DNA from: Cryobacterium tepidiphilum
Lineage (GTDB): Bacteria; Actinomycetota; Actinomycetes; Actinomycetales; Microbacteriaceae
DNA: 64,000 bases
NCBI RefSeq assembly: GCF_003716325.1
Contig: NZ_RDSR01000001.1
Location: 62,001 to 126,000 of the forward strand
Direction of reading: 5' to 3'
The notes under the pieces were generated by a model. That model was not told where the DNA came from. It saw nothing but the letters and a program-made list of their open reading frames with translations, and did no database searches. Made by a program: the position numbers and the translations under genes. Shown piece after piece: positions 1 to 64,000 of the stretch. Position 1 is the first letter of the stretch. Every line of letters starts with the position of its first letter.

Positions 1-43
1 TGAGAACCGTGTGGCCGGCGACGGCGGCGTGGGTGTCAGGCAT
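1..43 (-). CDS. Start of a gene running off the window edge, possibly an SDR oxidoreductase
   Basis: An ATG on the minus strand at 43 overlaps the end of the preceding gene by eight bases and opens a frame to the window edge (MPDTHAAVAGHTVL). The fragment resembles the N-terminal strand that precedes the glycine-rich nucleotide loop of short-chain dehydrogenases, but the loop itself lies outside the window. The overlap suggests translational coupling. The family is inferred from 14 residues only. Confidence 0.35.
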   Translation of the reverse strand, partial: MPDTHAAVAGHTVL

Positions 44-1430
44 CCGCTGTGATACCCACGGTCGATTCGATGACCGGCTTCATCTTCTTGTCGAGCGCCT
101 CGAAGAACATCGAGAGCGGGAACTCGTCGTCGAGCACGGCGTCGGTGTAGCCCTTCGGCGCGCCGGAGAGTACCTCGTCGCTGAGCCCGCGCGCCCACTG
201 CGACGCCGGGTGCGGCGTGAGGGTCTCGCGGATCATGTCGTATGCGGCGAGCCAGTGCGCGGTCTTCGGCCGGTCGATCGAGCTCCAGTACAGCTCCTCG
301 ATCCGTGCGCCGAGCGCAACGACGACGTCGGGCGCGGCGTCCCAGTCGAAGCTCAGCCGGGTGTCGGTCCAGTGGAGCGCGTGGTGCTGGTGCAGCCAGG
401 CGAAGAGCAGCTGGCCGCCGAGGCCGTCGTAGTTGCGCACCCGGCTCCCGGTGATCGCGAAGCGGAAGATCCTGTCGAAGATCACCGCATACTGTACGAG
501 CTTGGCGTGCTTGCGTGCCTCGGGGCTGGCCGACTCGTCACGCTCGATCGCCACCGATTCGCGGAATGCGGTGAGGTCGCAGCGGAGCTCCTCCAGGGAG
601 TAGAGGAAGAACGGCATCCGCTGCTTGATCATGAACGGGTCGAAGGGCAGGTCGCCGCGCATGTGGGTGCGGTCGTGGATGAGGTCCCACATCACGTAGG
701 TCTCCTCGGTGAGGTGCTGGTCGTCGAGCAGCGCTGCCGCGTCGGCCGGCATCTCCAGGCGGGTGACCTCCGCTGCGGCGCGCACCACGCGTCGGAACCG
801 GGCCGCCTCGCGGTCGGCGAAAATCGCGCCCCAGGTGAAGGTGGGGATCTGCCGCATCGCGACCGTCTCGGGGAACAGCACGGCCGAGTTGGTGTCGTAG
901 CCGGGGGTGAAGTCGAGGAAGCGGATGGGCACGAACAGGGCGTTCGTGTAGGTCTCCTCGAGCTCGGCGATGAAGTCCGGCCAGATCACCTCGATGAGCA
1001 CGGCTTCGACCAGGCGGTTGGTGCTGCCGTTCTGGGTGTACATCGGGAAGACGACCAGGTGACGGATGCCGTCGACGCGGTGCTGCTGCGGGTGGAAGGC
1101 GGTGAGCGAGTCGTAGAAATCGGGCACGCCGAAGCCCTCGCTCGCCCAGCGCGTGAAGTCCGCCGTGACCGAGCGGAGGTACGTGGCGTCGTGGGGAAAG
1201 AGCGGGGCCAGCTCATCGATGGCCGACACGAGCGTTTCGACGTGGGCGACGGCATCCGTGTGGACCTCGGCGTCGGGAATGGAGCCGTCCTTCACCTGCA
1301 GCGGCTGCAGGGCGGTGGCCGCGGCCTTGAGGCGGAGCCAGGCCGGCTGTGCGGCGACGGCGTCGGCGCTGATGGCGTCCTCGAGAACCTCGGGCTCACC
1401 GACTACTGCTTCTGCAACGTACTTCGACAT
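36..1430 (-). CDS. Conserved actinobacterial protein, probably DUF6421 family
   Basis: A 464-residue soluble protein without signal peptide or membrane segment. It resembles the uncharacterised family that I recall as DUF6421, of about this length in actinobacteria; the assignment is from memory of the family. The middle carries an HDRTHMRG segment (about residue 250) and many aromatic and acidic residues, which would fit an enzyme, but no known catalytic motif is clear. The ATG is preceded by GGGAGG five bases upstream, a good ribosome binding site. The gene is divergent from the AlkD-like gene, with a perfect 18-bp palindrome in between. Its end overlaps the next gene at the window edge. 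Confidence 0.7.
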   Translation of the reverse strand: MSKYVAEAVVGEPEVLEDAISADAVAAQPAWLRLKAAATALQPLQVKDGSIPDAEVHTDAVAHVETLVSAIDELAPLFPHDATYLRSVTADFTRWASEGFGVPDFYDSLTAFHPQQHRVDGIRHLVVFPMYTQNGSTNRLVEAVLIEVIWPDFIAELEETYTNALFVPIRFLDFTPGYDTNSAVLFPETVAMRQIPTFTWGAIFADREAARFRRVVRAAAEVTRLEMPADAAALLDDQHLTEETYVMWDLIHDRTHMRGDLPFDPFMIKQRMPFFLYSLEELRCDLTAFRESVAIERDESASPEARKHAKLVQYAVIFDRIFRFAITGSRVRNYDGLGGQLLFAWLHQHHALHWTDTRLSFDWDAAPDVVVALGARIEELYWSSIDRPKTAHWLAAYDMIRETLTPHPASQWARGLSDEVLSGAPKGYTDAVLDDEFPLSMFFEALDKKMKPVIESTVGITADA

Positions 1431-1550
1431 GGGAACCTCCCGTCCTCGTGACTGCCGCGCTATGCGGGCCTGATCGCGCGATCGCGCGCCGTTCTCAGGC
1501 TATCGACGCAGGATGGACGTTTTTCGCCGAAGTCCTGCAACAAAACTGCG

Positions 1551-1568
1551 GCGCCGTTCGAACGGCGC
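1551..1568. promoter_or_regulatory. Perfect 18-bp palindrome in a divergent promoter region
   Basis: GCGCCGTTCG followed by AACGGCGC is a perfect inverted repeat without a loop. It lies between the divergent starts at 1430 and 1621, 41 bases before the -10 box of the AlkD-like gene. Position and symmetry suggest an operator for a dimeric regulator; which regulator is unknown. Confidence 0.4.
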
Positions 1569-1608
1569 AACGCATCGCTGTGACGCGGCGGCCGCACGGG
1601 GGAACGAG

Positions 1609-1614
1609 TAGGGT
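1609..1614 (+). promoter_or_regulatory. -10 box TAGGGT of a leaderless promoter (AlkD-like gene)
   Basis: TAGGGT ends six bases before the GTG at 1621, so transcription should start at or next to the start codon. No Shine-Dalgarno sequence is present. This fixes the GTG as the start. Confidence 0.55.
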
Positions 1615-1620
1615 GCGAGC

Positions 1621-2397
1621 GTGAGTGAGGCAACGGATGCCGGCGGCACGGCTCGGGAGGTGCAGGCGGCGCTCGCGTCGGTCGCCGACCCCGAGCGCGC
1701 CATCGGCGCCGCACGCTTCTTCAAGACCGCGCCCGGCGAATACGGCGAGGGCGACCGGTTCATCGGCGTGACGGTGCCCGCGACTCGCGCCGTCGTCAAG
1801 CGGTTCGTCGCCCTGCCGGTCACCGAGGTCGCGGAGCTGCTGGACAGCGACATGCACGAGCACCGGCTGGCCGGTCTGCTCATCCTGGTGAAGCAGTTCG
1901 ACAGGGCGAGCGCTCCACGCACGCGCGACGACGCGGCGCGCACCCGGTTGGCCGACTTCTACCTCCATGCGGTGCGGCGCGGCCGGGTGAACAACTGGGA
2001 CCTCGTGGACGCCTCCGCCCCCACACTGCTCGGCAGCTACCTCGTGGACCGGTCGCGGGACGTTCTCTTCGAGCTCGCCGGCAGTGACATGCTCTGGGAA
2101 CGTCGTGTCGCCGTGGTCGCGACCTACGGGCTGATCCAGCGTGGCGACGCGTCCACGACCCTCGCCCTGGCGGCCGGGCTCCTCGACGACCGCGAGGACC
2201 TCATGCACAAGGCCGTCGGCTGGATGCTGCGCGAGGTGGGCAAACGTGTCGACCGGGCCCTGCTCATCCGCTTTCTCGACGAGAACGCCGGACGGATGCC
2301 GCGGACCGCGCTCGGCTACGCCACGGAGCACCTCGATGCGGAGGTGCGCGCCGCATACCGGCGAGCGGATCGTCCTGCTACTGCAGGGCCGGCATGA
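1621..2397 (+). CDS. DNA alkylation repair protein, AlkD-like
   Basis: A 258-residue all-alpha protein that matches AlkD-type DNA glycosylases, which remove alkylated purines (N3/N7 adducts) without base flipping and are built from HEAT-like helical pairs. The N-terminal half has the family signature of a short helix with FFKT and GEGDRFIGV (about residues 38-56), followed by the repeated helices LADFYLHAVRRGRVNNWDLV (about 104-123). NNWDLVD is the usual stretch around the tryptophan and aspartate that line the lesion site. The length is close to the usual 220-260. It is transcribed alone from a leaderless promoter, and its 3' end overlaps the convergent oxidoreductase gene by 20 bases. Confidence 0.85.
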   Translation: MSEATDAGGTAREVQAALASVADPERAIGAARFFKTAPGEYGEGDRFIGVTVPATRAVVKRFVALPVTEVAELLDSDMHEHRLAGLLILVKQFDRASAPRTRDDAARTRLADFYLHAVRRGRVNNWDLVDASAPTLLGSYLVDRSRDVLFELAGSDMLWERRVAVVATYGLIQRGDASTTLALAAGLLDDREDLMHKAVGWMLREVGKRVDRALLIRFLDENAGRMPRTALGYATEHLDAEVRAAYRRADRPATAGPA

Positions 2398-3370
2398 CCT
2401 CGCGCTCGAACAGCTCAACGCCGGAGAGGTCGTAGGCCGCCTCGGGGAAGTAGTGGATCGAGTACGCCAGCCCGCGCTGTTTCATGTCGGTGAGGCGCTC
2501 GACCACCTGCTCGGGCGTTCCGACGCCGAGTGCCGTGCTGCTGCGGTAGTCGGCCATGAAGCTCTTGGCGCCGTCGTCGCCGAGATACGGAGTGACCCGC
2601 GCCTCGATGGCGTCCAAGCGGTCTGTGATCTCGGCATCCGTCGCACCGATCACGGTGTTGTAGTTGGCGGAGCGGACAATAGCGGCGAAGTCGGTGCCGA
2701 CGGCCGCGCAGTGATCGCGCAGGAGGTCGCTCTTGTGCGAGAACTCCTCGGGGTGGCCGCTGAAGTTGGTGTAGTCGGCGTACTGCGCGGCGATGCGGAG
2801 GGTGACCTTCTCGCCGCCGCCGGCGATCCAGATCGGGATGCCGCCCTTCTGCAGGGGGAGCGGGCGCACGATGGCGTCGTCCACCTGGTAGTGCTCGCCG
2901 TCGAGGGTGGCGCTGCCGGTGGTCCACGCCTGCTTCATGATCTCCACGCCCTCGCGCAGTCGGGCCAGGCGCTCGCCGGCCCGCGGGAAGCCGTAGCCGT
3001 AGGCCAGCCACTCGTGCTCGTACCAGCCGGCGCCGATGCCCATCTCGATGCGCCCGCCCGAGATGATGTCGGCGGTTGCCGCGACCTTCGCGAGATAGGC
3101 CGGGTTGCGGTAGCTCATGCACGTGCACATCTGGCCGAGGCGCACGCGGGTGGTGGTGGCGGCGAAGGCGGCCATCAGTGTCCACGCCTCGTGCGTGGCC
3201 TCCTCGCTCGGAACCGGCACCGTGTGGAAGTGGTCGTAGACCCAGAGCGATTCCCACGGGCCCGCATCGGCGTGCGCCGCCACGTCGCTCATGGTCTTCC
3301 ACTGCCGGGCCGGCTCGATCCCGACGAGGTCGTGCCGCCAGCCCTGGGGTACAAACATTCCGAATCGCAT
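2378..3370 (-). CDS. LLM-class F420-dependent oxidoreductase
   Basis: A 330-residue luciferase-like monooxygenase-fold protein of the branch that uses reduced coenzyme F420 for hydride transfer; the substrate is unknown. Family features are the opening strand MRFGMFVPQ, the aspartate and histidine of VYDHFHTVP, the GAGWYEHE stretch that follows the GGRIEMGIG strand, and the IPIWIAGGGEK strand. The open frame allows a GTG six bases upstream at 3376. I chose the ATG at 3370 because a TAGGCT -10 box ends six bases before it, the leaderless spacing found across this window. F420 synthesis genes lie 11-22 kb away. It converges with the AlkD-like gene. Confidence 0.85.
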   Translation of the reverse strand: MRFGMFVPQGWRHDLVGIEPARQWKTMSDVAAHADAGPWESLWVYDHFHTVPVPSEEATHEAWTLMAAFAATTTRVRLGQMCTCMSYRNPAYLAKVAATADIISGGRIEMGIGAGWYEHEWLAYGYGFPRAGERLARLREGVEIMKQAWTTGSATLDGEHYQVDDAIVRPLPLQKGGIPIWIAGGGEKVTLRIAAQYADYTNFSGHPEEFSHKSDLLRDHCAAVGTDFAAIVRSANYNTVIGATDAEITDRLDAIEARVTPYLGDDGAKSFMADYRSSTALGVGTPEQVVERLTDMKQRGLAYSIHYFPEAAYDLSGVELFEREVMPALQ

Positions 3371-3376
3371 GCGCAC

Positions 3377-3382
3377 AGCCTA
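3377..3382 (-). promoter_or_regulatory. -10 box TAGGCT of a leaderless promoter (LLM oxidoreductase)
   Basis: Read on the minus strand, TAGGCT is followed by six bases and then the ATG at 3370. It also covers the base directly before the alternative GTG at 3376, so it argues against that longer start. Confidence 0.5.
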
Positions 3383-3403
3383 GGCCTGCGGGCTCGCGCC
3401 GCC

Positions 3404-3471
3404 GGGCTGAACGCCGCTGCGCGGGCTGAACGCCGTTGCGCGGGCTGAATTCAGCCCGCGAAACGGCGTTC
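3404..3471. repeat. 19-bp tandem repeat running into a 44-bp near-perfect palindrome
   Basis: A 19-bp unit beginning GGGCTGAACGCCG occurs at 3404-3422 and 3423-3441. The following GGGCTGAA turns at a GAATTC centre into an inverted copy, giving a palindrome at 3428-3471 with 22-base arms and one mismatch. It lies between the end of the SsuC-like permease gene and the start of the LLM gene, both on the minus strand. It could end transcription of the importer operon or be a dispersed repeat; no poly-T follows. Confidence 0.6.
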
Positions 3472-3530
3472 GACCCGCGCCGCGTGGAAAGTGAGGGCCA
3501 GCGGATGCCGCGGGGCCGCGTTCGGGAAAG

Positions 3531-4334
3531 CTACGACCAGCGGCGCGCGGCCCACTTCTCCAGCAGCCCGATGAGAGCGTCGCTGAGCTTGCCGAGCACG
3601 GCGAGCATGATGATGGCCAGCAGGATGCGGTCGAGTCGTCCGTTGGTGCCGGAGTCGGAAAGCAGGAAGCCGAGCCCCATCGAGGCGCCGAGGAGTTCGG
3701 CGGCGACGAGGAACAGCCAGGCCTGCGCCAGCGCGAGGCGGAGTCCCGAGATCACCGACGGGATCACGGCCGGCAGCTGCACGGTCGTGAACAGGCGCAC
3801 GCCCCGCAGCCCGAACGCCCGCCCCGCCTCCACCAGCTGCCGGTCGACGTGCCGGAGCGCCCCGGTGACCGTCGTGTAGACCGGAAAGAAGGCGCCGATC
3901 GCGATCAGCGTGATCTTCGACTCCTCGCCGATCTTCAGCCAGAGCAGCAGCAGGGGCACCCACGCCAGCGACGGTACGGCTCGGAGGGCGCCGATCGTCG
4001 GGGCCAGCAGGATGTCGGACGCCCGGGAGAGCCCGACGAGCGCGCCGGCACCGAGCCCCAGGGCCGCTCCGATCACGAAGCCGATGATCACACGCTGTGT
4101 GGAGATGGCGACGTCGAGGGTGAGCAGCCCGCGATCGAACAGGTCGACCGCAGCCGTCCAGACCATCTCGGGCGACGGCAGCTGGGCGATTGTGAAGACG
4201 CCGAGCGCCGTGGTGAGCTGCCAGGCGGCGATGATCAGCACCGGCAGGATGGCCCCGCCGAGGATGACCGCCCAGCTGCGCGAGCTCAGCGACCGCTGGG
4301 GTGTGCGCGACCTGCTCACATCGGTGTCGACCAT
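3531..4334 (-). CDS. ssuC: ABC importer permease, SsuC/TauC type
   Basis: A 267-residue inner-membrane subunit with about six hydrophobic helices. The binding-protein-dependent transport signature sits near residues 160-190 (EAGRAFGLRGVRLFTTVQLP), the cytoplasmic loop that touches the ATPase. The family takes up aliphatic sulfonates, taurine, nitrate or related small anions. It is the last gene of a three-gene operon, transcribed ATPase, binding protein, permease. No sulfonate monooxygenase (ssuD/tauD) lies nearby, so the cargo cannot be read from context; the gene symbol stands for the family. Confidence 0.75.
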   Translation of the reverse strand: MVDTDVSRSRTPQRSLSSRSWAVILGGAILPVLIIAAWQLTTALGVFTIAQLPSPEMVWTAAVDLFDRGLLTLDVAISTQRVIIGFVIGAALGLGAGALVGLSRASDILLAPTIGALRAVPSLAWVPLLLLWLKIGEESKITLIAIGAFFPVYTTVTGALRHVDRQLVEAGRAFGLRGVRLFTTVQLPAVIPSVISGLRLALAQAWLFLVAAELLGASMGLGFLLSDSGTNGRLDRILLAIIMLAVLGKLSDALIGLLEKWAARRWS

Positions 4335-4355
4335 TGCTGCTGCCCTACCGAATGC

Positions 4356-5387
4356 CTACTTGATCGCCGACGGATCGGCCTTCTTCGCGAAGGTGTCGTC
4401 GATGATCGTGTCGAGCGCGTCGTCGATCTGGCTCTGCTTCGCGACATCCCCGGTCTCAACGAAAGTCGGGCCGATCTTTGTCAGCACCTTCAGCTGCGCG
4501 TCGCCGGGGACCGGGTTCACGTCGAGGTTGGAGCGCTCCACGATGACCTTGGTGGCGACGTCGAGGTCGAGCCCCGCGACATCCGCCAGGATCTGGGCCG
4601 TCTCGTCGGGGTGCTCCGCCGCCCACGCCCGCGCGTGCTCGTAGGCGTTCACCACGGTCTGGGCCACGTCGGGCTGCTCCTTGAGGAAGCTCTCGGTGGC
4701 GTTGAGGAAGCCGTAGGTATTGAAGTCGACGTTGCGGTAGATGAGCTTGGCGCCCGATTTCTCGGCGCCGGCCATGATCGGGTCGAGACCGCTCCACGCG
4801 TCGACGGAGCCGTTCTGCAGCGCCGCCCAGCCGTCCGCGTGCTGCACGTTCTGCACGGTCACGTCCTTGGGGCTGAGCCCGTTGGCCTCGAGCGACTGCA
4901 GCAGGAAGAAGTAGGGGTCGGTGCCCTTGGTGGCCGCGATCTGCTTTCCCTTCAGTTGGGAGGCATCCGTGATGGTCGAATTCGGGCCGACGACCAGCGC
5001 GGACCACTCCGGCTGGGAGTAGATGTCGATGACCTTGATGGGCGACCCGTTCGAGCGGGCGAGCAGGGCGGCTGAGCCGGCGGTGGAGCCGACGTCGATG
5101 GCGTCGGCGCGCAGGTATTCGTTGGCCTTGTTCGAGCCGGCGGACTGCACCCAGTTCACGGTGATGTCCTGGTCGGCGAGGGCGTCTTCGAGCCAGCCCT
5201 TCTCCTTGATGATGAGGCTGAGCGGGTTGTAGGTGGCGAAGTCGATGTTCAGCTCACCGCCGTGGGTTCCGCCGTCAGCGGCCTGTGCGGCGGGCTGGTT
5301 CTCGCCGGCCACGCATCCGGTAAGGAGCAGCGAGGCGGCAGCCGAAGCGGCGATGAGGGCGGTTGCGGTCAGTCGTCGGTTGGTCAT
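4356..5387 (-). CDS. ssuA: ABC importer substrate-binding lipoprotein, SsuA type
   Basis: A 343-residue exported binding protein. The start at 5387 gives a textbook lipoprotein signal peptide: MTNRR, a hydrophobic run, and the lipobox LLTGC, with Cys24 as the lipidated residue. An in-frame ATG at 5456 overlaps the stop of the ATPase gene (TGATG) but would add 23 hydrophilic residues before the signal peptide, so I prefer the shorter form. The mature part follows the NMT1/SsuA-like fold: a GTDPYFF segment after the QIAATK strand, and AWSGLDPIMAGAE. It is cotranscribed between the ATPase and permease genes. Confidence 0.8.
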   Translation of the reverse strand: MTNRRLTATALIAASAAASLLLTGCVAGENQPAAQAADGGTHGGELNIDFATYNPLSLIIKEKGWLEDALADQDITVNWVQSAGSNKANEYLRADAIDVGSTAGSAALLARSNGSPIKVIDIYSQPEWSALVVGPNSTITDASQLKGKQIAATKGTDPYFFLLQSLEANGLSPKDVTVQNVQHADGWAALQNGSVDAWSGLDPIMAGAEKSGAKLIYRNVDFNTYGFLNATESFLKEQPDVAQTVVNAYEHARAWAAEHPDETAQILADVAGLDLDVATKVIVERSNLDVNPVPGDAQLKVLTKIGPTFVETGDVAKQSQIDDALDTIIDDTFAKKADPSAIK

Positions 5388-5455
5388 GTGGGTACTCTCG
5401 GTAGGGCCAGCGGATGCTGTGGGCTGGGTGGCGGGGCCGGGCGTCGGGTGATGCA

Positions 5456-6415
5456 TCAGTACGGGAAGTGCGGGACCGTGCTGGTGGACGGGAGGCCGCG
5501 GGGCTGACCGTGGCGCTCAATGCCGAGGCCGGCGAGCAGGCGCCCGCGGAGCTCGGCGAGTTCGGCGGAGCCGCGGTCACGGGGTCGGCGGCCGGGCACG
5601 ACGACCTCCTGGCGGATGGTCGCACCAGCCCGGCCGTCCTCGCGGCCGAGCAGGATCACGCGGTCGGCGAGCTGGAGCGCCTCGTCGACGTCGTGCGTCA
5701 CGAGGAGCACGGTGGTGGGGGCGGCGGCGTGCACGTCGAGCAGGAGGTCCTGCATCTTCAGCCGGGTGAGCGCGTCGAGGGCTCCGAACGGCTCGTCGAG
5801 CAGGAGCACGCCGGGGTTGCGGGCGAGCGCACGGGCGAGAGAGGCGCGCTGCGCCATGCCGCCGGAGATCTCGCGCGGCCGGTGCCCGGCGAATGCCGAC
5901 AGGCCGACGAGCTCAAGCAGCTGGGCGACCCGGGCGGCGCCGGCGTCGCGCCGGGTTCCGCGCGGCAGGCCGAGCGCCACGTTCGCCGACACCGTGCGCC
6001 AGGGCAAGAGCCGCGGCTCCTGGAATCCGACCGCGCAGCGGGCGTCGATGCCGTCGACGGCGGACCCGTCGATGCGCACCGTGCCGGTGCTCGGGGCGTC
6101 GAGGCCGGCGGCAATGCGCAGCAGGGTGGACTTGCCGCATCCGCTGGTGCCGAGAATCGCCAGCACCTCGCCCGGCGCAACGGTGAGAGTGACGTCGCGG
6201 AGCACCGGTTCGGCGGCGAAGGTGCGGCCGACGCCGGCGAATTCGACGGTGTACGCCGTGTTGCCGGCCGGCGCGGACGGGCCGGCCGTGGTCGCACCGG
6301 CACGCAGCTCGTCGCGGTCGCGCACGCCGGCGCCGGTCGGGTCGGCGCCGGTCGGGCCGGTGCCGGTCGCATCGGTGCCGGTCAGGTCGGTGCTGACGTC
6401 TGCGGTGTGCGACAT
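5456..6415 (-). CDS. ssuB: ABC importer ATPase, SsuB type
   Basis: A 319-residue ATPase. The Walker A motif is GTSGCGKST (about residue 93), the Q-loop is in GFQEPRLLPW, the signature is a slightly divergent ISGGMAQRASLARAL, and Walker B is VLLLDEPFGALD. FQEPRLLPW is typical of the nitrate/sulfonate/taurine branch. The first 55-60 residues are an unusual Thr/Gly/Asp-rich extension encoded by a 15-bp tandem repeat. It is the first gene of the operon; its TGA overlaps the longer start of the binding-protein frame. Confidence 0.8.
   Translation of the reverse strand: MSHTADVSTDLTGTDATGTGPTGADPTGAGVRDRDELRAGATTAGPSAPAGNTAYTVEFAGVGRTFAAEPVLRDVTLTVAPGEVLAILGTSGCGKSTLLRIAAGLDAPSTGTVRIDGSAVDGIDARCAVGFQEPRLLPWRTVSANVALGLPRGTRRDAGAARVAQLLELVGLSAFAGHRPREISGGMAQRASLARALARNPGVLLLDEPFGALDALTRLKMQDLLLDVHAAAPTTVLLVTHDVDEALQLADRVILLGREDGRAGATIRQEVVVPGRRPRDRGSAELAELRGRLLAGLGIERHGQPRGLPSTSTVPHFPY
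6330..6389. repeat. Four 15-bp tandem repeats inside the SsuB-like gene
   Basis: Four consecutive 15-bp units with a G(C/T)GCCGGTC core occupy 6330-6344, 6345-6359, 6360-6374 and 6375-6389. On the coding (minus) strand they encode a pentapeptide with a conserved TG (DPTGA, GPTGA, DATGT, DLTGT). The unit is a multiple of three, so copy-number change would keep the frame. Confidence 0.7.
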
Positions 6416-6539
6416 GGGAGGGTCATCCGTGTTCTGGGGGCGGGGCTCGGCTGAGATCGACGGTAGCGACCCCGAGGCCGCCGGCGCTCGCCGCCCGCAA
6501 TGCGACGTAACACTGGATGCCGCCGGCTGCGCCCGCCGC

Positions 6540-7208
6540 TCAGCCCTCGAGCGCGGGGTGCTCCGGCAGGAACGGGCGGTAGCCCTGCTGCTCGGCCCAT
6601 TCCGGCCAGCGTGCCGGGATCCAGGACCGGTCGAGCAGCTGCGGATGCCGCGGGTGGCGCGCCATGGCCCACATGACGAAGACGAGTTCTGCCCAGTCCG
6701 AGGTGATTCGCCAGGTCACCGGGCCGGTGGCGGACTGGCCCTGCATCACGAGGCAGCTGAAGCCGACGACCTGCATGAGGTCGATCGAGTCCCAGTCCCA
6801 GTCCAGTTTTCCGGCGTGATCGAGAAGGTAGAAGCCCTGGCTGGTGACCACGATCGAGCCGCCGAACGCCGGCCGCCACATCGGCGTCGCATCCGCGGTC
6901 GCCTGTGCCTGTCTGTTGGCGTTCGCGATCGCGTATGTCGCCACGCCGAGCGCCAGCCCGAAACGGCCGGAGGTCGCGAGGAAGGTGCTGCTCGATGGGC
7001 GGCTTCCGTCGCCGATGGCGTGGAACGACTCGACGCTCGCCGGCCCGTGGGCGAAGGCCACTTCGCCGGGGCGCAGCGGAAAGAGGGTGGGCACGCGGTA
7101 ATCGGGCACGCGACGCTGCACCAGGTCGGATGCCATGCGGCAGGTGTGCCACATGGCCGCGTCGGCCGGCAGCCACGGCCGGGCCGGCGCATCCGCTGTT
7201 TCGCTCAC
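6540..7208 (-). CDS. Conserved hypothetical protein, 222 residues
   Basis: I do not recognise the family. The protein looks soluble and cytoplasmic, tryptophan-rich in its C-terminal third, with a possible hydrophobic strand pair around residues 82-95 and 120-130. The GTG start sits just inside the end of a divergent intergenic region that carries copy 1 of the 60-bp palindromic repeat. It is transcribed away from the SDR gene at 7360. No operon partner is evident: the importer gene downstream begins 124 bases further on. Confidence 0.6.
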   Translation of the reverse strand: MSETADAPARPWLPADAAMWHTCRMASDLVQRRVPDYRVPTLFPLRPGEVAFAHGPASVESFHAIGDGSRPSSSTFLATSGRFGLALGVATYAIANANRQAQATADATPMWRPAFGGSIVVTSQGFYLLDHAGKLDWDWDSIDLMQVVGFSCLVMQGQSATGPVTWRITSDWAELVFVMWAMARHPRHPQLLDRSWIPARWPEWAEQQGYRPFLPEHPALEG

Positions 7209-7248
7209 ACCCCCGATGCTACCCAGCCCGGCATCGCCCCCGGTCCCC

Positions 7249-7308
7249 GTGAGGGGACAGCTTTACCCAGTGCTGCCGGCTCGGCACTAGGAAGAGTTGG
7301 CCCCTCAC
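7249..7308. repeat. Dispersed 60-bp palindromic repeat, copy 1
   Basis: The left arm begins GTGAGGGGACAGCTTTACCC and the right arm ends TTGGCCCCTCAC. The two arms (about 25 bases each) form an imperfect hairpin around a GC-rich centre. The same element recurs at 59774-59834 and 63088-63147. Here it lies between two divergent genes, so it is not a convergent-gene terminator. Confidence 0.75.
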
Positions 7309-7359
7309 GAGCGACGACGAGCGACGGCGAGCGGCCGCAGCACTTGGGATGATGGAGGC

Positions 7360-8178
7360 ATGAGCCGTACTGTCGCAGGAGCCGTCGTTCTCGTCACCGG
7401 AGCAGCGCGGGGAATGGGGCGGCTCTATGCCGAGCGGGCCGTCGCGGAGGGGGCCGCCGCGCTGATCCTGTGGGACCGCGACGCCGCCGGGCTTGCCAGC
7501 GCAGCAGCCGAGCTCGGCGCGGCCTCGGACGGCCGCACCCGCATCGCCTACTACGTCGTCGACATCTCCGACCTGGGGGCGATCGCGCAGACGGCCCAGC
7601 GGGTGCGCACCGAGGTGGGCAACCCCGACATCCTCATCAACAACGCCGGCGTCGTGATCGACAAGTACTTCTGGGAGCACGACAACGGCGACGACACCCG
7701 CACCACCATGCAGGTGAACGCGCTGGCGCCGATGTACATCACCCGGGAATTCCTGCCCGGCATGATCCGGCACGCATACCGGCCGGCGCGCATTGTCAAC
7801 ATCGCCTCGGCGGCCGGCACCCTCTCGCACCCGCGGCGGAGCGTTTACGCGGCCTCGAAGGCCGCCCTCATCGGCTGGAGCGACTCGCTGCGGCTCGAAC
7901 TGCAGCAGCAGGACCACGGCAACATCAAGGTCACCACGGTGTGTCCGAGCTACGTGTCGGGCTCGGCGCATTCCCGGGGCAGCCGCCTCACCCCGGCGAT
8001 GACGCCGGAGTACGTGGTCGACCGGGTGTGGCGGGCGATGCTCGCGGGCACGCCGATGCTGCTGCTGCCGCGCGCGGTCGGCCTGTCGACGGCGCTGCGT
8101 GGCGTGCTGCCGCTGCCGGTGTGGGATGCCGTCGCCGGCCGGGTGCTCGGTTCCCGCCGCGCTCGCCGCGGCGCGTAA
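7360..8178 (+). CDS. Short-chain dehydrogenase/reductase
   Basis: A 272-residue classical SDR. The nucleotide loop is TGAARGMG (residues 14-21), NNAG lies near residue 95, and the catalytic set is the serine of NIASAAG plus YAASK. Substrate unknown. The C-terminal third, with VWRAMLAGTPMLLLPRAVGL and a basic tail, resembles membrane-associating SDRs of lipid or retinol-like substrates. The ATG at 7360 is preceded by a GGAGG that is rather close to it; an in-frame extension to 7297 would read into the palindromic repeat and is unlikely. The gene stands alone, 24 bases from the convergent kinase gene. Confidence 0.8.
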   Translation: MSRTVAGAVVLVTGAARGMGRLYAERAVAEGAAALILWDRDAAGLASAAAELGAASDGRTRIAYYVVDISDLGAIAQTAQRVRTEVGNPDILINNAGVVIDKYFWEHDNGDDTRTTMQVNALAPMYITREFLPGMIRHAYRPARIVNIASAAGTLSHPRRSVYAASKAALIGWSDSLRLELQQQDHGNIKVTTVCPSYVSGSAHSRGSRLTPAMTPEYVVDRVWRAMLAGTPMLLLPRAVGLSTALRGVLPLPVWDAVAGRVLGSRRARRGA

Positions 8179-8202
8179 CCGGCTGTCGCGGCGCTTCGCT
8201 CC

Positions 8203-8823
8203 TCAGTCCAGGCGGATGCGATGGGTCGCGTGCCGCGCCGTATCGGCGATCAGCCGGGCATTGGCCTGGTCGGGGCCGAGCGCCCACGCGCGCGCAGCCT
8301 CCGGCGTCTTCCCGAAACGTTCGTGCCGCTCGATGAGGCGCGCCAGGCGGATGCCGTCGTCCAGTTCGAGGAACAGCGTCAGGTCGAGGAGCGCGGCGAC
8401 GGCCTCCCAGCCGTCCCGGCCACGGAGCAGGTAGTTGCCCTCCGCCACGATCACGTCCCGTTCGGGGCCGATGGTGATCGCATCCGGTACCGGCTCCTCG
8501 ACCTCCCGGTCGAACCCGGGCGCCCGCACCGTCTCGCCCGGGCGACGGAGAGCCGCGAGGGTGGCCGCGAAGCCGCCGACGTCGAACGTATCGGGGGCGC
8601 CCATGCGATCGCGCCGGCCCAGGTGGCGCAGGGTCGCCTGGGGAAGGTGGAAGCCGTCCATTGGCAGGAGCGCGGCGCGGGGGCCGAGCCGGGCAACCAC
8701 GTCCGTGGCGAGCGTCGACTTGCCGGAGCCGGGCGAGCCCGCGATGCCGACGATCGTCCGCGCCCGGCCGGCCGCGGCATCCGTCACCGCCTGCACGACG
8801 TCGGCCACGGAGTGAAGGATCAC
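8203..8823 (-). CDS. Nucleoside/nucleotide kinase family protein
   Basis: A 206-residue P-loop kinase of the uridine kinase / pantothenate kinase-like group. It shows Walker A GSPGSGKST (about residues 29-37), the substrate strand MDGFHLPQ (about 55-62), and EGNYLL in the lid region. Members phosphorylate nucleosides, pantothenate or fructose; the exact substrate cannot be told from the sequence. The GTG start lies four bases beyond the stop of the SHOCT-domain gene, so the two are cotranscribed and probably translationally coupled. Confidence 0.8.
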   Translation of the reverse strand: MILHSVADVVQAVTDAAAGRARTIVGIAGSPGSGKSTLATDVVARLGPRAALLPMDGFHLPQATLRHLGRRDRMGAPDTFDVGGFAATLAALRRPGETVRAPGFDREVEEPVPDAITIGPERDVIVAEGNYLLRGRDGWEAVAALLDLTLFLELDDGIRLARLIERHERFGKTPEAARAWALGPDQANARLIADTARHATHRIRLD

Positions 8824-8827
8824 GAGC

Positions 8828-9196
8828 TTAGCGACCGCCGGACAGCACCTCGGCTCGAGCGGCAGCGTGCTCCTCGGCGCTGATCACTCCCTTTGCCCGC
8901 AGCGCATCCAACTCACCCAAGCGTGCTTCAAGGCCCTGCGCCGGAGTGAGTATGTCGCTGCCGAGCACCCGCATGGCCAGGTCCGCCTGGAGCGTTGTCG
9001 GGTCGTAGCCGGCGCGGTTGACCTTGCGCGCGTTGCGGACGATCAGGACGATGACGGCGACGAAACCGAGCAGCACGATGACGGCCCCGACGGCAATGAT
9101 GATCGGCACAATCTGAAACAGAGGATCGGTCTGCGGCATGGTCTCCCCGCCCGCTTCATTGGTCTCGAGCGGGAACGACTCCAGCTCGTCGCTCAC
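8828..9196 (-). CDS. Small membrane protein with a C-terminal SHOCT domain
   Basis: A 122-residue protein with one strong transmembrane helix (about residues 31-53), a basic cytoplasmic stop-transfer segment (RNARKVNRAGYD) and a C-terminal SHOCT-type domain (about 92-118: LDALRAKGVISAEEHAAARA). SHOCT domains are short oligomerisation modules found at the ends of many unrelated membrane proteins. The start is uncertain: GTG at 9196 has GAGAGGAG ten bases upstream, while an internal ATG at 9139 has GGGGAG close before it and would drop 19 acidic residues. It is the first gene of a two-gene operon. Confidence 0.7.
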   Translation of the reverse strand: MSDELESFPLETNEAGGETMPQTDPLFQIVPIIIAVGAVIVLLGFVAVIVLIVRNARKVNRAGYDPTTLQADLAMRVLGSDILTPAQGLEARLGELDALRAKGVISAEEHAAARAEVLSGGR

Positions 9197-9365
9197 GGTA
9201 GCAGAACTCCTCTCACGGGTCTCCTGTGCTCGGCGCCCGGGGGGATGCTCCGTTTTCGTTCGTGAACCTGAGGCTCATAGTGAGCCGGAAGTTCAGGAGC
9301 GGCACCATCGTCGGCACCATTGTCGGCGCGCGTGTCGAGCAGAAGCGGCGTATTGCCGCGTTCCC

Positions 9366-9371
9366 TAGGCT
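9366..9371 (+). promoter_or_regulatory. -10 box TAGGCT of a leaderless promoter (serine hydrolase)
   Basis: TAGGCT is followed by six bases and then the ATG at 9378. The stretch before it (9300-9326) holds a short direct repeat, GGCACCATCGTC / GGCACCATTGTC. Confidence 0.5.
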
Positions 9372-9377
9372 GAGGGG

Positions 9378-10409
9378 ATGGATACGACAGGGCTCGACGA
9401 CTTCCTGGCCGACACCGAGTTCTCGGGGGTCGTGCTCGTGCGCCGGGAGAACGCGACCGTCTTCGAGGCCGCGACCGGCCTCGCCACGCAGCGCTGGGGC
9501 ATCCGCAACACGCTCGACACCCGGTTCGACACGGCGTCGATCACCAAGCTGTTCACGAGCGTGGCCGTGCTGCAGCTGGTCGGCGCCGGCCGGCTCGACC
9601 TGGAGCGGTCGATCCACGACTACGTCACCCTCGACGGCACCACCATCCCGCACGACGTCACGCTGCTGCACCTGCTCACGCACACGAGCGGCATCGCCGA
9701 CATCGCCGAGGAGTCGGTGGGCGAGGATGCCGACACCGGTGAGGACTACGCGGCGCTCTGGGCCCGCATCCCCGCCTATACGCTCACCGAGACCGCCGAT
9801 TTTCTGCCGCTCTTCGCGCACAAGCGCCCCGCCACGATGCCGGGCGTCGAGGCGGCGTACTCCGATGCCGGGTACATCCTCGCGGGCCTCGCCGTGGAGA
9901 ACGCCACCGGCATGCCGTACCGGCAATACGTGTACGACGAGGTCTTCACTCGGGCCGGCATGACGGATGCGGGTTTCTACGACCGCCGGGACGCCGCGCC
10001 GCGCCTCGCCGAGGGCTGGGACCAGGGCGCCGACGGCCTCTGGCGGGCGAACCTCTTCGGCGCCCCGCCCATCGGGTCGCCCGCGGAGGGAGCCCAGGCG
10101 ACCGCCGCCGACCTGGCGCGGTTCGCGCAGGCGCTGCGCGCCGGGGAACTGCTGAACCCGGAACTCACCGGGGAGTTCTTCATCCCGCAGGTGCAGCTCG
10201 ACGACGAGACGAGCTACGGGTTCGGACTCGAGTTCGACCTGAACCGCAACGGAACCACCCATTCCTGGTACAGCGACGGCATCGGCGCCGGGGCCAGCGG
10301 CATCCTTCGCCACTATGTCGACCCGGGGCTCGACGTCGTCGTGCTCAGCAACTCGGAAGAGGGCGCCTGGCCCGTCGTGCGCGAGCTCGACGAGCGCCTC
10401 GGCGGCTAA
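9378..10409 (+). CDS. Serine hydrolase of the beta-lactamase / class C family
   Basis: A 343-residue penicillin-binding-protein-fold hydrolase. The nucleophile motif is SITK (residues 54-57). The second motif position reads YSDAGY (about 161-166), with Asp where many members have Asn. A histidine-bearing GTTHSWYSDG stretch lies near residue 295 where the KTG-like third motif is expected. No signal peptide is visible, so it probably acts in the cytoplasm as an esterase or peptidase rather than as a secreted beta-lactamase. It is transcribed alone from a leaderless promoter. Confidence 0.8.
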   Translation: MDTTGLDDFLADTEFSGVVLVRRENATVFEAATGLATQRWGIRNTLDTRFDTASITKLFTSVAVLQLVGAGRLDLERSIHDYVTLDGTTIPHDVTLLHLLTHTSGIADIAEESVGEDADTGEDYAALWARIPAYTLTETADFLPLFAHKRPATMPGVEAAYSDAGYILAGLAVENATGMPYRQYVYDEVFTRAGMTDAGFYDRRDAAPRLAEGWDQGADGLWRANLFGAPPIGSPAEGAQATAADLARFAQALRAGELLNPELTGEFFIPQVQLDDETSYGFGLEFDLNRNGTTHSWYSDGIGAGASGILRHYVDPGLDVVVLSNSEEGAWPVVRELDERLGG

Positions 10410-10413
10410 GTAG

Positions 10414-10430
10414 CGCGCGACTTCCGCGCG
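10414..10430 (+). terminator. Short GC hairpin after the serine hydrolase gene
   Basis: CGCGCG, a five-base loop and CGCGCG begin five bases after the stop codon, followed by the pyrimidine run TCTTCCCCC. This fits a terminator between convergent genes, though there is no uridine tract. Confidence 0.35.
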
Positions 10431-10517
10431 TCTTCCCCCGGTTTCTCTCCCGTTTCAGGGGCGCAGGCGGAGCGCGACCGAGGAGCCGGCCTCAGAGCGC
10501 TCCCTGGCGCCCGGCGA

Positions 10518-11333
10518 TCAGAGCGCGTTCTCGGCCAGCCAGCCGGTGAGCACGCGGGTGAAATCATCGGCGCGCTCGACGCTCGGCAGGTGCGCCGTGT
10601 CGCGGAAGGTGCATCCGCTGGCCGTCGGAATCGCCGACAGCAGGTACTCGTACTCCGCCAGTACGCCGCTGATGTCGTACTCGCCGACCGTGACGAGTGT
10701 CGGCACAGTGATGTCGGCGACGCGGTCGAACGCCGGCGGCTCAAGCGGGATCGGCGTGGGGTCCTCGTCGGCGTGCACGACGTTCACGCGGTTGAGTTCG
10801 GAGGCGGTGGCGAGGAACTCGGGATCGACCTCGTCCTCCGAGCGGGTCGGCCCCACCGCCCAGAGCAGCACCTCGAGCTGGGCCAGCCGGTGCCAGTCCT
10901 TCTGCGCGAACGCCTCATCGAGACCGTCGAAGAGCGCGTCCTCGCGTTCGGTGAGCTCCGTCTCGGGGAATCCGCTGGGCCCTGCCCCCACGGTGACCAG
11001 CCCGGCGACCCGGCCCGGGCTCTCGACGGCGAGGTCGATCGCGAGCGCGCCTCCCCGCGAGCAGCCGATCAGCGTCGCCTTCGCGATGCCGAGGTGGTCG
11101 AGCACGGCCAGCGCGTCGGCGCGGGGCGAGAACTCCACATTGAGGCTCTCGGTCTGCCCGAAACCGCGGGCGTCGAAGCGGATGACGAAATGGTCGGCGG
11201 CCAGCGCGGCCACCTGGGGGTCCCACATCCGCAGGTTCGCGATGCCGGCGTGCAGCAGCAGCAGCGCGGGCTTCGACACGTGGCCGTCGGTCTCGTAGTA
11301 GAGCGAGGCACCCGGGACGTCAATGTGCGGCAT
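10518..11333 (-). CDS. Alpha/beta hydrolase
   Basis: A 271-residue alpha/beta-hydrolase-fold protein. LLLLHAGIANLRMWDPQ provides the oxyanion region (about residues 22-38), GCSRGG (about 92-97) is the nucleophile elbow with its serine, an acidic residue follows in VGEYDI, and the histidine is in DTAHLP near the end. The overall pattern resembles 3-oxoadipate enol-lactonase-like hydrolases, but the substrate is not known. The start at 11333 is set by a TAGGCT box seven bases upstream on the minus strand; the frame is open much further upstream, antisense to the transporter gene, without coding sense. Confidence 0.8.
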   Translation of the reverse strand: MPHIDVPGASLYYETDGHVSKPALLLLHAGIANLRMWDPQVAALAADHFVIRFDARGFGQTESLNVEFSPRADALAVLDHLGIAKATLIGCSRGGALAIDLAVESPGRVAGLVTVGAGPSGFPETELTEREDALFDGLDEAFAQKDWHRLAQLEVLLWAVGPTRSEDEVDPEFLATASELNRVNVVHADEDPTPIPLEPPAFDRVADITVPTLVTVGEYDISGVLAEYEYLLSAIPTASGCTFRDTAHLPSVERADDFTRVLTGWLAENAL

Positions 11334-11340
11334 GGCACTC

Positions 11341-11350
11341 AGCCTAGACT
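11341..11350. promoter_or_regulatory. Overlapping divergent -10 boxes
   Basis: AGCCTAGACT contains TAGACT on the plus strand (11345-11350), seven bases before the ATG at 11358. It also contains TAGGCT on the minus strand (11346-11341), seven bases before the ATG at 11333. Both neighbours therefore appear leaderless, and the two -10 boxes share two bases, so RNA polymerase can serve only one direction at a time. Confidence 0.5.
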
Positions 11351-11357
11351 GCATGAA

Positions 11358-12278
11358 ATGGGCGGAGTGCTGATCGGATTCGGAATCATCGGATTCGTCA
11401 TCCTCGTCGGTTACATCGTGCAGCGCTCCGGCGTGACCGGCCCGAGCGGGCGCGTCGTGCTCAACCGCGTCGCCTTCTTCGTGGCCACCCCGGCGCTGCT
11501 GTTCACTGTGCTCGAGCACGCGGATGTGCGGGTGCTGCTGTCGTCGTTCCTCGCCACGGTGCTGTGCTCGGTTCTCGTCGGCGCGGTGCTGTACGTGGTG
11601 CTGTCGAGGATCCTGTTCCCCCGCCCGCTCGCCGAGACCGCGCTCGGCACCGCCGGGTCGATGTACGTCAACGCCAATAACATCGGCCTGCCGGTGGCCG
11701 TGTACGTGCTCGGCGACGCGCAGTACGTGGCGCCCGTGCTGCTGCTGCAGCTGCTGGTGCTTGCGCCGGCGACGCTCATGCTGCTCGACATCTCCACCAG
11801 CGGCCGGGTGTCGGCCCGGTCGATCATCACGCAACCGGTGCGCAACCCGATGATCATCGCATCCGTTGCCGGGGTGGCGGTCGCGGCCCTGCACATCGAC
11901 CTGCCCGACGCCCTGCTGGCGCCGCTTGAGCTGATCGGCGGCGCCGCGATCCCGCTGGTGCTGATGGCATTCGGCATGTCGCTGCACGGCGAGCGGCCGC
12001 TGCAAGCCGGCACGGGGCGCAAGCAGGTCGCCGCCGCATCCCTCATCAAGGTCGCGGTGATGCCGCTCACCGCGTGGCTGTTCGGGCGCTTCGTGTTCGG
12101 GCTGGACGGCGCCGATCTCTTCGCGGTCGTGGCCGTTGCGACGCTGCCGACGGCGCAGAACATCTACAACTTCGCGGCCCGCTACGGGCGTGGCGAGGTC
12201 GTGGCGCGCGACACCATCCTCGTCACGACGGTCGCGTCGATCCCCGCCCTGCTCGTCGTCGCCGCCCTGCTCGCCTGA
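11358..12278 (+). CDS. AEC (auxin efflux carrier) family permease
   Basis: A 306-residue integral membrane protein with about ten hydrophobic helices in two halves, as expected for the AEC/bile-acid-sodium symporter fold. [18 protein letters not shown] near residue 100 is the family's conserved helix-break region in the first half, and [11 protein letters not shown] is its counterpart in the second half. Bacterial members export small organic acids or auxin-like compounds, so a carboxylate exporter is the likely role. It is divergent from the hydrolase gene, with shared promoter bases. Confidence 0.85.
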
Positions 12279-12328
12279 GCTCGCGTCCTCACCCCGCTTC
12301 CTCGGCTAGGGGCTCGGCGGCGGAGAGG

Positions 12329-13162
12329 TCAGAAGATCATCGGGCGGTCGTCGTCCTCCTCGACCTCAAGGTCGACGACGACGGGAACGTGGTCGCTCGG
12401 GGCGTCGCCCTTGCGCTCGTTGCGGTGGATCGACGCGTCGGTCACCAGGTCGCCGAAAGCGGGCGAGCCGAGGATGAAGTCGATGCGCATGCCCTCATTG
12501 CGCGGGAACGCGAGCCGCTTGTAGTCCCAGTAGGTGAACCCCTCGGGCACGAGGGGGCGCACCACGTCGGCGAGACCCGCGGTCTCGAATGCGAAGAACG
12601 CGGCGCGCTCCGGCGGGGAGATGTGCGTGGAGACGCCCGGCAGCAGGCCCGGCACGTTGGCGTCCGAGTCCAGCGGGGCGACGTTCCAGTCGCCCATGAG
12701 CGCGAGGGCGAGGCCCGGGTCCGCGGCGAGCTCGGCCCTGGTGTGGTCGAGAAGCCGCGCCAGCCAGTCGAGCTTGTAGGCGTAGTGAGGGTCGTCGAGG
12801 GAACGCCCGTTCGGCACGTACAGGCTCCACAGCCGCAGGTCGTTCACGGTGATCCCGAGGGCGCGCGCCTCGAGGGGCAGCCCCTCGCCTTCCTCGCCCT
12901 TCAGGAAGCCGGGCATGTGCGGAAAGCTGGTGGCGACATCCGTCATGCCGTAGCGGCTGGCGAACGCGACGCCGTTCCACTGGTTCTTGCCGTGGATCAC
13001 GAGCTCGTATCCGGCCTCCTCGAAGGCGGCGGCGGGGAACTGCTCCGGCGTGCACTTGATCTCCTGCATGGCCAGCACGTCGATGTCTTCGCGAACCAGC
13101 CAGTCCACCACCCGGGGAGCGCGGGCACGGATCGAGTTCACATTCCAGGTGGCGATACGCAT
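12329..13162 (-). CDS. xthA: Exodeoxyribonuclease III
   Basis: A 277-residue member of the exonuclease/endonuclease/phosphatase fold that cuts DNA at abasic sites and trims 3' ends during base-excision repair. Visible motifs: [14 protein letters not shown] at the start, QEIKC with the metal-binding Glu (about residue 38), the LMGDWNVAP catalytic strand, and [10 protein letters not shown] with the C-terminal Asp-His pair. The start at 13162 is supported by the conserved opening motif and by a TAAGCT box seven bases upstream. It is convergent with the permease gene. Confidence 0.92.
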
Positions 13163-13169
13163 GCCTCTC

Positions 13170-13175
13170 AGCTTA
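13170..13175 (-). promoter_or_regulatory. -10 box TAAGCT of a leaderless promoter (xthA)
   Basis: On the minus strand TAAGCT precedes the ATG at 13162 by seven bases. GAGAGGC lies between, so a weak ribosome binding site cannot be excluded. Confidence 0.4.
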
Positions 13176-13244
13176 TTTGGCGCGCCCGGATGCCCCGCAC
13201 GCCGGGGTGCGTCAGGCCTCGTCGATCGGGGGCAGGATGGAGGC

Positions 13245-14246
13245 ATGACGGGATTGCAGATCGGCTACGCGGCCATGCTCGAGCAGTTCGCGCCGGCCGA
13301 GGCCGTGGCGCTCTCCGCCTACGCGGAGGAGCACGGCTTCAGCGGAGTGATGGCCGCGGACCACTACCAGCCGTGGGTGCCGGCGCAGGGCCAGGCATCC
13401 TTCGTCTGGAACGTGCTCACGGCGGTGGCCGAGCGCACGCGCGGCGACTTCGGCCCCGGCGTGACGGCGCCCACCTTCCGCTGGCACCCCGCCATGGTGG
13501 CGCAGGCGTCGGCGACCCTGGCGGCGATGTATCCGGGCCGGCACTGGCTGGGGCTCGGCTCGGGCGAGGCGCTCAACGAGCACATCGTCGGCGGCTACTG
13601 GCCCGAGGTGCCCGAGCGCATCAACCGCATGTTCGAGGCCATCGAGATCATCACCAAGCTCTTCCAGGGCTCCCTCGCCGGCAAGGACGTCAAACATTCC
13701 GGCCAGTTCTACAAGCTCGAGTCCACCCGGCTGTGGACCATGCCGGAGGTCGCCCCGGAGATCCTCGTCGCCACGGCCGGGCCGGTGACCGCCAAGCGCG
13801 CGGGACGCCATGCCGACGGGCTCATCACGGTGGGCGCGCCGCTCGAGAAGATCGAGATGCTCTTCGGCAAATTCGACGCCGGCGCGCGAGAGGCCGGCAA
13901 GGACCCGGCGACCATGCCCAAGGTGCTGCAACTGCACCTCAGCTGGGCCAAGACGCACGAGGAGGCGCTCGCCAACGCAATGCACGAATGGCCCAACGGC
14001 GGCATGAAATTCCCGAAGGGCGACATCCGCTCGCCGTTCGAATTCGAGCAGATGGCGAAGCTGGTGCGCCCCGAGGACTTCGAGGGCCGCCTGCTCATCT
14101 CGGCCGACCCCGACGAGCACCGCGCCTACATCCAGCGGTTCGTCGACCTCGGCTTCGACCGCATCTACCTGCACAACGTGGGGCGCAACCAGCGGGAGTG
14201 GATCGACGTGTTCGGCCGCGACGTATTGCCGAAACTGGGGCGGTGA
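13245..14246 (+). CDS. F420-dependent LLM oxidoreductase, glucose-6-phosphate dehydrogenase-like
   Basis: A 333-residue luciferase-like enzyme of the branch that contains mycobacterial F420-dependent glucose-6-phosphate dehydrogenase (Fgd). Shared features are the opening [21 protein letters not shown] with the active-site histidine (about residues 40-48), [11 protein letters not shown] (about 106-116) and the late [18 protein letters not shown]. In Fgd the corresponding residues hold F420 and the sugar phosphate; the true substrate here is unproven. The stop overlaps or abuts the start of cofE, so enzyme and cofactor genes form one operon (Fgd-like, cofE, cofC). Confidence 0.82.
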
Positions 14247-14248
14247 CC

Positions 14249-15154
14249 ATGTCGCGGCTGCACGTCTTCGCGCTCGAGGGCATCGGTGAGATCGCGGCCG
14301 GTGACGACCTGGCATCGGTCATCGTGCAGGCGGCGCGCGCGACGGATGTGAGGTACTCGCCTCTCCAGGACGGCGACATCGTCGCGGTCACCAGCAAGAT
14401 CGTCTCGAAGGCGGAAGGCCGGGCCGTGGCGGCGGAGGGCCGCGACGACGCCATCGCCGCCGAAACCGTGCGCGTGGTGGCCAGCCGCGAGCATGCCGGC
14501 GGCGTCACCCGGATCGTGGAGAACCGGCAGGGACTGGTGATGGCCGCCGCGGGCGTCGACGCGAGCAATACCGCGGAGGGCACGGTCCTGCTGCTGCCCG
14601 AAGACCCCGACGCCTCGGCGCGGGCGCTGTGCGCGGCGCTCCGGGCACGCACCCGGCTGCGGCTCGGCGTCGTCATCACCGACACCGCCGGGCGCGCCTG
14701 GCGGGAGGGCCAGACCGACATCGCGATCGGTGCGGCCGGCGTGGTGGTCATGGACGACCTGCGGGGCGCAACGGATGCGTCGGGCCGGCGCCTCGACGTC
14801 ACGGTCGCCGCGGTCGCCGACGAGATCGCCGCCGCCGCCGACCTGGTCAAGGGCAAGGCGAATGGCATCCCGGTCGCCGTCGTGCGCGGCCTGGAACGGT
14901 TCGTGGAGGACATCGGGCAGTCGGATGCCCGCGCGATACAGCGACCGGCCGCGACCGACATGTTCCGGCTCGGAACCGCTGAGGCGCACGCGGAAGGCTA
15001 CGACGAGGGGTTCGACGCCGGGTTCGCGGAGGGGAAGCTCGCGGGCTTCGCCGACGGCCAGGCGGCCGGCTTCGCGGAGGGCATCGACGCGGGGCGCGCC
15101 GAGGGACGCGAGCGCGGCGACGCTCCCGCGGTCGACCCCGGCACCGTGTCGTGA
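14249..15154 (+). CDS. cofE: Coenzyme F420-0:L-glutamate ligase with an unusual repetitive tail
   Basis: A 301-residue gamma-glutamyl ligase that adds glutamate to F420-0. Family motifs: [17 protein letters not shown] (about residues 43-59), then [20 protein letters not shown] (about 131-150) and [11 protein letters not shown]. It lacks the nitroreductase-like domain fused in mycobacterial FbiB, so it is the stand-alone form. The last 55-60 residues are extra: about ten tetrads of the form xGxx rich in Glu, Asp and Ala. Either the ATG at 14249 or a GTG at 14243, overlapping the previous stop as GTGA, may start translation. It overlaps cofC by four bases. Confidence 0.88.
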
Positions 15155-15786
15155 GCTGGAGCGTCGTCGTTCCGGTCAAGGGGCGGCCCGGGGCGAAGAG
15201 CCGCCTCGGGGACGTGCCCGACCGCGAGCAGCTGGCGGAGGCGTTCGCGCTCGACACGGTGGCGGCCCTCCTCGCGGCACCCGCGGTCGGCCGCGTCTAC
15301 GTCGTGACGCCCGACCTGTCGGTCGCGCGGCGCATGGAGGCGCTCGGGGCGGAGGTCGTGCCCGAGGATCGGGCCGAGAGCGATCCGCTGAACGCGGCCG
15401 TGCGGCGGGGGCTGGCCGTCGCCCGGACCGACCCGCATGCGCACCGGGCGGTCATCACCGGCGACCTGCCGGAGCTCACGCCCGGCGACGTGGACCAGGC
15501 GCTGCGGCTGGCGTCGGCACATCGACGGTCGATGATCCCGGATGCGGAGGGCACCGGCACGACGGCCCTCTTCGCGCTCGCCGGGGTACGCCTCACGCCG
15601 CGGTTCGGCGCCGGGTCGCGGGCGGTACACGAGGCCGACGGCCACGTTCCCCTCCCGCTCCCGGCGGCCGCACGCATCCGTCGCGACGTCGACACCGCCG
15701 ACGACCTCGCTGAGGCGTTGCGCCTCGGCGCCGGCGTGCACACCCGCGCGGCGCTGGCCGTGGCGGCTCAGCGCCCGAGCGCGTAG
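15151..15786 (+). CDS. cofC: Phosphoenolpyruvate/2-phospholactate guanylyltransferase of F420 synthesis
   Basis: A 211-residue nucleotidyltransferase (CofC/FbiD) that activates phosphoenolpyruvate or 2-phospholactate with GTP as the first step of side-chain assembly on F420. The start has [16 protein letters not shown] (residues 5-20), the nucleotide-binding loop with its lysine; [11 protein letters not shown] (about 106-116) carries the metal-binding aspartate; [12 protein letters not shown] is near the end. The GTG start overlaps cofE by GTGA, so coupling is likely. The last 19 bases overlap the convergent crtEb-like gene. Confidence 0.88.
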
Positions 15787-16643
15787 GCGATCAGCACGAG
15801 GGTGACCAGGAACCCGACGAGGTAGTTGATCCACAGGAACCGGCGCCAGCCCCGATTGGCGCGTTCCGACTCGGCGTCGCTCACCGACCGGAACGGCAGC
15901 GCCGTCGCGATATACGGCAGGGCGAAGACGGCAGCGAGTGCGCCGGGCCAGCCCGTGGGCAGCATCAGCAGCCCCGCGAGGGCCCAGGCGGCGATCGCGA
16001 AACGCACGGTCCACTTCGCGCCCATCACGGTGGCGACCGAGTGGATGCCGCCGGCCCGGTCGGGCACCACGTCTTGCACGGCGCCGAAGGCGTGACTGGC
16101 CATCCCCCAGAGGAAGAACGCGGCCAGGAGCAGCACGAGCGCGGGCGTGACGGTCGCGCCCGCCAGCACCAGCCCGTACACCGCCGGGCTCACGAAATGC
16201 GTGCTGGAGGTGATCGAGTCCAGAAACGGCTTCTCCTTGAAACGCAGGCCCGGCACCGAGTACGCCGCCACCGCGAAGAGGCTCACGGCGAGCACGACCC
16301 AGGAAGCCGGGCCGCCCACGGCGACCAGCACCGCCACGAACGGGACGCACAGCAGCACCGCGACCCGGAGCGTCAGCCGGTGGGCGCCCTGCTGCAGCAC
16401 CGCGCCCTCGAGCCCTCCCTTGCGGGGGTTGGCGAGGTCGGACTCGAAATCGAACACGTCATTGATGCCGTACATGGCCAGGTTGTACGGCACCAGGAAG
16501 AACAGCGTTCCGACCACGAGCGCCGCGTCGAGCCGGCCGGTGGAGAGCAGATAGGCGGCGGCGAACGGGAAGGCGGTGTTGATCCAGCTGACCGGGCGGG
16601 ATGCCACGATCAGCTGGCCGACGGCGCTACGGTCACCGGTCAT
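15768..16643 (-). CDS. crtEb: Prenyltransferase, probable lycopene elongase (CrtEb type)
   Basis: A 291-residue UbiA-superfamily membrane enzyme with about eight hydrophobic helices. The first aspartate motif is NDVFDFESD (about residues 60-68), and the second region is QDVVPDRAGG (about 192-201). In C50-carotenoid operons of actinobacteria this enzyme adds two C5 units to lycopene. Its place at the end of crtB-crtI-crtYe-crtYf supports that role rather than quinone synthesis. The ATG at 16643 overlaps the end of crtYf by 11 bases. It is the last gene of the carotenoid operon. Confidence 0.87.
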   Translation of the reverse strand: MTGDRSAVGQLIVASRPVSWINTAFPFAAAYLLSTGRLDAALVVGTLFFLVPYNLAMYGINDVFDFESDLANPRKGGLEGAVLQQGAHRLTLRVAVLLCVPFVAVLVAVGGPASWVVLAVSLFAVAAYSVPGLRFKEKPFLDSITSSTHFVSPAVYGLVLAGATVTPALVLLLAAFFLWGMASHAFGAVQDVVPDRAGGIHSVATVMGAKWTVRFAIAAWALAGLLMLPTGWPGALAAVFALPYIATALPFRSVSDAESERANRGWRRFLWINYLVGFLVTLVLIAYALGR

Positions 16644-16959
16644 GGTCGCCTCGCCTGCCGAACAGGAGCCATAGCGCGGGGAGCAGCAGGAGGGCGGCAA
16701 GGGGGTACGCGAAGTCCTCGAGGGGCGCCACGCCCACGAGCACGCCGGAGATGGCGTCCGGCGCGTAGGTCATGAGCCCGAGCCGGATCATCACGTTGTC
16801 GAAGACCGCGGTCAGCGCCAGCACCACGAGGCCGGCCAGGGCGACCGGGAGCCACCAGCGGGTCGCGAGCGCGCGTCCGGCGGGATGCGCCGCCAGCGCA
16901 ATGGTCAGCACCAGCGCGGCAAGGGCGAGGAAAGCCAGACTCAGCCCGATGTAGGTCAT
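16633..16959 (-). CDS. crtYf: C50 carotenoid epsilon-cyclase subunit CrtYf
   Basis: A 108-residue membrane protein with three hydrophobic helices and the lycopene-cyclase-domain pattern: FDNVMIRLGLMTYAP (about residues 53-67), and APLEDFAYPLAALLLL (about 76-91) with the acidic pair thought to act in cyclisation. It works as a heterodimer with CrtYe on the C50 intermediate. The ATG overlaps the crtYe stop by four bases (ATGA). Confidence 0.85.
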   Translation of the reverse strand: MTYIGLSLAFLALAALVLTIALAAHPAGRALATRWWLPVALAGLVVLALTAVFDNVMIRLGLMTYAPDAISGVLVGVAPLEDFAYPLAALLLLPALWLLFGRRGDHDR

Positions 16960-17285
16960 CGGCCGTCCCTCCGGCGCCCCGAGGCCATCTGGCCGATCCC
17001 GGAGATGAGCACCACGGTCAGGTAGCACAAGAAGGCGAGGAACACCGGTTCCTCGAGCGGGAGCTCCGGGGCGAGCTCCATGCCGGTCATGATCCGCGTT
17101 TCACCGCGGGCGAAGATCCCGAAGGCGATGCCGAGGAGGTCCCACGCCAGGAAGAAGATCAGGCCGCCGGCGAGCACCAGGGTCGCACGCCCGGCATCCT
17201 TCCAGAAGAAGAGCCGAAACCGGCGGTCGAGCAGTGCCATGCATCCGAGCGCCACGAGAAGGCAGGCGAGGTAGGCGACGCTCAC
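16956..17285 (-). CDS. crtYe: C50 carotenoid epsilon-cyclase subunit CrtYe
   Basis: A 109-residue partner of CrtYf with three hydrophobic helices; AWDLLGIAFGIFARGETRI (about residues 47-65) and LPLEEPVFLAFL (about 75-86) match the conserved cyclase motifs. The GTG at 17285 was chosen because it overlaps the crtI stop as GTGA; the frame stays open upstream but only antisense to or within crtI. The cyclase pair closes epsilon-type (decaprenoxanthin-like) or gamma-type (sarcinaxanthin-like) rings, and the sequence alone does not say which. Confidence 0.85.
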   Translation of the reverse strand: MSVAYLACLLVALGCMALLDRRFRLFFWKDAGRATLVLAGGLIFFLAWDLLGIAFGIFARGETRIMTGMELAPELPLEEPVFLAFLCYLTVVLISGIGQMASGRRRDGR

Positions 17286-18859
17286 AGCGGCTCCGGCAGC
17301 GCACCCGCGCTCACATCGCCGCGCAGCCTCTTCACGACCAGCTCTGCGCTGATCAGGCACATGGGCAGGCCGATCCCCGGCACGGTGGTGCCGCCCGCGT
17401 AGTAGAGACCGTCCACGACGGATGACGCATTCCGTCCGCGGAGGAACGCGCTCTGCCGGAGGGTGTGGGAGGGACCGAGTGCGCTGCCCTTCCAGGAATT
17501 GAAGTCCCGCGCGAAGTCCGCGGGACCGAGGGTGCGGCGGAGCACCACCCGCTCGGCGAGGTCGGGAATCCCCGCCCACCGTGCCACCTGGCGGATGGCG
17601 CGATCGGCGATTCCCTCTACCGTGTCATCGCCGCCTTCGTCCTCACCGCCGGCGCCGATGCCCGGAGACGCCGGCAGCGGAACCAGGATGAACAGGTTCT
17701 CGTGTCCCGCGGGCGCCACGGTGTCGTCGGTGGCGCTCGGACGGCAGACATAGAGGGATGCCGGGTCGGGCACCGACGTCGGCTCGGTGAAGATGCGCTG
17801 GAAGTTGTCGTCCCAGTCCTCGGTGAAGAAGAGGCTGTGATGACTGAGTGCGGGCAGGCCGCCTCGCACGCCGAGGAGGACGAGCACGGCGCTCGGTCCC
17901 GCCACGCGGGTGGACCACCAGTCGTCGGGGTAGGTGCGCAATTCGGAGGGCAACAGCGTCGTCTCGGTGTGGTGCAGGTCGGCCGCGGAGACCACCACCT
18001 CCGCCGGAGCCTCGCGCGGCGAACCGTCCGCGTCGGCGTACCGCACGCCGGTGACCCTCGGGTGGGCGCCGTCGCCGGTCTCGATCGCCGTGGCGCGCGC
18101 GTCGGTGATGATCGTCACCCCCTCGCGCTCGGCCAGTCGCCTGATGCTCTCGATCACGGCGGAGAAGCCGCCCTGCGGGTAGTAGACGCCGTCCTCGAGG
18201 TCGAGGTGGCTCATCAGGTGGTACATGCTCGGAGTCATCGAGGGGGCGGAGCCGAGGAACACCGCCGGGTACCCGAGGATCTGCCGGAGCCGGTGGTCTG
18301 TCACGAACCGGGCGATGAACCGGTCCAGCGGCTGAAGCAGCAGCCGGCCGAGGCGGCCCGCGCGGAGGATGACATCGGCGACCAGGAGCGGTCGGAACGA
18401 GGCGAACGTGCTGTAGAGAAAGTGGGCGAGCGCCAACCGGTAGGTCGATCGCGCCGACGTGAGGTAGCGTCCGATCGACCGGCCTGCCCCGGGCTCGATC
18501 GCCTCGAAGGTCGCGAGGTTCCGCGCGCGGTCCGCGGCCACGTCGACGGGCTCGTCGTGGTTCTCGAAGAACACCCGGTAGCCGGGGTCGAGCCGGGTGA
18601 GGGTGAGTTGCTCCGCGGCGGAGGTGCCGAGGAGCCGATAGAAGTGGTCGAACACCTCCGGCATCAGGTACCACGACGGCCCGGTGTCGAACCGGAACCC
18701 ATCCCGGGCCCAGCTTCCCGCGCGGCCGCCGACCTCGCTTCGCGCTTCCAGCAGGGTCACGTCGTAGCCTTCCCTGCCCAAAAGCGCTGCGGTGGCGAGG
18801 CCGGCGATCCCCCCACCGATGATGACGGCCCTGGAGCGCTCGTTCACAGCGTCGTCCAC
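17282..18859 (-). CDS. crtI: Phytoene desaturase
   Basis: A 525-residue FAD-dependent desaturase that converts phytoene to lycopene. The dinucleotide fold is VIIGGGIAGLATAALLGREG (residues 12-31), GGRAGSW with FRFDTGPSWYLMP follows, and the C-terminal bacterial-type signature is YYAGGTTVPGIGLPMCLISA (about residues 484-503). The length is normal for the family. It overlaps crtB by 16 bases at the 5' end and crtYe by four at the 3' end. Confidence 0.93.
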   Translation of the reverse strand: MDDAVNERSRAVIIGGGIAGLATAALLGREGYDVTLLEARSEVGGRAGSWARDGFRFDTGPSWYLMPEVFDHFYRLLGTSAAEQLTLTRLDPGYRVFFENHDEPVDVAADRARNLATFEAIEPGAGRSIGRYLTSARSTYRLALAHFLYSTFASFRPLLVADVILRAGRLGRLLLQPLDRFIARFVTDHRLRQILGYPAVFLGSAPSMTPSMYHLMSHLDLEDGVYYPQGGFSAVIESIRRLAEREGVTIITDARATAIETGDGAHPRVTGVRYADADGSPREAPAEVVVSAADLHHTETTLLPSELRTYPDDWWSTRVAGPSAVLVLLGVRGGLPALSHHSLFFTEDWDDNFQRIFTEPTSVPDPASLYVCRPSATDDTVAPAGHENLFILVPLPASPGIGAGGEDEGGDDTVEGIADRAIRQVARWAGIPDLAERVVLRRTLGPADFARDFNSWKGSALGPSHTLRQSAFLRGRNASSVVDGLYYAGGTTVPGIGLPMCLISAELVVKRLRGDVSAGALPEPL

Positions 18860-19740
18860 CGGGAGGCAGGCGACACGTTGCGGATGAGGATGCGCGCCTT
18901 CTCATGAGCGGGCACGCTTGGTCGCTGGTGCAGCAACGAGTCGGCAGGCGTGGCGCGAATCCGGTCGTTGAGCGCCTGGAACAGGTCGTGCGCCGCCGCC
19001 ACGGCCTTGCGGCATCCGGGTGGCAGGGCAGGGATCACGTCGGCCGCCGCCCTCAGGTCCGCATCGATGTCGGCGACCAGGATCAGCTTTTGATCCTCCG
19101 ACAGCGTTCCCGCCGAGAAGCCGGGGAAGTAGTTGCGGCCGAGCGTCGTCCAGTCCGTGTCGAGGTCGCGCAGGAAGTTGATCTTCTGGAACGCTGAGCC
19201 CAGTCGCCGCGCTCCCCCCTCCAGCCGTGCGCGCTCATGATCAGCCGGCGGGCAGTCGGCGAGGAAGACCCGCAGGCACATGAGGCCCACGACCTCCGCG
19301 GAGCCGTGGATGTAGCGGCGCACCTCCTCCTCTGAGAGGGGAGCAGGATCGAGGTCCCGGCGCATGGAGGCGAAGAAGGGGGCGGTGAGCTCGGGGCCGA
19401 TCCCGGCACTGCGCGCCGTTGTCGCGAAGGCGTGCACCACCAGGTTGGTGCTGTAGCCGGAACGGATGGCGAGCTCCGTGTCGCTCTCGAGGTGGTCGAG
19501 CAGCTCTCGCTGTTCGTCCACGCCGAGGCCCGCCTCCGCGGCGGCACCGTCCACGATCTCGTCGGCGACCCGCACGAGCCCGTAGATGTTCTCGACGTGA
19601 GGCCGCACCGACGTGTGGAGGAGGCGGGTGGCCATGGAGAAGGAGGTCGAGTACTGGCGGATGACGCGGGCCGAGCTGCGCTGCGCGCAAGCGCTGTATG
19701 TCGCGAGGCTGCCCGGCGCATCGGTTCGTCGCATGCTCAC
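18844..19740 (-). CDS. crtB: Phytoene synthase
   Basis: A 298-residue enzyme that joins two geranylgeranyl diphosphates head to head. Both aspartate-rich motifs are present: DEIVD at 60-64 and DLDTD at 192-196, the latter inside the QKINFLRDLDTDW signature. The ATG overlaps the stop of the upstream synthase gene by ATGA, so translation is coupled. Confidence 0.93.
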   Translation of the reverse strand: MSMRRTDAPGSLATYSACAQRSSARVIRQYSTSFSMATRLLHTSVRPHVENIYGLVRVADEIVDGAAAEAGLGVDEQRELLDHLESDTELAIRSGYSTNLVVHAFATTARSAGIGPELTAPFFASMRRDLDPAPLSEEEVRRYIHGSAEVVGLMCLRVFLADCPPADHERARLEGGARRLGSAFQKINFLRDLDTDWTTLGRNYFPGFSAGTLSEDQKLILVADIDADLRAAADVIPALPPGCRKAVAAAHDLFQALNDRIRATPADSLLHQRPSVPAHEKARILIRNVSPASRWTTL

Positions 19741-20804
19741 GCCGCCCGCTCGCAGGACTGGTGTGCGATGTCGTGCAGGTGGCGCTGGAAGGCTTCGGGA
19801 ACGGCCGGCGTGCCGATGGCGGCCAGCGCCGCGTGCCGGTGGTCGTCGATCAGCTTCTCGACGAAGCGACGGGCGCCCTTCGCCTCCAGGAGCTGCCGCA
19901 CGCGGTCGCGGTCGGCGTCGGTCACGTCGGCGCGACCGACGGTCTCCCGCAGCTCGTCGGAGCCGCTCAGCTGCCGGGCGTAGAACATGAGTGGGGTGAG
20001 CTTTCCCCCCTGCAGGTCGCTCAGCGTGCTCTTCCCCGTCTGTCCGGTCCCGAAGATTCCAAGGAGGTCATCGCGAAGCTGGAAGGCGATACCGATGGAA
20101 CGGCCGAACTCGCCGAGCGCCGCGACCGCTTCTTGGCCGGCGCCGGCCAGGATCGCCCCTGCCTGCAGAGGCGCCTGGAACGAATAGTGTGCTGTCTTCC
20201 ACTGCGTCATCGCCATCACCTCCGAGAAGACGGGCGACTCGACGCTGGTGCTGAACGCCACGTCGGCGTGTTCCCCGGCCGCCGTCACGAAGAGACACTC
20301 CTCCAGCAGGTCGAGGAGGGCGGAACGCTCGCGAGCGCCGACCGTGAGTCTGGCGACCATGGCCTGCGCGGAATGGATCAGCAGGTCGCCCGCGAGGATC
20401 GCTGACGCGTTCCCCCAGACAGCGGCCTCCGTTCCCCCGACGCCACGGTCACGCGCCTGCTCCATGAACGTGCCGACCAGGTTCGGCCGGCCGCGCCGCA
20501 CGGTGTCGCCATCGATCACGTCGTCGTGGAGGAGGAACGCGGTGTGCAGGAGCTCGAAGGCCGTCGCCACGGCGACCGCCGCCGCTTCGTCGTTCCCGCC
20601 CCACGCGCGGTATGCGGTGAGTACGAGCGCGGGCCGGAACTTCTTGCCGCCCTCCGAGGCGTGCCGGGCGGCGTGCCACAGCTCCGTGAACTGCCGCCCG
20701 TAGGCGGTGGCCTTCGCCTCCTTCTCCTCGAAGTAGAGCGAGAGGTGACGGATGACGTCAGCCACGCCAACCGTGTCGTTCAGGGTCGTCATCGTGAGCG
20801 TCAT
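19737..20804 (-). CDS. crtE: Geranylgeranyl diphosphate synthase (CrtE/IdsA type)
   Basis: A 355-residue polyprenyl synthase. It has GGKKFRP (52-58), the first aspartate motif DDVID (94-98), RRGRP shortly after, and the second aspartate-rich motif RDDLLG (244-249). In this context it makes the C20 precursor for CrtB. The second motif has one acidic residue fewer than the usual DDxxD, as in several actinobacterial IdsA-type enzymes. It overlaps idi by four bases. Confidence 0.9.
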   Translation of the reverse strand: MTLTMTTLNDTVGVADVIRHLSLYFEEKEAKATAYGRQFTELWHAARHASEGGKKFRPALVLTAYRAWGGNDEAAAVAVATAFELLHTAFLLHDDVIDGDTVRRGRPNLVGTFMEQARDRGVGGTEAAVWGNASAILAGDLLIHSAQAMVARLTVGARERSALLDLLEECLFVTAAGEHADVAFSTSVESPVFSEVMAMTQWKTAHYSFQAPLQAGAILAGAGQEAVAALGEFGRSIGIAFQLRDDLLGIFGTGQTGKSTLSDLQGGKLTPLMFYARQLSGSDELRETVGRADVTDADRDRVRQLLEAKGARRFVEKLIDDHRHAALAAIGTPAVPEAFQRHLHDIAHQSCERAA

Positions 20805-21418
20805 CGCAGCACGTCCTCACCAATGTCGGATGCGGGGGTAGGGGAGTCGCCGCCGAGAAGCGGGAGGAGTCGCGCTTGCAGCACGAGCCAGGGGCTGAAC
20901 GCCCACGGCGTGAGGCGCGTCGACCGGCCGAGGTCGAGCGGGTCCACCCACGCGTGGTCCATCACCTCGCGCGCGTTCGGCCGTGGTTCTTGGGAGGTCC
21001 AGGCGACGAACACCGGGCAGACCTCGTTCTCCACGAGCCCAGAGGCGTCCACGGCCCGGTACCGGAACGAGGGGAGTTCGAGCTCGATCCCCGACAAATC
21101 CAAGCCGAGTTCGTGGTCGGCGCGACGTCGCACGGCCGCGGGCACCGATTCCGCAGGACGCGGATGTCCGCAGAACGAATTGGTCCACACACCCGGCCAT
21201 GTCGTCTTCGACAGCGCACGCCGGGTGACGAGAAGCCGACCGCGCCGGTTCATCACGTGGCACGAGAAGGCGAGGTGCAGCGGAGTCTCCGTGCCGTGAA
21301 CAGAGACCTTCTCGGTGACGCCGATGGGTTTTCCGTCATCGTCGAGCAGCACGACCTCGTCGGTCTCGGCCCGTGCGTCGCCCGCGGCTCGAGGGCCCAG
21401 TGCCGTCTGCTCCACCAT
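20801..21418 (-). CDS. idi: Isopentenyl-diphosphate delta-isomerase, type 1
   Basis: A 205-residue Nudix-fold isomerase that interconverts IPP and DMAPP. It has HLAFSCHVMN (about residues 48-57), the catalytic cysteine in NSFCGHP (80-86), the Nudix-like AAVRRRADHELGL (about 94-106), and the acidic ENEVCPVF. It is the first gene of the carotenoid operon. A TAGGCT -10 box lies six bases before the start codon, so the operon mRNA appears leaderless, and a MarR-type operator covers the box. Confidence 0.93.
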   Translation of the reverse strand: MVEQTALGPRAAGDARAETDEVVLLDDDGKPIGVTEKVSVHGTETPLHLAFSCHVMNRRGRLLVTRRALSKTTWPGVWTNSFCGHPRPAESVPAAVRRRADHELGLDLSGIELELPSFRYRAVDASGLVENEVCPVFVAWTSQEPRPNAREVMDHAWVDPLDLGRSTRLTPWAFSPWLVLQARLLPLLGGDSPTPASDIGEDVLR

Positions 21419-21424
21419 TCCGCT

Positions 21425-21430
21425 AGCCTA
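21425..21430 (-). promoter_or_regulatory. -10 box TAGGCT of the carotenoid operon
   Basis: On the minus strand TAGGCT is followed by six bases and the ATG of idi at 21418. A CTTGAA-like -35 candidate lies near 21446-21451 with a shorter than usual spacer. Confidence 0.5.
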
Positions 21431-21439
21431 GCAAACTAA
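21428..21439. promoter_or_regulatory. Probable MarR-family operator between idi and the regulator gene
   Basis: CTAGCAAACTAA matches the SlyA/MarR-type consensus TTAGCAAGCTAA at 10 of 12 positions and contains the dyad TAG-N4-CTA. It overlaps the -10 box of the carotenoid operon by three bases and sits upstream of the divergent MarR gene, a position that would allow repression of the operon. Confidence 0.5.
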
Positions 21440-21466
21440 TAGCCTTTCAAGCATTATTCCGAGATA

Positions 21467-21472
21467 TAGAAT
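21467..21472 (+). promoter_or_regulatory. -10 box TAGAAT of a leaderless promoter (MarR-type regulator)
   Basis: TAGAAT is followed by six bases and the ATG at 21479, without a ribosome binding site. Confidence 0.5.
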
Positions 21473-21478
21473 CGGCTC

Positions 21479-22063
21479 ATGTCAGCACTCAGCGTCCATC
21501 CCGACCGGGTCGCTGTCGCTGACTCCATGCTCGATCCGAGGGTCATCGATCCGAACGAGGAGCTCGTGCACTACGCGGGGATGGGCGAGGAGGAGATCAC
21601 GCAGGTGGTGCGCGTCCTGCGTGGAATCCGCCGCTGGCGAGAGGCCGAACAGGCGCTCAGCTTCGCCTCCCGCGCGCACATGCGTCTGAATGAGACCGAT
21701 ATGAAGGCATTGCGCTTCCTCGTCGTGGCGAAGAACCAGGGGACGATCGTGACGCCGGGCTCGCTGGCGGAGCACCTGAACATCTCCACGGCCTCCACCA
21801 CGAAGCTGCTCGACCGACTCGAGGCTGCCGGCCACATCGTTCGCTCGCCGCACCCCACCGATCGCCGCGCGCTCATGATCACCATCTCGCAGAGCGCCCA
21901 CGAGGAGGTGCGCGAGAGCGTCGGCCGCTCGCACGCGCGGCGCTTCGAGGTCGCGGCCGCGCTCACTCCCGGCGAGCGGGACGTCGTCATCCGCTTCCTC
22001 GACGCCATGAGCGACACCACGGAACCACCGCCGGCGAGCAGGCAGGCCGAACCGGGGGTGTGA
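21479..22063 (+). CDS. crtR: MarR-family regulator of the carotenoid operon (CrtR-like)
   Basis: A 194-residue MarR-type winged-helix protein. The recognition region is in LAEHLNISTASTTKLLDRLEAAGHI (about residues 97-121), and the wing carries RSPHPTDRRALMI (about 122-134). It is transcribed divergently from idi-crtE-crtB. In Corynebacterium glutamicum a divergent MarR protein, CrtR, represses the same type of operon and responds to geranylgeranyl diphosphate; a similar role here is inferred from gene order and the operator-like site. It starts leaderless. Its stop lies six bases from the end of an ancestral cofD tail on the other strand. Confidence 0.8.
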   Translation: MSALSVHPDRVAVADSMLDPRVIDPNEELVHYAGMGEEEITQVVRVLRGIRRWREAEQALSFASRAHMRLNETDMKALRFLVVAKNQGTIVTPGSLAEHLNISTASTTKLLDRLEAAGHIVRSPHPTDRRALMITISQSAHEEVRESVGRSHARRFEVAAALTPGERDVVIRFLDAMSDTTEPPPASRQAEPGV

Positions 22064-22068
22064 CGTCC

Positions 22069-22208
22069 TCAGCGCGTTTTGACGGCCAGGGGCGAGGGCC
22101 TCGCGGGCGATCGCGGCGGCAGAGGGCACGTCGCGCATCCAGAGCGGCACGGCGGCCGAGCGGATGCCCGCGGCGGCCAGCGCAGGCAGGCTGGCGGCAT
22201 CCGCTTCA
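22069..22208 (-). pseudogene. Displaced 3' end of cofD, frameshifted
   Basis: This minus-strand stretch repeats the C-terminal coding end of cofD; 22094-22208 is a 115-bp copy of 23557-23671 with one mismatch (22109). Beyond the repeat it has one extra G in the run at 22089-22092. Removing it restores a natural CofD-like ending, AREALALAVKTR and a stop at 22069. The most economical reading is that this is the original end of cofD, cut off when the ATPase segment was inserted and since damaged by one base. The intact cofD now ends with a different tail. Confidence 0.7.
22094..22208. repeat. 115-bp direct repeat flanking the ATPase gene, left copy
   Basis: Identical to 23557-23671 except at one position, in the same orientation and 1463 bp apart. 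Similarity stops abruptly at both ends. It brackets 1348 bp of unique, less GC-rich DNA. Confidence 0.9.
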
Positions 22209-22300
22209 CCGGCGCCCTGCCCGAGAGCCTGCGCCTCGGGGTCGGCGGGCGCCCGCGCCGAGATCCGCTGCTCTTACCTCGAATATAATGGACGATAAGG

Positions 22301-22324
22301 CCGTATAAGGAATTTCTTATACGG
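22301..22324. promoter_or_regulatory. Perfect inverted repeat upstream of the ATPase gene
   Basis: CCGTATAAG and CTTATACGG are exact 9-base arms around GAATTT. The repeat lies just upstream of the TAGAAT -10 box, in the -15 to -40 region of the leaderless promoter, a typical operator position. A canonical TATAAT at 22284-22289 lies just before it and could be a second promoter. Confidence 0.5.
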
Positions 22325-22329
22325 CGAGA

Positions 22330-22335
22330 TAGAAT
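22330..22335 (+). promoter_or_regulatory. -10 box TAGAAT of a leaderless promoter (AAA ATPase)
   Basis: TAGAAT is followed by seven bases and the ATG at 22343; no ribosome binding site is present. Confidence 0.45.
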
Positions 22336-22342
22336 CTTATGC

Positions 22343-23536
22343 ATGTCTGACTTCGTCCCCAATCCCTTCCGACCCGGCGCTGGTCGCGTACCCCCGGAGC
22401 TCGCCGGCCGTGGCGAGCTGCTGGAAGCGTTCACCAGAATGCTCCAGCAGGTCGGAGCTTCAGGGGAGGGAGAACGTCCGTGGGTGCTGTCGGGCCTTCG
22501 CGGTGTTGGAAAGACGGTATTGCTTAACGAGTTCGTTCGTCGTGCTCGGGACATCGGGTGGGTCACTGTCAAGGTTGAAGCGTCGGCGGCACAGCCTTTA
22601 GCTGCTTCATTGAGCAGAGAATTGGCCGTGGCACTTCGACGCCAGGCGTCTTTGTCTGAGCGCGCCGCAGCCGGGTTGAAGCAAGCCTTTGCGGCACTGC
22701 GTAACTTCCGGGTCAGGTTCGATCCCGACGGGGCAATTGGGATTGAGATCTCGACCGACGTGGATGCCTCCGGCATCGCCGACAGCGGAGATCTGGCTGT
22801 CGATCTACAGGAACTGCTTCGTACTCTCGCTGAAGGGGCAGGGCTTCTCGGCATCGGTGTGCTGCTTGCCGTCGATGAACTGCAGGAGGCATCGGTCGTG
22901 AACTTGAGTGCCCTCAATGTCGCCCTTCACAATCTGGGACAGGAGGCCTTTCCTCCGCCGATCGTCTTCATTGGCACGGGACTCCCCTCTCTTCCGGCGG
23001 TCCTCGCGGACGCCACAAGTTACGCTGAGCGACTCTACGATTACCGCACGATCGGGCTGTTAGATGCGGAATCAACTGGTGCTGCGTTGTCCTCTCCCGC
23101 GGCCCACAATGGTGTGACGTGGAATCGTGAAGCGCTCCGGGCGGTAGTACGAGCGACGGGCGGCTATCCATACTTCGTTCAGGCGTGCGGCAAGCACGTC
23201 TGGGATGTTCGAACCGGAGAGCTGATCGGTATGGAAGACGCGAACATTGGCATAGCGCTAGCTCGCAACGAAGTGGACGAGGGGCTATACCGCTCCCGCC
23301 TGGATCGGGTGACTCCCAAGCAGCGGGATCTATTGCGAGCGATGGCAGTTGATGGTGACGGTCCGTCGTCGATCACTGACCTGGTGGCACGCACGGGCAA
23401 ACGTCGCACCTCAGACCTATCTGTGTCCCGAAGCGAACTGATTCGAGCGGGACACATTTACGCGCCCGATCGTGGTTACGTTGCCTTCACCGTCCCAGGC
23501 ATGGCTGACTACATAACCCGACTCGCTGACGACTAG
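22343..23536 (+). CDS. AAA-type ATPase of an accessory actinobacterial family, C-terminal winged helix
   Basis: A 397-residue protein of a family that I recall as common in actinobacterial accessory DNA, with the opening NPFRPGAGRVPPELAGR. Walker A is GLRGVGKTVLL (about residues 50-60), Walker B is LLAVDEL (about 174-180), GTGLPSLP (about 212-219) is in the sensor-1 region, and the C-terminal 75 residues (TPKQRDLLRAMA onward) look like a winged helix. Function unknown; related P-loop proteins are cargo of mobile elements and some defence loci. Base and codon use differ from the neighbours (TTA and CTA codons, lower GC). It sits between two copies of the cofD 3' end, two bases from the convergent cofD stop. 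No integrase is present. Confidence 0.8.
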   Translation: MSDFVPNPFRPGAGRVPPELAGRGELLEAFTRMLQQVGASGEGERPWVLSGLRGVGKTVLLNEFVRRARDIGWVTVKVEASAAQPLAASLSRELAVALRRQASLSERAAAGLKQAFAALRNFRVRFDPDGAIGIEISTDVDASGIADSGDLAVDLQELLRTLAEGAGLLGIGVLLAVDELQEASVVNLSALNVALHNLGQEAFPPPIVFIGTGLPSLPAVLADATSYAERLYDYRTIGLLDAESTGAALSSPAAHNGVTWNREALRAVVRATGGYPYFVQACGKHVWDVRTGELIGMEDANIGIALARNEVDEGLYRSRLDRVTPKQRDLLRAMAVDGDGPSSITDLVARTGKRRTSDLSVSRSELIRAGHIYAPDRGYVAFTVPGMADYITRLADD

Positions 23537-23538
23537 CC

Positions 23539-24525
23539 CTACCGCTCTACCAGGGTGAGGGCCTCGCGGGCAATCGCGGCGGCAGAGGGCACGTCGCGCA
23601 TCCAGAGCGGCACGGCGGCCGAGCGGATGCCCGCGGCGGCCAGCGCAGGCAGGCTGGCGGCATCCGCTTCATCGACCAGCCAACCGTCGAGCAGCCCGCC
23701 GGAACGCCGTGACCCGTAATGCAGGCCCACGCCCAGCGCGCTCGTCTCGACGCCGATGGTGCGCAGGCATTCGTCGGCCATGCCCCGCACGGCCGAGCCG
23801 CCGATGATCGGTGAGACGCCGACGACCGGAGCGGCCGTCGAGCGCAGCGCGTCCCGGATGCCGGGCACCGCGAGGATCGTGCCGACGGAGACCACCGGGT
23901 TCGACGGCGGCAGGAGCACCACGTCGGCCTCGCCGATGGCCTCGAGCACGCCGGGTGCCGCGGTGGCCGCGCCGAGTCCCACCTGGACGAATTCCGTCAC
24001 GGGAATATGAGCGCGATACCGCACCCACCACTCCTCGAAATGCACGAGGTCCCCGGCACGGTGCTCGTCGGCATCCGCTCCGATGCGCACGTGCGTCTCA
24101 ACCGGCTGGTCGCTCATCGGCAGCAGGCGCGCACCCGGCTGCCACCGCTCGCAGAGGAACGCCGTCGCCTGACTCAGCGTGGCACCGCCGCGCAGCAGGT
24201 CGGTGCGCACGATATGGGTGGCGAGGTCGAGGTCGCCGAGGGTGAACCACGACCAGCCGCGCCCGTACGCGGCGATCTCCTCTGAGGTGCGGCGTGACTC
24301 GCCCGCCCGGCCCCAGCCCCACTCCTCGTTGATCCCGCCGCCGAGGGTGTACATGACGGTGTCGAGGTCGGGGCAGACGCGAAGTCCGTTCAACCACAGG
24401 TCGTCGCCCGTGTTGACGATCACTGTGACGTCGGCCGACGGATGCGCGTGCTCCAGCTGGTGCAGCAGCCCCCGGGTGAAGCGGGCGCCGCCGACCCCGC
24501 CGGCGAGCACGGTGACCTTCTGCAT
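23539..24525 (-). CDS. cofD: 2-phospho-L-lactate transferase of F420 synthesis
   Basis: A 328-residue CofD/FbiA enzyme that transfers the phospholactyl or phosphoenolpyruvyl group from its GDP-activated form to the deazaflavin Fo. It has VTVLAGGVGGARFTRGL (residues 4-20), VIVNTGDD (about 36-43), DLDTVMYTLGG (about 53-63), the LPPSNPVVSVGTIL nucleotide segment, and SPIIGG. The ATG at 24525 opens the conserved first strand and has GGAAGG upstream; the frame is open further but antisense to the pyrE promoter. The last residues (TLVER) lie outside the 115-bp repeat and differ from the displaced original tail. Confidence 0.9.
   Translation of the reverse strand: MQKVTVLAGGVGGARFTRGLLHQLEHAHPSADVTVIVNTGDDLWLNGLRVCPDLDTVMYTLGGGINEEWGWGRAGESRRTSEEIAAYGRGWSWFTLGDLDLATHIVRTDLLRGGATLSQATAFLCERWQPGARLLPMSDQPVETHVRIGADADEHRAGDLVHFEEWWVRYRAHIPVTEFVQVGLGAATAAPGVLEAIGEADVVLLPPSNPVVSVGTILAVPGIRDALRSTAAPVVGVSPIIGGSAVRGMADECLRTIGVETSALGVGLHYGSRRSGGLLDGWLVDEADAASLPALAAAGIRSAAVPLWMRDVPSAAAIAREALTLVER
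23557..23671. repeat. 115-bp direct repeat flanking the ATPase gene, right copy (inside cofD)
   Basis: This copy is the functional 3' part of cofD. It matches 22094-22208 at 114 of 115 bases. Confidence 0.9.
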
Positions 24526-24570
24526 GCCGTCCTTCCGCTGAGCCTGAAACCGCGATTCTAGCCGGTGGCC

Positions 24571-24576
24571 TAAAGT
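24571..24576 (+). promoter_or_regulatory. -10 box TAAAGT of a leaderless promoter (pyrE)
   Basis: TAAAGT lies seven bases before the GTG at 24584. A GAGGGT stretch in between could also act as a weak ribosome binding site. Confidence 0.45.
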
Positions 24577-24583
24577 TGAGGGT

Positions 24584-25132
24584 GTGACCGACGTACGCAG
24601 CCAGCTCATCGACTTCATCTCCGCCGACGCCGTCTTCCACGGCGACTTCACCCTCACGAGCGGCAAGAAGGCGACCTACTACGTCGACATGCGCAAGGTC
24701 AGCCTCGACCACCGCGTCGCCCCGCTGATCGGCCAGGTCATGCTTGACCTCATCGCCGACATCCCGAACGTCTCGGCCGTGGGTGGCATGACCATGGGCG
24801 CCGACCCCATCGCGTCGGCCGTGCTGCACCAGGGCGTCGCGCGGGGCCTGAACTATGACGCCTTCGTCGTGCGCAAGGAGCCGAAGGACCACGGTCGCGG
24901 CCGGCAGGTCGAAGGTCCGGATGTCGCGGGCAAGCGGGTGGTCGTGCTTGAGGACACCTCCACCACCGGCGGTTCTCCGCTGAAGGCGATCGAGGCACTC
25001 GTGAAGGCGGGGGCCGAGATCGCGGGCGTCGCCGTCGTCGTCGACCGCAACACCGGTGCGCGCGAGGTCATCGAAGCAGCCGGTTACCCCTACTTCGCGG
25101 CCCTCGGCCTCGACGACCTGGGCCTGGGCTGA
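24584..25132 (+). CDS. pyrE: Orotate phosphoribosyltransferase
   Basis: A 182-residue type I phosphoribosyltransferase that forms orotidine monophosphate from orotate and PRPP. The PRPP loop is VVVLEDTSTTGGS (about residues 122-134), the flexible-loop lysines are in RKEPKDHGRGRQ (about 97-108), and FTLTSGKKATYYVDMRK (about 22-38) is the orotate-side segment. Its TGA overlaps the ATG of the next gene (TGATG), so the two are likely cotranscribed and coupled. Confidence 0.93.
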   Translation: MTDVRSQLIDFISADAVFHGDFTLTSGKKATYYVDMRKVSLDHRVAPLIGQVMLDLIADIPNVSAVGGMTMGADPIASAVLHQGVARGLNYDAFVVRKEPKDHGRGRQVEGPDVAGKRVVVLEDTSTTGGSPLKAIEALVKAGAEIAGVAVVVDRNTGAREVIEAAGYPYFAALGLDDLGLG

Positions 25133-26111
25133 TGGTTGGCCGGGGCGGGCCCGACGGCCCTGGCACGCCGGACCGGCCGGAATCGGCCGCACCGGAACCA
25201 CGCCGGCCGGAACCGCGCCAGCCGGGACCACGCCAGCCCGACGCGGCCGAGGCGGAACCGCGCCAGCCGGACGCGACCGAGCCGACCCGGCCGAGGCGGA
25301 ACCGCGCCAGCCGGACGCGACCGAGCCGACCCGGCCGTGGTGGGCGGCAACAGCGGCGAACCCGTTGCCGCCCTCCGCGCCGCCTCGGCCGAGTGCCGCG
25401 ACGGATGGCACTGCTGAGCCGAGCGGCGCACCACGCGTCGAGCCGGCATCCGCTGGCACCCACGGCGCCACAGCCGTCGATGCCACGCCCCGGCCGTCGA
25501 AGGACCGCGGCTCCGTCATGGACGAGCCCGAGCGGGTGCAGACGCCCGCGCGGCTGGCCTGGGCGGCCGGCATCCTGCTCGCGAGCGTGATCCTGTTCAG
25601 CCTGTTCTTCTTCGGGCAGCGCCTCGGCAGCTCCCCGGCCGTCCCGGCGACGCCGACCCCGACCCCGACGCCGGCGCCCACCGCCGCGCAGGCGCCGGGC
25701 GTGCACGTGTGGAACACCCTGTTCGGCGGCGAGTGCCTGCAGCCGTACAACTCCCCGTGGGACCACGACTTCACCGTGGTCGACTGCGCCACGCCCCACG
25801 CCGCGCAGCTGGCGTACCGCGGGACGGTCGACCCCACGGCCGCCTTCCCCGGCGAAAAAGCCCTCGCCGGCCAGATCAACGACCTCTGCACGGCGCCCGG
25901 CATCATCGACCTCGCGGCGGCCCGCGATTATCCGCACCTCGTGATGCAGGGCAGCTACCCGATCACCCAGACGCAGTGGGAGGAGAACCCGTACTACTAC
26001 TGCTTCGTCAGCAGCTCGTCGGGACAGCCTCTCACGGCCGATATCGCGGGCCCCGGCCCGACCGACGAACCCGCGCCATCCGCCGCGCCGACCCCCGCTC
26101 CGGCGGGATAG
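25132..26111 (+). pseudogene. Membrane-anchored protein gene split by a 44-bp tandem duplication
   Basis: A frame starts at 25132, coupled to pyrE by TGATG, and runs through a Pro/Arg/Glu-rich segment. A 44-bp tandem duplication (25247-25334) shifts it out of frame, and it then ends at 25590. Removing one copy gives one 311-residue protein: a disordered proline-rich cytoplasmic part, one transmembrane helix (RLAWAAGILLASVILFSLFF), a Pro/Thr linker and an extracellular domain with FGGECLQPY and DCATPHAAQL, which resemble septum-formation/DUF4190-type domains. As it stands, only the part from an internal ATG at 25518 (197 residues: membrane helix plus outer domain) can be made in frame. Confidence 0.7.
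25247..25334. repeat. 44-bp perfect tandem duplication
   Basis: 25247-25290 and 25291-25334 are identical. The unit length is 2 modulo 3, so gain or loss of a copy switches the reading frame. The unit lies in a longer region of degenerate CCGGAACCGCGCCAG-type repeats. Confidence 0.9.
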
Positions 26112-26139
26112 CGCCCGGGCTTCGCGGGGGCTCCCGGGC

Positions 26140-26145
26140 TAGACT
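26140..26145 (+). promoter_or_regulatory. -10 box TAGACT of a leaderless promoter (small membrane protein)
   Basis: TAGACT is followed by six bases and the GTG at 26152. Confidence 0.5.
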
Positions 26146-26151
26146 GGAATC

Positions 26152-26475
26152 GTGTCCGACGATCCCACGAAGGTCCGAAACCAACCCGCGCTGACGCGCG
26201 GGCCGGGGAACTCGTGGCTCCTCATCGGGGCCGCCATCACGCTGCTCTCGGCCGTCTTCTTCCTGCTCCAGTTGGACTCGCATCCGGTGGGGCTGGCGCT
26301 CACCGGAGCGCTCGTCGTCGTGGCGCTGTACGTGTGCATGCTCATCGTGCGGTTCACGATCCCCGGCGATCGCGTGCGGCTCGGCACGCTCGCCGTGCTG
26401 CTCCTCTTGATAGCCGCGGTCGCCCTGATCGGTCTCGGCGTCATCGCCTGGACCGAGTGGGTCAGCGTCACCTAG
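26152..26475 (+). CDS. Small integral membrane protein
   Basis: A 107-residue hydrophobic protein with three helices (about residues 22-41, 47-66 and 77-99) and a short charged N-terminus with the tail inside. I do not recognise a named family. It follows the membrane-anchored gene but has its own leaderless promoter. Its stop overlaps the convergent HAD gene stop in a shared CTAG. Confidence 0.7.
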   Translation: MSDDPTKVRNQPALTRGPGNSWLLIGAAITLLSAVFFLLQLDSHPVGLALTGALVVVALYVCMLIVRFTIPGDRVRLGTLAVLLLLIAAVALIGLGVIAWTEWVSVT

Positions 26476-27272
26476 AGCGCGTCGGTCTCGATCGGCGTCG
26501 TCGACACGAGCTCGTGCACGCCCGCGAGCACCTCGCCGGGCCGGAACGGGTAGCGGTTGATCTCCGCCTGATCGCTGATCCCGGTCATCACGAGAACCGT
26601 GTGCAGCCCCGCCTCGATGCCGGCCACGATGTCGGTGTCCATGCGGTCGCCGATCATGCCCGTGTTCTCGGAGTGCGCGCCGATCTTGTTCATGGCCGAC
26701 CGGAACATCATCGGGTTCGGCTTCCCGACCACGTACGGCTCCATGTTGGTGGCCTTGGTGATCAGGGCCGCCACGGCGCCGGTGGCCGGCAGCGGACCGT
26801 CGGCACTCGGCCCCGTCGCATCCGGATTCGTCGCGATGAACCGTGCGCCGCCCAGGATCAGGCGGATGGCCTTGGTGATCGCCTCGAACGAGTAGCTGCG
26901 CGTCTCGCCGACGACCACGTAGTCCGGCTTGGTGTCGGTGAGGATGAAACCGGCCTCGTGCAGCGCGGTGGTCAACCCGGCCTCGCCGATGACGAACGCG
27001 CTGCCGCCGGGCCCCTGCGACTTCAGGAAGTCGGCGGTGGCCAGCGCCGACGTCCAGATGCGCTCCTCCGGCACGATGAGTCCCGAGTCCCGGAGCCGGG
27101 CGCTCAGGTCACGCGGCGTGAAGATCGAATTGTTGGTGAGCACGAGGAACGGCGTGTGCGTGTCCGTCCACTGGGCGAGCAGCTCGGCGGCGCCCGGCAG
27201 CGCGTGGTTCTCGTGCACCAGCACGCCGTCCATGTCGGTCAGCCAGCATTCGATCTCATCACGGCGCGCCAT
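26472..27272 (-). CDS. HAD-IIA family phosphatase (NagD-like)
   Basis: A 266-residue haloacid-dehalogenase-type phosphatase. Motif I is WLTDMDGVLV (about residues 10-19) with the nucleophile aspartate, motif II is VLTNNS, the lysine motif is VGKPNPMMF (about 190-198), and the metal-binding motif is MIGDRMDTDI (about 215-224). The C2-type cap between motifs places it in class IIA (NagD, 4-nitrophenylphosphatase, phosphoglycolate phosphatase relatives); the substrate is not defined. GAGGAG precedes the ATG at 27272. The very long upstream extension of the frame is antisense to mntH and the methyltransferase gene and is not coding. Confidence 0.85.
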   Translation of the reverse strand: MARRDEIECWLTDMDGVLVHENHALPGAAELLAQWTDTHTPFLVLTNNSIFTPRDLSARLRDSGLIVPEERIWTSALATADFLKSQGPGGSAFVIGEAGLTTALHEAGFILTDTKPDYVVVGETRSYSFEAITKAIRLILGGARFIATNPDATGPSADGPLPATGAVAALITKATNMEPYVVGKPNPMMFRSAMNKIGAHSENTGMIGDRMDTDIVAGIEAGLHTVLVMTGISDQAEINRYPFRPGEVLAGVHELVSTTPIETDAL

Positions 27273-27334
27273 GGCGAGCTCCTCTCGTCGGCTCAAGCCT
27301 AGCCGGGGCCCTGCGCCGCGATCCGACCCGCCGG

Positions 27335-28564
27335 TTACGGCTCCGTGAACAGCAGCAGCACCAGCAGCAGGTTCAGCGCGACGAGCAGCACCGCGCACAC
27401 CGCGCCGGCCGCCGTCGTGTACCACCGGTTCACGTACCCGGCCATCACCCTCCGCTGGCCGGTGACCCAGACCAGCGGGATGAGCGCGAACGGGATGCCG
27501 AACGACAACGCCACCTGGCTGAGCACCAGCGCCCAGGTCGGATCGATCCCGGCACCCAGGATCACCAGCGCCGGGATGAGGGTCACCAGCCGCCGGGCGA
27601 GGATCGGCACCCGCACGTGCAGCAGCCCGTGCATGATCTCCGCCCCCGCGTAGGCGCCCACCGACGTCGAGGCCAGCCCGGACGCCAGCAGCCCCACCGC
27701 GAATACGGTCGCGATCCCGCCGCCGAGCGCCTGTTCCAGCGCCCGGTACGCGCCCTCGAGGCTGTCGGTTCCCGGCGTGCCATGCAGAGCGGATGCCGCG
27801 AGCAGCAGGATCGCCAGGTTCACCGCCCCGGCGATCACCATCGCGATCGCCACGTCCCACCGCGTGGCCCAGAGCAGCCGCGGCACGCCCGTGCGGCCCG
27901 GCAGCTGCGGGAACCGGTCCCGCGCGAGCGCCGAGTGCGCATAGATGGCGTGCGGCATGATCGTGGCCCCGAGGATCGAGGCGGCCAGCAGCACCGACCC
28001 GGTGCCCTCGAAACGGGGGAGGAGGCCGGCGGCCGTCGCCGCGGCATCCGGTGGTGCAAAGAAGATGCCCGCGGTGAAGCCCACCGCGATGATGAGCAGC
28101 AGGGACACGATCACTCGCTCGAAGGTGCGGGGGCCGCGCCGGCTCTGCACGACGAGCACGGCCATCGAGACGACACCGGTGATGAGCCCGCCGAGAAACA
28201 GCGGCAGCCCGAACAGCAGGTTCAGGGCGACGGCGCCGCCGATGACCTCGGCGAGGTCGGTGGCCATCGCCACCAGCTCCGCCTGCAGCCAGTACAGGCG
28301 TCGCACGAGCGGGCGACGGATGCGACGCCCCAGCACCTCGGGCAGGCTCGCGCCGGTGACGATGCCGAGCTTCGCCGACAGGTACTGCACCAGCATCGCC
28401 ATGACGTTCCCCCCGACGACGACCCAGACGAGGAGGTAGCCGTACCGGGCGCCGGCGGTCATGTTGCTGGCCACGTTGCCCGGGTCGAGGTAGGCGACAC
28501 CGGCGACGAGGGCGGGGCCGAGCAGCCAGATGAGTCGTGTCGGTGCGACGGCCGGTTGACCCAT
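27335..28564 (-). CDS. mntH: Nramp-family divalent metal (Mn/Fe) transporter
   Basis: A 409-residue membrane protein with 11 hydrophobic helices. The metal-binding DPGN of helix 1 is present (AYLDPGNVASN, about residues 24-34), and the helix 6 motif is MPHAIYAHSAL (about 205-215) with the MPH residues. These predict proton-coupled manganese or iron uptake. The ATG at 28564 has a TAGGAT -10 box six bases upstream. No DtxR/MntR operator is obvious in the 58-base divergent gap to the methyltransferase gene. Confidence 0.88.
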   Translation of the reverse strand: MGQPAVAPTRLIWLLGPALVAGVAYLDPGNVASNMTAGARYGYLLVWVVVGGNVMAMLVQYLSAKLGIVTGASLPEVLGRRIRRPLVRRLYWLQAELVAMATDLAEVIGGAVALNLLFGLPLFLGGLITGVVSMAVLVVQSRRGPRTFERVIVSLLLIIAVGFTAGIFFAPPDAAATAAGLLPRFEGTGSVLLAASILGATIMPHAIYAHSALARDRFPQLPGRTGVPRLLWATRWDVAIAMVIAGAVNLAILLLAASALHGTPGTDSLEGAYRALEQALGGGIATVFAVGLLASGLASTSVGAYAGAEIMHGLLHVRVPILARRLVTLIPALVILGAGIDPTWALVLSQVALSFGIPFALIPLVWVTGQRRVMAGYVNRWYTTAAGAVCAVLLVALNLLLVLLLFTEP

Positions 28565-28570
28565 GCTCGA

Positions 28571-28576
28571 ATCCTA
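28571..28576 (-). promoter_or_regulatory. -10 box TAGGAT of a leaderless promoter (mntH)
   Basis: On the minus strand TAGGAT precedes the ATG at 28564 by six bases. Confidence 0.5.
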
Positions 28577-28610
28577 GCCGGGCCGGTTCGAGGGCAGCGG
28601 ATGCCGCGGG

Positions 28611-28616
28611 TACGGT
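28611..28616 (+). promoter_or_regulatory. -10 box TACGGT of a leaderless promoter (SpoU methyltransferase)
   Basis: TACGGT precedes the GTG at 28623 by six bases. Confidence 0.5.
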
Positions 28617-28622
28617 TGACAC

Positions 28623-29282
28623 GTGCCAGACGAGCAGAGCCCCGAGGAGAAGAGCCGGCAGGAGCAGAGCCCGACACCCGAGCTGTCGACGCACGGCGTC
28701 GGACCCTGGCCGGGCGAGAGGCCCACCGAGGACGTCTACGACCCCGAGCTGCTGGAGCGCGGCGACACCCGCAACGTCATTGACCGGTACCGCTACTGGC
28801 GCATGGAGGCGATCGTCGCCGACCTCGACGAGCACCGGCATCCGTTTCATGTGGCCATCGAGAACTGGCAGCACGACATGAACATCGGCTCCATCGTGCG
28901 CAGCGCCAACGCCTTCGCCGCCGACACGGTGCACATCGTGGGGCGCAAGCGCTGGAACAAGCGCGGCGCGATGGTCACCGACCGCTACCAGCACGTGCAG
29001 CACCACGCCGACGTGGCGGCGTTCGTCGCCTGGGCGCGCTCGGCCGAGCTGCCCGTCATCGCCATCGACAACGTGCCCGGCAGCGTGCTCATCGAGACCT
29101 ACCCGCTGCCGGAGCGCTGCGTGCTGCTGTTCGGCCAGGAGGGCCCCGGGCTCTCCGACGAGGCGGTCGCGGCAGCGGATGCGGTGCTCGAGATCAGCCA
29201 GTTCGGTTCGACCCGGTCGATCAACGCGTCGGCCGCGGCGGCGGTGGCGATGCACAGCTGGATTCTCCAGCACCGCTTCTGA
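28623..29282 (+). CDS. SpoU/TrmH-family RNA 2'-O-methyltransferase
   Basis: A 219-residue SPOUT methyltransferase. NIGSIVRSANAFAADTVHIVG (about residues 86-106) is motif 1 with the catalytic arginine, LLFGQEGPGLSD (about 164-175) is motif 2, and SINASAAAAVAMHSW (about 198-212) is motif 3; together they form the knotted SAM site. The first 50 residues are a hydrophilic, probably disordered extension. It acts on tRNA or rRNA ribose; the target position is not readable from the sequence. Confidence 0.88.
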   Translation: MPDEQSPEEKSRQEQSPTPELSTHGVGPWPGERPTEDVYDPELLERGDTRNVIDRYRYWRMEAIVADLDEHRHPFHVAIENWQHDMNIGSIVRSANAFAADTVHIVGRKRWNKRGAMVTDRYQHVQHHADVAAFVAWARSAELPVIAIDNVPGSVLIETYPLPERCVLLFGQEGPGLSDEAVAAADAVLEISQFGSTRSINASAAAAVAMHSWILQHRF

Positions 29283-29292
29283 GCAAACCGGC

Positions 29293-29298
29293 TAACGT
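29293..29298 (+). promoter_or_regulatory. -10 box TAACGT of a leaderless promoter
   Basis: TAACGT lies 11 bases after the methyltransferase stop and six bases before the ATG at 29305, giving the NTF2-like gene its own leaderless start. Confidence 0.45.
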
Positions 29299-29304
29299 GA
29301 GGGC

Positions 29305-29673
29305 ATGACTGAGATCACCGACGATCTGCCCGCCCGCCTCCTGCACGAAGAGCACAGCGGATGGCAGGCCATCCTCGAGGGCCGCGGCGGTGAGTACTAC
29401 CAGCGCACCATGACGCGCGACGCCCTCGTGATCGTGGAGGGCGCGGTGCTCAGCCGCGAGAAGATCGCCGACTCCTTCGCCGGCGTGGCGCCCTGGGACA
29501 GCTACGAGATCCGCCAGCCCGCGGTCATCCGCCTGGGCGAGCGCGCCGGCATCCTCGTCTACCGCGCCGTGGCTGTTCGCGGCGACGAGACCGTCACGCT
29601 CCTCATGTCCACCACGTACCTGTTCGAGAACGGCGGCTGGTGCATTGCCGCGCACCAGCAGACGGCGGCCTGA
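29305..29673 (+). CDS. NTF2-like (DUF4440-type) protein
   Basis: A 122-residue protein with the cone-shaped NTF2-like pattern: an N-terminal helix with LHEEHSGWQAILEG, a strand MTRDALVIVEGAVLSREKI, and C-terminal strands VTLLMSTTYLFENGGWCIAAHQQT. The ending GGW(C/R)IAAHQQT is typical of small DUF4440/SnoaL-like proteins, which act as small-molecule binders or isomerases. No specific role can be assigned. It converges with apbE. Confidence 0.75.
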   Translation: MTEITDDLPARLLHEEHSGWQAILEGRGGEYYQRTMTRDALVIVEGAVLSREKIADSFAGVAPWDSYEIRQPAVIRLGERAGILVYRAVAVRGDETVTLLMSTTYLFENGGWCIAAHQQTAA

Positions 29674-29689
29674 GCCACCTGCCTACGGG

Positions 29690-30472
29690 TCAGACTCGCG
29701 ACGCCGCCACGCCGGGAAAGCCGTCGGCCGCGATGTGAAGCTCCTCGCCGTCTTCGAACGAGATGGCGACGACGAGATCCCATTCGGCGGCAGCGGTCTC
29801 CGCGAGGGAGCGGCCGCCGGCGATGATCGCGGTGGCGAGGACGTCGGCGGTGACGATGTCGGCGGCGACGACGGAGCATTGGCGGATGGGCACGCCGTCG
29901 GGAAGCCGCCAGATGTGCGCACCGCGCTCGGCGCTGCCGGAGGTGGCGACGGCGCGCTTCTTGCTGTCGAGGGCGATGGTCCGCCACAGCCGAGTTCGAT
30001 CCCACGGGTCGACGAGGCCGATCGACCACGGCGTGCCATCGGCGCTGCCGGAGGTGAGCACGTCGCCGCCGACGTTCAGGCACCAGTTGGCGCAGCCGAG
30101 GGCGGCAAGAGCCGTGCCGGCCTCGTCGATGGCCATCGCCTTGACGATGCCGGCGAGGTCGACCGTGCCGTCGTGCCGATGCGGGTCGAAGGCGCCGCCG
30201 GTGCGGTTTCGCCAGTCGACGGCCTGGGCATAGGTGTCGCGATGCTGGCTGCTGCTGTCCAGTAACCGAAGGCGCCCCTCCGCGATCGCCGTGGCAGGGG
30301 ACGAGGGCCGATACAGGCTGAACTCGTCTTCCCAGCGCTCGAAGATGCCCCGCAGGCGACGGTGCGCCTCCGCGAACGTGGCCGGGTCCGTCCCGTCGAC
30401 CCGGAGCGAGGCAACCGTGCCCATCGTGGCACTTGTTGCGCGATGCCGCCCGTTCGGCATCGGGTGGGTCAT
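29690..30472 (-). CDS. apbE: FAD:protein FMN transferase
   Basis: A 260-residue ApbE-type flavin transferase that attaches FMN covalently to a threonine of partner proteins. It shows TMGTVASLRV at the N-terminus, DLAGIVKAMAIDEA (about residues 105-118), CLNVGGDVLTSG (about 130-141), and VVAADIVTADVLATA (about 202-216) with the magnesium-binding aspartate. No signal peptide is present, as in many actinobacterial forms. It overlaps the upstream FMN-binding-domain gene by four bases; that protein carries the expected target motif. Confidence 0.9.
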   Translation of the reverse strand: MTHPMPNGRHRATSATMGTVASLRVDGTDPATFAEAHRRLRGIFERWEDEFSLYRPSSPATAIAEGRLRLLDSSSQHRDTYAQAVDWRNRTGGAFDPHRHDGTVDLAGIVKAMAIDEAGTALAALGCANWCLNVGGDVLTSGSADGTPWSIGLVDPWDRTRLWRTIALDSKKRAVATSGSAERGAHIWRLPDGVPIRQCSVVAADIVTADVLATAIIAGGRSLAETAAAEWDLVVAISFEDGEELHIAADGFPGVAASRV

Positions 30473-30960
30473 TGTGCCTGGTCGAGGGCGGCCTGAAGCG
30501 ATTGCCGGTAACCCTCGCTGGTGTACGTCGCCCCGCTGATGGCATCGACGGACGCGGACTGGGCGGCCAGCGCCTCCTGCTGCAGAAGCGGCGCGGCGTG
30601 CTGGCTGATCATCACCGAGCGCCGGTCCCGGTCGGTGAGCCGAAGGGGTGTCACGGCGGCGATGTCACCGCCCGAGACCTGCACCCGCACCTGCACGTTC
30701 CCGAACCTGGTGGAGATGGTGGAGCCGGTGTAGGTGCCGTCGCGGTAGGCGCCCGAGGCGGACTGCGCGGTGTCTGCCGGGCTCGATCCGGCCGAACGCG
30801 TGGCCGATGAACCGGTGGCCGATGAGCCGTCCGCTCCGGTGTGGCCGGCGGGGCTGGAGAGCGCCTGGTGCGACGGCGGCGTCACTTCGCCCGCCTCCCA
30901 GCCGACGACGATGACGGCAGCACCAGCCAGGATTCCTCCGATGACGACGCGCCTTCTCAC
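30469..30960 (-). CDS. Membrane-anchored FMN-binding domain protein, ApbE target
   Basis: A 163-residue protein with an N-terminal membrane helix (residues 5-22), a Ser/Thr/Ala-rich linker (about 35-70) and an FMN-binding domain (about 72-163). SGATYT at 142-147 is the flavinylation motif; by family rules Thr145 should carry FMN. The GTG start overlaps the ferric-reductase-like gene stop (GTGA), and its end overlaps apbE, so modifier and target are coupled. It probably shuttles electrons outside the membrane. Confidence 0.88.
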   Translation of the reverse strand: MRRRVVIGGILAGAAVIVVGWEAGEVTPPSHQALSSPAGHTGADGSSATGSSATRSAGSSPADTAQSASGAYRDGTYTGSTISTRFGNVQVRVQVSGGDIAAVTPLRLTDRDRRSVMISQHAAPLLQQEALAAQSASVDAISGATYTSEGYRQSLQAALDQAQ

Positions 30961-32369
30961 CAGTCGAACCTTTCCCTGTGCAACTGCTCCGGGTGCAAGC
31001 CGGCCCGGCGGGCATCCGCTTCGACGCAGTCGGCCCAGCCGGCCGGCCCGCACACGTAGAGGTCGCTCGCGGCGAGGTCGGGCCAGATCGTCGCCGCCGA
31101 CACGCCGCGCGCCTCGTCCGTGGCGGAGAGCCACGCCGCGGAGCCGGCACCGCGTCGGCCGACGCTTGTGTAGCAGGCGGCGCCGGTGTCCCGTGCCCAG
31201 GCGAGGATCTCGTCCCAGAGGTACGTCTCCCGCTCCGACCGGGCCCGCAGGAGGATCGTCACCGCGCCGGGTGCCGCGTCGAGGTTCTCGAGGAACGCCC
31301 GGATCGGAGTCACCCCGATGCCGGAAGCGGCGACGGCGATGCGGGATCGCGATCGCGCCTGGTCGCTGAAGATGCCGTACGGACCGGCGAACGAGACGCG
31401 CGTCCCCCGCCGAAGGGAGGCGAGTCGGCGGGATCCGTGGCCGAGGGCGCGCACGGTCACCCGGGCGTGGGTTGGCGTCGGCGCCGCTGAGAGGGAGAGC
31501 GGATGTCCGTGCCACCACGTCGACCCCGACCAGAATCGCCAGATGAAGAACTGGCCACCGCGCGCCTGGAGCTCGTTCAGGTTGCGGCCGCGAAGCCACA
31601 GCGAGACGACGCCGGGCGCGACCTGCTGAACGCGCTCCACCACCACCCGGTGCCGGATGCTTCGCACCAGGGGCACCGCGAATCGGAACCAGACGATCGC
31701 CCCGAAGCCGCCCACGTACAGCGCGAGCCAGTAGACCCGCTGCCACGATCCCTGGGCGAGCATCCCGCCCATCGACAACTGGTGCGGCAGGGCGATCCAG
31801 ACGGCCACGTAACTGCCGAGGTGGATCAGGTACCAGGCCTCGTACGGCAGCAACGCCCGCACAGCCACGATGCTGGTGATCACGACCGCCGCGATTCCCA
31901 GGAGGCCGAGCGTGGCCAGCAGCACGTCGGAGACGGTGAGCAGCGAGATCGTCTCGGCGAGCCAGGAGGATCCATCTGTCGCGGCGTAGCCAACGACGAG
32001 GAGGCCCGCGTGAGCCAACAGCAGGTACAGGGCCGGCTTCCCGAGCGAGCCGTGGACCGTCATGGCCGCGTCGTGACCGATGGTGCGTTCGATGACAGGG
32101 ATTCGCGCGGCGAGCACGATCATCACGAGGATGAGGTCGGTCCCGATCATTCCTGCGGCGATTCCGGCCGCCGTGATCACGTCGCCCGGGCTTGCCAAGC
32201 GGACCGGCGCAGCGGCCAGCCAGAGCGCGATGGCCATGCCGGCGGAAACCCAGGCGGCCACGCCCAAGAGGTCCGCGCGGGCGAGGCGCCGACGGTGACC
32301 GATCTGAAGGCGCCACTCGGAGACCGGACGCCGCGCCGGCACGGGCCGCTGCAGGGTGCTCGTCTCCAT
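30957..32369 (-). CDS. Ferric-reductase-like transmembrane flavoprotein
   Basis: A 470-residue electron-transfer protein. The N-terminal half has about six helices with the histidines of a haem-binding ferric-reductase-type core (IERTIGHDAAMTVHGSLG, LAHAGLLV, LIHLGSYV). The C-terminal half is a ferredoxin-NADP reductase-like unit with HGHPLSLSAAPT as the FAD site, an ASGIGVTPIRAFL NAD(P) loop and the end motif VCGPAGW followed by FDW. The start at 32369 has GGAGGGAG upstream; a further ATG at 32408 lacks such a site. It heads the operon with the FMN-binding protein and apbE. Confidence 0.85.
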   Translation of the reverse strand: METSTLQRPVPARRPVSEWRLQIGHRRRLARADLLGVAAWVSAGMAIALWLAAAPVRLASPGDVITAAGIAAGMIGTDLILVMIVLAARIPVIERTIGHDAAMTVHGSLGKPALYLLLAHAGLLVVGYAATDGSSWLAETISLLTVSDVLLATLGLLGIAAVVITSIVAVRALLPYEAWYLIHLGSYVAVWIALPHQLSMGGMLAQGSWQRVYWLALYVGGFGAIVWFRFAVPLVRSIRHRVVVERVQQVAPGVVSLWLRGRNLNELQARGGQFFIWRFWSGSTWWHGHPLSLSAAPTPTHARVTVRALGHGSRRLASLRRGTRVSFAGPYGIFSDQARSRSRIAVAASGIGVTPIRAFLENLDAAPGAVTILLRARSERETYLWDEILAWARDTGAACYTSVGRRGAGSAAWLSATDEARGVSAATIWPDLAASDLYVCGPAGWADCVEADARRAGLHPEQLHRERFDW

Positions 32370-32655
32370 TCTCCCTCCCGGTCCCGCCTCCGCGAGGCTT
32401 CGGCCCATTACAGCCCTCGCGGCTTGGGAGTTCCTATGACAAAGCCGTGAACTGACCAACGGCTGGGCCGCCCTTCGGGCCAGGCGCGCACCCTTGTCGG
32501 TCCCCAAGGCGGGGCGTAGCGTGAAAGTTCGGCGCGTGAACCGAGGTCGCGGCATTCTCCATCGAACGTGGGCACTGTGCCGGCGTCTGGAGCATCCGTT
32601 GTGGTGACCGAAGCCCGGGAATAGCGTGACTGGCAAACGGGAAGGGATGGACACG
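32370..32655. other. Divergent intergenic region, ferric-reductase operon / baeRF gene
   Basis: About 285 bases without a convincing gene. It contains a GCCC-TTC-GGGC hairpin around 32470 and several C-rich tracts. No clear -10 box at leaderless spacing was found for either neighbour; both have ribosome binding sites instead. Confidence 0.5.
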
Positions 32656-33867
32656 ATGACCGAACTGGGGAACGAAATGCTCTCCGACCTGTACCGCCAT
32701 GACGGGGCGGTGAGCACGCTCTATGTGGCGCTCACGCCGGACACGACGGATCCGCGGCACACGCAGACCCAGCGGCGGGCGGCCCGCCAGGCGATGCTCG
32801 ACGCGGGATCGCCCGAAGCGGATGCCGCTGCCGTCGAAAGCCTGCTGGAGGACCAGCCGGGCGTGGCCAACCCGGTGAGCCGGTACCTCATCGTGCGGAA
32901 CGGCGAGGTCGTGGTCGACGAGCTGCTCCTCGGTGAGCCGCTGGCCGAGCGCATTGCCGCCTACGGTCTGCCCTCCGCCATCCCGCTGCTCCGGCACCGG
33001 CCTCGCGAGCTCAGCTACGCCGTCGTGGAGGTGAACCGCGAGGAGGCCGAGATCCGCCTCTACCGCCTCAACCAGCTCGAGCCGGTGATGGAGCGCGACA
33101 TCCAGGGCGATGACGAGTACACCCAGAAGGTCAAGGTCGGCGGCTGGTCGCAGAAGCGGTACCAGCGTGACGCCGAGCAGATCTGGAAGCGCAACGAGGG
33201 CCAGGTGGCCGAGGCCGTCGACGACATCGTGCGCGAGCACAAGGTCGAGCTGGTGCTGGTCGCCGGCGACATGCGGGCCTGCCAGCTGCTTGCCGACCAG
33301 CTGGCGCCCGCGAGCAGGGACCTCGCCGTCGTCGTGCCCACGAACACCCTGGCCGGCGGTGCCTCCGACGAGGCGCTGGAGGAGGAGCTGCACAAGCAGA
33401 TCGTCGCCGTGCTCGCCCGCGACCAGACGGATGCGCTGGACCGGCTCGCCGCGGAGAGCGGCCGTGACGACGGGCTCGCCGAGGTGGGCATCGGCCCGGT
33501 GGTGCACGCGCTGCAGCAGGCCCAGGTAGACACGCTGATCCTCGACCCGGCGGGCCTGGGGGACAAGACGCTCCTCGCGCTCGCGGCCGAACCATGGATA
33601 GCGACGGCGCCGGAGGACGCGCTCGGAGCGCCCTCGCTCGGCGCGGTTCCCGCCGCCGACGCCCTGGTGCGCGCTGCCGTGCTCTCGGACTCCACGGTGG
33701 TTCTCGTGGAGACCGACCGCGGTGCGCCCGGTACGCCGCTCGACGACACCGGCGGCAGCCCCGCGCTCGGCGCGACCATCGGCGCGAACCACCACGTGGC
33801 CGCGGTGCTCCGCTGGCGCACCGGCCCGGCCACCCCCGGCTCCGCCACCCCCGGCTCCGCCGCCTGA
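32656..33867 (+). CDS. baeRF-family protein (Rv2629/Balon-like, eRF1-related)
   Basis: A protein of about 400 residues related to the archaeal/eukaryotic release factor 1 fold, in the bacterial group that includes mycobacterial Rv2629 and the hibernation factor Balon. Visible landmarks: an opening helix and TLYVALTPD, RYLIVRNGEVVVDELL, and GGWSQKRYQR (about residues 158-167), which stands where eRF1 has its GGQ loop. These are followed by VELVLVAGDMRACQLLADQL and the C-terminal SGRDDGLAEVGIGPVVHAL...VDTLIL. No GGQ is present, so peptide release is unlikely; ribosome binding at rest is the better guess. GTG 32626 and ATG 32647 are alternative starts. The tail has an ATPGS repeat. Confidence 0.7.
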   Translation: MTELGNEMLSDLYRHDGAVSTLYVALTPDTTDPRHTQTQRRAARQAMLDAGSPEADAAAVESLLEDQPGVANPVSRYLIVRNGEVVVDELLLGEPLAERIAAYGLPSAIPLLRHRPRELSYAVVEVNREEAEIRLYRLNQLEPVMERDIQGDDEYTQKVKVGGWSQKRYQRDAEQIWKRNEGQVAEAVDDIVREHKVELVLVAGDMRACQLLADQLAPASRDLAVVVPTNTLAGGASDEALEEELHKQIVAVLARDQTDALDRLAAESGRDDGLAEVGIGPVVHALQQAQVDTLILDPAGLGDKTLLALAAEPWIATAPEDALGAPSLGAVPAADALVRAAVLSDSTVVLVETDRGAPGTPLDDTGGSPALGATIGANHHVAAVLRWRTGPATPGSATPGSAA

Positions 33868-33917
33868 CCGCTGCGCCATCGGCGCCGTTTCCGCCGCGCC
33901 GCAGGCGGGCGGTTTCA

Positions 33918-34004
33918 CGCCCGCGACGCACCTCCGCTCCTGCGAACGGTGCTGGTGGTGGGAGAATTCTCGCGCAGAACCAGGAGGAGAGGGTGACGTT
34001 GACG
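33918..34004 (+). repeat. 87-bp duplicated leader, copy 1
   Basis: Matches 34304-34390 with four differences and no gaps. It ends in AGGAGGAGAGG and the GTGACGTTGACG that starts the first small membrane-protein gene, so the duplication includes the ribosome binding site and the first four codons. Confidence 0.85.
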
Positions 34005-34196
34005 GCATTCGAATTGCTCCGGGTCATCCTGGGGCTCGTTAACTTCCTGCTCGTCTTGGGATTGAGCCATGTGCTGAACAGCACGTTCCCACGGGGGCGG
34101 GGCGGTCCACTTCCTCCGTGGCGACTCGTGATGGCCGCTGCAATCGTCGTGTCGTTCGCGCTGTTCGGCCTCGCGCTGTGGGACCTGAGGAGCTAG
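33993..34196 (+). CDS. Small membrane protein, paralogue 1
   Basis: A 67-residue protein read from GTG 33993, which has the strong AGGAGG at 33982-33987. It has two hydrophobic helices (about residues 9-26 and 46-64) separated by a basic loop and PLPPWR. The second helix region, PLPPWRLVMAAAIVVSFALF, resembles the whole of the next gene product (PLPLWRLLLVLASIAALGLF), so the two are likely paralogues. No family is recognised. It lies directly after the baeRF gene. Confidence 0.65.
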   Translation: MTLTAFELLRVILGLVNFLLVLGLSHVLNSTFPRGRGGPLPPWRLVMAAAIVVSFALFGLALWDLRS

Positions 34197-34303
34197 GTCG
34201 TCACCACTCGGATGACGTCGGGGAACCAGTGGCGCGTCGCATCCGTTGCCCCATACCGTTGGCAGGAGCGCGCCGGCGTGTCGCGTGCAGCCGCGCGGCT
34301 TCG

Positions 34304-34390
34304 CGCCCGCGACACACCTCCGCTCCTGCGAACGGTGCTGGTGGTGGGGGAATTCTCGCGCCGAACCAAGAGGAGAGGGTGACGTTGACG
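34304..34390 (+). repeat. 87-bp duplicated leader, copy 2
   Basis: The second copy, offset by exactly 386 bp. It keeps the CGAACGGTGCTGGTGGTGGG core and the GAGGAGAGG ribosome binding site with the GTGACGTTGACG start. Confidence 0.85.
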
Positions 34391-34504
34391 GAGCGGGGAA
34401 AGCCGCTCCCGCTATGGAGGCTCCTTCTCGTCCTTGCGAGCATCGCAGCACTTGGCCTCTTCCTCGTCACTCTCATCAGGATGACTGAGGCAGGCCAGTC
34501 GTAG
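34379..34504 (+). CDS. Small membrane protein, paralogue 2
   Basis: A 41-residue protein read from GTG 34379 in the duplicated leader. It has one hydrophobic helix (about residues 14-34) after GKPLPLWR. Compared with paralogue 1 it lacks the N-terminal helix. Strong ribosome binding site; otherwise no known function. Confidence 0.6.
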   Translation: MTLTERGKPLPLWRLLLVLASIAALGLFLVTLIRMTEAGQS

Positions 34505-34617
34505 TTCCGCCTACCGGCGGCTGGTGATCCACGTCCTGAGAACTCTTTTCCGACTGCAGTGTGGACTGCAGGAGGGTGGCGAACCCGTCATCACACGGCA
34601 CAAGCAACACGGGGTAT

Positions 34618-34631
34618 TGGCACGATTGGCA
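34618..34631 (+). promoter_or_regulatory. TGGCA-N4-TGGCA motif, site 1
   Basis: TGGCACGATTGGCA. The same spaced direct repeat recurs at 34793-34806 and at 49439-49452, upstream of the second LacI gene. It is a candidate operator for the paired LacI regulators. Confidence 0.4.
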
Positions 34632-34792
34632 ACATTCTTGCTGTGACCTCGGCGCCGGGGGATAAAACCACGCGGGATCTTGGATTCCGATTGAACTCCA
34701 TAACTTCGCTTTGACCGGGTTGTTCTCCTCATGCGAAGAAGGATGCGTCGTCGGGAGGGGCGCCGGGCCAGGTCGGACTTTCCGCACAGCTT

Positions 34793-34806
34793 TGGCACGT
34801 TTGGCA
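34793..34806 (+). promoter_or_regulatory. TGGCA-N4-TGGCA motif, site 2
   Basis: TGGCACGTTTGGCA, about 170 bases before the binding-protein start. The 9-base period is extended here to TTTGGCACG / TTTGGCACA. Confidence 0.4.
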
Positions 34807-34975
34807 CATGGCTCTGGGCACTGAGGACAGGCCGCAGTTACCGTATTCACAACGTGTCGCAGGGTGCGACTCGGCCATGACACCAGGGTGGCTAACAGCC
34901 ATTCGTCATTCACAGCAGTGCGCAACGATGGGTCCCTGTGGAACGCCCGTCTCTCGTGCCAAGGATGGAGCGAAG

Positions 34976-36085
34976 ATGTTCAATCGTTATGGAAAGTCGG
35001 CCGTGATGGTGGCGAGCGCCGCCATCGTCGTCGCCGGGCTCAGCGGATGCGCCAGCGGCAAGGTTGCCGGCGGCAGCAGCAGCACGGAGACAGGCAGTTG
35101 TGCCGGATCGCCCACCAGCGGCACAATCGGTCTCATCGGCTACGCCGACATCTGGCAGAAGCAGTACCAGGACGCCGTTATCAAGCCGTTCGAGGCGAAG
35201 TACCCGGACATCAAGGTGGAGTACCAGTCGAAGCGATCCTCCTCCGATATGCTCGCGGCTCTCCAGTCGCAGGGTTCTTCGCCGACGACGGACGTCGCGA
35301 TCATGGACAGCGCGGTCGCCGCATCCGGCAACAAGCAGGGTCTGTTCCAGAAGATCTCCGAGGCCGACGTGCCGAACGTCGCCCACGTGAAGAAGGACAT
35401 CCTCGACACCGGTGACTACGGCCCCGTGCTGCAGGCGGATGCCGTGGGACTCCTTTACGACACCACGAAGGTGCCCTCGGCGCCGACCTCGTGGAACATC
35501 CTCTGGGACCCGCAGTACAAGCAGAAGGTGTCGGTTGTCGCTCCGCCGTCCGGGCTGGGGATCAACCTCACGATGATCACCGCCAAGATGGAGGGTGAGG
35601 ACTTCACTAAGAGCATTGACAAGGCTGTCGATCGGCTCAAGGAGCTGGCCCCCAACGTTCAGACCTGGGCGCCGCTTCCCGACGAGTATCAGAACATCAT
35701 CACGGGGCAGACGGTCCTGGGCATGGGCCAGAACGCACGTGGGCAGTACTACAGCGACCAGAGCAACGGCAAGCTGGGCATCGCCTTCCCGAAGGAGGGA
35801 ACGATGTACCAGATCAACACCATCAACCTCCTCAAGAACGCCCCCAACTGCGCAGCGGCCAAGACCTTCATGAACTACGCCCTCAGCCCGGAAGCGCAGG
35901 TCGCCTTCGCGAAAGCCCTCTTCTACGCGCCCTCGGTCGACAACGCCGAGCTGCCGGCCGATGTCGCTGACCGAGTGGTGAAGACCGACGGTTCGATCGA
36001 CATCATCACGTACGACCCCGAATGGCTCGCAACTGTTCGCTCAGACTGGACGGACATCTGGAAGCGCGAGATCATCGGCGGATGA
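34976..36085 (+). CDS. ABC importer substrate-binding lipoprotein (PotD/family 1 type)
   Basis: A 369-residue exported binding protein. MFNRYGKSAVMVASAAIVVAGLSGC gives a lipoprotein signal peptide ending in the LSGC lipobox (Cys25). The mature part matches the extracellular solute-binding family used with polyamine-, iron- and opine-type importers (YADIWQKQYQDAVIKPFEAKYP; later LPDEYQNIITGQTVLGMGQ). The start at 34976 has GGATGGAG upstream. It is the first gene of an operon with an ATPase, two permeases and a LacI gene. The neighbouring catabolic genes suggest a sugar-acid or pyroglutamate-containing cargo rather than a polyamine. Confidence 0.85.
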   Translation: MFNRYGKSAVMVASAAIVVAGLSGCASGKVAGGSSSTETGSCAGSPTSGTIGLIGYADIWQKQYQDAVIKPFEAKYPDIKVEYQSKRSSSDMLAALQSQGSSPTTDVAIMDSAVAASGNKQGLFQKISEADVPNVAHVKKDILDTGDYGPVLQADAVGLLYDTTKVPSAPTSWNILWDPQYKQKVSVVAPPSGLGINLTMITAKMEGEDFTKSIDKAVDRLKELAPNVQTWAPLPDEYQNIITGQTVLGMGQNARGQYYSDQSNGKLGIAFPKEGTMYQINTINLLKNAPNCAAAKTFMNYALSPEAQVAFAKALFYAPSVDNAELPADVADRVVKTDGSIDIITYDPEWLATVRSDWTDIWKREIIGG

Positions 36086-36134
36086 CCCGCGGTCGCCAGT
36101 AACTCATCTCCTCATCTCCATCAAGGACCACACC

Positions 36135-37370
36135 ATGCACGCAGAGTCACCGCTAGCGGGATCCCCTGTTTCCCTCGCCTCGGGCGCACCGGCCACGACC
36201 GAAGGCATCTCCAATCGAAGGGGCACGCCTGTGTCAGACCTGTCGGATCGCGCCAAGCTCTCCATCGTGGACCTCACGAAGCAGTACGCGGCGGGGCTTG
36301 AGCCGGCTGTGGACCGCCTCAACATGGAGATCGAGCCGGGTCACCTCGTCGCTCTTCTCGGACCCTCGGGGTGCGGGAAGACGACGACCCTGCGGATGGT
36401 TGCCGGCTTGATGGAGCCCACGTCCGGCGCCATCATCGTGGACGGCCAGGACATCACCTCCACGCCCGTGCACAAGCGCGGAATGGGCATGGTCTTCCAG
36501 TCCTATGCGCTGTTCCCGCACATGAACGTGCTGGACAATGTCGCGTTCGGCCTGAAGATGCGGAAGGTAGGGCGCGACGAGCAGCGCAAGCGAGCGCTCG
36601 ACGCCCTGGCGATGGTCAAGCTCGAGCACCTGGCGAAGCGGCGGGTGAAGGAGCTCTCGGGTGGCCAACAGCAGCGGATCGCCCTGGCGCGCGCGTTGGT
36701 GGTGGAACCGACGCTGCTGTTGCTTGACGAGCCGCTGTCGAACCTCGACGCGAAACTCCGCGAGTCGATGCGTTCAGAGATCCGCTCGATCCAGCAGCGC
36801 TCCGGCGCCACCACCCTGTTCGTCACCCACGACCAGGATGAGGCACTCGATATGGCGGACAAGATCGCGGTGATGAACGGCGGCTTGATCGAGCAGTTCG
36901 GGGCGCCGAGCGATATCTACCGGCGACCGCGGACCCGCTTCGTGGCGGATTTCATCGGTCGCGCCAACCTGTTCGAGGTCGACGTGGAGAGCGCGCTGGG
37001 TGCGGCAGCCGATGGTGAGGTCTGGTACCGCATCACGGCTGCCGCCCTGGGTGCCGCCGGCGCCGTGGGCGAGCCGGGCCTGGAAGGCAAGCGGACGACG
37101 GTGGTCCTCCGTCCGCACAACGTGACTGTGACGGCGGCCGCCGACGCCGACGGCGTCAACGGTCTCGCCGGAAACGTCGCCTCGATGAGTTACACCGGCG
37201 ACTCGGTGGGCTACCGCGTGGCAACGGCGGGCGGCGAGTTCCTCGCCGAGATCGCCGCATCTGCTTCCCGACTTCCTCGCGTCGGCGACCTGGTCGTCGT
37301 CAGCTGGGAGCCGGCCGACGCGTACCTCCTGCCTGGCACAGAACCTGCCGAAGGGGTGGCGTCGCGATGA
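36135..37370 (+). CDS. ABC importer ATPase (PotA type)
   Basis: A 411-residue ATPase with Walker A GPSGCGKTT, Q-loop VFQSYALFPHM, signature LSGGQQQRIALARAL, Walker B LLLLDEPLSNLD and the switch histidine in VTHDQDEAL. A C-terminal TOBE-type regulatory domain follows (about residues 280-400). The first 32 residues before a possible GTG start at 36231 (VSDLSDRAKLS) look non-conserved, so the real protein may be about 379 residues. It overlaps the permease gene by ATGA. Confidence 0.88.
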   Translation: MHAESPLAGSPVSLASGAPATTEGISNRRGTPVSDLSDRAKLSIVDLTKQYAAGLEPAVDRLNMEIEPGHLVALLGPSGCGKTTTLRMVAGLMEPTSGAIIVDGQDITSTPVHKRGMGMVFQSYALFPHMNVLDNVAFGLKMRKVGRDEQRKRALDALAMVKLEHLAKRRVKELSGGQQQRIALARALVVEPTLLLLDEPLSNLDAKLRESMRSEIRSIQQRSGATTLFVTHDQDEALDMADKIAVMNGGLIEQFGAPSDIYRRPRTRFVADFIGRANLFEVDVESALGAAADGEVWYRITAAALGAAGAVGEPGLEGKRTTVVLRPHNVTVTAAADADGVNGLAGNVASMSYTGDSVGYRVATAGGEFLAEIAASASRLPRVGDLVVVSWEPADAYLLPGTEPAEGVASR

Positions 37371-38284
37371 CGACGACGGTCATCAGCACGCTCGAGATCG
37401 ACCCCGACGGCAATCGGGGCCACCTCGAGCGGGCCCGGTCCCGGCATAACCGCCTCGTCGCTTGGGGGCTGGTCATTCCGGCGCTCGCCGCCTTGATCGT
37501 CAGCTACGCGTATCCGCTCGTGTGGATGATCCGAATGTCCTTCAACATCGGGCTCGGTGACGGCCTCTACGTTGAGACCTATTCGCTCGATTCCTACCTC
37601 AAGTCACTCTCCGACTCCTATTACTGGGAGGTCATCGGCAACACCCTCTTCCTCGGAGTCCTCGTCGCTGTCCTGTGTGTGGCCGTCTCATACCCCATCG
37701 CGCTCTTCCTCGCCCGGACGAACAGCAAGTGGAAGAGCCTGCTTGTCGCTCTCGCGATCGCGCCACTGCTTACCTCCGCCGTCGTACGCACCTTTGGTTG
37801 GATAGTGATCCTGGGCACGCAGGGTCTGGTGAACTCCACCCTCAAGGGCTGGGGCCTCATTGACACGCCGTTGCCGCTGGCGAACAGCTTCACCGGCGTC
37901 GCCATCGGCCTGGTTGAGATCTTCATGCCCTACGCGATCCTGGGCATGATGTCCGGCTTCGGCCGCCTGAACACCCAGCTCGAGGAAGCGGCCTCATCCC
38001 TTGGCGCGAACCGCGCCGCCGTGTTCTTCCGCATCACGCTTCCGCTCAGCCTTCCCGGCCTCCTGACGGCGCTGCTGTTGGTGTTCGTGCTCACGATCAG
38101 CACGTTCGTCACCCCGCAGCTCCTGGGAGGCGGGCGTGTGCATGTCATGGCCACCGAGATCTACGACCAGACCACGGGCCTCCTCAACTGGCCCTTCGCC
38201 GCATCGCTGTCCGTGATCCTGCTGATTCTGTTTGGCAGCGTTGTGGCACTGTACCAGCGCGCTGCGCGCAGACTTGGAGCATAG
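37367..38284 (+). CDS. ABC importer permease 1 (PotB type)
   Basis: A 305-residue membrane protein with about six helices. The coupling motif EEAASSLGANRAAVFFRITLP is near residue 205. The N-terminus is a hydrophilic 35-residue stretch before the first helix. It forms the heterodimeric channel with the next gene product; two bases separate the genes. Confidence 0.87.
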   Translation: MTTTVISTLEIDPDGNRGHLERARSRHNRLVAWGLVIPALAALIVSYAYPLVWMIRMSFNIGLGDGLYVETYSLDSYLKSLSDSYYWEVIGNTLFLGVLVAVLCVAVSYPIALFLARTNSKWKSLLVALAIAPLLTSAVVRTFGWIVILGTQGLVNSTLKGWGLIDTPLPLANSFTGVAIGLVEIFMPYAILGMMSGFGRLNTQLEEAASSLGANRAAVFFRITLPLSLPGLLTALLLVFVLTISTFVTPQLLGGGRVHVMATEIYDQTTGLLNWPFAASLSVILLILFGSVVALYQRAARRLGA

Positions 38285-38286
38285 AG

Positions 38287-39099
38287 GTGTCCCAACTCAA
38301 CCCCACCCGGCGCATCGACCTCGGCGGCGTGGCCTTCCGCGTCCTCGTCGCCATTCTCTATCTCTTCCTCCTCGCGCCGCTGCTCATCGTCGTGGTGATC
38401 TCGTTCAGTTCCAACCAATACATCTCTTTCCCGCCGCAAGGTTTCACCTGGCACTGGTACGAGATCCTCCCCACGAAGTCGCTGTTCACGAGCGGCCTGC
38501 AGACGTCGCTGATCACCTCGTCGGTCACGACCCTGATCGTGCTGGCGGTGGGCGTGCCGGCCTCCTTGGCCCTCCAGCGCTTCGAGTTCCCTGGCCGGTC
38601 CGCACTGTCGGCATTCTTCCTGTCGCCGTTGCTGGTCCCCACGATCGTGCTGGCACTCGGCCTGGTCCTTGTCCTCGGCCCGATCGGACTGACCAACACG
38701 TACGCGGGCATCGTCATCGGTCACGTGAGCATCACGCTCCCCTACGTGATCCGCACCACCTTGATGAGCCTGGAGACATCCGATACCTCCAGCGAAGAAG
38801 CGGCCCGCGTCCTCGGCGCTGACGGCGCTCGCGTGTTCTGGACCGTTACGCTCCCGATCATCCTTCCCGGCATCATCGCGGGGGCCGTGATGGCGTTCAT
38901 CGTCTCGTTCGACGAGCTGGTCATCGCGCTCTTCGTCGCACAGTCCGGCAAGCCGACCTTGCCCGTGCAGCTGATGAACTACGTGGCGACCTCCGCGGAT
39001 GCCGCGGTCGCGTCGCTCTCGGTCGTGCTGATCATCTTCTCCGCGCTGATCGTCGTCGTGCTGGAGCGACTGGTCGGCCTGCGGCGGGCGCTGCGCTGA
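38287..39099 (+). CDS. ABC importer permease 2 (PotC type)
   Basis: A 270-residue membrane protein with about six helices and the coupling motif EEAARVLGADGARVFWTVTLP near residue 175. The GTG start follows the first permease stop with AGAGG just before it. It is the last transport gene before the LacI regulator. Confidence 0.87.
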   Translation: MSQLNPTRRIDLGGVAFRVLVAILYLFLLAPLLIVVVISFSSNQYISFPPQGFTWHWYEILPTKSLFTSGLQTSLITSSVTTLIVLAVGVPASLALQRFEFPGRSALSAFFLSPLLVPTIVLALGLVLVLGPIGLTNTYAGIVIGHVSITLPYVIRTTLMSLETSDTSSEEAARVLGADGARVFWTVTLPIILPGIIAGAVMAFIVSFDELVIALFVAQSGKPTLPVQLMNYVATSADAAVASLSVVLIIFSALIVVVLERLVGLRRALR

Positions 39100-39116
39100 G
39101 CACGGGGGAGCGAGAC

Positions 39117-40160
39117 GTGGATGCCATGGACGGTCGTCACATGACTCTTCCGAACCGCCGGATCCGACGGAGGGTCACGCTCACTGAGATCGCCGCCGCA
39201 TGCGGGATCGCGCCGTCCACCGTGTCGCGGGCGATGTCGAATCCCAATCGTGTCAGCCCCGAGATGTACGAGCGAATCGTGCGTAAGGCGCGCGAACTCG
39301 GATACGAATCGGCGACGCTCCCCGAGAACCGCACCCGGATGGCTCGCGGAACGATCGCGCTGCTGCTGCCGAACCTGACGAACCCGTTCAACTTCGACGT
39401 CATCCGCGGCAGCCAGGTCCAGGCTCAGGCGGCCGGCTTCATGCAACTCCTTGTCACGAGCGAGGAGTCTGAGCAGGTCGAGGCCAACTGGTTGGTCGAG
39501 CTGTCACAGAGTGTTGACGGCATCGTGGTGGCGTCGCCCCGTTCCAAGGACGAGCTGCTGAACCAGGTTGGCGAGCGGGTCCCGCTCGTCGTGCTTAACC
39601 GTGAGATCCCATGGCTGTCGGGAGTGCTCATCGACACGCCATCCGGGCTCGCTCTCGCGCTCGACTACCTCGTGTCCCTCGGCCACACGCGTATCGCGTA
39701 CGTGCGCGGACCGTCCACGTCGTGGACCGACGAAGCCCGCTACAGGGCGCTTCGCGCCGCCGCGAACCGCCACGAGGTTGAGCTCATCCCCATTGGCGCG
39801 TTCCGTCCCACGTTGTCGGCGGGCGCGGCGGCAGCGGATGCCGTGGCGCTGGCCGACGTGACGGCGGCGATCTTCTTCAACGACACACTCGCGATCGGCG
39901 CACTAGGCCGGTTCCAGCACCGCGGCATCAGCGTGCCGCGGGATCTCAGCGTCATCGGCTGCGACGACATCTTCGGGTCGTCGTTCACCTCCCCGCCGCT
40001 CACGACGGTGAGCGCGCCCGGGGAACAGGCTGGCCGCGCGATCACGGACATGCTGCTCAGCAAATTCACAAGTAAGGACCGCTCCCACCGGATCGATCGA
40101 CTGCAGACACACCTGACGGTGCGGGAATCGACCGGACCGGCGCCCAGCCTCGGGACGTAA
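39117..40160 (+). CDS. LacI-family regulator, first of a pair
   Basis: A 347-residue LacI-type repressor. The helix-turn-helix is RVTLTEIAAACGIAPSTVSRAM (about residues 19-40) with the hinge at NPNRVSPEMYERIVRKARELGY, and a periplasmic-binding-protein-like effector domain follows (GTIALLLPNLTNPFN to the end, including GCDDIFG). About four residues in five are identical to the regulator at 49490, including all of the recognition helix except small changes, so the two may bind the same sites. The GTG has GGGGGAG six bases upstream; an in-frame ATG at 39141 aligns with the start of its paralogue. Confidence 0.88.
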   Translation: MDAMDGRHMTLPNRRIRRRVTLTEIAAACGIAPSTVSRAMSNPNRVSPEMYERIVRKARELGYESATLPENRTRMARGTIALLLPNLTNPFNFDVIRGSQVQAQAAGFMQLLVTSEESEQVEANWLVELSQSVDGIVVASPRSKDELLNQVGERVPLVVLNREIPWLSGVLIDTPSGLALALDYLVSLGHTRIAYVRGPSTSWTDEARYRALRAAANRHEVELIPIGAFRPTLSAGAAAADAVALADVTAAIFFNDTLAIGALGRFQHRGISVPRDLSVIGCDDIFGSSFTSPPLTTVSAPGEQAGRAITDMLLSKFTSKDRSHRIDRLQTHLTVRESTGPAPSLGT

Positions 40161-40175
40161 CCGCAAGCGGCCGGA

Positions 40176-40508
40176 TCAGGAGACGTGGCGACGCGGACGA
40201 AAGGGCCGGTCGGCCTGACCGTCATGGGGCCTGGCAAGAGCGCGCGATCCGTCATTCTCCTTGAAGACAACGGCAGCTTCGCTGACAGGGAGCAGTTCGG
40301 TGGGTTCCGCGACCGTCCACCTCGTCGGGACCATCGGGGGTAGTGTGCACATGCTTCCTCTGCGGAGGTAGATCAACGCGTCTCCCTCATCGAACTCCAC
40401 GGTTGCTCGTCCGGAGAGAACAACGAAGGGGCGGCCGTTCGCCGTGCGATGGTGGATCCCCGCAGAGAGCGTTTCGGAGTGGGCATCCTCCGGGCGGAAA
40501 TCGGACAC
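40176..40508 (-). CDS. Small cupin-domain protein
   Basis: A 110-residue single-domain cupin. The core is RPFVVLSGRATVEFDEGDALIYLRRGSMCTLPPMVPTRW (about residues 26-64). It has no clear set of metal-binding histidines, so it may be a sugar-binding or isomerase-like cupin rather than a dioxygenase. It is the last gene of the 11-gene minus-strand operon, nine bases after gluconokinase, and converges with the LacI gene. Confidence 0.75.
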   Translation of the reverse strand: MSDFRPEDAHSETLSAGIHHRTANGRPFVVLSGRATVEFDEGDALIYLRRGSMCTLPPMVPTRWTVAEPTELLPVSEAAVVFKENDGSRALARPHDGQADRPFRPRRHVS

Positions 40509-40517
40509 TGCTGTCTC

Positions 40518-41048
40518 CTACTCGGCGATTGTGGTGCTGTCGTCGGCCGCGGCACGTACTGCCCGGTGGGCAAGGCTCACCAGGACGTCGACGGGAAGTC
40601 GGACGTCGAGCACCGTCCCGCGCTCGTGGGGCGTGAGGTCCTCCAGCGTGCTCAGCTGGTCGGCGAGCAGGGTCATCGGCATGAAGTGCTCGGACCGGGC
40701 TGACATGCGGGAAGTGATGATGCCAGGGTCGCCGTGCAGGTGCACGAACCGGGTACGCGGTTCCTCCCATAGGATTACCTGCCGATAGATGCGGCGGAGC
40801 GCGGAGCAGGCGATGACGAGGCCGGTTTCGTGGTAGTCGCGCAGGGTGCGGCCCACGTCCGCGAGCCATGGCCATCGGTCGGCGTCGGTCAGCGGTGCGC
40901 CGCTCGCCATCTTCGTGACGTTCGCGGACGGGTGCAGGTCATCGCCGTCGATGAAGTGGACGCCGAGGGCCGCGGCCAGACCGCGGCCGACCGTGGACTT
41001 CCCGGAGCCGGACACGCCCATCACGACGACAAGCGGGCGCTCAGTCAT
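40518..41048 (-). CDS. gntK: Gluconokinase
   Basis: A 176-residue small thermosensitive-type gluconokinase that makes 6-phosphogluconate. Walker A is GVSGSGKST (about residues 11-19), the substrate segment is FIDGDDLHPSANVTKMASG (about 32-50), and CSALRRIYRQ and the lid arginines follow. AGGAGG precedes the ATG at 41048, which overlaps the dehydrogenase stop by eight bases. It supplies the exit of the idonate/gluconate branch to the pentose phosphate pathway. Confidence 0.9.
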   Translation of the reverse strand: MTERPLVVVMGVSGSGKSTVGRGLAAALGVHFIDGDDLHPSANVTKMASGAPLTDADRWPWLADVGRTLRDYHETGLVIACSALRRIYRQVILWEEPRTRFVHLHGDPGIITSRMSARSEHFMPMTLLADQLSTLEDLTPHERGTVLDVRLPVDVLVSLAHRAVRAAADDSTTIAE

Positions 41049-42108
41049 CGCTGTCCTCCTGGCGGAAGTCGAGGAGGACCTTTCCCGATGACGAGGCGTC
41101 GGATGCGACGGCGAGCGCCTCGAGCGCGTGTTTGGCGGGGAAGACATGAGTGACGATCGGGCTCAGGTCGAGTGAGCCGTCGGCGAGTGCGGCGAGCACG
41201 TCGTCGATCTCGTCGTTGAACCGGAAGGAGCCGACCAGCTGGAGCTCGCGAGTGATCGCCAGGGACACGGGGACTGGTTGGTCCCCGGTGGGCAGCAGGC
41301 CGACCATGACGACGATGCCGCCCCGGGTTGCGCCCCTGATCGCGGAGGATAGGCCGCGGTGATTGCCCGACGACTCGAAGACGACATCAGCGTCGACGGC
41401 GGCGATCGCATCCGCTTCGGAGGCCCGAAGGGTCTCGGTGACGGGAGCGCCGACCTCCCTGGCGATGTCGAGCGGAGTGTCGTGCATGTCGACCGCGACG
41501 ATGCTCGCCGCGCCCGCCCGCTTGGCGATTGCGATGATCAGGGCGCCGATGGGGCCGCTGCCGACGACTAGCACGCGCTTGCCGCTGAGGTCACCGGCAC
41601 GGGACACCGCGTGCCAGGCGACGCTCGCGGGCTCGGCGAGGGCTGCCGTCTTGAGCGCCAGACCGTCGGGAAGGGCCCGCAGCATCGCCGCGGGGAGGAC
41701 GATGCGCGTGGCGAACGCGCCCTCGGTGTGTGGGAACCGCGCCGCGGATCCGAGGTAGCTGATGCCGGGGGAGAGGTTCGGGCGGTCTGCGGGGAACCGG
41801 GTGTCGCTGTGGTCGCGCCGGGCGGGGTGGACAGCGACGGCAGTGCCGGCGGCGGGGCCGCTGCCGTCTGCGGCCGCCTGGGAGACGACGCCGACGACTT
41901 CATGTCCGAGCACCATCGGCGCACGGAGAATGGACTCGCCGACCGCTCCGTGCTTCCAGTAGTGGATGTCGGAGCCGCAGACGCCCCCGTAGGCCACGTC
42001 GATGATCGCCTCGTTCGCGCCCGGCTCCCGAACCGGCACATCCTCGATACGCACGTCATCCGGACCGTGCACGACGACAGCGCTGGCCGTCACCTCAACC
42101 GTTTTCAT
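41041..42108 (-). CDS. idnD: Medium-chain alcohol dehydrogenase, L-idonate 5-dehydrogenase-like
   Basis: A 355-residue MDR of the sorbitol/idonate dehydrogenase branch. Catalytic-zinc residues: GGVCGSDIHYWKHG (about residues 42-55) with its cysteine, GHEVVG (about 68-73), and the NAD loop VVGSGPIGAL (about 177-186). YLGSAARFPHTEGAF (about 122-136) is the branch signature. The lobe that normally holds four structural zinc cysteines has none here (VHPARRDHSDTRFPADRPNL). It should oxidise L-idonate or a related polyol/aldonate to a keto acid, which the SDR next door would reduce. Confidence 0.8.
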   Translation of the reverse strand: MKTVEVTASAVVVHGPDDVRIEDVPVREPGANEAIIDVAYGGVCGSDIHYWKHGAVGESILRAPMVLGHEVVGVVSQAAADGSGPAAGTAVAVHPARRDHSDTRFPADRPNLSPGISYLGSAARFPHTEGAFATRIVLPAAMLRALPDGLALKTAALAEPASVAWHAVSRAGDLSGKRVLVVGSGPIGALIIAIAKRAGAASIVAVDMHDTPLDIAREVGAPVTETLRASEADAIAAVDADVVFESSGNHRGLSSAIRGATRGGIVVMVGLLPTGDQPVPVSLAITRELQLVGSFRFNDEIDDVLAALADGSLDLSPIVTHVFPAKHALEALAVASDASSSGKVLLDFRQEDSDD

Positions 42109-42128
42109 CTCGTTCCTTCTCCCGGTTC

Positions 42129-42899
42129 TCAAACCACGACGCTCATGCCGCCGTCGACGAAGATCACTTGCCCGTTCACGTAGTTGGAAGCCTGCGATGC
42201 CAGCCACACGGCGGGCCCGACAATGTCGGCGACGGAGCCCCAGCGGCCGGCCGGGGTGCGGCCCAGGATCCAGGCGTTGAATTCCTCGTCGTCCACGAGG
42301 TTCTGGGTCATTTCGGTGTGGATGTAGCCGGGGGCGATGCCGTTGACTTGCAGCCCGTGCCTGGCCCACTCCGCGGTCATCGCGCGGGTCAGATTGCGGA
42401 GTGCGCCCTTCGCGGCCGTATACGGCCCGATGGTGGGACGGGCCAGGTCGCTCTGGACCGAACAGATGTTGACGATCTTGCCGGCACCACGGTCGATCAT
42501 CCCGCGGGCTACCGTGCGCCCGACCAGGAAAGCTCCGGTGACGTCGATGTCGATCACCCGCCGCCAGTCATCGAGGCTGACGTCGACCAGTGGTTGGCGG
42601 TGCTGGACGCCCGCATTGTTGAACAGGATGTCGATCGGGCCGACGTGTGACTCGATCCACTGGATCGCCTGGTCCACGGACTCGCCGTCGGTGATGTCGA
42701 AGGCACGGGCGTGGACGCGGTCGGCCCCATGCTTTTCGGCAAGGTCGGTGCAAGCGGACTCCAGCCTGCCCGCGTCCACGCCGTTGAGAACGATGGTCGC
42801 GCCGGCGTCGGCGAGGCCGTCGGCGATGCTGCGGCCGATGCCGCGACTCGAGCCGGTCACGAGGGCGATCCGTCCGGTCAGGTCGAAGGGGGATGTCAC
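42129..42899 (-). CDS. idnO: SDR, gluconate 5-dehydrogenase-like
   Basis: A 256-residue classical SDR: TGSSRGIG (about residues 15-22), NNAG (about 92-95), the serine of ICSVQSDLARP, YTAAK (about 158-162), and ending VDGGMSVVV. The Q-S-D-L-A-R-P-T segment is typical of 5-keto-D-gluconate reductases (IdnO). The GTG start has GAGGAG eight bases upstream. With the idonate dehydrogenase-like gene and gluconokinase it makes the L-idonate to 6-phosphogluconate route. Confidence 0.82.
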   Translation of the reverse strand: MTSPFDLTGRIALVTGSSRGIGRSIADGLADAGATIVLNGVDAGRLESACTDLAEKHGADRVHARAFDITDGESVDQAIQWIESHVGPIDILFNNAGVQHRQPLVDVSLDDWRRVIDIDVTGAFLVGRTVARGMIDRGAGKIVNICSVQSDLARPTIGPYTAAKGALRNLTRAMTAEWARHGLQVNGIAPGYIHTEMTQNLVDDEEFNAWILGRTPAGRWGSVADIVGPAVWLASQASNYVNGQVIFVDGGMSVVV

Positions 42900-42913
42900 A
42901 AGCGTCTCCTCAC

Positions 42914-43963
42914 TCAGTAGAACTCGACGGTGTCGACGCGGTTCAGTAGCGGCCGGCCGTCGAGGAAGCGGGTCGCATTGCTCGCGAACAATTCGGCGAT
43001 GCGGCGGTCCTCGGCCGCGCTGAGCGCCGCGGTGTGCGGGCTGACGAGGACGTCGGGGCGGTCCCACAGCGGGCTGTCGTCAGGTAGCGGCTCGGACTCG
43101 AAAACGTCGAGGGCAGCGAAGCCGACCCGACCGGCATCCAGGGCGGTGACGAGGGCGCGCTCGTCGATGACGGTTCCCCGGCCGACATTCACGACGGTGA
43201 CGCCGCCCTGCACAGCCGCGAAGAAACCGTCGCCGAGCATGTGCTCGGTGGCGATGGTGCCGGGAAGCGTGTTGACGACCGCGTCGATGCGCGCCGCGGC
43301 GGCAACCAGCTCGTCGGGGTGGATGACCTGGTCGACGCCTTCCACGGTGACCGTTCGACGGCTCACCCCGATGACGGTAGCGCCCAGTGCGCTGAGCTTG
43401 GCTGCGACTACCCGGCCGATGCCGCCGAGTCCCAGCACCAGGACAGTTTGCTCGGCCACCTGGCCCATCGTCCAGCGGCCGCTCCATTCGTGGTCGCGTT
43501 GCTGGCGGAGCAGGCGGGGAAGGCTCTTGGCCCCGGCGAGCAGCCCGAAGACCGCGAATTCGGCGAGCGGTTCCCCGTGGATCCCGGCCGAGGTGGTGAA
43601 CGTGACCCGCTCCAGCTCGCCGGGGCTCAGGTCGGCCTGCTTGACCTGACTGCCGCCGCCGGCCGCCATCGTGTGCACCCAACGGAGCCGTGGATTGTTG
43701 CGGACCACGCGTCGGAGGGCGTCGGGGGAGACGTCGGGGATGCCGTAGAGCGCGTCGGCGCTATCGAGCAGGTCCTCGAAACGGAGTTGTTCCTCAGGCG
43801 TGCGCTGGAAGGCGGGGTCGCCCGAGAAGTCGGCCGGCCAGCGCATCGCCGGCAGCAGGGACGGTACGCACACGAGTTGCACGCGCGGTTCGCGCTGTTC
43901 GATGAGCTGGCACAGGTCGTCGGCCAGAGGCGCGGCGACGGCGACGCAGAGATGTGATGGCAC
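42914..43963 (-). CDS. D-isomer-specific 2-hydroxyacid dehydrogenase
   Basis: A 349-residue NAD(P)-dependent dehydrogenase. The nucleotide loop is LGLGGIGRVVAAKL (about residues 177-190), the catalytic arginine is in VNVGRGTVIDE (about 263-273), and the glutamate and the histidine of VSPHTAALSAAE follow near 310-320. Such enzymes interconvert 2-keto and D-2-hydroxy acids (glyoxylate, hydroxypyruvate, keto-gluconate). In this operon a keto-aldonate or a short fragment released by the RraA-like protein is a reasonable substrate. Confidence 0.85.
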   Translation of the reverse strand: MPSHLCVAVAAPLADDLCQLIEQREPRVQLVCVPSLLPAMRWPADFSGDPAFQRTPEEQLRFEDLLDSADALYGIPDVSPDALRRVVRNNPRLRWVHTMAAGGGSQVKQADLSPGELERVTFTTSAGIHGEPLAEFAVFGLLAGAKSLPRLLRQQRDHEWSGRWTMGQVAEQTVLVLGLGGIGRVVAAKLSALGATVIGVSRRTVTVEGVDQVIHPDELVAAAARIDAVVNTLPGTIATEHMLGDGFFAAVQGGVTVVNVGRGTVIDERALVTALDAGRVGFAALDVFESEPLPDDSPLWDRPDVLVSPHTAALSAAEDRRIAELFASNATRFLDGRPLLNRVDTVEFY

Positions 43964-44011
43964 GCGGGTCCTTCGGGGTGTCGTGGGGTCGGGCGGGTGC
44001 TGCCGGCCGGG

Positions 44012-45226
44012 TCAGGAGAGCCGCGAGACGGCATTCGCTATGGCGGCGGCGCCCCGTTCGATCTCGGCGACGCTCGTGGCGAAGGAGATGCGGAAGAACG
44101 GTTCGCTGCCGTAGGCGGAACCCTGGATGACCGCGACGCCTGCCTCGTTGAGGAAGTAGAGCGTTACGTCCTGGTCGGTGTCAAGGGACGTCCCGGCCGG
44201 CGTGCGCTTGCCGATCAGGCCGGCGCAGTCCAGGAACAGATAGAAGGCTCCGTCCGGGACGACGGGGCGCAGCCCGTCGACCTGGGTGAGGAGCTCGACA
44301 GCCCGGTCGCGGCGCTCCCGGTAGGCCTGCACGCTCTCGGTCACGAAGGACTGGTCGCCGGTGAGCGCGGCCGCCGCCGCAGCCTGGCTGATCGAGGAGG
44401 GGCAGGAGGAGGACTGGGACTGGAGCTTATTGATCGCGGCCACGAGCGGGGCCGGGCCCACGCCGTAGCCGAGCCGCCATCCGGTCATCGCGTAGGCCTT
44501 GGAGACGCCGTTCACGGTGAAGACCCGGTCCCGGAGCTCCGGGACCGCTTCGGCGAAGCCGGTGAACCCGATGCCGGTGAACAGGATCTCGTCGTAGATC
44601 TCGTCGGTGAGCACCCACACCTGCGGGAACTCCGCCAGCACGTCGGCGAGGCCACGGATCTCCTCCGCCGTGTACACGGCCCCGGTCGGGTTGCCGGGAG
44701 CGTTGATGACGAGCCAGCGGGTCTTCGGGGTGATCGCCTGGCGGAGGGCGTCAGGGGTGAGCTTGTAGCCGTTGTCGGCCATGGTCGGCGCGATCACGGG
44801 GACGCCGTCGTTGGCGAGCACCATGTCGGGATAGGACACCCAGTACGGTGCGGGAATGATGACCTCGTCGCCCGGATCGAGGGTGGCGGTGAAGGTCAGG
44901 TAGAGGATCTGCTTGCCCCCGCCGCCGACGGTGATCTCACTGTCGTGGTAGCGGATGCCCGAGGTGCGTTCCATGCGGGTGCGGATCGCCTCACGCAGGG
45001 CGGGCGTGCCGTTCACGGGCGTGTACTTCGTCTCCCCGGTCGCGATGGCGGCGACCGCCGCGTCCTTCACGTGCTGAGGGGTGTCGAAGTCCGGCTCGCC
45101 GACGGTGAAGTCAACGATGGGCCGGCCCTCGGCCTTGAGCTCCCGCACCCGGTTCGCCGCGGCAGAGCTCGGGGACTCTCGAATGCGTTGTACCCGTGCG
45201 GCGGGGGTGAACTGCACGGCGCTCAT
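44012..45226 (-). CDS. Aspartate/aromatic aminotransferase, class I
   Basis: A 404-residue PLP-dependent aminotransferase. It shows VGEPDFDTP near residue 42, NAPGNPTGAVY (about 174-184), DEIYDEILF (about 206-214), the PLP lysine in GVSKAYAMTGWRLGYG (about 236-251) and FRISFATS near the end. It resembles AspC-type enzymes. In the operon it could move the amino group of glutamate (from 5-oxoproline hydrolysis) or of an oxaloacetate-type product. Its ATG overlaps the RraA-like gene by four bases. Confidence 0.88.
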   Translation of the reverse strand: MSAVQFTPAARVQRIRESPSSAAANRVRELKAEGRPIVDFTVGEPDFDTPQHVKDAAVAAIATGETKYTPVNGTPALREAIRTRMERTSGIRYHDSEITVGGGGKQILYLTFTATLDPGDEVIIPAPYWVSYPDMVLANDGVPVIAPTMADNGYKLTPDALRQAITPKTRWLVINAPGNPTGAVYTAEEIRGLADVLAEFPQVWVLTDEIYDEILFTGIGFTGFAEAVPELRDRVFTVNGVSKAYAMTGWRLGYGVGPAPLVAAINKLQSQSSSCPSSISQAAAAAALTGDQSFVTESVQAYRERRDRAVELLTQVDGLRPVVPDGAFYLFLDCAGLIGKRTPAGTSLDTDQDVTLYFLNEAGVAVIQGSAYGSEPFFRISFATSVAEIERGAAAIANAVSRLS

Positions 45227-45966
45227 CGCGGGCCCAGGCCCTGGTCGGGGTCGGTGTCGTCGAGGTCGGTGGTGATGCCCTTGGCGCGCAGCACGTCGTA
45301 TAGTCCGCACAGGTCAATGGTCGTTCGCCCCTGCTTGTACAGCTCGATCAGCCGCGCCTCGTTGTCGTCGCGGGCGGCGGAGAGCCCGATGACGTCCTCC
45401 ACCTCGTCACGGCGCACGATCACGATGCCGTCGGCGTCGCCCTTGACCACGTCGCCCGGATAGATGAGTTGGTCACCGAAGACGAGGGGCTGGTTGATGT
45501 GTCCCAGGGTCTCCTTCACGGTTCCCTTGATCGAGACGCTCCCCGAGAAGACAGGGAGGCCGAGCTCGCGGAGCTCCTGGGTGTCGCGCACACCGCTGTC
45601 GGTCACCACGGCCGCGATGCCCTTGGCCTTGGCCGCGTTCCCGAGCACGTCGCCGAACGTGCCAGCCTCGGCGAACTCCCCGGCGGATACGATCAGCACG
45701 TCGCCGGGCTGGGCGTAGTGGATGGCCACCTGCAGCATCAGGTTGTCACGGGGCGCGCAGACGACGGTGAACGCGGAGCCGATGAACGACTGGTTGCGGT
45801 CGATCGGCTTGATGTTCGATGCCACAGCGCCGCGTCGGCCCTGCGCCTCGTGGATGGTGGCCGCCGTGAAGGAACCAAGCCGCCTGATGCTGTCTTCGGG
45901 TGCGCGCTCAACGCGCGTGGTCACGTGCGGCGCTGCGGTCGTCGGGCGGGAAGCCGTGAGGGTCAT
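45223..45966 (-). CDS. RraA/HMG-aldolase family protein
   Basis: A 247-residue protein of the family that includes 4-hydroxy-4-methyl-2-oxoglutarate aldolase / oxaloacetate decarboxylase (HMG/CHA aldolase) and RraA. The active-site region is TFGDVLGNAAKAKGIAAVV followed by TDSGVRDTQEL (about residues 101-130); the arginine and aspartate of GVRD bind the keto acid and metal. PGDVVKGDADGIVIV (about 171-185) is also conserved. It should cleave a branched or dicarboxylic 2-keto acid to pyruvate plus another keto acid. It overlaps both neighbours by ATGA. Confidence 0.82.
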   Translation of the reverse strand: MTLTASRPTTAAPHVTTRVERAPEDSIRRLGSFTAATIHEAQGRRGAVASNIKPIDRNQSFIGSAFTVVCAPRDNLMLQVAIHYAQPGDVLIVSAGEFAEAGTFGDVLGNAAKAKGIAAVVTDSGVRDTQELRELGLPVFSGSVSIKGTVKETLGHINQPLVFGDQLIYPGDVVKGDADGIVIVRRDEVEDVIGLSAARDDNEARLIELYKQGRTTIDLCGLYDVLRAKGITTDLDDTDPDQGLGPR

Positions 45967-46718
45967 GATTCTCTCCTGTCAAAGGTCAGTCCACCGGGGA
46001 CCTGGAACGTGGGGGTGATCTCGATGAGCCCGAGGTTGACGTGCCGGGGCGCTTCGATGGCGAAGTCCACCGTGGCGACGATGTCCTCGGTGGTGAGGGA
46101 TTCGAAGCCCTCGTAGTAGGTGTCCCAGGCCTCCGCCATCGCCTCGGGCGTGCCGCCGAGATTTCGTCCGAAGATCTCGGTCTCGACGCGTCCCGGGCAG
46201 ATCTCGGTGACCCTGATCCGTCGGCCGAGGGTGTCGTTGCGTAGCTGGCGCGAGACCTGAGAGACTGCCGCCTTCGTCGCGTGGTACGCCGTGTGGCCGA
46301 AGAAGTTGTATCGGCCGGCGATGCTCGAGATGTTGACGATGTGGCCGAGGTCACGCTCCACCATCCCCGGCAGCAGGAGGCGCGCCAGATGCAGGACGGC
46401 ACGCAGGTTGACATCGACCATGGCGTCCACGATCTCGCGTGAGGCGTCGAGGATGTTGCCGGTGGCGCTGACCCCGGCGTTGTTCACGAGCACGTCGACG
46501 GTGAGGCCGTCGAGCTCCGCCTCCAGCGCGTCGAGGTCCGCGAGGTCGACCACGTGCGGGATGGCCCCGGTCGCGTCTGCCAGTTCCTGGAGTCGCTTGG
46601 CGTCGCGGGCGACGGCGTGCACGGTCAGCCCGCGCTCGCGTAGCTTGCGAACGATGGCGGCTCCCATCCCGGTCGATGCACCGGTGACGAGGGCGGTTTC
46701 ATAATCGCTGTAGGGCAC
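45963..46718 (-). CDS. Short-chain dehydrogenase
   Basis: A 251-residue SDR: TGASTGMG (about residues 12-19), NNAG (about 79-82), the serine of NISSIAG (about 128-134), YHATK (about 146-150). The end, VNLGLIEITPTFQVPGG, is like serine/3-hydroxy-acid dehydrogenases of the YdfG type, so a 3-hydroxy acid is a plausible substrate. It overlaps the RraA-like gene by four bases and follows pxpC after 48 bases. Confidence 0.85.
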   Translation of the reverse strand: MPYSDYETALVTGASTGMGAAIVRKLRERGLTVHAVARDAKRLQELADATGAIPHVVDLADLDALEAELDGLTVDVLVNNAGVSATGNILDASREIVDAMVDVNLRAVLHLARLLLPGMVERDLGHIVNISSIAGRYNFFGHTAYHATKAAVSQVSRQLRNDTLGRRIRVTEICPGRVETEIFGRNLGGTPEAMAEAWDTYYEGFESLTTEDIVATVDFAIEAPRHVNLGLIEITPTFQVPGGLTFDRRES

Positions 46719-46766
46719 GCGAAATCCTTTCTGCGTTGTGGTTCTGGTTGTGGGGCACGGGCCCGG

Positions 46767-47807
46767 TCATGTGATCCCCTCGAGGGTGGGCTCCGAGCGG
46801 TTATCGACGGATCCGAGCTGCCCCGGTTCGACCAGGCTCTGGATGCCAAGGCACGCGTAGATGGTGTTGATCCGCTGCCGCAAGCGATCCAGGTGAGCAC
46901 GCCACGCGCGCACATTTTCGTCAGCGCGCTCGACCGTGGTATGGCGGAAACGGATGTGCTGTCCCGGGCGCACCTGTCCCAGGGCGTCGAGGGCGAGAGG
47001 GGTGACGACGGCGAGCACGGGATACCCCGCCGTGACCCCGCGGCCGCGGTGCAGTACCAGGAGCTCGTCGCCCGGCGGCACCTCGACGGCGCCGACCGGG
47101 ACTCCCCGGGAGACCACTTCGTCGGTGCTGGTGCGCACGGGAAGCTGGCCCGTCATGCGCAGGCCGATGTGGTTGCTCTTCGCCGTAACGACGTAGGGCG
47201 CGTGGAACAGCCGGGACCGCGTTCCTTCGAACTGGTCGGCGTCGGGGCCGTCCGTGACGTCGATCACTGCCTCACCGCCGACGTAGGGGATCATCACGTC
47301 GAGGTTGAACAGCGACATGTCGAAGTAGGGATTGACGATCGATGGGCCGACCTCGCGGACGGCGAGGTTGGTGCCCGCCGTGAGGATGACGCCGAATCCG
47401 GCCACGGTGTCGGGGGCGCAGCTGTCAAGGAGCACGGGGACGTCGAAGGAACTGTGCACGGCGACGTACGTGCGGAGCCCTGCGGCCATTTCATAAAGCG
47501 CGATCTGCTGGCCGGCGCCGACCGACACCGGTTCCCACATGCTTCGCTCGATCCCGTCCACCAGCAGTGTCATTGGTGCCCCAGTGACGGCGATGAGCAG
47601 GTCGCTCTCGGCGGTGAACGCGAAGTCGAAGGCCGTGACCTCGATTATCGGGTCGCCCTCGGAGTTGGCGACGAGGATGTTCGCAACCCGCGCCGAGTAC
47701 TGGTCGAGAGCACCGTTGACCGGGAGTCCCACCGCCGGTCCCCGGGAGCGGCCGAGGTCCGTCACCACGGCGACACCCGCCCCATCAACGCGCAGGCCGC
47801 CGGTCAT
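46767..47807 (-). CDS. pxpC: 5-oxoprolinase subunit C (biotin-dependent carboxyltransferase-like)
   Basis: A 346-residue PxpC/KipA-type protein: LGRSRGPAVGLPVNGALDQYSARVANILVAN near the N-terminus (about residues 18-48), later MTGQLPVRTSTDEVVSRGVPVGAVEVPPGDELLVL (about 217-252). In characterised systems PxpABC hydrolyses 5-oxoproline to glutamate with ATP. It overlaps pxpB by ATGA. Confidence 0.88.
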   Translation of the reverse strand: MTGGLRVDGAGVAVVTDLGRSRGPAVGLPVNGALDQYSARVANILVANSEGDPIIEVTAFDFAFTAESDLLIAVTGAPMTLLVDGIERSMWEPVSVGAGQQIALYEMAAGLRTYVAVHSSFDVPVLLDSCAPDTVAGFGVILTAGTNLAVREVGPSIVNPYFDMSLFNLDVMIPYVGGEAVIDVTDGPDADQFEGTRSRLFHAPYVVTAKSNHIGLRMTGQLPVRTSTDEVVSRGVPVGAVEVPPGDELLVLHRGRGVTAGYPVLAVVTPLALDALGQVRPGQHIRFRHTTVERADENVRAWRAHLDRLRQRINTIYACLGIQSLVEPGQLGSVDNRSEPTLEGIT

Positions 47808-48532
47808 TTCGTCGCCCCGTCCGCTTGCAGCCGTTCGCCGCTCAGGGCGTCAAACGTCTCCTCGTTGATTCTGGTGAAACGGATGCGGTCGCCGGGCGCG
47901 TAGGGAACCAGCGGTTCCCGCGTGAGGTCGAGGAGCGTGAGGGGTGTGCGCCCGATGACGGACCAGCCGCCGGGCGCGGACGCGGGGGCGACGGTCGCCT
48001 GCCGCCCGGCCACGGACACGACGCCGGCTGGCACGCTCGCACGAGGACTGCTCAGGCGCGGCACGGGCACGGGGAAGGGGCCGTCGAGCATCGGCGAGCC
48101 CCCGGGCGCGCCCAGGCAGCGCACGGTGTAGTTCGACTCCTGATGCACTCGGATGACGTCCTCTGCCTCGAGGCCGATCAGCCGGGCAACGTCATCGAGG
48201 TCCGGCCCCATCTCGCCGCCGTAGAGCACGGGAATGGTGAACGTCTGCGGAGCCGAACTCAGCGCCTCGTCGGGGGTGATGGCGTCGAGCGACTCTCGGA
48301 TGCGCTCGGCGACCGCGGTCGCCGAGACCAGCATCGGGTCGAATTCGATCAGGACCGATTCGTAGGTGGGGATGGAACCGGTCAGTCCGAGGCCGCCGCG
48401 CCGGGCGAGACTGCGGGCCAGGTGATGCACAACGCGCCAGTCCTGCTCCCGATCGCCGGAGCATCCGCTCACCCGGATCGCGGCCGGGCCGCAGGCTGCG
48501 ATGAGGACGTCGGCAGCGCTGACGGGGCTCAT
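47804..48532 (-). CDS. pxpB: 5-oxoprolinase subunit B
   Basis: A 242-residue PxpB/KipI-type protein. The N-terminal domain has PTYESVLIEFDP (about residues 55-66). The C-terminal cyclophilin-like domain has IPVLYGGEMGPDLDDVARLIGL (about 101-122), then LGAPGGSPMLDG and PGGWSVIGRTPLTLLD (about 187-202). It overlaps pxpA and pxpC by four bases each, so the three subunits are made together. Confidence 0.9.
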   Translation of the reverse strand: MSPVSAADVLIAACGPAAIRVSGCSGDREQDWRVVHHLARSLARRGGLGLTGSIPTYESVLIEFDPMLVSATAVAERIRESLDAITPDEALSSAPQTFTIPVLYGGEMGPDLDDVARLIGLEAEDVIRVHQESNYTVRCLGAPGGSPMLDGPFPVPVPRLSSPRASVPAGVVSVAGRQATVAPASAPGGWSVIGRTPLTLLDLTREPLVPYAPGDRIRFTRINEETFDALSGERLQADGATK

Positions 48533-49296
48533 TGCCGGGCCTCGGGCGCCGCGATGGTGACGCCGGCGGACTCGAGCTCCGCCCGGATGCGCTGGGCGAG
48601 CTGCACGGCGGCCGGCGTGTCACCGTGCAGGAGGACGGTGTCGACCGAGACGAGGATCGGGGTGCCGTGACGGCTGTCGATCACGCCCTCGGTGACCATG
48701 CGCACAGTGCGGGCGGCGATCTCGCCGGCGTCGTGGATGACGGCTCCGGGCTGTGAACGGGGGACCAGTGTCCCGTCATCCTCGTAGGCGCGGTCGGCGA
48801 TTCCGACGATGCCGACGGTGAGCCCGTTGTCGCGCGCGGACGAGGCGAGGCATCCGTCCTGGGCCAGTACGCGCAGGGAGCGATCGACGTGGCTGACGGC
48901 GTCGACCACGGCATCCGCGTAGTCCTCGCGTACGGCAACGAGGTTGCCGAGCCGACCGTGCGGGGCGATGTGGGCAACTCGCGTGCCGTGATACGCGGCA
49001 ACGCCCATCAGGGCGCCCAGCTGGTAGACGACATCCGTTCGCACCTCGTGTGCAGTGAGGTCCATGGCGCGGCGGCCGAACCCGACGAGGTCGGGAAAGC
49101 TCGGGTGGGCTCCAACGCGCACGCCGCGGCGCACGCATTCTGCCACCGTGCGGTCCATGATCCGAGGGTCTCCGGCATGGAAGCCGCACGCGATGTTGGC
49201 GGAGGTGACGATCTCCAGAAGTGCGGCGTCGTCCCCCATCGCCCAGTCCCCGAAGCCCTCGCCCAGGTCTGCGACCAAGTCGACCTGTCTTGACAT
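48529..49296 (-). CDS. pxpA: 5-oxoprolinase subunit A
   Basis: A 255-residue LamB/YcsF-family protein: VDLVADLGEGFGDWAMGDD (residues 5-23), SANIACGFHAGDPRIM (about 32-47), and VRVGAHPSFPDLVGFGRR (about 59-76). The usual KPHGALYN segment reads APHGRLGNL here, a divergent form that may matter for catalysis or substrate choice. The ATG at 49296 has GGAGG seven bases upstream. It heads the 11-gene operon; its promoter must lie in the 190 bases shared with the second LacI gene. Confidence 0.88.
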   Translation of the reverse strand: MSRQVDLVADLGEGFGDWAMGDDAALLEIVTSANIACGFHAGDPRIMDRTVAECVRRGVRVGAHPSFPDLVGFGRRAMDLTAHEVRTDVVYQLGALMGVAAYHGTRVAHIAPHGRLGNLVAVREDYADAVVDAVSHVDRSLRVLAQDGCLASSARDNGLTVGIVGIADRAYEDDGTLVPRSQPGAVIHDAGEIAARTVRMVTEGVIDSRHGTPILVSVDTVLLHGDTPAAVQLAQRIRAELESAGVTIAAPEARQ

Positions 49297-49489
49297 CCCT
49301 GAACCTCCTGCTCGCTTCATCACTCGCACGCTTGAAATGCTACGTTTTCGGGGCATGACGACGCCGTGTCTGTGCCAAGCTTGTGCTGGGGACGGGACAT
49401 AGTTCCGCGAATTTCCGGGCCCTGCTAGTAATTGTCGGTGGCACCGTTGGCAAAGTCGTTGCCGCATGTCGTGCGGGAGGAGGGGCGTG
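49297..49489. promoter_or_regulatory. Divergent control region, pxp operon / second LacI gene
   Basis: The region contains an 8-bp palindrome CAAGCTTG (49376-49383) inside GTGCCAAGCTTGTGC, and the TGGCA-N4-TGGCA motif at 49439-49452. TAGCAT on the minus strand (49342-49337) could be a -10 box for the pxp operon. No certain -35 is visible. Confidence 0.45.
49439..49452 (+). promoter_or_regulatory. TGGCA-N4-TGGCA motif, site 3
   Basis: TGGCACCGTTGGCA, 37 bases before the second LacI gene start. It matches the two sites upstream of the importer operon. Confidence 0.4.
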
Positions 49490-50500
49490 ATGGCGGTACC
49501 GGCCCGGCGCGTGCACCGAAGGGTGACTTTGACAGAGATCGCGAGCGCCTGCGGGGTGGCTGCGTCGACGGTGTCGAGGGCGATGTCGAATCCCAACCGG
49601 GTGAGTCCCGAGATGTACGAGCGGATCGTGAGGAAGGCGCGAGAGCTCGGCTACGAATCCGCGGCGTTGCCCGCAGGACGGGCCCGAAGCTCCCGGGGGA
49701 CGATCGCCCTCGTTCTACCCAATCTCACCAACCCCTTCAACCTCGACCTGATCCGCGGCAGCCAGGTTCAAGCGCAGGCCGCGGGCTTCATGCAGCTCCT
49801 CGTAACCAGCGGCGAGTCAGAACAGGTGGAGGCCGATTGGCTGACTGAGCTGGCCGACACCGTCGACGGCGTAGTGGTGGCGTCGCCTCGTTCAGCGGAT
49901 GCCCTACTCCAGCAGGTACGCGAGCGTGTCCCTCTCGTCGTGCTGAATCGAGAAGTGCCGTGGCTCTCTGGTGTGCTGATCGATACGCCGGCCGGCCTCG
50001 CGCAGGCGCTCGACTACCTGGTCTCCCTCGGGCACGAACGGATCGCCTACGTGCGCGGGCCGGCCCGTTCCTGGACCGATCAAGCCCGGTACCGAGCCTT
50101 GAAGCAGGCGGCCGGGCGTCACGAGGTGGAGTTGATCGCGCTCGGGGCGTTTTTCCCAACACTCGCCGCGGGCGCTGCGGCCGCGGACGCCGTGGGGCTG
50201 GCGAAAGTCACCGCAGCCATCTTCTTCAACGACACCCTCGCGATCGGTGCGCTCGGGCGGTTCGAAAAACAAGGCATTCGGGTACCGGACGACCTGAGTG
50301 TCGTGGGATGCGACGACATCTTCGGCGCATCATTCACGAATCCTTCGCTCACCACCGTAACGGCGTCGGGCGAGCAAGCGGGGCGGGCGGTGACAGACAT
50401 GCTGCTGGGCACCTTCACCACCAAGGACCGCTCCCATCGGGTCGATCGGCTGCCGACACACCTTACTGTGCGGGGGTCGACCGGCCCGGTGCGCGCCTAG
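49490..50500 (+). CDS. LacI-family regulator, second of a pair
   Basis: A 336-residue LacI-type repressor with helix-turn-helix RVTLTEIASACGVAASTVSRAM (about residues 11-32), the same hinge, and an effector domain nearly colinear with the regulator at 39117. The ATG at 49490 follows GGGAGGAGGGG at good spacing; a GTG three bases upstream and an ATG at 49466 are less likely. It is divergent from the pxp operon and points the same way as its paralogue, so the two genes flank the operon as direct repeats. Confidence 0.88.
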   Translation: MAVPARRVHRRVTLTEIASACGVAASTVSRAMSNPNRVSPEMYERIVRKARELGYESAALPAGRARSSRGTIALVLPNLTNPFNLDLIRGSQVQAQAAGFMQLLVTSGESEQVEADWLTELADTVDGVVVASPRSADALLQQVRERVPLVVLNREVPWLSGVLIDTPAGLAQALDYLVSLGHERIAYVRGPARSWTDQARYRALKQAAGRHEVELIALGAFFPTLAAGAAAADAVGLAKVTAAIFFNDTLAIGALGRFEKQGIRVPDDLSVVGCDDIFGASFTNPSLTTVTASGEQAGRAVTDMLLGTFTTKDRSHRVDRLPTHLTVRGSTGPVRA

Positions 50501-50526
50501 CTCAACCTGCCTGGCGACCCCTTATT

Positions 50527-50585
50527 CGCGAGTGAGCACGAACTGCGGGAATGGGCGCTATTCCCGCAGAAACTGCTCACTCGCG
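50527..50585. terminator. Long two-part hairpin between convergent genes
   Basis: CGCGAGTGAGCA pairs with TGCTCACTCGCG, and inside it CTGCGGGAAT pairs with ATTCCCGCAG, with a 7-base loop and an internal loop CGAA/AAAC. The right arm includes the monooxygenase stop codon. It lies between the LacI gene and the convergent monooxygenase gene, a position for a bidirectional terminator. Confidence 0.6.
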
Positions 50586-51842
50586 TCGCCGATACGGGTG
50601 CAGCAGCTCCCCGTCGAGGCGCTCGGGTCGGAAGCCGCGGCCGACGACGCGCGCGGCGACCCGCCGAATGACCGGCAGCGCGAGCGCGACGGGGATGCGC
50701 TGCCACCAGGGCATCGGGTTCCGCAAGAATCCGCCCCCGCCGGGCTTGGCGATCACGGTGTGCAGCTGGATCTGGATCGGCTGCATGCGCCGCACGGGCG
50801 GCAGGCGCCGCTGCTGCACCGCGGCGAGGTGTTCGGGCGCAACGGATGCCGCGCGAAGCGGCGGGGCGAGGATTCGGGCGGCGGCCACGGCATCCTGAAT
50901 GGCGTAGTTCACGCCGACGCCGAACGCGGGCGACATCGCGTGGGCCGCGTCGCCGATGCAGAGCAACCCGGGCACCCACCAGGTGGGAAGCCGGTTGACC
51001 TGCACGCTGAGGAGCTTCACCTGGTCCCAGGAGTGCACCGCCCCGACCGCCGGCGCCAGGAAGGGCGCCGCGCGCACGATGCGGGCGCGGAAAGCGTCGA
51101 GGCCCTCCGCCTGGATCTGGGGATAGGCGCCCTTGGGGATGAGCATGCCCGACTGGTAGTAGTCACTGCGCGGAATCGTGATGACCATGGACTCCGCATT
51201 GAGGTAGCCGAGCGTGTCGGGCGGCGGGGAGCCGAGCTTCGGCAGCCGGAACCACAGCACGTCGATGCCGACCCCGTAGTCCACCGGCACGAGGCCGGCG
51301 GAGCGGCGAACATCGGAATCGCGGCCGTCAGCTGCCACGGTGAGGTCAGCGGTGATCTCGACGGCCTGGTGATGTGTGTGCGCGGTGACGCCGATCACCG
51401 GGCGCTGGCCGGCGGCATCCGCTGGGCCATACCTGACACTCGTGGCCTCGGTGCCCATGAGCAGGCGGAACGTGGGGTAGCGGGACGCCTCGTTGGCGAG
51501 CAGGTTGAGGAAGTCCCACTGGGGCATGAGGGCGATGCTGCGGTTGGGCCCGCGCAGGGAGCCGAAATCGATCGGGGTCAGGCGGTTGCCGTTGACGACG
51601 ACATCGAGCGTGTGGATGTGGCTCTGCGGGATGCCGTCGAACCGGTGCCGGAGACCCAGCTGGTCGATCAGGTCGATGGTCGACGGGTGGATGGTGTCGC
51701 CACGGAAGTCCCGGAAGAAATCGTCGTGCTTCTCGAGCACGATCACCTCGACACCGGCGCGCGCGAGCAGCAGGCCCAGCATGATGCCGGCCGGCCCGCC
51801 CCCGACGATGCAGCACTCGGTCTGGAACGACTGTTCGGGCAC
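50577..51842 (-). CDS. FAD-dependent monooxygenase
   Basis: A 421-residue group A flavoprotein hydroxylase. CCIVGGGPAGIMLGLLLARAG (about residues 10-30) binds ADP, VAADGRDSDVRRSAG (about 170-184) is the DG motif for NAD(P)H/FAD, and LLCIGDAAHAMSPAFGVGVNYAIQDA (about 293-318) is the GD motif. The substrate, perhaps an aromatic compound, is unknown. The GTG at 51842 was chosen by homology to the family start; the ribosome binding site is weak. It does not share an operon with the catabolic island. Confidence 0.85.
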   Translation of the reverse strand: MPEQSFQTECCIVGGGPAGIMLGLLLARAGVEVIVLEKHDDFFRDFRGDTIHPSTIDLIDQLGLRHRFDGIPQSHIHTLDVVVNGNRLTPIDFGSLRGPNRSIALMPQWDFLNLLANEASRYPTFRLLMGTEATSVRYGPADAAGQRPVIGVTAHTHHQAVEITADLTVAADGRDSDVRRSAGLVPVDYGVGIDVLWFRLPKLGSPPPDTLGYLNAESMVITIPRSDYYQSGMLIPKGAYPQIQAEGLDAFRARIVRAAPFLAPAVGAVHSWDQVKLLSVQVNRLPTWWVPGLLCIGDAAHAMSPAFGVGVNYAIQDAVAAARILAPPLRAASVAPEHLAAVQQRRLPPVRRMQPIQIQLHTVIAKPGGGGFLRNPMPWWQRIPVALALPVIRRVAARVVGRGFRPERLDGELLHPYRRRE

Positions 51843-51926
51843 AGCGCACCGCCTTCCGGTTCCCGCTATTCTGACGCTCGCCGCGGTGCTCGTCCAGCGC
51901 GAAAGCGGCCCCGTGGTGGCCCGCGA

Positions 51927-51932
51927 TAGGAT
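51927..51932 (+). promoter_or_regulatory. -10 box TAGGAT of a leaderless promoter (DUF3151-purA)
   Basis: TAGGAT precedes the GTG at 51938 by five bases. Confidence 0.5.
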
Positions 51933-51937
51933 CGAGT

Positions 51938-52420
51938 GTGACCGGCGACAACCTGTTGAACCAGCCCGAGACGCTCCTTCCGGCCGAAACCGAGGTGGCG
52001 GAGGCCCTGCAGGGGGTCTCGATAAGCGACCTTCCCGCTGTCGTGGCGGCGCATCCCACGTCGTCACTGGCTTGGGCCGCACTGGCGGATGCCGCGCACG
52101 ACGACGGTCGCACCCTCGACTCATACGCCTATGCGCGGGTCGGTTATCACCGGGGCCTTGACGCCCTGCGCAAAGCCGGCTGGCGCGGCCAGGGCCCGGT
52201 GCCGTGGCGGCACGAGCCGAACCGCGGAGTGCTGCGGGCGTTGTACGCCCTGCGCCGCGCGGCGGCCGAGATCGGGGAGACGGGGGAGGTGCAGCGCCTC
52301 ACCGAGTTCCTTGACGGCGCAGACCGCTCGGCCATCGCCCAGATCGAGGCGGAGCAGGCGGCGTCGCACGCCGCCGTTGCCCCGCCGACCGACACCTTCA
52401 TCATCCGAGGAGAGGACTGA
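51938..52420 (+). CDS. DUF3151 protein
   Basis: A 160-residue soluble protein of the actinobacterial DUF3151 family: [15 protein letters not shown] at the start, [14 protein letters not shown] (about residues 38-51), [29 protein letters not shown] (about 62-90), and ending FIIRGED. It has a helical, TPR-like composition. The function is unknown, but the gene often precedes purA in actinobacteria, as here, one base from the purA start. Confidence 0.82.
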
Positions 52421-52421
52421 C

Positions 52422-53708
<1,287 letters not shown>

Positions 53709-53709
53709 C

Positions 53710-53769
53710 GCGGGAGTCCCGCATCCGTCAGCCGGGTGACGGGCAACGGATGCCGCACCCCGCGTTGCC
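53710..53769. terminator. Hairpins between convergent purA and phosphodiesterase genes
   Basis: GCGGG-AGT-CCCGC (53710-53722) follows the purA stop directly. GGCAACG (53742-53748) pairs with CGTTGCC (53763-53769), just before the convergent stop. Together they fit a bidirectional terminator region. Confidence 0.45.
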
Positions 53770-53772
53770 GGG

Positions 53773-54609
53773 TCAGGCCGGCTGCACCCCGGCCAGCGCA
53801 GCGATGCGCGCCACCTCGGCCTCATCGAGATCGAAGATCTCGCGGCCGTCGTCGTCGCCCGGGGCGGTGACGAACGCCGTTCGCACGCTGCCGCGCTCGG
53901 GAATCTCGACGAGCGCGAAGCCGGCACCCATGGTGGCCCGCTCGCGGCCGCGAGGTGCGAGGACATCCGTCGTGTTCGCGATGCCGGGCGCGACGATCAC
54001 CGGGATGCCGGCGGCAGCGGTGGCCAGGGCGTGGTGATAGTGGCCGGAGAGGATGGCCCGCACATCGCCGCCGGCGCAGACGCGAAGCAGCGCATCCGCG
54101 TTCTGCAGTTCGAGGGCCGCCAGCAGTGCGGTACCTGCCGGCACGGGCGGGTGGTGGGCGACGACGACCGTGCCGTTTTCGGCGGGCGCGGCCAGTTCGG
54201 CGGCCAGCCGGTCGAGCGTGCCGGGGTCGACGGCGCCGTACCCGGCGCCCGGCACCGAGGTGTCGAGGCTGATCAGTCGGAAACCGTGCACATCGAGCAC
54301 CCGGTTGCGCGCGCCGAGCACCGCCTCGAACGCCTCCCGGTTGTCGTGGTTGCCCATGGCGTAGACCACCAGGGCGCCACGATCGGCGGCCCACGGCTCG
54401 ATCACCTCGCGCAGCCGCCGGTACGACGCGGGGCTGCCGTCGTCAGAGAGGTCGCCTGAGGCGACGACGACGTCGACGTCGCGCATCCGTCCGGCGCTCT
54501 GCAGCACCCGCCGGGTCGCAGCCAGCGTGTCGACCAGCCCGTAGTGCAGGGTCTGGTCGCCGAAGAGGTGCGTGTCGGAGAGGTGCAGGATGCGCAGTGA
54601 GGAACTCAT
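53773..54609 (-). CDS. Metallophosphoesterase, cAMP phosphodiesterase (CpdA)-like
   Basis: A 278-residue calcineurin-like phosphoesterase. All five metal motifs are visible: LSDTHLF (about residues 10-16), ASGDLSDDG (about 50-58), MGNHDNREAF (about 85-94), AHHPP (about 150-154) and SGHYHHAL (about 188-195). The pattern is that of class III cyclic-nucleotide phosphodiesterases. It lies 25 bases downstream of the mannosyltransferase gene and may share its transcript. Confidence 0.85.
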   Translation of the reverse strand: MSSSLRILHLSDTHLFGDQTLHYGLVDTLAATRRVLQSAGRMRDVDVVVASGDLSDDGSPASYRRLREVIEPWAADRGALVVYAMGNHDNREAFEAVLGARNRVLDVHGFRLISLDTSVPGAGYGAVDPGTLDRLAAELAAPAENGTVVVAHHPPVPAGTALLAALELQNADALLRVCAGGDVRAILSGHYHHALATAAAGIPVIVAPGIANTTDVLAPRGRERATMGAGFALVEIPERGSVRTAFVTAPGDDDGREIFDLDEAEVARIAALAGVQPA

Positions 54610-54634
54610 GCGCCCACCATACGCACCGCCTCCG

Positions 54635-55384
54635 TCACCGCTCGGCAGGCACCAGCGGATGCTCCGGCTCGCGCGTGAAACCCCACCGCGTCACGCGCAC
54701 CAGGGCTTCGACCACGATACGGAGCGTCATCTTGCTCCGGCCGTGCTCGCGCTCGACGAACGTGATGGGTACCTCGGAGATCGCCGCGCCCGATCGTTCC
54801 AGCCGCCAGGCCAGCTCGATCTGGAACGCGTAGCCGTGCGCGGAGAGCGACCCGAGGTCGACGGCCTCGAGCGCCCGGCGGGGAAACGCCCGGTACCCGG
54901 AGGTGATGTCGTGCAAGCGGGAGCGCAGCAGGATCCGGGCGTACTGGGTGCCCGCCCGGGAGATCAGGCGGCGGTACCAGGGCCAGTTGACCACACGGCC
55001 GCCGGGCACCCACCGGGAGCCGATTGCGAGCGCCGCGCCGCCGTCGAGCGCGGCCAGGAGCGCCGGAAGCTGCTCGGGCTGGTGCGAACCGTCGGCGTCC
55101 ATCTCGACGACCCTGTCGTATCCGTTGTGCAGCGCCCAGCGGAACCCGGCGACGTACGCCGGCCCGAGCCCCTGCTTGCTGTCGCGGTGCAGCACCTGCA
55201 CCCGAGGAGTGGTGCGGCTGATCTCGTCGGCGAGGTCGCCGGTGCCGTCGGGGCTGTTGTCGTCGACGATGAGCACGTCGACGGCGGGCGTCACGGCCAG
55301 GAGCCGCGTCACGAGCGCGGGGAGGCTCTCGCGTTCGCAATACGTGGGGATGACGACCACGGCTCGGTCGGTACTGAAGGTCAC
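54635..55384 (-). CDS. Polyprenol monophosphomannose synthase
   Basis: A 249-residue GT2 glycosyltransferase that transfers mannose from GDP-mannose to polyprenyl phosphate, giving the lipid donor for cell-wall lipoglycans and protein O-mannosylation. It has VVIPTYCERESLPALV (about residues 9-24), the DDNSPDGTGDLA region (about 41-52), the DxD motif in EMDADGSHQPE (about 94-104), and late VPITFVEREHGRSKM. No C-terminal membrane domain is fused, so it is the catalytic part only. Confidence 0.85.
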   Translation of the reverse strand: MTFSTDRAVVVIPTYCERESLPALVTRLLAVTPAVDVLIVDDNSPDGTGDLADEISRTTPRVQVLHRDSKQGLGPAYVAGFRWALHNGYDRVVEMDADGSHQPEQLPALLAALDGGAALAIGSRWVPGGRVVNWPWYRRLISRAGTQYARILLRSRLHDITSGYRAFPRRALEAVDLGSLSAHGYAFQIELAWRLERSGAAISEVPITFVEREHGRSKMTLRIVVEALVRVTRWGFTREPEHPLVPAER

Positions 55385-55497
55385 CGCTGGTCTCCCGCAG
55401 GGTCATGCCGAAACCGGTCCGGCTGCTTCTGTTTCTCCTGCCAGACTACGCAGTTCTGATGGGTGCGCACCGCGAGCCGCTTCCTCCTGCTCCTTGC

Positions 55498-55503
55498 TAG
55501 GGT
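55498..55503 (+). promoter_or_regulatory. -10 box TAGGGT of a leaderless promoter (chorismate mutase)
   Basis: TAGGGT precedes the ATG at 55510 by six bases. Confidence 0.5.
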
Positions 55504-55509
55504 CGACGT

Positions 55510-55830
55510 ATGCCAGAGACCAGCCCCCTCGATCACGACGACGCGCAGAACGAGCTGGACGGCATCCGCCAGAGCATCGACAACATCGATGCCGCACTCA
55601 TCCATCTGCTCGCGGAGCGCTTCAAGTTCACCCAGAAGGTGGGCCGGTTGAAGGCCGCGAACGGGATGCCGGCGTCTGACCCGGAGCGCGAACGCGTGCA
55701 GATCGCCCGCCTGCGCGCGCTCGCCGAGGAGAGCCACCTCGACCCGGCGTTCGCCGAGAAGTTCCTGAACTTCATCGTCGCCGAGGTCATCCACCATCAC
55801 GTCAAGATCGCCAGCGGCGAGAGCGCCTGA
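55510..55830 (+). CDS. Chorismate mutase, AroQ type
   Basis: A 106-residue all-helical AroQ-type chorismate mutase that makes prephenate for Phe and Tyr. LDGIRQSIDNIDAALIHLLAERFKFTQKVGRLK (about residues 16-48) forms helix 1 with the catalytic arginine and lysine; DPERERVQIARLRALAEE gives helix 2, and LNFIVAEVIHHHVKI gives helix 3. No signal peptide is present, so it is the cytoplasmic form. Leaderless promoter. Confidence 0.9.
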   Translation: MPETSPLDHDDAQNELDGIRQSIDNIDAALIHLLAERFKFTQKVGRLKAANGMPASDPERERVQIARLRALAEESHLDPAFAEKFLNFIVAEVIHHHVKIASGESA

Positions 55831-55892
55831 CCCGCCGGCCCCCGCGCCCGCGACGTCCGCCTACGCCTCACACGGGCAGGATTCTCTCGCCG

Positions 55893-55944
55893 GTGCGGGC
55901 AAGATGTCGCCTCGCGCGTGTCCAGGCGGCAGAAATCACGCACC
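55893..55944. repeat. Structured repeat family B, degenerate copy 0
   Basis: It starts GTGCGGGC and ends GGCGGCAGAAATCACGCACC, matching the ends of the three copies at 57032-57352 with a divergent centre. It lies downstream of the nuclease-like gene; the others lie upstream, so the gene is bracketed. Confidence 0.55.
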
Positions 55945-55955
55945 CACGGAACGAG

Positions 55956-56924
55956 TCAAGGGTTCCAACCTTTAGCGAGGAGCGCACGACGAACTTTGCC
56001 CTCGACTTCGTTCCGTCTCGTTCCGAGGTGGCTCTTGTTGTAACGAATGACCCGCCAGTCCTCCTCCATGATCTCGTCGAGCCGATCGACGTCGCGCTGG
56101 AACTGCTTCTCATCGACTCGATGCACCTCACCGTCGTACTCGAGCAGGATCTTGTGCTCCCGGTACACCAGATCGCCCCAGGCCATGAAGGCGCCATACC
56201 GGTTTCGTAGTTCGAGATTGACTTCGGGCTCCGGCAGGTTGGCTCGAACGATGATGAGCCGAAGCATCGTTTCACGGGGCGAGTCGGTGCGCGGGCGCAC
56301 GAGCGCCAGCGCTTCACGCAGCAGCTTGGCGCCGGGTCGACCGCTGCATCGGGCGACAGCAGTGGCAAGGATCTGCATCGTAGCCGGGGGACTCTTGCGC
56401 CGAACCAGCGCGTCGCCCATGATGACCAGCTCGTCAAGCGTGAGGGTGGTGGATAACTGGCACCAAACGTCCACGGCGGATGCAACGGGCAGGGTCTCGA
56501 GGTACACCACGCGGGTAACAGTGGATGCGAAGTGTCCGCGGACGCCACTGCCAGTTCGGCGAAGGCTCCGGCTCATTGTGGAGACATCGAGCCATTCGAT
56601 GTCGCGAAACCGGCTCGGAAGGGGAAGCCCGTGAAGGAACGCCGCCGTGATGTGGCTGAAGAACTGCCCGTCCGGCATCCGTGTCGCATATTCGTGTGCA
56701 CGAACTCGATTGCGCGAGCGAGCGCGCGTCCAGGTCTCCTCCACGGTTTCATTCGCGGGGGCTTCGTCAAATGACTCCGACGCTTTCAGGGAACGCACGC
56801 CCCGGAAAGGCCTCCGGAGGTCGCTCCGCCGCAGGCGGCCGTCATTGACGCCCAGATTGCGGGCTTCCCGGGTGCTGAACGGGCCGGTTGTGAGGCTTAG
56901 TGGAAGGTCGGCGGGGCGTGTCAT
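55956..56924 (-). CDS. AbiEi-like N-terminus with a DUF559/Vsr-type nuclease domain
   Basis: A 322-residue protein. The first 50 residues (FSTREARNLGVNDGRLRRSDLRRPFRGV) resemble the winged-helix opening of AbiEi-family antitoxins. The C-terminal 110 residues (SPRETMLRLIIVRANLPEPEVN, then MAWGDLVYREHKILLEYDGEVH) resemble DUF559/Vsr-type PD-(D/E)XK nucleases, with acidic residues of the core in GDLVY and LLEYDGE. Such genes are common accessory genes in actinobacteria with unproven roles (defence or orphan repair). There is no partner toxin beside it. Two DnaA boxes lie 37 and 67 bases upstream, and family B repeats flank it. Confidence 0.7.
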   Translation of the reverse strand: MTRPADLPLSLTTGPFSTREARNLGVNDGRLRRSDLRRPFRGVRSLKASESFDEAPANETVEETWTRARSRNRVRAHEYATRMPDGQFFSHITAAFLHGLPLPSRFRDIEWLDVSTMSRSLRRTGSGVRGHFASTVTRVVYLETLPVASAVDVWCQLSTTLTLDELVIMGDALVRRKSPPATMQILATAVARCSGRPGAKLLREALALVRPRTDSPRETMLRLIIVRANLPEPEVNLELRNRYGAFMAWGDLVYREHKILLEYDGEVHRVDEKQFQRDVDRLDEIMEEDWRVIRYNKSHLGTRRNEVEGKVRRALLAKGWNP

Positions 56925-56960
56925 CGGACGATCGTCGCATTCCTCGACGCGCCAAACTCG

Positions 56961-56999
56961 TTATCCACAATCAGCCAGGTCAGCCTCGCATTATCCACA
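56961..56999 (+). promoter_or_regulatory. Two perfect DnaA boxes
   Basis: TTATCCACA occurs at 56961-56969 and 56991-56999, in the same orientation and 30 bp apart (about three helical turns). Both match the strict DnaA consensus. Two boxes suggest DnaA binding or titration in the promoter region of the nuclease-like gene, not an origin. Confidence 0.55.
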
Positions 57000-57031
57000 G
57001 CCTCGCGCCCGCGATGTCCGCCTCTACGCGG

Positions 57032-57093
57032 GTGCGGGCGAAGTGCCGCCGGGAGGCGAGACGCGCGGCAGAAAGCCCGCACCGGCGGAGGGG
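57032..57093. repeat. Structured repeat family B, copy 1
   Basis: A 62-bp element. The outer arms GTGCGGGC and GCCCGCAC and the inner arms TGCCGC and GCGGCA give a hairpin, with internal loop GAAG/GAAA. It is repeated at 57217 and 57291. Confidence 0.75.
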
Positions 57094-57216
57094 CGCGGGG
57101 CGCCGGTGTGGGCCAACCGCCGCCTTGCGGGCGAAGAGGCGGCTGAAACTTCGCACTCGTGATGGGGCCCCGGAAGAAGAGGGCAGGAGGAGTGGGAGGG
57201 CGCCGGGCAGCCGCGG

Positions 57217-57278
57217 GTGCGGGCGAAGTGCCGCCGGGAGGCGACACGCGCGGCAGAAAGCCCGCACCGGCGGAGGGG
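57217..57278. repeat. Structured repeat family B, copy 2
   Basis: Nearly identical to copy 1 (offset 185 bp); the inverted arms are unchanged. Confidence 0.75.
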
Positions 57279-57290
57279 CCTCGGGGCCCG

Positions 57291-57352
57291 GTGCGAGCGA
57301 AGTGCCGCCGGGAGGCGAGACGCGCGGCAGAAAGCGCGCACCGGCGATGGGG
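57291..57352. repeat. Structured repeat family B, copy 3
   Basis: The outer arms are GTGCGAGC and GCGCGCAC, with one mismatched pair; the inner arms are intact. It ends six bases before the purL stop on the minus strand, so it may shape the purL mRNA 3' end. Confidence 0.75.
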
Positions 57353-57358
57353 AACGGA

Positions 57359-59671
57359 CTACGAGGCGAAGTGCGCCGGCAGCGTTCCGCGATGGCGGGC
57401 GCGAAGCTCGTCGAGGCTGATCGTGAACTGGTCCTGCACCTCGAGGCCGGGCGCCGTCGCATCCGTCACGCCGATGCGCAGCACCGGGTAGTCGCGGCCC
57501 TCGCAGAGGCCGAGGAACTTCACGTCGTCCTCGCGCGGCACGCTGACGATCACGCGGGCGGTCGACTCCGAGAACAGCGCAACGGATGTGTCGATCCCGT
57601 CGCGCTCGCAGATGTCGCCCAGCCACACCCGGGCTCCCACCCCGAACCGCAGCACCGACTCGGCGAGGGCCTGCACGAGGCCGCCCTCGCTCAGGTCGTG
57701 GGCCGAGTCGATAAGTGCGCCCTGCGATGCCGCGTGCAGGAGCCCCGCCAGCGCGGCCTCGCGGTCGAGGTCGACGACCGGGGGACGGCCGCCGAGGTGG
57801 TCGTGCACGACGCCGGCCCACGCGGAGCCGTCGAGCTCCTCGCGGGTGACGCCGAGGAGGTAGATGTTGTGCCCGTCGTCCTGCCAGCCGCTGGGGACGC
57901 GGCGGGCGACGTCGTCGATCACGCCGAGGACGGCGATCACGGGCGTCGGGTGGATCGGCTGGTCGCCGGTCTGGTTGTAGAACGACACGTTGCCGCCGGT
58001 GACCGGGATCTCCAGCTGCAGGCATCCGTCGGAGAGCCCCTCGACGGCCTGGCCGAACTGCCACATGACCTCGGGGTTCTCGGGAGAGCCGAAGTTCAGG
58101 CAGTCGCTGACGGCGGCGGGGACCGCGCCCGTGACGGCGACATTGCGGTACGCCTCGGCGAGGGCGAGCTGCGCACCGCGGTACGGGTCGAGCTGGCAAT
58201 AGCGGCCGTTGGCGTCGGTGGAAATCGTGAAGCCGAGGCCGGACTCCTCGTCGACGCGGATCATGCCGCCGTCGTCGGGGAACGCGAGCGCCGTGTTGCC
58301 CATCACGTAGCGGTCGTACTGGTCGGTGATCCAGCTCGGGTCGGCCTGGTTGGGGGAGCCCAGCAGGGCCAGCACCTGCGAACGCAGGGTGTCGGCATCC
58401 GTCGCCCGCGGCAGCACCGTGGCGGTGTTGGCCTGCAGGGCGTCGATCCAGGCCGGGTAGGCCACCGGGCGGTCGTAAACCGGGCCGTCGACGGCGACGG
58501 TGCGCGGGTCGACGTTGACGATCTCCTCGCCGTTCCAGTCGATGATGAGCCGGCCGGTGTCGGTGACCTCGCCGAGCACGCTGGTCTCCACGTCCCACTT
58601 GGCGGTGACGGCGAGGAAGCCGTCGAGCTTCTCGGGCGCGACGACGGCCATCATGCGCTCCTGGCTCTCCGACATGAGGATCTCCTCGGCGGTGAGCGAC
58701 GGGTCGCGCAGCAGCACGTTCTCGAGCTGGATGTACATGCCGCCGTCGCCGTTGGAGGCCAGCTCGCTCGTGGCGCAGGAGATGCCGGCGGCGCCGAGGT
58801 CCTGGATGCCCTCGACGAGTTTCTCGCGGTAGAGCTCGAGGCAGCACTCGATGAGCACCTTCTCGGCGAACGGGTCGCCCACCTGCACGGCGGGCCGCTT
58901 GGTGGGGCCGCCCTCCGAGAAGGTGTCGGACGCGAGAATGGATGCCCCGCCGATGCCGTCGCCGCCGGTGCGGGCCCCGAAGAGCACCACTTTGTTGCCG
59001 GCGCCCGTGGCGTTGGCCAGGTGCAGGTCTTCGTGGCGGAGCACGCCGACCGAGAGGGCGTTCACGAGCGGGTTGGCCTGGTAGACGGCGTCGAACACGG
59101 TCTCGCCGCCGATGTTCGGCAGGCCGAGACAGTTGCCGTAGAACGAAATGCCCGAGACCACGCCGTGCACGACGCGAGCCGTGTCGGGGTCGTTGATGTC
59201 GCCGAAGCGCAGGGCGTCCATCACGGCGACCGGCCGGGCGCCCATCGAGATGATGTCGCGCACGATGCCGCCGACGCCCGTCGCGGCGCCCTGGAACGGC
59301 TCGATGTACGACGGATGGTTGTGCGATTCGATCTTGAACGTGACGGCCCAGCCCTCGCCCACGTCGATGACGCCGGCGTTCTCGCCCATGCCGACCATGA
59401 GGTTCTTCTTCATGGCCGGCGTGACCTTCTGTCCGAACTGGCGCAGGTAGTTCTTGCTCGACTTGTAGGAGCAGTGCTCGCTCCACATCACCGAGTACAT
59501 GGCCAGTTCCCCGCTCGTGGGGCGCCGGCCCAGGATCTCCCGGATGCGCGCGTACTCGTCGTCTTTCAGGCCGAGGGCGCCGTACGGCTGCTCCTTCTCG
59601 GGGGTCGCGGTCGCGTTGGAGACGGTGTCGGCGACGCCGCGAGTGGTGGGGGATGCAGCGGTGTCGGTCAC
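57359..59671 (-). CDS. purL: Phosphoribosylformylglycinamidine synthase, subunit PurL
   Basis: A 770-residue ATP-dependent amidotransferase subunit of purine synthesis, of the small type that works with PurQ and PurS. It has [12 protein letters not shown] (about residues 63-74), [10 protein letters not shown] (about 112-121), a [13 protein letters not shown] nucleotide segment (about 127-139), GLPNIGGE and HDLSEGGL near residue 670. The GTG at 59671 has AAGGAG ten bases upstream. The PurQ and PurS genes are not in the window. Confidence 0.94.
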
Positions 59672-59773
59672 GTCGGAAGTGCTCCTTGAAAGAACGGATG
59701 CCGGGGATGGGTCCAGTCTAGTTCGGGCTCCCGGCACCTTCGCTCCTCTCCACCCCACCCGGATCCGGCCTCG

Positions 59774-59834
59774 GTGAGGGGACAACTTTTCCTAGTGGAA
59801 CCCGGTCGTCGACTAGGTAAAGCTGGCCCCTCAC
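59774..59834. repeat. Dispersed 60-bp palindromic repeat, copy 2
   Basis: GTGAGGGGACAACTTTTCCT on the left and AGGTAAAGCTGGCCCCTCAC on the right pair over about 23 bases. It lies between the purL start and the end of the DUF2254 gene. Confidence 0.8.
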
Positions 59835-59908
59835 AGAGGAGTCACAGAGGAGTCGCAGAGGAGTCGCAGAGGAGTCACAGAGGAGTCAGGGAGGAGTCAC
59901 AGAGGAGG
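59832..59908. repeat. Seven 11-bp tandem repeats
   Basis: The unit is CACAGAGGAGT with small changes (CGCAGAGGAGT, CAGGGAGGAGT). It begins in the last bases of the palindromic repeat and runs into the end of the DUF2254 gene, whose stop codon lies in the sixth and seventh units. The plus strand is almost pure purine over this and the next 45 bases. Confidence 0.85.
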
Positions 59909-61324
59909 AGGAACGGGAGGAAGGAGAGGGAGAGGAGGAGGGGGCGGGGTGGGAGAGAGCGCCTCCTCGACCTGCAGTCGTTGCCGCTCGAACCGGGCGA
60001 GCTCGGTCTCGTCATATCCGCCGTCGAGAACGGATGCCGTCAGGCGCCGGCATTGTGCGCGCACCTCGTCGCGCTGCCCGGCCGTGTGGGCCGCCTCCGC
60101 GACCTCGCGCAGGAGTTCGAAGAGCCGGCCGGCGACATCGGGATCACTCGCGCCGTACCGGCGCGGCTGCTGCACGCCGAGCTCGAGCAGGTCGGCGAAA
60201 CCGTACCGGCAGGTGATCAGCCGGAGCGTGCCGTCGGCGTCCTGCAGGGCCGGGGGCTCGTCGGGGAGTGCAGCGATCGTACGCAGCAGCGCGGAGACGT
60301 GACGGAGCGCGTTCACTGCGGTGGTCGGGTCGTTCACGGCGGGCGAGAGCGACCGGTTGGCGACATCGACCAGCTGCCGGAGACCGTAGCCGACATCCTG
60401 ACCGGCCGTGCGCTCGTATCCGGTCGCGTACGCCGCGTTCACGGCCTTGTCGATGTCGTCGTGCGCCGGAACGGAATCATCGCCGCCTGCGGAGCAGGGC
60501 CACCAGCTCGCCAGCGGAAGTCCGCTGACGACGCTGGAGCCGACCGGATTGCGCTCCTCGATGACGATGTCGTGCTGCACGGCGACCGCGAGCAGCTTCG
60601 CGCGGTTCACCGACGTGATGAAACCGGAGGACGCGGCGCGGGTCGTATGCGAGTCCGCGGGTCGCGCGACGGCCTCGGCCCGGCCCCCGGCGTCGGCCGG
60701 CGTCTCGCTCATGACGGCGATCGTGCGGTCGGTCTCCTTGTGCACGTTGTGCAGCATCGTGTCGACCCGCAGCAGGGTGGCCAGGTGAGCGAGGAACAGC
60801 GTGAGCATGATCACGCTGGCGAGGGTGAGCAGCGACGCGAGCGTGATCGTGATCCGCGGCACGATCGCATCCGTTGTCTCGTCGCCGTCCTGCACGGTGC
60901 GGAGCGCGGTGAGCGCGTAGGCGAATGTGCCGAGGAACACCGCCAGCGTGGCGTGCACGGTGCGGTCCTTGGCGAACAACCGCAGCAGGCGGGGCGAAGC
61001 CTGGCTGCTGGCCAGCTGCAGCGCCACGACGGTGAGCGAGAAGGTGAGCGACGTCGCCGTGATGAGCGAGCCGGCGATCGCCGAGAGCAGGGCCCGGGCT
61101 GAGCCCACCCCGCCGGCGAACAGGAAGTCGCGCAGCGTCGCCGGCAGGTCTTCGTCGATCGTGGTGTCCAGCACCGGGAGGTAGATTCCCAGCAGCACCG
61201 CGATCACGATGGCGGTGGTCGGCAGCGGCCACAACTGGGCGGAGATCTCCTCGCTGATCCTCGCCCACCGTCCGCTGAGCGGCCCGTGGCGGCCGCCGCC
61301 CGCGCCGGACGAGCCCTTCGTCAT
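59897..61324 (-). CDS. DUF2254 membrane protein
   Basis: A 475-residue protein of the DUF2254 family. Four hydrophobic helices lie in the first 180 residues (TTAIVIAVLLGIYLPVL; SAIAGSLITATSLTFSLTVV; TLAVFLGTFAYALTAL; LASVIMLTLFLAHLATLL), followed by a soluble domain (about 200-440) with the family motif DVGYGLRQLVDVANRSLSPAVNDPTTA. The function is unknown; the pattern suggests a channel or sensor. The last 18 residues are proline- and leucine-rich, encoded by the purine-rich tract and tandem repeat, so the true end may have been changed by repeat growth. GGGAGGGG precedes the ATG. Confidence 0.82.
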   Translation of the reverse strand: MTKGSSGAGGGRHGPLSGRWARISEEISAQLWPLPTTAIVIAVLLGIYLPVLDTTIDEDLPATLRDFLFAGGVGSARALLSAIAGSLITATSLTFSLTVVALQLASSQASPRLLRLFAKDRTVHATLAVFLGTFAYALTALRTVQDGDETTDAIVPRITITLASLLTLASVIMLTLFLAHLATLLRVDTMLHNVHKETDRTIAVMSETPADAGGRAEAVARPADSHTTRAASSGFITSVNRAKLLAVAVQHDIVIEERNPVGSSVVSGLPLASWWPCSAGGDDSVPAHDDIDKAVNAAYATGYERTAGQDVGYGLRQLVDVANRSLSPAVNDPTTAVNALRHVSALLRTIAALPDEPPALQDADGTLRLITCRYGFADLLELGVQQPRRYGASDPDVAGRLFELLREVAEAAHTAGQRDEVRAQCRRLTASVLDGGYDETELARFERQRLQVEEALSPTPPPPPLPLLPPVPPPL

Positions 61325-61364
61325 CGCGCCCCCTCCCCGGCGGGACTGCCGCCGATGCCCCAGC

Positions 61365-62969
61365 CTAGGTCGATGCCAGCGATCGTCCACCCTGCTCCCG
61401 CGCCCGCAGCTCCTTGCGCAGGATCTTCCCCGCCGTCGACTTCGGGATCTGGTCGATGAACTCCACCACGCGCACCCTCTCGTACGGTGCCACCCGCTCG
61501 GCCACGAACGCGATGACGTCGTCTGCGCTGAGGGCGGCATCCGGCCGGGCGACGACGAAGGCCTTCGGAATCTCCTGGCCGTCGGCATCCGCCACGCCGA
61601 TCACGGCGGCGTCGGTGACCAGCGGATGCGCCAGCAGCACCGCCTCGAGCACCGCCGGCGCCACCTGGTAACCCTTGTACTTGATGAGCTCCTTGAGCCG
61701 GTCGACGATGCGGAAGGCGCCGTCGAGGCCGACCGTGGCGACATCGCCGGTGTGCAGCCAGCCGTCGCCGTCGAGGGTGGCGGCGGTCGCCGCGTCGTTG
61801 CCGAGGTAGCCGTGCATGATGTTGGGCCCGCGGAGCAGGAGTTCGCCCGGGGCGCTCTCGCGCTCCACGGGCGGCTCGACATCCGTGCCGGTCTCGGGGT
61901 CGAGCAGCCGGGCCTCCAGGTTGGGAAGGAGCAGTCCGATGCTGGAGCGGTCGAGGTCGTCCCGTTCAAGGGGGATCGCGTGCGTCACCGGGCTGGTCTC
62001 GGTCAGCCCATAGCCCTGCGAGACGGTCGTGTCGAGCCGCTCGGCGACCGTGGCGGCCAGGGCACCGTCGAGCGGCGCGGCACCCGAGAAGACGACGCGC
62101 ACCGTCGACAGGTCGTACTCGTCGACGAGCGGGCTCTTCGCCAGGGCGACCGCGATCGGCGGCGCGATGAACACGAATGTCGCCCGGTGCTCGCTGATCA
62201 CGCGCAGGAACTCTGCGAGGTCGAAGCGGGGCATTGTCACGAGCGACGACCGTTGCTTGAGGGCGAAGTTCAGCAGCACCGTCATGCCGTAGATGTGGTA
62301 GAACGGCAGCACCGCGAGCACCCGGTCGTCGGGGCCGAGGCCGATGATGACGCGGGTCTGCGCGACGTTCGCCACGAGGTTGCGGTGTGTCAGCATGACG
62401 CCCTTCGGAATGCCCGTCGTGCCCGACGAATAGGGAAGCACGGCCAGGTGCGTGGCCGGGTCGAAGGTGACCTTCGGCGCGGGTGCGCCCTGGGTGAGCA
62501 GATCCTGCAGCGACGGATGCCCGTCGGCGCCGTCGAGCACGATGAGGTGCGCGTCGTCGATGCCCGCGCTCGCCGCCGCGGTCTTCGCGCCGGCCAGGAG
62601 CGCGGAGACGGTCACCAGCCAGGTCGCCCCGGCGTTCGCCAGCTGGGCGGCGATCTCGTCGGGCTTGTACAGGGAGTTGATGGTGGTGGCCGTCGCGCCG
62701 GCGCGGAGGATGCCGTGGAACGCGACGGCGAAGGCCGGGGAATTGGGGCAGAGGAGCCCGACGACACTCCCGACCTCGCCGCCCCGGGCAGCCAGGGCGC
62801 CCGCGAACGCCTCGATCCGGTCGACGAGCTGGCCATAGGTGGTCTGGGCACCCGAAGTGCCGTCCACCAGTGCCACCCGATCGCGCTCGTCGTCGCCCAG
62901 GTCTCCGAACAGGTAGTCGAACACGTTCTGTTCGGGGACGTCGACGTCCGGGTAGGGGCTGGTGAACAT
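61365..62969 (-). CDS. Acyl-CoA ligase, 4-coumarate/long-chain fatty acid type
   Basis: A 534-residue ANL-superfamily enzyme that activates a carboxylic acid as acyl-AMP and transfers it to CoA. The AMP loop is YSSGTTGIPKGV (about residues 180-191), GYGLTETSPV (about 318-327) is the A5-type motif, GWLHTGDVATVGLDG (about 406-420) is A7, and KSTAGKILRKEL near the C-terminus carries the catalytic lysine. The acid substrate is unknown (aryl or fatty). AAGGAGA precedes the ATG at 62969. Confidence 0.9.
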   Translation of the reverse strand: MFTSPYPDVDVPEQNVFDYLFGDLGDDERDRVALVDGTSGAQTTYGQLVDRIEAFAGALAARGGEVGSVVGLLCPNSPAFAVAFHGILRAGATATTINSLYKPDEIAAQLANAGATWLVTVSALLAGAKTAAASAGIDDAHLIVLDGADGHPSLQDLLTQGAPAPKVTFDPATHLAVLPYSSGTTGIPKGVMLTHRNLVANVAQTRVIIGLGPDDRVLAVLPFYHIYGMTVLLNFALKQRSSLVTMPRFDLAEFLRVISEHRATFVFIAPPIAVALAKSPLVDEYDLSTVRVVFSGAAPLDGALAATVAERLDTTVSQGYGLTETSPVTHAIPLERDDLDRSSIGLLLPNLEARLLDPETGTDVEPPVERESAPGELLLRGPNIMHGYLGNDAATAATLDGDGWLHTGDVATVGLDGAFRIVDRLKELIKYKGYQVAPAVLEAVLLAHPLVTDAAVIGVADADGQEIPKAFVVARPDAALSADDVIAFVAERVAPYERVRVVEFIDQIPKSTAGKILRKELRAREQGGRSLAST

Positions 62970-63087
62970 GCTGATCTCCTTCGATCGGGCTCGGGCCTGC
63001 CCCATTTGACCCTGAACGTGCTCCGAAGGGCAAGCCCCCGCTCCCCAGCGCTCGCCCCCGACCCGCCCCGGCGCCCGTTGTTCCATC

Positions 63088-63147
63088 GCGAGGGGACAGC
63101 TTTCCCTAGTGGAACGAGCCTTGCACTAGGTAAAGGCGACCCCTCAC
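63088..63147. repeat. Dispersed 60-bp palindromic repeat, copy 3
   Basis: GCGAGGGGACAGCTTTCCCT on the left pairs with AGGTAAAGGCGACCCCTCAC on the right. It is in a divergent promoter region, as is copy 1. Confidence 0.8.
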
Positions 63148-63151
63148 GCGA

Positions 63152-63221
63152 GGGCGGGAGGGGCGCGGGCGGGAGGGGCGCGGGCGAGGGCGAGGACGGG
63201 ACGGGACGGGGGAGGCGGGGG
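63152..63221 (+). repeat. G-rich tract with 15-bp tandem unit
   Basis: GGGCGGGAGGGGCGC occurs twice in tandem (63152-63166, 63167-63181) and continues as further short G runs. Twelve G runs of three or more within 70 bases could fold as G-quadruplexes on the plus strand. Confidence 0.6.
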
Positions 63222-63283
63222 AGCGCTGAGGCGGCATCCGTATGCTGGACGAGGCCCACCCATCAAGCAGGAAGGCAGCTTCA

Positions 63284-64000
63284 TTGCCCGATTGGCAGAC
63301 CTGGCTCCAGTTCATCCTCGCGGTTGTCGCGGCGCTCGTCGCGGCGGTCGTGGCGACGCTTCTCGTGACCCTGATCGTGCACCTCGTCGCCAGGCGACGG
63401 GACTGGCCGCGCGCCCTCGTGCGGCACACCCGGGTCCCGTTCCGCTCCCTTGTCGTGGTGCTGGGGTTATGGTTCGCGGTCGCCAACTTCTTCCCGCTGC
63501 CTGACTCGCTCACGCTGCTGAACCACCTCTTCACGATCGCGGTGATCGGCACCGGCGCCTGGCTGCTCGGTCAGTTCCTGCTGTTCGTCGAGGACCTCGG
63601 CGTCGCCCGCTACCGCATCGACGTGCCCGACAACCGGGTGGCCCGGCGCATCCGCACGCAGATGCTCATTGTGCGGCGCCTCACCATCGTCGTCATCGCG
63701 GTTGTGGCGATCGGCAGCGTGCTGCTCACCTTCCCCGCCGTGCGAACGGTGGGTGCCAGCCTCCTCGCATCCGCTGGCGTTGCCAGCATCGTCGCCGGTC
63801 TGGCCGCGCAGTCGATTCTCGCGAACATGTTCGCCGGGCTGCAGCTCGCGTTCAGCAACGCCCTACGTGTCGACGACGTGGTGGTCGTCGAGGGCCAGTT
63901 CGGGCGCATCGAGGAGATCACGCTCAGCTATGTCGTGGTCAGGGTGTGGGATGACCGGCGCCTGGTATTGCCCTGCACCTACTTCACGACGCAGCCGTTC
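63284..64000 (+). CDS. MscS-family mechanosensitive channel, N-terminal part
   Basis: At least 239 residues, continuing beyond the window. It starts with TTG at 63284 behind AGGAAGG. About five hydrophobic helices are followed by the pore-lining region LLASAGVASIVAGLAAQSILANMFAGLQLAF (about residues 160-191) and the start of the beta domain NALRVDDVVVVEGQFGRIEEITL, both typical of MscS. The long N-terminal membrane part resembles the larger actinobacterial MscS-like proteins. It should release solutes on hypo-osmotic shock. Confidence 0.85.
   Translation, partial: MPDWQTWLQFILAVVAALVAAVVATLLVTLIVHLVARRRDWPRALVRHTRVPFRSLVVVLGLWFAVANFFPLPDSLTLLNHLFTIAVIGTGAWLLGQFLLFVEDLGVARYRIDVPDNRVARRIRTQMLIVRRLTIVVIAVVAIGSVLLTFPAVRTVGASLLASAGVASIVAGLAAQSILANMFAGLQLAFSNALRVDDVVVVEGQFGRIEEITLSYVVVRVWDDRRLVLPCTYFTTQPF

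Follow-up and report, generated by a model that had tools for sequence, protein, structure and literature searches.

A duplicated leader ahead of two predicted small membrane-protein genes of Cryobacterium tepidiphilum, and the dispersed palindrome whose arm it contains

Introduction

REP/BIME and ERIC are families of intergenic stem-loops repeated in bacterial genomes; REP elements carry the tetranucleotide GTAG at their 5' end. Trp-type attenuators, a comparison system of another kind, have leader peptides. The stem-loop families were surveyed by Cozzuto et al. (2008; PMC2267715), whose text, in the part available here, reports 92 families from 40 genomes.

The element described below resembles REP/BIME, ERIC and the families of that survey, as its available part presents them, in being a short, dispersed, intergenic palindrome with a stable predicted hairpin, and in lying mostly beside the 3' end of a gene and rarely in a divergent gap. 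It differs from REP elements and their RAYT proteins in having no conserved GTAG start (judged by eye from the printed copies) and no RAYT in 22 genomes. It differs from the stem-loop families named above in that its outer arms vary with compensation, and in that its CAGGA and TCCTG boxes are spaced in steps of about 11 bp. No published mention of it was found in searches for palindromic or inverted repeats of Microbacteriaceae and Agromyces, for its motif strings, or for actinobacterial REP/RAYT. It is absent from the available text of a paper on Leifsonia insertion sequences (PMC2516522), and from that of the stem-loop survey (PMC2267715), where the word Leifsonia does not occur.

A second described system is that of the Balon/Rv2629 hibernation factors. 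The available part of the paper describing them (PMC10901736) states that Rv2629 and Msmeg1130 have no GGQ or NIKS motif. A protein encoded in the window (the whole 64,000-nucleotide stretch of C. tepidiphilum DNA analysed here) resembles them in matching the structure 8v9k and in sharing this absence. The neighbours searched against Pfam (a ferric-reductase-like protein and a solute-binding protein) are, however, not among the stress genes named in that part of the paper.

Results

The repeated block and its limits

Downstream of this Balon homologue lie two small genes with nearly the same front (Table 1). The initial annotation had described an 87-bp leader with four differences, no gaps, a ribosome-binding site and four codons. 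Compared column by column, positions 33918-34004 and 34304-34390 indeed agree without gaps at 83 of 87 places, the mismatches sitting at 33928, 33963, 33976 and 33983. That span stands; a repeat search of the window shows the repeat to reach further leftward, to 105 bp (33901-34005 and 34287-34391, 92% identity, eight differences). Such length and identity are far beyond chance. The edges are sharp. Of the next 10 bases, one matches on the left and two on the right; over the next 30, the counts are 9 and 10, which is background. Edges of this kind are no less compatible with copying than with selection.

The block takes in a AGGAGGAG-type ribosome-binding site and the start GTG ACG TTG ACG, so that the first four codons of both genes are identical at 12 of 12 bases, third positions included. 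The first 33 of the 87 leader bases do not belong to the genes as such, but form one arm of a palindrome found dispersed between genes. The remaining 54 bp (33951-34004 and 34337-34390) are identical at 51 positions.

Table 1. Features of the locus, in window coordinates
Feature	Position	Strand	Basis or remark
Upstream gene, Balon/Rv2629 homologue (Pfam baeRF_family2)	32626..33867	+	PF18844, E 2.1e-38
Truncated palindromic element; right arm kept (33924-33942), left arm unrecognisable	33875..33950	-	27.1 bits
Repeat copy 1: half palindrome, 5' UTR, ribosome-binding site, gene 1 codons 1-4	33901..34005	+	repeat search, comparison
Gene 1, 67 aa, two hydrophobic segments, GTG start	33993..34196	+	no Pfam, NCBIfam or PHROG match
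Complete palindromic element, about 82 bp; conserved CAGGAGCGGAGGTGTGTCG arm at 34310-34328	34255..34336	-	inverted repeat, fold, covariance model
Repeat copy 2, ahead of gene 2	34287..34391	+	repeat search, comparison
Gene 2, 41 aa, one hydrophobic segment, GTG start	34379..34504	+	no Pfam or NCBIfam match

The genes

The upstream protein aligns with Balon (Rv2629; PDB 8v9k_z) at E 1.4e-15 over residues 18-378, and contains neither GGQ nor NIKS. Together with PF18844, this bears out the earlier assignment to a putative ribosome-hibernation factor, yet the match to NF052289 (Rv2629_fam_RHF), at 164 bits, lies below the NCBIfam cut-off of 320. Homologues at E<=1e-20 occur in 22 of 57 genus genomes, the genome itself included; presence in the genus is thus patchy.

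The products of the two small genes share a core, RGxPLPxWR followed by a hydrophobic segment; in its ungapped alignment of 27 residues, 14 are identical. The alignment score of 63 was reached by 0 of 2000 shuffles under each of two schemes. The DNA past the repeat is no more alike than shuffles, its local score of 19 being reached by 207 of 500. By codon position, identity in the core is 16, 19 and 10 of 27, so that third positions are near chance. Here, the reference is a set of 70 overlapping hydrophobic 27-mers from one permease of the window, whose maxima are 13, 15 and 15 and which share at most 8 residues. The core stands above these 27-mers at first and second codon positions and in identical residues, and the genes are probably real and homologous, as paralogues long separated. 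The leader is, as had been proposed, more conserved than the products (83/87 against 14/27 residues and 10/27 third positions), and these have diverged, as also proposed, down to a PLPxWR-plus-helix core.

The per-codon score is 0.11 for both genes, against 0.29-0.45 for four neighbours on which the codon table was itself trained. Both gene frames score positive and all five other frames negative; GC3 is 0.81 for gene 1 and 0.76 for gene 2. A home-made gene caller missed both, the nearest gene that it called on the left being 385 bases off.

No recognised family takes in either product (Pfam, NCBIfam, PHROG), gene 2 having weak PHROG matches alone (E 0.32 and 0.52). Relatives carrying the two genes were not found in searches of the genus or family genomes. 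Gene 1 was sought in 120 relatives, which gave its own genome and three weak matches (E about 0.007), all within long open frames of 499-702 codons and none a credible homologue; in plasmids it had no match. A profile of both proteins matched 39 of 299 family genomes at E<=0.05, one of the 39 being the genome itself. Besides genes 1 and 2, all matches listed were at E 0.00125 or weaker, many within long open frames, and the six inspected had no convincing similarity. Six-frame translations downstream of the genus-mate Balon homologues (loci L046-L067) gave nothing better than E 1 with either protein. Against 198 other loci, the best values were 0.0004 for protein 1 (L200, unconvincing on inspection) and 0.53 for protein 2.

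The gene-specific part of the leader

The 54-bp part has no further copy in its genome, where only chance-level matches of 14-19 bases appear; in the 56 genus mates its matches are short and weak (best E 0.0097 among those listed). The initial annotation had called for a search for the leader elsewhere. Run on the whole leader, the search divides it: the palindrome arm recurs in the genome, the 54-bp part has no copy there beyond the two in the window, and the matches listed for genus mates are weak. Shuffled sequences fold as well as 33944-34008 and 34330-34394 do (z -0.64 and 0.21). Rfam returns no match at E<=5 for window positions 33000-36000, and between 33700 and 34800 neither a sigma-70-like promoter nor a terminator-like site (hairpin then T run, loops of 3-8 scanned) appears.

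Two specific devices were considered and rejected. One frame reads CERCWWW in both leaders, as an attenuator's leader peptide might; in copy 1, however, 76 codons separate CWWW from the nearest in-frame start upstream, and in copy 2 the distances are 17 and 30 codons. Trp attenuation was set aside on the lack of a start common to both copies and of a terminator-like site. The other device, in which the CACCTCC/CTCCTG arm would sequester the ribosome-binding site, fails in that copy 2 reads AAGAGG where copy 1 reads AGGAGG, and the pairing is not kept.

The palindrome in its own genome

The complete element lies directly ahead of copy 2, 58 bases past the stop of gene 1. On the plus strand it is predicted to fold at -56.3 kcal/mol, with z -4.89, and it matches the covariance model at 79.9 bits, being itself in the model's alignment. 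The element of copy 1 keeps only the arm inside the repeat (27.1 against 79.9 bits), and the fold of 33860-33955 has z -1.10. The left edge of the repeat at copy 2 (34287) is 6 nt from the predicted apex loop of the hairpin, 34293-34296. Part of what had been read as the leader's common core (CGAACGGT) is an outer arm of this palindrome.

In the leader search, the first 18-27 bases recur at six other places in the genome. The CAGGAGCGGAGGTGTGTCG arm itself occurs at eight places within three mismatches, both window copies counted; a reversed-pattern control gives one match per strand. The copies of this genome have one arm shortened and near-invariant (CAGGA-GCGGA-GGTGTGTCG) and the other with a longer spacer. 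Because its arms are thus unequal, the element is directional here.

The palindrome in the family

A covariance model built from eight copies matches 5 of 57 genus genomes at E<=0.05 (the genome itself and four weak ones, E 0.0018-0.046). Among 299 family genomes it matches 18 at E<=0.01, the window's own included. The pattern CAGGA-N4..10-GGYGTGTC-N15..45-GACA is found in 45 of 398 family genomes, and its control in 10. By eye, 35 of the 45 hold one or two matches, near the control level. At least six matches, with none to the control, are found in nine genomes: the window's genome (7+7 per strand, many being one place read on both strands), one genome of genus g105, and seven counted under genus g81. 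The element is also common in one or more of the family's other genera. The exact 19-base arm occurs in four stretches of a genome-contig collection that may leave out records near the window's genome; by eye, both arms are present only in Agromyces terreus (L042).

The dispersed form CAGGA..GGCGTGTCG..CGACACGCC..TCCTG was seen in several genera (L034-L036, L038-L040, L042 and most of L138-L197). At G401:C1:1519132-1519372, three similar cores stand in tandem with an exact spacing of 100 bp. Hairpins in the genus mates L070, L071, L072 and L074 resemble the element in their outer box, GAATTCAGG / CCTGAATTC or GAATGCAGGA / TCCTGCATTC, but have a different interior; these are possibly a sister family.

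Rfam gave four matches on eight copy-bearing loci, none at the element and none at gathering score. Matches in plasmids (queried with the L165 copy) and phages (queried with the window copy) were at chance level, E 0.8-0.9. Y1_Tnp (RAYT, PF01797) was absent from 22 genomes, 13 with pattern or model matches and 9 without a pattern match, in a search whose controls were positive in 5 of 14.

Anatomy of the element

The copies were drawn from 80 loci, 60 stretches from seven genomes and 20 further loci. A strict rule yielded a copy in 61; the other 19 (12 without an exact CAGGA...TCCTG pair, 7 without a GTGTC/GACAC box between) were dropped before spacing, position and pairing were counted, although they include real copies in which a box has changed. 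The 61 are not independent, since many are mutual orthologues (37 locus pairs, some not the same element).

Measured from CAGGA to the end of TCCTG, copies found by motif or model, and so biased to conserved boxes and to a degree to 66-bp lengths, fall into classes of 55-57 (8), 65-67 (49), 77-78 (2) and 87 bp (2), with none between. The inner box most often begins at an offset of 12 bases from the outer one (86 of 109 cases); other offsets are 10 (6), 22 (8), 33-34 (6), and 13, 25 and 43 (one each). In five genomes, inner-pair spacings, which are pattern matches not all confirmed as elements, form clusters of 23-24, 30-33 and 42-44, two further sites measuring 37 and 38. The inner-pair pattern outnumbers its control in G324 (4+3 against 1+1) and G401 (7+2 against 1+0); the control has no match in G239, G437 or G181. 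Steps of 10-11 bp, for which a plain RNA hairpin would have no need, suggest a site that is read along the helix of the DNA.

Summed over nine positions, pairing of the outer arms reaches 7.54, whereas 1000 within-genome shuffles average 6.47 and do not exceed 7.02, with the caveat that where a locus held several pairs the one with most pairing and most boxes was chosen, which favours paired arms. Two to four pair types occur at each position. Among the eight copies of the window's own genome alone, pairing does not exceed that of shuffled partners at most positions. Set beside the terminal repeats of MITEs, the paired outer arms (about 15 bp) differ in sequence among copies and covary. Across the 37 between-species locus pairs, identity is highest in the outer arms (90%) and inner boxes (88%) and lower in the loop (78%), the flanks (74%) and the spacers (72%), in copies that were chosen by their boxes.

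None of the 61 copies lies inside a predicted gene, as called by the home-made caller, which misses small genes. They sit in 27 convergent, 30 tandem and 4 divergent gaps; 57 of 61 are thus beside a 3' end.

Discussion

From the repeat and its limits, the palindrome family and the protein similarity, we infer a history that we hold to be slightly more probable than its negation. Two old paralogues encoding small membrane proteins would stand in tandem behind the Balon homologue. A 105-bp block (half a dispersed palindrome, a 5' UTR with its ribosome-binding site, and four codons) would have been copied recently between their fronts, by gene conversion or by a short template-switch duplication. 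Recent copying is where several features converge: old paralogues behind a near-identical start block, sharp edges, identity at silent sites of the first four codons, a repeat edge close to the predicted apex of the hairpin, and the half element of copy 1. A gene-specific leader part with no third copy in the genome and no fold beyond shuffles also agrees with it. Replication, of course, is prone to switch at the apex of a hairpin. The direction was probably from gene 2's front to gene 1's, because the palindrome is complete at copy 2, while copy 1 has only the half within the block. Such copying would leave the genes with identical translation start regions, and probably with similar expression. 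Three points temper this. Purifying selection on the leader would yield an identical two-copy pattern; there is a fair chance that the repeat edge lies near the apex by accident; and copy 1 may have had an element of its own, since decayed.

The first of these points amounts to an alternative: a shared cis-regulatory element, an operator or an RNA acting on translation start, held by purifying selection ahead of old paralogues. Here belong the contrast between a leader 83/87 identical and coding third positions near chance, and the inclusion of ribosome-binding site and start in the conserved block. However, only two copies exist in the genome and the 56 genus mates give, among the matches listed, short weak ones; the gene-specific part has neither a fold beyond shuffles nor an Rfam match, an arm of a generic intergenic palindrome accounts for 33 of the 87 bases, and identity runs into the codons and then ends abruptly. 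We consider this alternative unlikely, and the regulatory RNA or operator proposed in the initial annotation finds no support, a palindrome arm making up the 33 bases and the rest folding no better than shuffles and being unmatched in Rfam.

Less probable still is that the palindrome is itself mobile, and that its movement carried or duplicated the adjacent leader. This would suit arms at eight genomic places, a patchy presence across the family, and a repeat edge that falls inside the palindrome. Against it, Y1/RAYT-type transposase (PF01797) is absent from the 22 genomes, carriers included; the six other genomic arms have no leader behind them; and the outer arms vary with compensation, and so are not a fixed terminal repeat. 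Just as improbable is the view that the small frames are not genes, and that intergenic DNA was here duplicated by chance. The low codon score relative to the training genes, the silence of the gene caller and the want of credible homologues speak for this view. The frame scores and GC3, ribosome-binding sites that look good by eye, and a protein similarity with the codon-position pattern typical of coding sequence speak against it.

The palindromic element, with its length steps of about 11 bp, is more interesting than the leader duplication. A further and more speculative proposal, which we advance tentatively and do not expect to hold, makes it a double-stranded DNA element present in several genera of the family, whose helix-phased half-sites a protein binds beside the 3' ends of genes; breakage or switching there would have made the leader copy. 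The outer half-sites (...CAGGA / TCCTG...) and the inner ones (GGCGTGTCG / CGACACGCC) would lie on one face of the helix, in steps of about 10.5-11 bp. The role would be in chromosome organisation, transcription termination or recombination.

This locus is a clean case in which a leader that seems better conserved than its products need not point to regulation: more than a third of the leader belongs to a repeat arm, and recent copying may account for what remains. As to the family, should the phasing and the between-species constraint hold, the element would be a chromosomal site, undescribed in the literature searched, of a large actinobacterial family. On that same condition, the protein that binds the element could be isolated directly.
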